A stretch of 20,320 nt of DNA. Source: Ochromonas danica. Its lineage: Eukaryota; Sar; Chrysophyceae; Chromulinales; Chromulinaceae. Where the stretch lies: NCBI GenBank assembly GCA_015146655.1, contig VKHL01000273.1, positions 1 through 20,320 on the forward strand, given 5' to 3'. Every line of letters begins with the position of its first letter. The stretch's first letter is position 1. Position numbers and translations under genes: made by a program. This document shows, piece after piece, positions 1-20,320 of the stretch. Under the pieces are notes generated by a model, which was not told the DNA's origin, did not search any database, and saw nothing but the letters and a program-made list of their open reading frames with translations.

Positions 1-1379
1 TGAGGTGAGGTGAGGAGATGAAAAGTCTAGATTGATGATTTGTAAAGCCTATTCACCATGCTAAAAAGGAGATTTTCATTTTGTTTTTTGTTAAGGTGTA
101 TTTTCCACCGTGAAAATCTTATTCTTATCGAATGTAGTTGTTCTTATCGAATGTATCACTGAAAAAATAAAAACATTTTGTAGAACTCTACAAGAAATGG
201 TTGCTGAAGAAGGAAGGAAAAACAGAAGCTGAAAAAGACTCACGTAAGTGAAATAGAAGCCATTGGATGGAAAGAAGTGGACGTATCAACCCAGAGCCTC
301 AATACTATTCAAAATATTGAAGAGGAATCTTGCTTGTTGTTTCAATCTTGGTCCGGAAACGAAGTACTGGCCGTTTTGGCAAGTGGTCTGATCCGAGTGG
401 CGATGTGTAAACGGAAACAACAAGAAGAAGGAGAAACTGTAAAAAATAGCGGATATAGTGGGAGAGGCGATGAAGAGCCTCATTGAAGATGGTAACTACC
501 TGCTCCTCTCCTCCTGCACTACGGCTACCACTACCTTTGCACTGTGTGCGTGGTAGTCGTAGATAGTCTGCAAGAAGTGTAGCACAGGTAGCAGGTGTGC
601 ACTAGTAGTTGGAGAGGGGGTATAAGTAGTCAAGAGCTCTAACTTTGAATAAGAGATTCACATCAAGAATAAGCACAATAGAAACATGTAGTCTAAGATG
701 AGATTTGGTTCGCAAATGTGGAGGATATCAATGAAGTGAATAGAGGGAGGGGTGAAGCGGAATGTCGTCTTTGAAATGGCATGTGTTCTTAACAATACAC
801 TATCTGAGTGTACCTTCGAACACTTCCGCTTGGAATTGAGCAATACACTCTACTAGTAGATCTATAGTCTTTTCTAACAACATTTAACTCAATGTTCATA
901 TATTGATGAATTTTGTTTAACCCTATTTTTTTTCGACCAACCGATCTGGAGTAATCATCATTTTTCGGGAATTTATGTCAACATTCCCTCTGTCAGTGCC
1001 TGATTATCAACACGGCACTATTATTAATTACTGTACACCTGTAATAATAACCATCAAGGTGTTAAGTATTAGACTAGTGCCAGTTGACAATCCTTGATGA
1101 ATGAAGTAAACCTTAAAATGATTCTCTTTTCACTTAATACTAATACTTAATTATATTTAATTGAATGGTGAATTAGAATTCATTTATGATTAAAAAGGTC
1201 TACGTAGTTCTAGAGCTCTGGCATTTTGGAAGTTTGGAGATTTGACTGTTTAGCTATCTGGTTATCTATCTTTGGAGTGTGTGAGAACTCCAAACAACAA
1301 AAAGGCAATAAAATAATAATTAAATAATAATAATTAAATTAAAAACAATTATCACCCAGTAAAGAAAGTACGAGTGAAG
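1..1379. other. Mostly non-coding 5' flank with small repeats
   Basis: No gene can be confidently called here. The first 20 bases are a short TGAGG-type tandem repeat. A 15-bp direct repeat (TTCTTATCGAATGTA) lies at 122-136 and 141-155. An imperfect hairpin occupies about 498-597, with its best stem at 519-530 pairing with 551-562 (11 of 12). The stretch around 1300-1345 is very A/T-rich and precedes the proteasome gene. An open frame at about 208-486 has no convincing start or recognisable domain. A possible short terminal exon at 184-243 is described in the findings. Confidence 0.5.
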
Positions 1380-3018
1380 ATGTCATTACAAGAAGCACAG
1401 AAGGTAGAATTTCTTTTTTATTTATTTATTTTCTATTTACCCCTTCTCTCTCCCTCCACTCTCTCTCTCTGACTACTACCTCCCTCAGAGAGAGAGAGAG
1501 AGAGAGAGACAGTGACAGTGACAGAGAGAGAGGGGGGTTTGATTGGGTGTGCTTCGCTTCTTATTGCCACTGTTCCTATTGACTGATCACGCCCTGTCTC
1601 TCTCTCTTCCTCTTCCTCTACCTCTCTCACTATATATATATGATGTGTTGTGTGTGTATGATGTGTATGTGGTAGCATTTTGAAGTTCTGAAGAATAATG
1701 TGGAGAAGGGACAATATCAACTAGCTGAACGAGCTTTGACACCTTTGAAGGTGAGAGACCATGTCTGATATAATATTACCTATTTTGACCGCATAGTGTA
1801 TTAGTGTTACCTCTTAGCACACACACACAGACTACCCGGTGTGCTGTGTGTGGGTGTCTTTGTGGTGTTAGACTATGTGATATGCTGTAGTATACCATGT
1901 CAAGTCTGTATGTCATACTTAGCTAGTCTTACTATACTATGCTACATGTTACACTACATCACACTGTATGCACATACCACCTACTAATAGAGTCATGTCA
2001 TACCCTTATCACGCACACACTCTCTCTCTACCCTGTGCTTTGCTGTGCTGCTTTGATGATGTCAGGCTATATGATATACAATGGTCTGCTCTTGCCATGT
2101 GTCGTCTATCTGTCATGCTACTGTGATGTACTACTATACACACTATACACATCCCTACCTACTAATAGAGTCCTGTCTAACCTCTTCTCCTTCTTGTTCT
2201 TGTTGGTGTGTGAGAGTAGAAGATCATGCTAGACCTTGACTCTCTACCACCTATTCTAGCTAACACTAGTCCTACTGCTAAAGAAGAACGTCAACTCTTC
2301 CAGGCTGTATTGGAATACTCTGTCTTGCTGTCAGTCTATCTTGGTGATAAACAAGCTTTTCAGAAGTATCTTTCTTCTTTACAACCATACTATCATCTCT
2401 ATCGGAGGGTGAAAGAAGAGGAGAAGATCTCTCAAGTAACGGTAACAGTACTAGGTTTACACCTCCTCTTCCTCTTGGTAGAGAATCGTCTAGCAGATTT
2501 TCATTGTCAGATTGAATTATTATCTGATATTGAATTAAAACATCCTATGGTCTCTTTCTCTACACAATTAGAGAAATATCTTGTAGTTGGTGCTTATGAT
2601 CAGGTAGGTATCTGTAGTAGGTGTAGTAGTTCGTTGTTAACACTGTGTGTGTTGGTATGGTTAGGTCTTGGCAGCTGCTCAACTTCCACCTTCTCCAGCC
2701 TTTGCCTTCTTTTTAACTTCATTACAAGATACTGTCCGTATGAATATTTGTGAAGGATTATCTCGTGCTTGTCCTGTATTGAACTTGAAAGAAGCTGCTG
2801 CTTTGTTGATGTTCTCTACAGCTGATCAAGTCTGTCAGTTCTTGGAAGAACGTTGTCCTGATTGGATTGTAGGGGAAGGTGAAGTGATGCGTTATCATGT
2901 CGGTGGAGCAGGAGGAGAAGGAGAAGGTGGTAGTGGTCATCGTTGGCATGAAGAATTAGCTCCTAAATTGATTGCACAAACTCTATCTTATGCGATTGAA
3001 TTAGAGCGCATTGTGTAA
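1380..3018 (+). CDS. PSMD8: 26S proteasome lid subunit Rpn12 (PSMD8), four exons
   Basis: Non-ATPase subunit of the 19S regulatory particle lid, which helps assemble and hold the lid on the proteasome base. Exons by GT-AG splicing: 1380-1403, 1676-1750, 2220-2603 and 2665-3018; all junctions are phase 0. The product is 278 residues, close to the family's usual 260-350. It begins MSLQEAQK, then HFEVLKNNVEKGQYQLAERA, followed by the CSN8/PSMD8/eIF3K-type region. Matches to the family as I know it are LGLHLLFLLVENRLADFH (human LGLNLLFLLSQNRVAEFH), the KHPMVSFSTQLEKYLVVGAY segment, and the C-terminal end LSYAIELERIV (human VIEYARQLEMIV). The acceptor at 2218-2219 was preferred over 2221-2222 because the extra Lys keeps register with the human protein. 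The Gly-rich insert GGAGGEGEGGSG near residue 245 is specific to this copy. An AATAAA lies at 3044-3049. Introns are 272, 469 and 61 bp; the first holds GA repeats. Confidence 0.93.
1481..1540. repeat. (AG)n microsatellite in proteasome-gene intron 1
   Basis: A run of AG dinucleotides at about 1488-1509 is followed by short GACAGT and GAGA units. It lies inside the first intron of the Rpn12 gene and creates spurious open frames on the minus strand. Confidence 0.85.
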
Positions 3019-3043
3019 AACTTTCTTTTATCTCTCTAAAAAC

Positions 3044-3049
3044 AATAAA
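3044..3049 (+). promoter_or_regulatory. Polyadenylation signal of the proteasome gene
   Basis: AATAAA 26 bp past the stop codon of the Rpn12 gene, immediately before a C-rich tract. The position suits a compact protist 3' UTR. The cleavage site itself cannot be read from sequence. Confidence 0.5.
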
Positions 3050-3058
3050 ACCAGTCTA

Positions 3059-3078
3059 CCCTCCCCCCTCCCTCCCCC
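3059..3078 (-). promoter_or_regulatory. Four-run C/G tract, G-quadruplex motif on minus strand
   Basis: C runs of 3, 6, 3 and 5 are separated by single T bases. The minus strand therefore has four G runs with one-base loops, a canonical G-quadruplex pattern (C-rich strand: i-motif). It sits 9 bp after the AATAAA of the proteasome gene, on the template strand for that gene, where it could slow polymerase near the 3' end. Confidence 0.5.
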
Positions 3079-3490
3079 TTCTCTACCAATGAAGTGTGCA
3101 GATAATGAGTGACTGTACTACTGTAAATGGTATACTACTATATGGAATGTTTTGGTCATTTGTTTTAGCCTTTTATGTCCTTCATGACCCCCCAAAGCAC
3201 CCCACATGTGATATTTTATAGGCATGTAATAGTCTACTACACCCATCGATCTGTCTGTTTACACACGACTAAGGAAGACGAAGCTTCCATGGATAGATCT
3301 AGATTCCATGGAATTTAGGTATCTAGCTCTCTAGAGGTCAGCAGTAACGATCATATTCAAAACAAGAAAAAATCAAAAACATATTCTCTTTCCTTTCAGA
3401 GAGAGAAAAATTGACAAAAATTAAATAAAAATCATATTGATTAACTCCTTAAGATACTTGATCATCCTCCTTTATTATCCTCAAATCATC

Positions 3491-5813
3491 ATGTCAAATT
3501 CAAAATGGAATCTATCAAGTCAAGGTCATGCATTAGATCAATTACCATTATTAATAGCTGAACCATTACCACGTATACCACCACCTGGTATTACTAATAT
3601 GATCTCATTACGTCATATTATACCAAAATCACCAAGTCAAAATATACAAGATATTTGTTCCTTTTATTTACAAAAATGTTCCGGAAAATATGAACAAAAT
3701 CAAATAACTAGCCGTTATCTTCATTCCATGGTAGAAGAAATATTATCCCAATTATCAGGTATATCAGAAGAAGTAAAACGTAATCGATTAACACCTGAAG
3801 CCTTTCAAGCATGTCTTGATGAATGGAATGTCTATTTCCCTTCTTCATTACATACATATGGTACTTCACCCAAAGAAATTGCGTATTTCCTTAAAACCCA
3901 AGAGAGCGAAATTACACAATTGAAGAATCATCAGACAAAGATGATAAAGAAACATCAAGAAGAAATTGAAGAATTATTATTAACAATGAATCAACAATTA
4001 ACAGCTTATAAAGAAAGTGTATTATTAGAAAGACAACATCGTAAATATCAATTAGAAGAATTAATGCAACAAGCAAAACAAGAGATTGAAGAAGTAAGTG
4101 ATCAGTGTTAGTTTGATAGTTAGTAGATGGTATATAGAAGTTGTTAGATGTTATATGAAGTGGTTAGATAGTGGTTAGATTGTGTACATGTCTATTAGAT
4201 GGTATAAAGGTAGTCTAGAGTTACAGTGTTGTTATGGTGTAGATTCATTGTAAGCAGTAGATGGTTACGTTACGTTGTACTGTACCAGCGTACTGCTACT
4301 ACCACTACCCTGCTGTGTGACGTGTATCATTATGCTATATCTATTGTATATGCTATTCCTGCCTATACTCCTCCCACTGTGTGATGTTTGATTAGATTGT
4401 ATTGTAGCACCACCTCCTTGCACCTCCTCGTCCTCCATATATACTAACTTACCACTCCTCTACTACTATTACCACTATAGGTACGTCGTACTGGAATCAC
4501 TGATCGTGAAGCATTACAACAAGAACATGAAGTCCAACTAGCACGTTTACATCATTCTTATAGTGATACATTAACATCCTTACAAGATGAATTACAACGA
4601 CAACAACAACAATGGCAATCTAATTATCAATTAACATTACAAAAGAAAGAGAAACATGTTGAATTAGCTAAAGAACGATTTAATGAAATGAAAAGTTTAT
4701 ATCGTAAATTATATGATAAACATAAACTGTTATTACAACAGTTAGTAGTACGTCATCATGCTGGTAGTGGTGATAATGATATACTACATGATGAATTAGA
4801 TCGTGAGATGGAAGCTATTGAATTAGCTAAGTTAGATGATGATGATGATGATCAAGAGAATAAGAAAGATGGGGTAGCACATGAGGTAGAGCAAGGTAGT
4901 GGTGGTAGTGGTAGTGTGGGTAGTTCACCTGATGGGAAGGTGAATAGAAGAAGAAGGAGATCATCAATCATCCCACCAACACAAGTACGTAATGCTGATG
5001 AAGAAGCATATTATCAATTACAACAAACACATTTAATGCAATCAGCACAATTAACACGTTGTGAAGAAGAAATAAGAAGATATCAAATGAAAGAAAAGAC
5101 ACAAGAGTTACAAATACAATCTTTGAATGGACAGATTGTAACGTTATTAGAAGAAAGACAGAAACATTTGAGGTAGGTGGAAGAACCAGAAGAAGAGAGA
5201 AGTGTGGGTGTGGGTGTGTGTGCGTGTGTCTATGTGTATGTGTGTGTATGTACATGTGTGTGTGTGTGGGTATGTACGTGTGCGTGTATGTACATGTGTG
5301 TATATACGTGTGCGTGTGTCTATGTGTATGTATATGTACATGTGTGTGTGGGTATGTGTGTGTATGTACATGTGTACGTGTGTATGTATGTGTATGTATA
5401 GGTGTGTGTCTATGTGCATGTATGTACAATTGTGTGTGTGTGTGTGTACATGTGTGTGCGTGTGTGTGCATGGTATAATTCCACTAATGTCTTGCTTGTT
5501 AATCTTCTTCTTATCATCTTCTTTCTCTCCTGCTGGTAGTCGACTAGATGAATTAGAAGATCTTGTTCAAACATTACAACGAGCCTTATCAATGAAAGTT
5601 ATACAAGACAATGAACAACATCAACAACACTGTCCTTCTTCTCTACCATCACCTTGTAAATGCCAACAACGGGAAGGAATGGAAGAAAAGAAAGAGAAAG
5701 ATGATAAGCTTGTCTTATGTCATACTCCACATTTCCTTGACAAAGCTGATCGATATGGTCCCATGAGAGGCAAACAACGAGTGAAAGGTTACATGATTAG
5801 TGGTCATTATTAA
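3491..5813 (+). CDS. Coiled-coil protein of unknown function, three exons
   Basis: Exons 3491-4093, 4481-5172 and 5540-5813 give 522 residues. The junctions are phase 0 (...EIEE|VRRT...) and phase 2 (AG|T). The start at 3491 (MSNSKWNLSSQ) is preferred to an in-frame ATG at 3437, which would add a hydrophobic leader that does not fit the rest. Residues about 1-60 are Pro-rich (PLPRIPPPG). About 60-150 is a predicted helical region with two Trp/Tyr-rich patches. From about 135 to 280 there is a long coiled coil rich in Glu, Gln, Lys and Leu (ITQLKNHQTKMIKKHQEEIE). A DDDDDD acidic and Ser/Gly-rich linker with RRRRR follows near 310-365, then more coiled coil to about 455, and a Lys/Glu-rich tail with a CKC motif. 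The layout recalls flagellar or centrosomal coiled-coil proteins such as TSNAXIP1-like ones, but no residue match supports a name. The coding sequence is noticeably A/T-rich, with heavy use of TTA and CAA. Confidence 0.8.
5202..5475. repeat. Long TG/TATG-rich microsatellite in intron 2 of coiled-coil gene
   Basis: About 270 bp of alternating purine-pyrimidine sequence (TG, TATG, TACATG, CGTG units) fills most of the 367-bp intron 5173-5539. It yields long Met/Cys/Val frames on the plus strand and His/Thr frames on the minus strand that are artefacts. Such sequence is a classic Z-DNA former, and the many GT dinucleotides are decoy donor sites. Confidence 0.95.
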
Positions 5814-5939
5814 ATGATGATCATTAATAAGTATAATGATATAGTAGTATTGTCTAGATAGACTAGCTACACGTTAGTTTGTTTGTCATTTAAAAGGTTA
5901 CAATGATGTAGTAGTTTGGTATAGTATACCATCACTAAT

Positions 5940-5941
5940 AT

Positions 5942-5985
<44 letters not shown>

Positions 5986-5986
5986 C
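5940..5986. repeat. (ATCA)n tetranucleotide microsatellite
   Basis: About eleven tandem copies of a four-base unit, in the 278-bp space between the convergent coiled-coil gene and large gene A, just outside the left end of the inverted duplication. Confidence 0.97.
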
Positions 5987-6091
5987 AAGAAACAAAACAC
6001 ATTCCCAAAGTGAAGAGATCCCTAAGCACTGATGATAATGATGATGGCATGTGATGACAAGTGATGATGATGACATAAGATATTACATGAC

Positions 6092-9000
6092 TTAAACTTG
6101 TTGTTGTTGTTGTTGCTGAGATAGCAGAAGCAAGTGATCTGATGGTAAGGTCTTCTCAGACGATGTCTCCTCCAACAATCTGCGCAGCTGCTGCTTCTGC
6201 TCTTGTCTTCTTCTTCTGCCTCCACTTCTCTTCTTCCCTTCCACCTCTTCTTCTTCTTCCTTCTCCCCCTCCTCGCCTGCTTGCTGTAGCAGTCGAGCAC
6301 GATGAGGTCCTGCAGCAGGAAGCAGATCCAGACCCGATACACCATGTAGAGTAGAAGCCATCAAGAGAGCTGATCGCTCCACCTGCTCGATGGGGTTGAT
6401 GTTCTTTTCTATCACCGTCTCCATCAAGGACTCATCGAAGCCATGGGTTGCTGCCACAATAATGTGCAAATCCACTGCCTCCAACTCCAACCCTCCAGAT
6501 CGAGTCAAGGCATCCAATAGATCGAAAGCTGCCTGCTTCGCACTTTCTTGCTCCACTTTCTCCACGGAGGAAGGAATCGCATTAGCTGAGGGCTTGGCCA
6601 AGAGAGCAGCTTGTCTCTTGCGACTCCAGGATGGACCCAGATTGATGATAGTAGGACGCAGAGCATTGTAGCTATCCAGACTGGAGAATTGTTCTTCAAG
6701 CAGGGAAGGTAGCTTGGTCACATCTATTTCAGGTTTACCAATAGGAGAAACTTGATGATTAGATCGTTGAGTTTCACGAGGTTGAGTTGTCTTTTCAACA
6801 GTCGTGTTGGAAATGGGCTTGCTAACTTCAGCCGAAGGGGTAGGTACTGGTACTGGTAATGGTGGTGGAGGTAGAGGTGCGGAAGATGGGGCTGCACATG
6901 GTGCGATGGGAGGAGGAGGAGGAGGAACATAGGCAGTAGTAGATGGGGAACGTACTACTCTTGCTCTGGCACTACCACCACCACCACCACCGCCGGCGCC
7001 ACCACCAAATGATAACAGCGATGCCCCAGTAGCTAGCAGACCACCTCCACTAAGCAGAGATCTCGATTTCCTCTCAAATCGTACAGCAGAAGACTGAAGA
7101 ACCAAATGATCCAAACCGTCTGCGCAACCATTATCCTCGCATTCCTCAGAAGATCTCCAAGATTGAGCAGAAGTATGAGTTAAATCAGCAGCAGGAATAA
7201 GTTCTTTACGACCATATTCAAACTCTCTTTGTTGATTAGCTTCTTTCACTTCTTCTTCCTTGGCCTTGGCAATCATCTCCAACATCGCTGCCACATGTCG
7301 CTTCACTGCTTCCAATCGAACTTCAGGTGATGCCCCTCCATCGCTGCCATCATCGTCATCATCACCTTCCTCGCCTTGTCTCTTTCGCTTGCCAAGATTA
7401 TCGAAAGATAACAGATCGGGAGGAATCTGATAGTCGATGAAGAGAGACATGAGATCTTGTGTCAAGCGGATCTCCTTCGTTAAGCTGTCTCGAGCCAGAT
7501 GAAGCACCTTCTCCAACTGAGGCTTGATCTGCACCACACAGACTGCAAACAAAGTGCTCTCGATCTGCATGGCACGGAAAGCCTGGGCGAAGCGCTGCTG
7601 CTCTGGAGAGAGAGACTCGATCGCATCTCGGAACTGCTTCGGGGTGGGGATGGGATCCAATAACAAAGGCAGTCTCCATTCATCTTTGTTCTGCACGATG
7701 AAGGCATGCTTTGGCTCGAACAGCTGCTTTGATGCCATTCGACCCAGCAGCACCACATAGCTGGAGAACTGTCTGGCCTGAGCCACCAGCTGCAGTTTGG
7801 GCAAAGAAGCCTGCAAATCACTGCCTCCCCCTCCCCCACAACTTGGTCTGTAACGAGCTTCGGGACTGAATCCGTGGGCCAGCCAGCAGTGCACATAGCG
7901 CTCTCCACGGAATCGAACTCGTGTAGAGGCATTCAACGCAAACTCCATCAGCTTGTTGCCACTCTCACTCCCGGATGACGCTCCTCTTGGGATAGGAGGA
8001 AGCTGGCGACAAAAGGTCAGAATCGAGTCTGCACGCACTCCATCCACCGCCAACAAATTGCTCGACTGGCCCAACACTTGATCCGAGAAGTCAGACTCAA
8101 TGCGGATGACACCTTCAGGAGAATGCTCATTCGATCGTCGCACACCATAGTTGAATGCACGAGGAGCAAAGGCTTCAGAGAAGAGCTTGCGATAGTGGAA
8201 GTTCATGTAGTTAGCGAAGTCTGCAGGTCCCAACTCCCGTCCAATCGCTGCGATCAACTGGCGGCGAAGCATGAACTCGATGTAGTCAAGGCCTTCTTGC
8301 AGCTGCAGGGAGAGATCAGCCAGATGGTAACATGACAGAACCAAATGAGCCAAGATGGGAGTGATGAGAGGTGTCGAGGAAGAAGAGGAAGAAGAAGCCG
8401 TGGTAACAAGACCATCCAGCTCAGCAAAGCGACTGCGAAGACTGCGGCTCTGTTCATTCACCATAGCACATACTTCCGACTGACCCAACACCACCTGAGA
8501 TGCCACCTGCTGACTCACAGTCACAGCGGAAGAAGTGGAGGCAGAAGGAGCAGTTGAAGGTACAAACACCGCCTCTGCTTCGTCATCTGCTATCTTACTC
8601 TCTTCCGCCAGCAACGCTGTCGCTCCAGCACCAGCTTCTTCGGAGGCTTCGGCCTCATCGTTCAAGAAGAGAGGCAAGACAGGATTGAAGAGTATCGCGA
8701 TGTTAGCCAGAGCAGATAGATCGATCTTGCTCTTCTCTACAAAGCGATTCTGGACGGAGAAGACTTGATTCGTCAGATGCGAAGCAACCTGCTGGCTCCA
8801 TATAGAAAGATCCTGGAGACAGCTCAAGGCAGACTCCACATCTTTATTTCGACGAGGAGTGTGACAATCGTCTGCACTGCGATCAATGGAGAACTCCAAG
8901 CTCGTCGCATTCGCTGGCAACACATCCAACAACCAGCTGATGTTCGTGTCGAAGGCTTCAAAGGTCTTCTCAGCATAGGGAGGCTGCTTGTTTCTCACCA

Positions 9001-9526
9001 CCACCGCCTGCTCTCCTTCCTGCTCCACGATCAACACCTTCTCACCCTCTGGATCAGACCCGGAGAAGCCTGTCAAGCGATAGTGGTGACGGAAGAGATA
9101 GTGGTACTCTGTGATCTTGGTGATGACCTTGGTCGTGGTCTTCTCTCGAAACACGCCTGCCACCGTCTTCTCCGTCTCCACACGATGACTGCTCTCCTCA
9201 TCTCGTGTAGTCTCCTTCACAAAGACACAGCTGCTCTCGAAAGAGGATCGTAAGGAGATGGCTTTCTTCTCATCTCTCCACTCTCTCAAGCGACGATATT
9301 GCTCTTCATTCAGACCCAGTGCTTGGAAAGTATTCCACACTGCAGCTGCTGCACAACCCACCAGTTGCTCTGCTAGGAGGTACTTGTCATTATACTTGTG
9401 AGGGGTTTGATCAGCAAGACCAAGAACTTGTGCTTTATCTGCTTGGAGGAGACGTTGAACTTTCCTCAAGCAGTTCTCCAACTTATCTCGAAATAAAAAC
9501 TCGTCCATAGAAGAAGAGGCTGACAT
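6092..9526 (-). CDS. Large conserved-type protein A, unknown function (proline-rich linker form)
   Basis: Single open frame of 1144 residues, no intron needed; start MSASSSMDEF. No signal peptide or membrane segment is seen, so it is probably cytosolic or nuclear. Residues 1-280: mixed alpha/beta region with HRVETEKTVAGVFREKTTTK near 115-133. About 525-708: conserved-looking core, including IESLSPEQQRFAQAFRAMQ and LTKEIRLTQDLMSLFIDYQI. About 710-730: GKRKRQG, then an acidic DDDDD run. 770-929: variable linker with a Gly run (GGGAGGGGGGGS) and polyproline (PPPPPP, PLPPPPLPVPVPTPS) of the kind bound by SH3, EVH1, WW or profilin partners. About 930-1075: ALRPTIINLG, AFDLLDALTRSGGLELEAVD and NPIEQVERSALLMASTLHGV. 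Tail: poly-Glu, basic, Gln-rich (SQQQQQQQV). From memory, the core and C-terminal motifs occur together in large uncharacterised protist proteins, but no function can be assigned. Copy B at 13732-17097 is nearly identical outside two segments. Confidence 0.85.
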   Translation of the reverse strand: MSASSSMDEFLFRDKLENCLRKVQRLLQADKAQVLGLADQTPHKYNDKYLLAEQLVGCAAAAVWNTFQALGLNEEQYRRLREWRDEKKAISLRSSFESSCVFVKETTRDEESSHRVETEKTVAGVFREKTTTKVITKITEYHYLFRHHYRLTGFSGSDPEGEKVLIVEQEGEQAVVVRNKQPPYAEKTFEAFDTNISWLLDVLPANATSLEFSIDRSADDCHTPRRNKDVESALSCLQDLSIWSQQVASHLTNQVFSVQNRFVEKSKIDLSALANIAILFNPVLPLFLNDEAEASEEAGAGATALLAEESKIADDEAEAVFVPSTAPSASTSSAVTVSQQVASQVVLGQSEVCAMVNEQSRSLRSRFAELDGLVTTASSSSSSSTPLITPILAHLVLSCYHLADLSLQLQEGLDYIEFMLRRQLIAAIGRELGPADFANYMNFHYRKLFSEAFAPRAFNYGVRRSNEHSPEGVIRIESDFSDQVLGQSSNLLAVDGVRADSILTFCRQLPPIPRGASSGSESGNKLMEFALNASTRVRFRGERYVHCWLAHGFSPEARYRPSCGGGGGSDLQASLPKLQLVAQARQFSSYVVLLGRMASKQLFEPKHAFIVQNKDEWRLPLLLDPIPTPKQFRDAIESLSPEQQRFAQAFRAMQIESTLFAVCVVQIKPQLEKVLHLARDSLTKEIRLTQDLMSLFIDYQIPPDLLSFDNLGKRKRQGEEGDDDDDGSDGGASPEVRLEAVKRHVAAMLEMIAKAKEEEVKEANQQREFEYGRKELIPAADLTHTSAQSWRSSEECEDNGCADGLDHLVLQSSAVRFERKSRSLLSGGGLLATGASLLSFGGGAGGGGGGGSARARVVRSPSTTAYVPPPPPPIAPCAAPSSAPLPPPPLPVPVPTPSAEVSKPISNTTVEKTTQPRETQRSNHQVSPIGKPEIDVTKLPSLLEEQFSSLDSYNALRPTIINLGPSWSRKRQAALLAKPSANAIPSSVEKVEQESAKQAAFDLLDALTRSGGLELEAVDLHIIVAATHGFDESLMETVIEKNINPIEQVERSALLMASTLHGVSGLDLLPAAGPHRARLLQQAGEEGEKEEEEEVEGKKRSGGRRRRQEQKQQLRRLLEETSSEKTLPSDHLLLLSQQQQQQQV
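6740..7219 (-). other. Variable cassette of large gene A (160 codons)
   Basis: This segment has no visible similarity to the equivalent 16051-16449 in gene B, although flanking DNA on both sides is almost identical. It begins at the first base of codon 770 and ends at the last base of codon 929, before the shared GKPEIDVTKL. It encodes the Gly-run and polyproline linker. It stays open throughout and has no splice-site pair at its edges, so it is coding sequence and not an intron. Confidence 0.9.
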
Positions 9527-9768
9527 CTAATAAGGAAGAAGTAGTTAGTTTGACTAGACAAGGATAGTCTCTCAGACAAGGACAAGGTGGTTCTTAATAG
9601 TATAGACTAGTTGTAGTAATTTATGGTATGGTATGGATAGACTGGGAGAGCTTTGTTGATGTTGTGCTGGGCCCAGGCCTTCTTGATGCTGTGGGTGAGA
9701 GAGAGACAGAGAGAGATTGCTGGGAGAAGATTGGCTTGCACCACGCATCACAATAATAACTGAACGTC
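9527..9768 (-). promoter_or_regulatory. Conserved upstream segment of large gene A (promoter/5' UTR)
   Basis: These 242 bp directly before the ATG match 13490-13731 upstream of gene B essentially base for base, and the match stops abruptly at the far edge. They contain a perfect CTGGGCCCAG palindrome (9667-9676) and GA-rich runs. Being shared, the segment probably gives both copies the same core promoter and leader. No TATA box is certain. Confidence 0.55.
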
Positions 9769-10399
9769 GGCGGTCTCTGCTGCTGGGTGGTGAGGTGGTC
9801 GGAAGGGATATAATAAGATAATAATGACACTTCCAAATTACACAGCTCAACACTTCCAAATCTTGTTCTTCTTCCATTCTTGTATTGCAACTTCATATTG
9901 ACATCCAATCCAATCCCCTACAGTATCACATCGGGATGGTCTCCCATTACAAACAACAGAAAAGAGGGAAAGATACACAGAAGAGAGATGAAGTATTGAC
10001 TGAGACACATTGACCTTCTTCAACATGATGATCGACTAAGAACTTGCTTCTGGTTCATAGTGTCCATCTCGACCAAATAAACATACAGTAACACAAATCG
10101 TAGTTTTCGTTCTGATCACACTTACTCAATTACGATATTATCCTACCTTTCTATTACACAGTGAGACCGAGCAACATACTGCAACAAGTGCTCCTATCTA
10201 ACTACTTATTCAAGAGATGATAATAATCTGATTATGGAATGAATATCCAGAACATCATAGTTTAAAAATTCAGTGAAAATATTATATAATATCATGAGAG
10301 AGATGTCCAAGCCAACTAGAACCAGGAAATGCTCGTACGCGATGTCCTAGAATGTCCAGTCTCCAACCATCCTCTCAACCAATCAATGCGAAAAGCTTA
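9769..10399. other. Unique spacer between large gene A and M15 gene A
   Basis: About 630 bp with no gene recognised and no visible match to the equivalent spacer of the right half (12851-13489). It must hold the distal promoter of large gene A and the 3' UTR of M15 gene A, which run in the same direction. Confidence 0.5.
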
Positions 10400-11527
10400 T
10401 TACCAACCATTGCAAGGTGCTTTGGATAATGCACTCTCTGTCTGAGGACCATAGATACCATCCTCAGAGATCTTACTGTTTGGGTTATGACGATTCCATA
10501 AACGTTGGAATGCCAACAAATTCTTGGACGCGATATCTGGAGATCCAGAATAGTCAAAGTGCACAGGATCACTTGAAGGATAGGAATGTACCCAACCATA
10601 AGCACTTAATGGACCATTCCAATAGCTGTAGTAGCTTGTATCAATAGCACGTCCTCCTTCATGGTTGCTGGACCCAGGAGAAGCAGCCAGAGAAATGCCA
10701 CACATGCCACGCTTATACCACTCATAGAGAAGGTATTGCTCAGCAGAAGATCTGAAGGCAGAGTTCAGTGTAATGTAGTCGTTCACAGAACGAGCTGCAG
10801 ACTCCAAACTATCCGCGGCTTTGGACTGTAAAGTGCAAGAGAAACCTGGGCAATGAACATAGTTGCCATTCAGACCACGGAAGCTGTACCCCATGGACCC
10901 CAACTCAGCAATAATCTGGTTGGTGAGACCCAGTGCGATCTTGTTGGAATCACAACCACTGTTGATGGACCCACCGAGAGTACATCCACCACCGCCTCCA
11001 ACGCAGCATTGCAAATCACTCGGACCACTGCAATAACCAGACACAGAGGTACCAGAACAAGCAGATTTTTGTTTGCAAGTTCCACTTCCTTGAGGAGTGG
11101 AACATTTGTTACTAGTGCAGCATTTAATATCAGACGATCCAGGACAAAGGCCGGAAGTGACAGTGCCACTGCAGCAACCAGAAGAGATAGAGACACAGAC
11201 ACCTTCAATCCCTCCAACACTAAATCACAGACACACACACAGGCATAGCAGCACATTGACACAGAGTGAATCAGTGAGTGAATGAGTGAGTGAGCGAGCA
11301 AGGGAGTGAGTGTGTAACTGAGTGAACCAGGGAGGGAGGAAGGAAGGAAGAGTTGTAGTTCTGTCATACCTGCAAGTGGCTTGGTAGCTGCAGAACTTCA
11401 AGGTGGAATTAGATGATAAATCTACATTCATTTCTTCCTTTCTTAAATTCCCATTTTCTCCACGAACAACTCCCAATAAGCCAAGAGTGAGATAAAGAAC
11501 GAAAAGAGTGGTAGTGAAATTTGCCAT
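10400..11527 (-). CDS. Secreted M15-family zinc carboxypeptidase A (peptidoglycan), two exons
   Basis: Predicted D-Ala-D-Ala carboxypeptidase-type enzyme acting outside the cell or in phagosomes on bacterial peptidoglycan. Minus-strand exons: 11527-11370 and 11219-10400, with a phase 2 GT-AG intron of 150 bp; 325 residues from MANFTTTLFV. An ATG two codons earlier (11533) is also possible. Order: signal peptide (about 1-23), short linker, two Cys-rich repeats ending in CC (CCSGTVTSGLCPGSSDIKCC; CSGTSVSGYCSGPSDLQCC), a Gly-rich hinge, then the M15 domain. The zinc-ligand pattern SNHEGGRAID (H239, D246) is followed by DPVHFDY (H273, with D270 in the usual catalytic acid position of the M15A class). 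The C-terminal motif AFQRLW...SEDGIYGPQTESAL is a peptidoglycan-binding type 1 signature. Divergent from copy B across a 236-bp gap. Expression and activity are not shown by sequence. Confidence 0.88.
11220..11369 (-). other. Intron of M15 gene A with (GAGT)n-like repeat
   Basis: GT-AG intron of 150 bp in phase 2, at the same position as the 106-bp intron of copy B. The extra length comes largely from GAGT/GAGC-type repeats on the plus strand (about 11268-11312) and a GGAA-rich run. Both introns end in a GTGTGTSTG..ATTTAG acceptor, so the intron predates the duplication. Confidence 0.8.
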
Positions 11528-11763
11528 TCTCATCTATTATTGTTTCTGTTCTTTCTGTGATGACAGACAAGAACCACCCGCATGGTGGTAGATAAATATC
11601 GAGTTTTGATGAAAAGGAGTTTTCTATAATGGGATATTGGGATATTTGTGTTTTTGGTGATGACCACCTGCTGTTGAGTAGATTTTGGTCATAAAAGAAA
11701 TCGGCAAATCAATTCCATCTCAATCAATCGTTCAACAAAAAAAAAATACTTCTATCTCAGAGA
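11528..11763. promoter_or_regulatory. Divergent promoter region between the two M15 genes
   Basis: The 236 bp separating the two start codons at the centre of the inverted duplication must hold both promoters. It shows a tandem GGGATATT pair (about 11631-11646), CATAAAAG about 70 bp before the copy B start (TATA-like), and an A run just before the leader of B. The two halves are not clear mirror images, so the spacer has diverged or was not duplicated. Confidence 0.55.
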
Positions 11764-12850
11764 ATGACAAAGTTCACTTTCCTAATTTTTGCCTTGATTG
11801 GGTTGTTGGAGTCTGGCCAATCCGCTGTGGCTAATGGAAACAATTTGAGAAAAGGTTCTGCTGCCTCTCAGGGTGTAGCCACTAATGCTACTTTGAAGTT
11901 TTGTGATTATGAAGACACTTGCAAGTAAGCTCTCATAATCACAATAATTTAAAACGCGAATGACCCTATCGGACTACCGATTGACTGACTGACTGTTTAT
12001 TCGTTCGGTATGTGTGTGTCTGTCATTTAGTGTTGGAGGGATTGAAGGTGTCTGTGTCTCTATCTCTTCTGGTTGCTGCAGTGGCACTGTCACTTCCGGC
12101 CTTTGCCCTGGATCATCTGATATTAAATGCTGCACTAGCAACAGCTGCTCTACTCCTCAAGGAAGTGGAACTTGCAAGCAGACCTCTGCTTGTTCTGGTA
12201 CCTCTGTGTCCGGTTATTGCAGTGGTCCAGGTGACTTGCAATGCTGCGTAGGAGGTGGAGGTGGATGTACTCTGGGTGGGGCAATTTATGGTGGCTGCGA
12301 TTCTTCCAGTGTGACTCAAGGCATAACCAATCAGATCGTTGCCGAGTTGGGATCCATGGGGTACAGCTTCCGTGGGCTTGACGGAAACTGGGTGCATTGC
12401 CCAGGCTTCTCTTGCACGTTGCAAAACAGTGCTGCAGATAGTCTGGAAGCTGCAGCTCGTTCTGTGAACGACTACATTACCCTGAACTCTGCCTTCAGAT
12501 CTTCTGCTGAGCAATACCTTCTCTATGAGTGGTATAAGCGTGGCATGTGTGGCATTTCTCTGGCTGCTTCTCCTGGGTCCAGCAACCATGAAGGAGGACG
12601 TGCTATTGATACAAGCTACTACAGCTATTGGAATGGTCCATTAAGTGCTTATGGTTGGGTACATTCCTATCCTTCAAGTGATCCTGTGCACTTTGACTAT
12701 TCTGGATCTCCAGACATTTGTTCGCAAAACTTGTTGGCATTCCAACGTTTGTGGAATCGTCATAACCCTGGTAACACCATTTCTGAGGATGGTATCTATG
12801 GTCCTCAGACTGAGAATGCTTTCTACTATGCACCTTGCAATGGTTGGTAA
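11764..12850 (+). CDS. Secreted M15-family zinc carboxypeptidase B (peptidoglycan), two exons
   Basis: Paralogue of copy A in mirror orientation. Exons 11764-11924 and 12031-12850 join in phase 2 (AA|T) to give 326 residues; exon 1 is short and easily missed. Signal peptide about 1-20 (MTKFTFLIFALIGLLESGQS). Cys-rich repeats at about 70-88 and 108-126, Gly-rich hinge 128-138, M15 domain about 150-280. Likely zinc ligands are H240, D247 (SNHEGGRAID) and H274 (DPVHFDY), with D271 as the likely catalytic acid by M15A spacing. Peptidoglycan-binding-like tail about 286-318 (LLAFQRLWNRHNPGNTISED). All expected catalytic residues are present. Exon 1 and the last 40 residues differ most from A (NAFYYAPCNGW versus SALSKAPCNGW), while residues about 195-281 are nearly identical in DNA. 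The fold and substrate are inferred from bacterial relatives. Bacterial origin by transfer is plausible, but the added intron and signal peptide show eukaryotic adaptation. Confidence 0.9.
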
Positions 12851-13489
12851 GTTGATATATGAGAGAGAGATGGGACATCGTTCTAAACATTTCCCATTTA
12901 CCTCTTGCATACAACTTCCGTATTTTCCTTCTAAAAGGTATTTTATCTGCGGAGATACCTTTCAGTCTATTCTCCATTTATTCTTTAATCCTATAGAGTA
13001 TTGTCTCTTTAATATAATATTGTAATAAGCAGTTAGATAGTGAAGTTAGTTAGTTGACTCCATCTCACTTGCGATGTAAGCGTTAAGCCATTATAGTTAT
13101 ATAAGGAAAGTAGAACGTTCTTTAAGCTTTCCCTACGCTCTTTAGATAGGGTGAGGAAGATTGTATGGCACGGGCATGCATCAATTCAGTCAATTTCTTC
13201 TCGCCAGCAGACAACCGTCTTGAAGTTCCGCACATGAGTGGCTGCTTTGGATCAAGATATTATAGTGGAAAGCTCCGCTGTCGAAATAAAGCTCTTGCTC
13301 ATTGCTCTAAAATCTCATTTCAGCACATTTCGCAAGCGAGAATTGTAAGCTTAATTGATTGCATGACAAACTGAACTTCATGGCATCAATACAAACTATA
13401 AGTTCATGTGGCATGCACCGTAGACTTTCGGGCCAGATCTTTATGGCGTGCAAAATTCCATGGAATTTTCATCTCCCTTAGCTCACTCA
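12851..13489. other. Unique spacer between M15 gene B and large gene B
   Basis: About 640 bp with no convincing gene. It holds the 3' UTR of M15 gene B and upstream sequence of large gene B. An 18-bp perfect palindrome centred on CCATGG lies at 13452-13469, only about 20 bp outside the edge of the identical arm (13490). A 69-codon open frame at 13165-13374 has no recognisable features. Confidence 0.5.
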
Positions 13490-13731
13490 GACGTTCAGTT
13501 ATTATTGTGATGCGTGGTGCAAGCCAATCTTCTCCCAGCAATCTCTCTCTGTCTCTCTCTCACCCACAGCATCAAGAAGGCCTGGGCCCAGCACAACATC
13601 AACAAAGCTCTCCCAGTCTATCCATACCATACCATAAATTACTACAACTAGTCTATACTATTAAGAACCACCTTGTCCTTGTCTGAGAGACTATCCTTGT
13701 CTAGTCAAACTAACTACTTCTTCCTTATTAG
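13490..13731 (+). promoter_or_regulatory. Conserved upstream segment of large gene B (promoter/5' UTR)
   Basis: Mirror copy of 9527-9768, essentially identical to it, including the CTGGGCCCAG palindrome (13582-13591). Similarity to the left copy ends sharply at 13490, which marks the inner end of the outer arm. Identity in non-coding sequence shows that the arm is recent or recently homogenised, rather than kept alike only by protein constraint. Confidence 0.55.
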
Positions 13732-16700
13732 ATGTCAGCCTCTTCTTCTATGGACGAGTTTTTATTTCGAGATAAGTTGGAGAACTGCTTGAGGAAAGTT
13801 CAACGTCTCCTCCAAGCAGATAAAGCACAAGTTCTTGGTCTTGCTGATCAAACCCCTCACAAGTATAATGACAAGTACCTCCTAGCAGAGCAACTGGTGG
13901 GTTGTGCAGCAGCTGCAGTGTGGAATACTTTCCAAGCACTGGGTCTGAATGAAGAGCAATATCGTCGCTTGAGAGAGTGGAGAGATGAGAAGAAAGCCAT
14001 CTCCTTACGATCCTCTTTCGAGAGCAGCTGTGTCTTTGTGAAGGAGACTACACGAGATGAGGAGAGCAGTCATCGTGTGGAGACGGAGAAGACGGTGGCA
14101 GGCGTGTTTCGAGAGAAGACCACGACCAAGGTCATCACCAAGATCACAGAGTACCACTATCTCTTCCGTCACCACTATCGCTTGACAGGCTTCTCCGGGT
14201 CTGATCCAGAGGGTGAGAAGGTGTTGATCGTGGAGCAGGAAGGAGAGCAGGCGGTGGTGGTGAGAAACAAGCAGCCTCCCTATGCTGAGAAGACCTTTGA
14301 AGCCTTCGACACGAACATCAGCTGGTTGTTGGATGTGTTGCCAGCGAATGCGACGAGCTTGGAGTTCTCCATTGATCGCAGTGCAGACGATTGTCACACT
14401 CCTCGTCGAAATAAAGATGTGGAGTCTGCCTTGAGCTGTCTCCAGGATCTTTCTATATGGAGCCAGCAGGTTGCTTCGCATCTGACGAATCAAGTCTTCT
14501 CTGTCCAGAATCGCTTTGTGGAGAAGAGCAAGATCGATCTATCTGCTCTGGCTAACATCGCGATGCTCTTCAATCCTGTCTTGCCTCTCTTCTTGAACGA
14601 TGAGGTGGAAGCCTCCGAAGAAGCTGGTGCTGGAGCGACAGCGTTGGAGGTGAGAGAGGGTATGATAGCAGATGACGAAGCAGATGCGGTGCTTGTACCT
14701 TCAGCTGCTCCTTCTGCCTCCACTTCTTCCGCTGTGACTGTGAGTCAGCAGCGCACCACCGCTGAGACTTCTCAGGTGGTGTTGGGTCAGTCGGAAGTAT
14801 GTGCTATGGTGAATGAACAGAGCCGCAGTCTTCGCAGTCGCTTTGCTGAGCTGGATGGTCTTGTTACCACGGCTTCTTCTTCCTCTTCTTCCTCGACACC
14901 TCTCATCACTCCCATCTTGGCTCATTTGGTTCTGTCATGTTACCATCTGGCTGATCTCTCCCTGCAGCTGCAAGAAGGCCTTGACTACATCGAGTTCATG
15001 CTTCGCCGCCAGTTGATCGCAGCGATTGGACGGGAGTTGGGACCTGCAGACTTCGCTAACTACATGAACTTCCACTATCGCAAGCTCTTCTCTGAAGCCT
15101 TTGCTCCTCGTGCATTCAACTATGGTGTGCGACGATCGAATGAGCATTCTCCTGAAGGTGTCATCCGCATTGAGTCTGACTTCTCGGATCAAGTGTTGGG
15201 CCAGTCGAGCAATTTGTTGGCGGTGGATGGAGTGCGTGCAGACTCGATTCTGACCTTTTGTCGCCAGCTTCCTCCTATCCCAAGAGGAGCGTCATCCGGG
15301 AGTGAGAGTGGCAACAAGCTGATGGAGTTTGCGTTGAATGCCTCTACACGAGTTCGATTCCGTGGAGAGCGCTATGTGCACTGCTGGCTGGCCCACGGAT
15401 TCAGTCCCGAAGCTCGTTACAGACCAAGTTGTGGGGGAGGGGGAGGCAGTGATTTGCAGGCTTCTTTGCCCAAACTGCAGCTGGTGGCTCAGGCCAGACA
15501 GTTCTCCAGCTATGTGGTGCTGCTGGGTCGAATGGCATCAAAGCAGCTGTTCGAGCCAAAGCATGCCTTCATCGTGCAGAACAAAGATGAATGGAGACTG
15601 CCTTTGTTATTGGATCCCATCCCCACCCCGAAGCAGTTCCGAGATGCGATCGAGTCTCTCTCTCCAGAGCAGCAGCGCTTCGCCCAGGCTTTCCGTGCCA
15701 TGCAGATCGAGAGCACTTTGTTTGCAGTCTGTGTGGTGCAGATCAAGCCTCAGTTGGAGAAGGTGCTTCATCTGGCTCGAGACAGCTTAACGAAGGAGAT
15801 CCGCTTGACACAAGATCTCATGTCTCTCTTCATCGACTATCAGATTCCTCCCGATCTGTTATCTTTCGATAATCTTGGCAAGCGAAAGAGACAAGGCGAG
15901 GAAGGTGATGATGACGATGATGGCAGCGATGGAGGGGCATCACCTGAAGTTCGATTGGAAGCAGTGAAGCGACATGTGGCAGCGATGTTGGAGATGATTG
16001 CCAAGGCCAAGGAAGAAGAAGTGAAAGAAGCTAATCAACAACGAGAGTTTTTGTTTGGTTCTTCTCAACCGCCTACTTATCAGGCTGCTGCAATGGTGCC
16101 AAGGGCGGATTTGCATTCTGCTATCACCGCTCGTGGTGGTTCTAACAGCTTTCCTCTTGACAGTCTTCTTTTCGCTGCTCCTGGAAGCAAGGCCCCTGCA
16201 GGTGCTCCGATGGCTAAGATGATGGCTAAAGGTGCTGTGCGTGGAAGAGGAGGTGGTCATGCAGCAAGATCATTTCGAGCCCCAGAAATGGCATCGATGA
16301 CTACTCAAGACACCAGTAGCATCATGGTTGGTATGGCTCAAATGCAGCAGCCATCTATTCTCCAAGGGGCACCAACCAACCAGGTCCAACCTTCCCCGGT
16401 AAAACCCGACAAGAAAGAGGATGTTGGTTCCTCTTATGAACTTGTTACCGGTAAACCTGAAATAGATGTGACCAAGCTACCTTCCCTGCTTGAAGAACAA
16501 TTCTCCAGTCTGGACAGCTACAATGCTCTGCGTCCTACTATCATCAATCTGGGTCCATCCTGGAGTCGCAAGAGACAAGCTGCTCTCTTGGCCAAGCCCT
16601 CAGCTAATGCGATTCCTTCCTCCGTGGAGAAAGTGGAGCAAGAAAGTGCGAAGCAGGCAGCTTTCGATCTATTGGATGCCTTGACTCGATCTGGAGGGTT

Positions 16701-17097
16701 GGAGTTGGAGGCAGTGGATTTGCACATTATTGTGGCAGCAACCCATGGCTTCGATGAGTCCTTGATGGAGACGGTGATAGAAAAGAACATCAACCCCATC
16801 GAGCAGGTGGAGCGATCAGCTCTCTTGATGGCTTCTACTCTACATGGTGTATCGGGTCTGGATCTGCTTCCTGCTGCAGGACCTCATCGTGCTCGACTGC
16901 TACAGCAAGCAGGCGAGGAGGGGGAGAAGGAAGAAGAAGAAGAGGTGGAAGGGAAGAAGAGAAGTGGAGGCAGAAGAAGAAGACAAGAGCAGAAGCAGCA
17001 GCTGCGCAGATTGTTGGAGGAGACGTCGTCTGAGAAGACCTTACCATCAGATCACTTGCTTCTGCTATCTCAGCAACAACAACAACAACAAGTTTAA
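13732..17097 (+). CDS. Large conserved-type protein B, unknown function (Arg/Gly/Met/Gln linker form)
   Basis: Single open frame of 1121 residues, the inverted twin of 6092-9526. Residues 1-277 match copy A, including synonymous sites in the parts I compared. About 278-346 hold clustered changes (EVREGMIADD versus LAEESKIADD; QQRTTAETSQ versus QQVASQ). About 347-773 are the same in protein, including the IESLSPEQQRFAQAFRAMQ and LTKEIRLTQDLMSLFIDYQI core. 774-906 is a quite different linker, rich in Ala, Met, Gly and Gln (GAPMAKMMAKGAVRGRGGGH). 907 to the end again matches A, including ALRPTIINLG, the NPIEQVERS region and the poly-Glu/poly-Gln tail. Only a few silent differences flank the linker (an Arg codon at about 16042, an Asp codon near 16508, a Thr codon near 17026). 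Function is unknown. The shared frame and promoter suggest the same basic role with different linker partners. Confidence 0.85.
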   Translation: MSASSSMDEFLFRDKLENCLRKVQRLLQADKAQVLGLADQTPHKYNDKYLLAEQLVGCAAAAVWNTFQALGLNEEQYRRLREWRDEKKAISLRSSFESSCVFVKETTRDEESSHRVETEKTVAGVFREKTTTKVITKITEYHYLFRHHYRLTGFSGSDPEGEKVLIVEQEGEQAVVVRNKQPPYAEKTFEAFDTNISWLLDVLPANATSLEFSIDRSADDCHTPRRNKDVESALSCLQDLSIWSQQVASHLTNQVFSVQNRFVEKSKIDLSALANIAMLFNPVLPLFLNDEVEASEEAGAGATALEVREGMIADDEADAVLVPSAAPSASTSSAVTVSQQRTTAETSQVVLGQSEVCAMVNEQSRSLRSRFAELDGLVTTASSSSSSSTPLITPILAHLVLSCYHLADLSLQLQEGLDYIEFMLRRQLIAAIGRELGPADFANYMNFHYRKLFSEAFAPRAFNYGVRRSNEHSPEGVIRIESDFSDQVLGQSSNLLAVDGVRADSILTFCRQLPPIPRGASSGSESGNKLMEFALNASTRVRFRGERYVHCWLAHGFSPEARYRPSCGGGGGSDLQASLPKLQLVAQARQFSSYVVLLGRMASKQLFEPKHAFIVQNKDEWRLPLLLDPIPTPKQFRDAIESLSPEQQRFAQAFRAMQIESTLFAVCVVQIKPQLEKVLHLARDSLTKEIRLTQDLMSLFIDYQIPPDLLSFDNLGKRKRQGEEGDDDDDGSDGGASPEVRLEAVKRHVAAMLEMIAKAKEEEVKEANQQREFLFGSSQPPTYQAAAMVPRADLHSAITARGGSNSFPLDSLLFAAPGSKAPAGAPMAKMMAKGAVRGRGGGHAARSFRAPEMASMTTQDTSSIMVGMAQMQQPSILQGAPTNQVQPSPVKPDKKEDVGSSYELVTGKPEIDVTKLPSLLEEQFSSLDSYNALRPTIINLGPSWSRKRQAALLAKPSANAIPSSVEKVEQESAKQAAFDLLDALTRSGGLELEAVDLHIIVAATHGFDESLMETVIEKNINPIEQVERSALLMASTLHGVSGLDLLPAAGPHRARLLQQAGEEGEKEEEEEVEGKKRSGGRRRRQEQKQQLRRLLEETSSEKTLPSDHLLLLSQQQQQQQV
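16051..16449 (+). other. Variable cassette of large gene B (133 codons)
   Basis: Occupies the place of 6740-7219 in gene A but is unrelated in sequence. It begins at the first base of codon 774 and ends at the last base of codon 906, before GKPEIDVTKL. The encoded linker has an RGRGGGH motif, several Met/Gln pairs and a Lys/Pro-rich end. It lacks the polyproline of copy A. Confidence 0.9.
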
Positions 17098-17208
17098 ATC
17101 TTTGTTGTGTTTCTGACTGGTGTTAATGACTATGATCATGACCACTGTTGTTGGTTTTGATATTTACTGTTCTGTCTTGTGTTCTCCTTGTTTCTTGAGC
17201 GAGTTCCT

Positions 17209-17237
17209 CCAGTGGATGTTGTGTAGCTATCCACTGG
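17209..17237 (+). terminator. Perfect 9-bp stem-loop downstream of large gene B
   Basis: CCAGTGGAT (17209-17217) pairs perfectly with ATCCACTGG (17229-17237) across an 11-base loop, 112 bp past the stop codon. It could be a 3' UTR or 3'-end structure. It also abuts the outer end of the foldback repeat that follows, so it may be the tip of that element. Confidence 0.3.
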
Positions 17238-17933
17238 TTGACCATCGCAGAATATGATCCTCGCTGACCTCCTCAATACTTAACGATAACTTCATCAGCG
17301 TGTGACTTAACTATAACTACAGTTCTTCTTCATAGCAACTGTTCACAAGGGTGAGTCTCACCTTTCATCATTTCAAGCACACAGCATTTGGTGATTTTGA
17401 CCCAATAGTATCATGATGCAATAGTACGTACGTGTGATATGAATTTAGTGCTGGTTTTGATGAGAAGACAAATAATATCACAAGGACTGAGATCGGTGAT
17501 TTTAGCCAATTGTTTTATCCATGCTGACAATTTTGAGGCTATCCATGTCTACATAAAGACATAAATTAGATGGTCTCCAAATAGTCAGCGTGAACAAAAG
17601 ACTGATATTGGATTGATATTGACCAACTGTTCGGTTTGGCGTTTTCGCATTTTCGGAGTTTCGTCTTTGTTGATAGTTGAAACCCCTGTTTTTCGACTTT
17701 CTTTCCACTCTCTACCAATTGGCGAGGGAAAAAATAATAATCACGAGTCAATAAGTAAGTTGAAGAGGAGAAAGTTGAAAAACAGGGGTTTCAACTATCA
17801 ACAGAGACGAAACTCCGAAAATGCGAAAACGCCAAACCGAACAGTTGCTGTTGATATGCTGATGAAGTTATCGTTAAGTGTTGAGGTGGTCAGCGAGGAT
17901 CATATTCTGCGATAATCAACCTGTGGATACCTA
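17224..17933. mobile_element. Foldback (hairpin) repeat element, non-coding
   Basis: An imperfect inverted repeat. The right arm is 17769-17933. The left arm is split into 17224-17344 and 17633-17702. The arms meet across a loop of about 66 bp (17703-17768). The best-matching parts are the inner arms (17633-17702 against 17769-17838, containing GTTGATAGTTGAAACCCCTG) and the outer arms (17247-17300 against 17862-17912, containing CGCAGAATATGATCCTCGCT). No transposase or other coding sequence is seen, so this is a foldback or MITE-like non-autonomous element, or an inverted duplication of unknown origin. Confidence 0.7.
17345..17632. mobile_element. 288-bp insertion in the foldback left arm with 9-bp direct repeats
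   Basis: The 9-bp sequence CAACTGTTC occurs at 17336-17344 and 17624-17632, flanking the segment that breaks the left arm. The uninterrupted right arm has it once. This is the pattern of a target-site duplication, with a length typical of Mutator-like elements and some others. I see no clear terminal inverted repeats, so the family is not assigned; an arm-specific deletion on the right is the alternative. Confidence 0.5.
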
Positions 17934-18186
17934 TAATGAATAATGTTCTTGAGAAGGTGTAAACACTACTACAACAGAATGATTTAATCTATTCTTGGTT
18001 TAATCATCACAACAACAATAGGAAGAGCAACAACCGATCTCCCTCTCAATACCCTTATTATTGACCTAGCTATCAATAAGAACAACAACTCGTTACCTCG
18101 TACTGTAGGTAGTCTACTGCTAGTTGACATTCAGTCAGACAATGACAACAGAACTTACACCAAATCACTCAATCGCAATGGTAACT

Positions 18187-18190
<4 letters not shown>
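17934..18190. other. Non-coding spacer between foldback element and (CA)20 tract
   Basis: About 250 bp rich in CAA/CAACAA stretches with no open frame or recognised signal. It belongs to the region between the convergent large gene B and the sulfotransferase-like gene. Confidence 0.4.

Positions 18191-18231
<41 letters not shown>
18191..18231. repeat. (CA)20 microsatellite
   Basis: Twenty uninterrupted CA units, ending 10 bp from the 3' end of the sulfotransferase-like gene. Likely length-polymorphic. Confidence 0.98.
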
Positions 18232-18234
<3 letters not shown>

Positions 18235-18241
18235 CGGTAGT

Positions 18242-19690
18242 CTATAGGGTGACATTATGATGAAGGTTATGATGATAGCTACAGTTAGTGAAGATATTTC
18301 GTTGAATCATCTCATTCACTTCCTTTTCTATCATCCCATAGATGGTCTTATTGGCATAGATAACATCTTGATCAAGATAATGTAATGTTAACTTATCTAA
18401 TCTCTTCCAATCTTCATCACGATTACTATATAACATTTGATTTCCATATTCTTCTTCAAAAGCCAGTCTTTTCATACGACTCATTTCTTTCCATATGGAT
18501 AACTCTGTTCGAAAAGTTGGTAATTGTTGATGTTTTAGATACCCTTTATAGTGATGTGCTAACTTCTCTAATGCAAACATAGTATCATAAAGAGGATGAA
18601 TGACACATTGTCGTTTTATCCAAGCAAACTCACGGAATAACATTAAGACTTCATAGGATGACTTCATCATTTCACGAGATGGATTATCACGAGAATGGAA
18701 AAGGTGTTGATAGATTTCAATAAATCCTCTCTTCCCTTCTCCTCCTTCCCCTAGTGGATGTTGTGATTGTATAGGATGGTTGTTGGATTGTCCTGGTTGC
18801 CCGGATTGCATAGGCAGCTCTTGTGTAGGTTGTATCCCTTCTTGTCCTGCTTCACCAGCTGCTGCTGCTGCTGCTGGCAGTGCTAAGACTGTTGGAACAG
18901 CTGCTGGTGCTAATGATGGATAACATGGCATTAACAACACTTCACATAATATCACTTCCATAATATCTTTCTTTACTTTATGTATACCAATATAATCTAA
19001 AATAATCAATGATTCTTTACCAAAGATTTCTTCATATCTTTTTACAATCATTTGATTTTCATATTCAAATTTACGAATATGTTGATCAAAGACAGTGGTT
19101 AAGAAGTATTGGAATGTACATAACATACTATAAGATAGTTTAGCCCATTCTCCATAATCAGAATAAAGTCGAAGAAACCAATCACGATAGACAAATAGAA
19201 CACGTATTTCCAGGTTGTAGATTGTTGTATTGCTAGTCGTGGTGGTAGTAGTAGTGGCAATGTTAGGGGTAGTGTTAGTGAGGTTAGTGGTTAATAGCTT
19301 ATATAAAGCTTGTACAGCTTGTAGATCAAGTTGTGCAAAAGTCTCTGAGGAGATAATGGTAACAGGGAAATTCTCCAGACAAGTCGACAATGCTGACAAC
19401 AACTCGTGATCCTCATTGACTTCTTCATGATTTGCTAAACGAAAGGCAAGAGGATGGAAGGACTTAATACTTTGACCTGGAGAGCAAATACCATATTGTG
19501 GTAAGACAGTGTGAAGTTGTGTCAGAAGGTGTTGGATATGTGTTGATCCTGTTTTATGTGGACCAATATGAAGATAGAGGGTTCGTTTAGTACTCCTTGA
19601 TAAGGCTTGAAGAGGTAGTATGAAAACTAGGAAAAAACAGAAGAGGAGGAAAAGAGTGGAAGAAGAAGAAGAAGAAGAAGAAGAAGACAT
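18242..19690 (-). CDS. Sulfotransferase-like protein, Golgi or secreted
   Basis: Intronless, 482 residues. Sulfotransferases move a sulfuryl group from PAPS to a hydroxyl or amine, often on glycans in the Golgi. Residues 1-11 are Met plus poly-Ser (from a GAA/TTC microsatellite); 12-31 form one hydrophobic segment (signal anchor or signal peptide). Residues 39-49 (YLHIGPHKTGST) match the 5'-phosphosulfate-binding loop. Residues 163-177 (RVLFVYRDWFLRLYS) match the 3'-phosphate-binding motif, with Arg169 and Ser177 eight residues apart as in the family. N-glycosylation sequons (near N136, N139, N154, and NCS and NVT at the C-terminus) fit a luminal protein. A Pro/Ala/Gln-rich insert at about 253-320 is low-complexity. 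Acceptor substrate is unknown. A P-loop protein of another kind is less likely given the two motifs together. Confidence 0.75.
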   Translation of the reverse strand: MSSSSSSSSSSTLFLLFCFFLVFILPLQALSRSTKRTLYLHIGPHKTGSTHIQHLLTQLHTVLPQYGICSPGQSIKSFHPLAFRLANHEEVNEDHELLSALSTCLENFPVTIISSETFAQLDLQAVQALYKLLTTNLTNTTPNIATTTTTTTSNTTIYNLEIRVLFVYRDWFLRLYSDYGEWAKLSYSMLCTFQYFLTTVFDQHIRKFEYENQMIVKRYEEIFGKESLIILDYIGIHKVKKDIMEVILCEVLLMPCYPSLAPAAVPTVLALPAAAAAAGEAGQEGIQPTQELPMQSGQPGQSNNHPIQSQHPLGEGGEGKRGFIEIYQHLFHSRDNPSREMMKSSYEVLMLFREFAWIKRQCVIHPLYDTMFALEKLAHHYKGYLKHQQLPTFRTELSIWKEMSRMKRLAFEEEYGNQMLYSNRDEDWKRLDKLTLHYLDQDVIYANKTIYGMIEKEVNEMIQRNIFTNCSYHHNLHHNVTL

Positions 19691-19738
19691 CTTATGCTAA
19701 CTATTCCATATTCTATTCTATTCTATTCTATTCTATTC
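19661..19738. repeat. (GAA)n and (TTCTA)n microsatellites at the sulfotransferase-like gene start
   Basis: GAAGAA units at about 19659-19685 encode the poly-Ser start of the minus-strand protein. Pentanucleotide TTCTA/ATTCT units at about 19710-19738 lie 20 bp upstream of its ATG, inside the presumed promoter or leader, where length changes could alter expression. Confidence 0.85.
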
Positions 19739-19944
19739 GGTTCCACAGTCAACCCAACCACAGTGACGTTCTATTTTGTTACTTTGCTAACATACGAAAT
19801 TCACTTTGAAAGCCATTTTCACGAGTTTGGTCGATTTCTGACTTTGCGCACGACCGTTTGGCTCGCCCGCAACACTTTTTACGTTTTCGTTTGGAAAAAG
19901 TCTGTTTTTAGGCAGCACAAATGGTCTTTTCGGAAGGTCATCGG

Positions 19945-20085
19945 GGAAAAGTCATAAAAAGCGAGTTATAACGGCCATTCAGCAGACTCCGAAAACCGAA
20001 AACGAAAATCCTGAAGAAAAGTCATAAAAAGCGAGTTATAACAGCCATTTATCACAACTCCGAAAACCGAACCACGAAAATTTGT
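19945..20085. repeat. Two tandem copies of a 70-bp repeat
   Basis: The unit contains AAAAGTCATAAAAAGCGAG (from 19947 and from 20017), then GTTATAAC and ACTCCGAAAACCGAA; period 70 bp. The second copy differs mainly in its middle. The ACTCCGAAAA..CGAAAA pattern also appears in the inner arms of the foldback element at about 17640-17660 and 17808-17828, so the two may belong to one repeat family. Confidence 0.8.
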
Positions 20086-20108
20086 AAAATTGCGGATTTT
20101 GTGAGGCC

Positions 20109-20246
20109 CTGGTAAAATCCGAAATCACCCACACCCCCCACACGGTTTATAACTCAGAAAACTGGACTTTTTGGTTTGGTCGGGGAGGAAAAGTCCATTT
20201 TTTTGAGTTATAATGCGTGTGGGTGTTGTGTGGTGATTTTACTGCG
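20109..20246. repeat. Imperfect inverted repeat (hairpin) near window end
   Basis: Left arm 20109-20172 and right arm 20188-20246 pair across a loop of about 15 bp. Paired parts are GGTAAAATC with GATTTTACT, CCCACAC with GTGTGGG, TTATAACTC with GAGTTATAA, and TGGACTTTTT with AAAAGTCCA. AAAAGTC and GAGTTATAA are shared with the preceding 70-bp repeats. No coding capacity is visible. Confidence 0.75.
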
Positions 20247-20320
20247 GTAACCTGATGGATTTCGCCAGGAAGCTGGAAGTACTGTGTGGCAATGAAGCCG
20301 ACAACACCTAACATGGCCAC

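Follow-up and report, generated by a model that had tools for sequence, protein, structure and literature searches.

How can two copies of a gene stay almost identical along most of their length and carry, at the same place, segments with nothing visible in common? The question is raised by a 20,320-bp stretch of DNA from Ochromonas danica, the whole of contig VKHL01000273.1 (here the window, or C273), from the single genome examined (GCA_015146655.1; 31,187,593 bases in 337 contigs). Two large genes, A and B, are mutually inverted copies on this contig (Table 1). A first-pass annotation, made from the sequence letters, had offered two explanations for their unlike linkers: an exchange of cassettes, as in antigen- or partner-switching systems, or repeated gene conversion of the flanking DNA, with two long-diverged linkers left in between. 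The mosaic that it described is real, but it overlooked a second divergent patch in A and B, the inverted VanY genes between them, and a further pair of relatives on two other contigs.

Table 1. Coordinates of the features discussed, on contig C273
Feature	Positions	Strand	Description
Gene A	6092..9526	-	one open frame, 1144 aa
Linker of A	6740..7219	-	480 bp, 160 codons, poly-Gly and poly-Pro, fourfold-site GC 0.19
Conserved family core, 87 aa	7391..7651	-	72-81% identical to 11 homologues in bacterial genome bins
Second patch, A	8501..8653	-	codons 292 to about 342, 12-bp length difference from B
A upstream non-coding DNA	9527..9768	-	242 bp, identical to B counterpart
VanY-type D-Ala-D-Ala carboxypeptidase copy 1	10400..11239	-	mirror image of copy 2, apparently patchy conversion
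VanY-type carboxypeptidase copy 2	12011..12850	+	mirror image of copy 1
B upstream non-coding DNA	13490..13731	+	242 bp, identical to A counterpart
Gene B	13732..17097	+	one open frame, 1121 aa
Second patch, B	14605..14769	+	counterpart of A patch
Linker of B	16051..16449	+	399 bp, 133 codons, Met/Gln/Arg/Gly-rich, fourfold-site GC 0.24

Results

Base-level alignment of A and B bore out the picture of near-identical flanks around an unlike segment. Between a point 242 bp 5' of the start codon and one 3 bp beyond the stop codon, most 100-column blocks are 100% identical, and identity is lost at the linker, at the second patch and at the outer ends, beyond which the DNA past the 3' ends shows no similarity (score reached by 56/200 shuffles). 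Outside the linker and one small indel, the 983 aligned codons show 5 synonymous and 10 non-synonymous codon differences, with a dS of 0.003-0.013 outside the second patch. The breaks at the linker are sharp, falling between 7219 and 7220 and between 6739 and 6740 in A, and between 16050 and 16051 and between 16449 and 16450 in B. The annotated 160- and 133-codon segments do keep the frame, which is open through both, and the reported absence of visible similarity also held: the forward score of linker A against linker B was reached by 35/200 codon-shuffled DNA controls. We rejected an inversion or reversal of the linker, given that the reversed score was reached by 61/200 such controls and that the reverse complement, weakly above shuffles (5/200), is unconvincing among the 18 comparisons made.

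The second patch is a burst of protein change within otherwise nearly identical genes. Nine of the ten non-synonymous codon differences between A and B fall in codons 292-325, and codons 278-335 hold 12 non-synonymous changes and 1 synonymous change (dN 0.099, dS 0.023; Nei-Gojobori), for which positive selection or a small templated change is possible. Elsewhere in the window, nested inverted repeats at 17224-17933 (79-nt arms, 97% identical and 66 nt apart; 76-nt arms, 92% identical and 558 nt apart) are possibly a foldback element, a long impure GT-rich repeat (5202-5468) adjoins coding-like frames, and open frames near 2226-3018 presumably represent an interrupted 26S proteasome subunit gene, which marks the contig as eukaryotic.

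The inverted VanY genes between A and B (Pfam PF02557, E 2.7e-07 and 4.1e-07) encode cysteine-rich proteins that, we assume, perhaps serve the digestion of bacterial walls. Their dS varies from 0 (codons 0-29) through 0.43 (29-90), 1.64 (90-150) and 0.02 (150-230) to 0.62 (230-279), a mosaic as would be expected from an old duplication overwritten here and there by conversion. Traces of similarity persist in the spacers between the VanY genes and A/B (local score 31, where shuffles average 22 and 1/200 attains it) and in the centre between the VanY copies (0/200 shuffles reach the score). Since the VanY genes and A/B stand in mirror-image order, A and B may share the old duplication of the VanY pair and would, on gene order, be of the same age. 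Given a shared duplication, A and B are far more alike than this age implies, with a dS of about 0.01 against up to 1.64 in VanY; this would mean recent homogenisation of A and B, of which the linkers are the part that escaped.

Silent-site composition also changes at the linkers. Fourfold-site GC is 0.49 in the flanks of A (226/463), against 0.19 in linker A (20/107; Fisher p 6e-9). Linker B stands at 0.24 (19/78; p 7e-5), and the lowest value in any 160-codon stretch of the A 5' flank is 0.42. In 40-codon bins the flanks of A range from about 0.2 (codons 1-49) and 0.25 (codons 1050-1089) up to 0.75. Among 50 frames of at least 250 aa, a non-random sample from the loci studied that contains pieces of these genes, the median is 0.29 and only two frames exceed 0.49, both of them repeat arrays on contig C113. 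The drop at the linkers of A and B suggests that linkers and flanks have separate silent-site histories.

Searching the genome with protein A returned two further full-length relatives, on contigs C7 (386 kb) and C74 (139 kb), bringing the family to at least four members (19 candidates scored; the other matches are weak and fall on the low-complexity linker). The C7 and C74 proteins hardly differ from each other and align with A at 37% identity, and very long branches separate the two pairs in a tree that carries a long-branch warning. Here too identity breaks at the linker. The 1910 bp 5' of the linker are identical (0 substitutions in 1907 aligned bp in a BLAST alignment), then come unrelated, in-frame segments of 144 and 150 bp (forward DNA score reached by 75/200 shuffles), and 3' of the linker the first 945 bp hold one difference, at position 33. 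The A/B and C7/C74 islands have matching left edges, within about four residues of an aligned Phe. On the right they differ, with C7 and C74 becoming identical again about 60 residues before A and B do.

The non-coding edges of C7 and C74 have diverged, with 13 substitutions in 197 aligned bp plus 54 gap columns on the 5' side (BLAST alignment) and 4 substitutions in 348 bp (1.1%) on the 3' side. A fragment in C74 that matches a histidine-kinase gene downstream of C7 carries 7 substitutions in 179 positions. As the flanking DNA is only 1-7% diverged, linkers of common descent would still align, so the C7/C74 linker was replaced and not slowly mutated; the annotation's contention that point mutation cannot explain such a pattern is right, and it is strongest here. 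Alternatively, one copy derives from an allele or a lost copy bearing another linker. The 0 substitutions in 1907 bp despite a diverged 5' edge make conversion seem necessary for this pair as well.

The C74 gene (L022) is without 10 bp, around 3215, that are present near the 5' end of the C7 gene (L021), so that its frame is shifted; the two are identical for 389 bp before and 1910 bp after this gap, and C74 is perhaps a copy in decay. The DNA immediately 5' of the C74 gene holds a degraded fragment (L022 2365-2603) of what we take to be a histidine-kinase-like gene; the fragment has relatives at 72-82% on other contigs. The C7 counterpart lies downstream of its gene, an arrangement suggestive of a copy derived from a tandem array or a circle.

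Linkers of the two pairs are of different kinds. In the C74 linker, 24-bp units repeated in tandem make up roughly two thirds of the length, and the C7 linker contains a run of QPS units; the PT repeat PF04886 in C7 covers its linker only. Repeats of this QPS/PTS type are common in the genome, with at least 177 and at least 226 matches at E up to 10 (150 of 1180 and 150 of 1525 candidates scored), and QPSSQPSG-type repeats are present in many large frames, as would suit a stramenopile alga. Linkers A and B are not of this type. In a DNA search of the 31.2-Mb assembly, which skips simple repeats, linkers A and B matched only themselves and no near-identical donor was found for the C74 linker, while the only protein relative of linker B was one weak match (E 0.385). 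Judged by composition, the linker, which lies between a helical region and a C-terminal helical domain, is probably disordered; its pLDDT is about 26-34 in a weak AlphaFold model (mean 49.5) in which large parts of the conserved core are also below 50.

Bacterial genomes hold relatives of these genes. Scanned with the whole alignment they gave no matches, and with the core alone they gave 11 loci (L025-L035), six from Myxococcota-named bins, three from Deltaproteobacteria, one from Planctomycetota and one from a bin named only 'bacterium'. These relatives share the architecture, with a low-complexity linker at the equivalent place that is Pro-, Ala- and often Met-rich or made of DPF repeats. 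Unlike A and B, close bacterial relatives keep alignable linkers. In a comparison of twelve sequences, from which L033 was dropped as it ends at the linker, linkers can be aligned in all three bacterial pairs whose core identity is 71-85% (0/200 shuffles each), as they can in 15 of the 23 bacterial pairs at 60-70% when judged at 2/200 shuffles or fewer. A and B, at 98.7% core identity in the same comparison, have a linker score reached by 41/200 shuffles. That linkers align at 71-85% core identity in bacteria and fail to do so at 98.7% in A and B supports conversion of the flanks. Linker A scores above all 200 shuffles against 4 of the 10 bacterial linkers, presumably owing to its proline runs, and linker B against none (lowest 5/200).

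In the tree (midpoint root, long-branch warning), A and B lie nearer the bacteria than C7 and C74 do, which makes gene transfer possible. Known families gave little further orientation. For the protein body there was no match above the curated Pfam cut-off (A, B, C7, L026, L030), above the NCBIfam cut-off (A, C7) or in PADLOC (B, L026, L030). A sequence search of the PDB with B returned one match only (E 0.81), and Foldseek against the PDB with the weak AlphaFold model returned 0 matches at E up to 0.001. Viral contigs held no relative when scanned with the whole alignment; the core alone found one, L024, a frame at 33% identity that presumably resembles phage terminase and that we rejected as a spurious match. 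The bacterial neighbours share no Pfam domain (seven frames at 5 of the 11 loci, some of them maybe chance frames).

Discussion

The reading that we favour, and hold to be moderately probable, is that interlocus gene conversion keeps the copies of each gene uniform outside a disordered linker, which changes quickly and, once diverged, is no longer converted. A and B would be the arms of a probably old inverted duplication that included the VanY neighbour, and recurrent conversion between them would hold the non-linker parts nearly identical. The linker would turn over fast through repeat slippage, indels and occasional replacement. Once the linkers were no longer homologous, conversion would end there on both sides, or conversions that overwrote a linker would not be kept; we infer that the linkers matter to function. 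The same process may have acted independently on the dispersed C7/C74 pair, in which tandem-repeat sequence, of a kind widespread in the genome, would have taken the place of the linker. Between the two explanations first offered for A and B, conversion of the flanks around old, diverged linkers is the better supported, and cassette exchange found no support.

Some observations sit less easily with conversion. An old remnant that conversion had missed would not be expected to show the 12:1 excess of non-synonymous changes seen in the second patch. The silent-site contrast in A and B, which GC-biased conversion sparing the linkers would yield, would equally follow from a GC-rich bacterial origin of the flanks combined with host-made linkers. 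The flanks of C7 have a fourfold-site GC of only 0.24 despite the near-identity of C7 and C74, which speaks against a simple rise in GC wherever conversion acts, and some 40-codon bins within the A flanks (codons 1-49 and 1050-1089) are low as well. The GC contrast in A and B may instead reflect the origin of the gene.

An explanation that dispenses with recurrent conversion, and that we regard as unlikely but well worth weighing, is a recent duplication of the whole gene followed by capture of a linker through ectopic recombination with another gene. It fits C7 and C74 best, where non-coding edges and the kinase fragment are still closely similar and the linkers are unrelated, and the 1.1% divergence of the 3' edge leaves slightly more room for it. 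The linkers of this pair consist of repeats that occur in many other frames, and the C7 linker finds its best match to another gene, among the loci examined, in a repeat array on C238 (88% over 68 bp). Capture has more difficulty with the absence of substitutions in 1907 bp beside a diverged 5' edge, for which conversion seems needed, and with linkers A and B, which lie outside the repeat pool; nor were near-identical donors of linkers A, B and C74 found in the assembly by a search that skips simple repeats.

A bolder proposal gives the linker itself the active part. The interdomain linker would be an exchanged module, the whole disordered segment being swapped in frame in at least two anciently separate pairs, from the genome's low-complexity repeat pool or from lost paralogues, with conversion fixing the rest, so that one scaffold would carry interchangeable linkers. 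On the present evidence we consider this improbable.

An assembly artefact, in which collapsed repeat arms or mixed haplotypes were joined to the wrong linkers, seems very improbable. A and B do sit in a palindrome on a 20-kb contig, a difficult structure, but the frame is kept in all four linkers, linkers A, B and C74 are each found once at the DNA level, and the same pattern occurs in C7 and C74, an independent pair whose contigs measure 386 and 139 kb.

Programmed switching of cassettes or partners with silent donor linkers, one of the two original proposals, we find barely credible. Sharp, in-frame edges at all four loci are what it would call for. However, the genome has at least four family members with one linker per locus, the search for additional copies or silent donors found linkers A and B once each in 31.2 Mb and gave no further DNA copy of the C74 linker (simple repeats skipped), and linker B has the single weak protein match described above. 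Nor do repeats at the edges stand out from control: at each of the four linkers, the longest direct or inverted ones fall inside the spread of 200 control positions. It is just as hard to credit that the linkers are alternative exons or contain introns, which would leave the mature proteins more alike than their DNA: the C7 linker does have an intron-like GTATGC...TTGCAG stretch, but all four genes read through the linker in an open frame, and this candidate was rejected because its 109 nt are not a multiple of three and its removal breaks the frame.

Because almost nothing but the linker varies within them, these pairs are natural experiments, from which the contribution of an interdomain linker to a protein could be read. 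A further question on which they bear is whether a fast-changing segment need only lose its homology for concerted evolution to end locally. Such a local escape could lock in divergence without selection.

Islands of divergence in converted duplicates are known, RHCE/RHD being one case. A and B likewise have a restricted, highly divergent region within homogenised sequence. In a review, divergence peaks are described as arising where selection restricts conversion, as in exon 5 of the human red and green opsins, and conversion is said to continue until substitutions, transposable elements or other large indels disrupt pairing (PMC3924837). GOT1p1 and GOT1p2 of the copepod Tigriopus are described as having islands of divergence under ongoing conversion (PMC3728101). 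The spider ampullate silk genes are reported to combine rapid diversification with homogenisation in one family (PMC9779670); they differ in that clustered silk genes are concerned there, and not an interdomain linker. Among literature titles and abstract openings we found no description of a pattern of this type in a linker. The opsin and GOT1 genes resemble A/B and C7/C74 in being conversion-homogenised paralogues with one restricted region in two versions. In contrast to both, the island here is a whole linker without detectable homology, of unequal length and with sharp edges, and it recurs from an equivalent left edge in a second, distant pair. Divergence islands are thus familiar from converted duplicates, but an island made of a whole non-homologous linker, found twice, is new.
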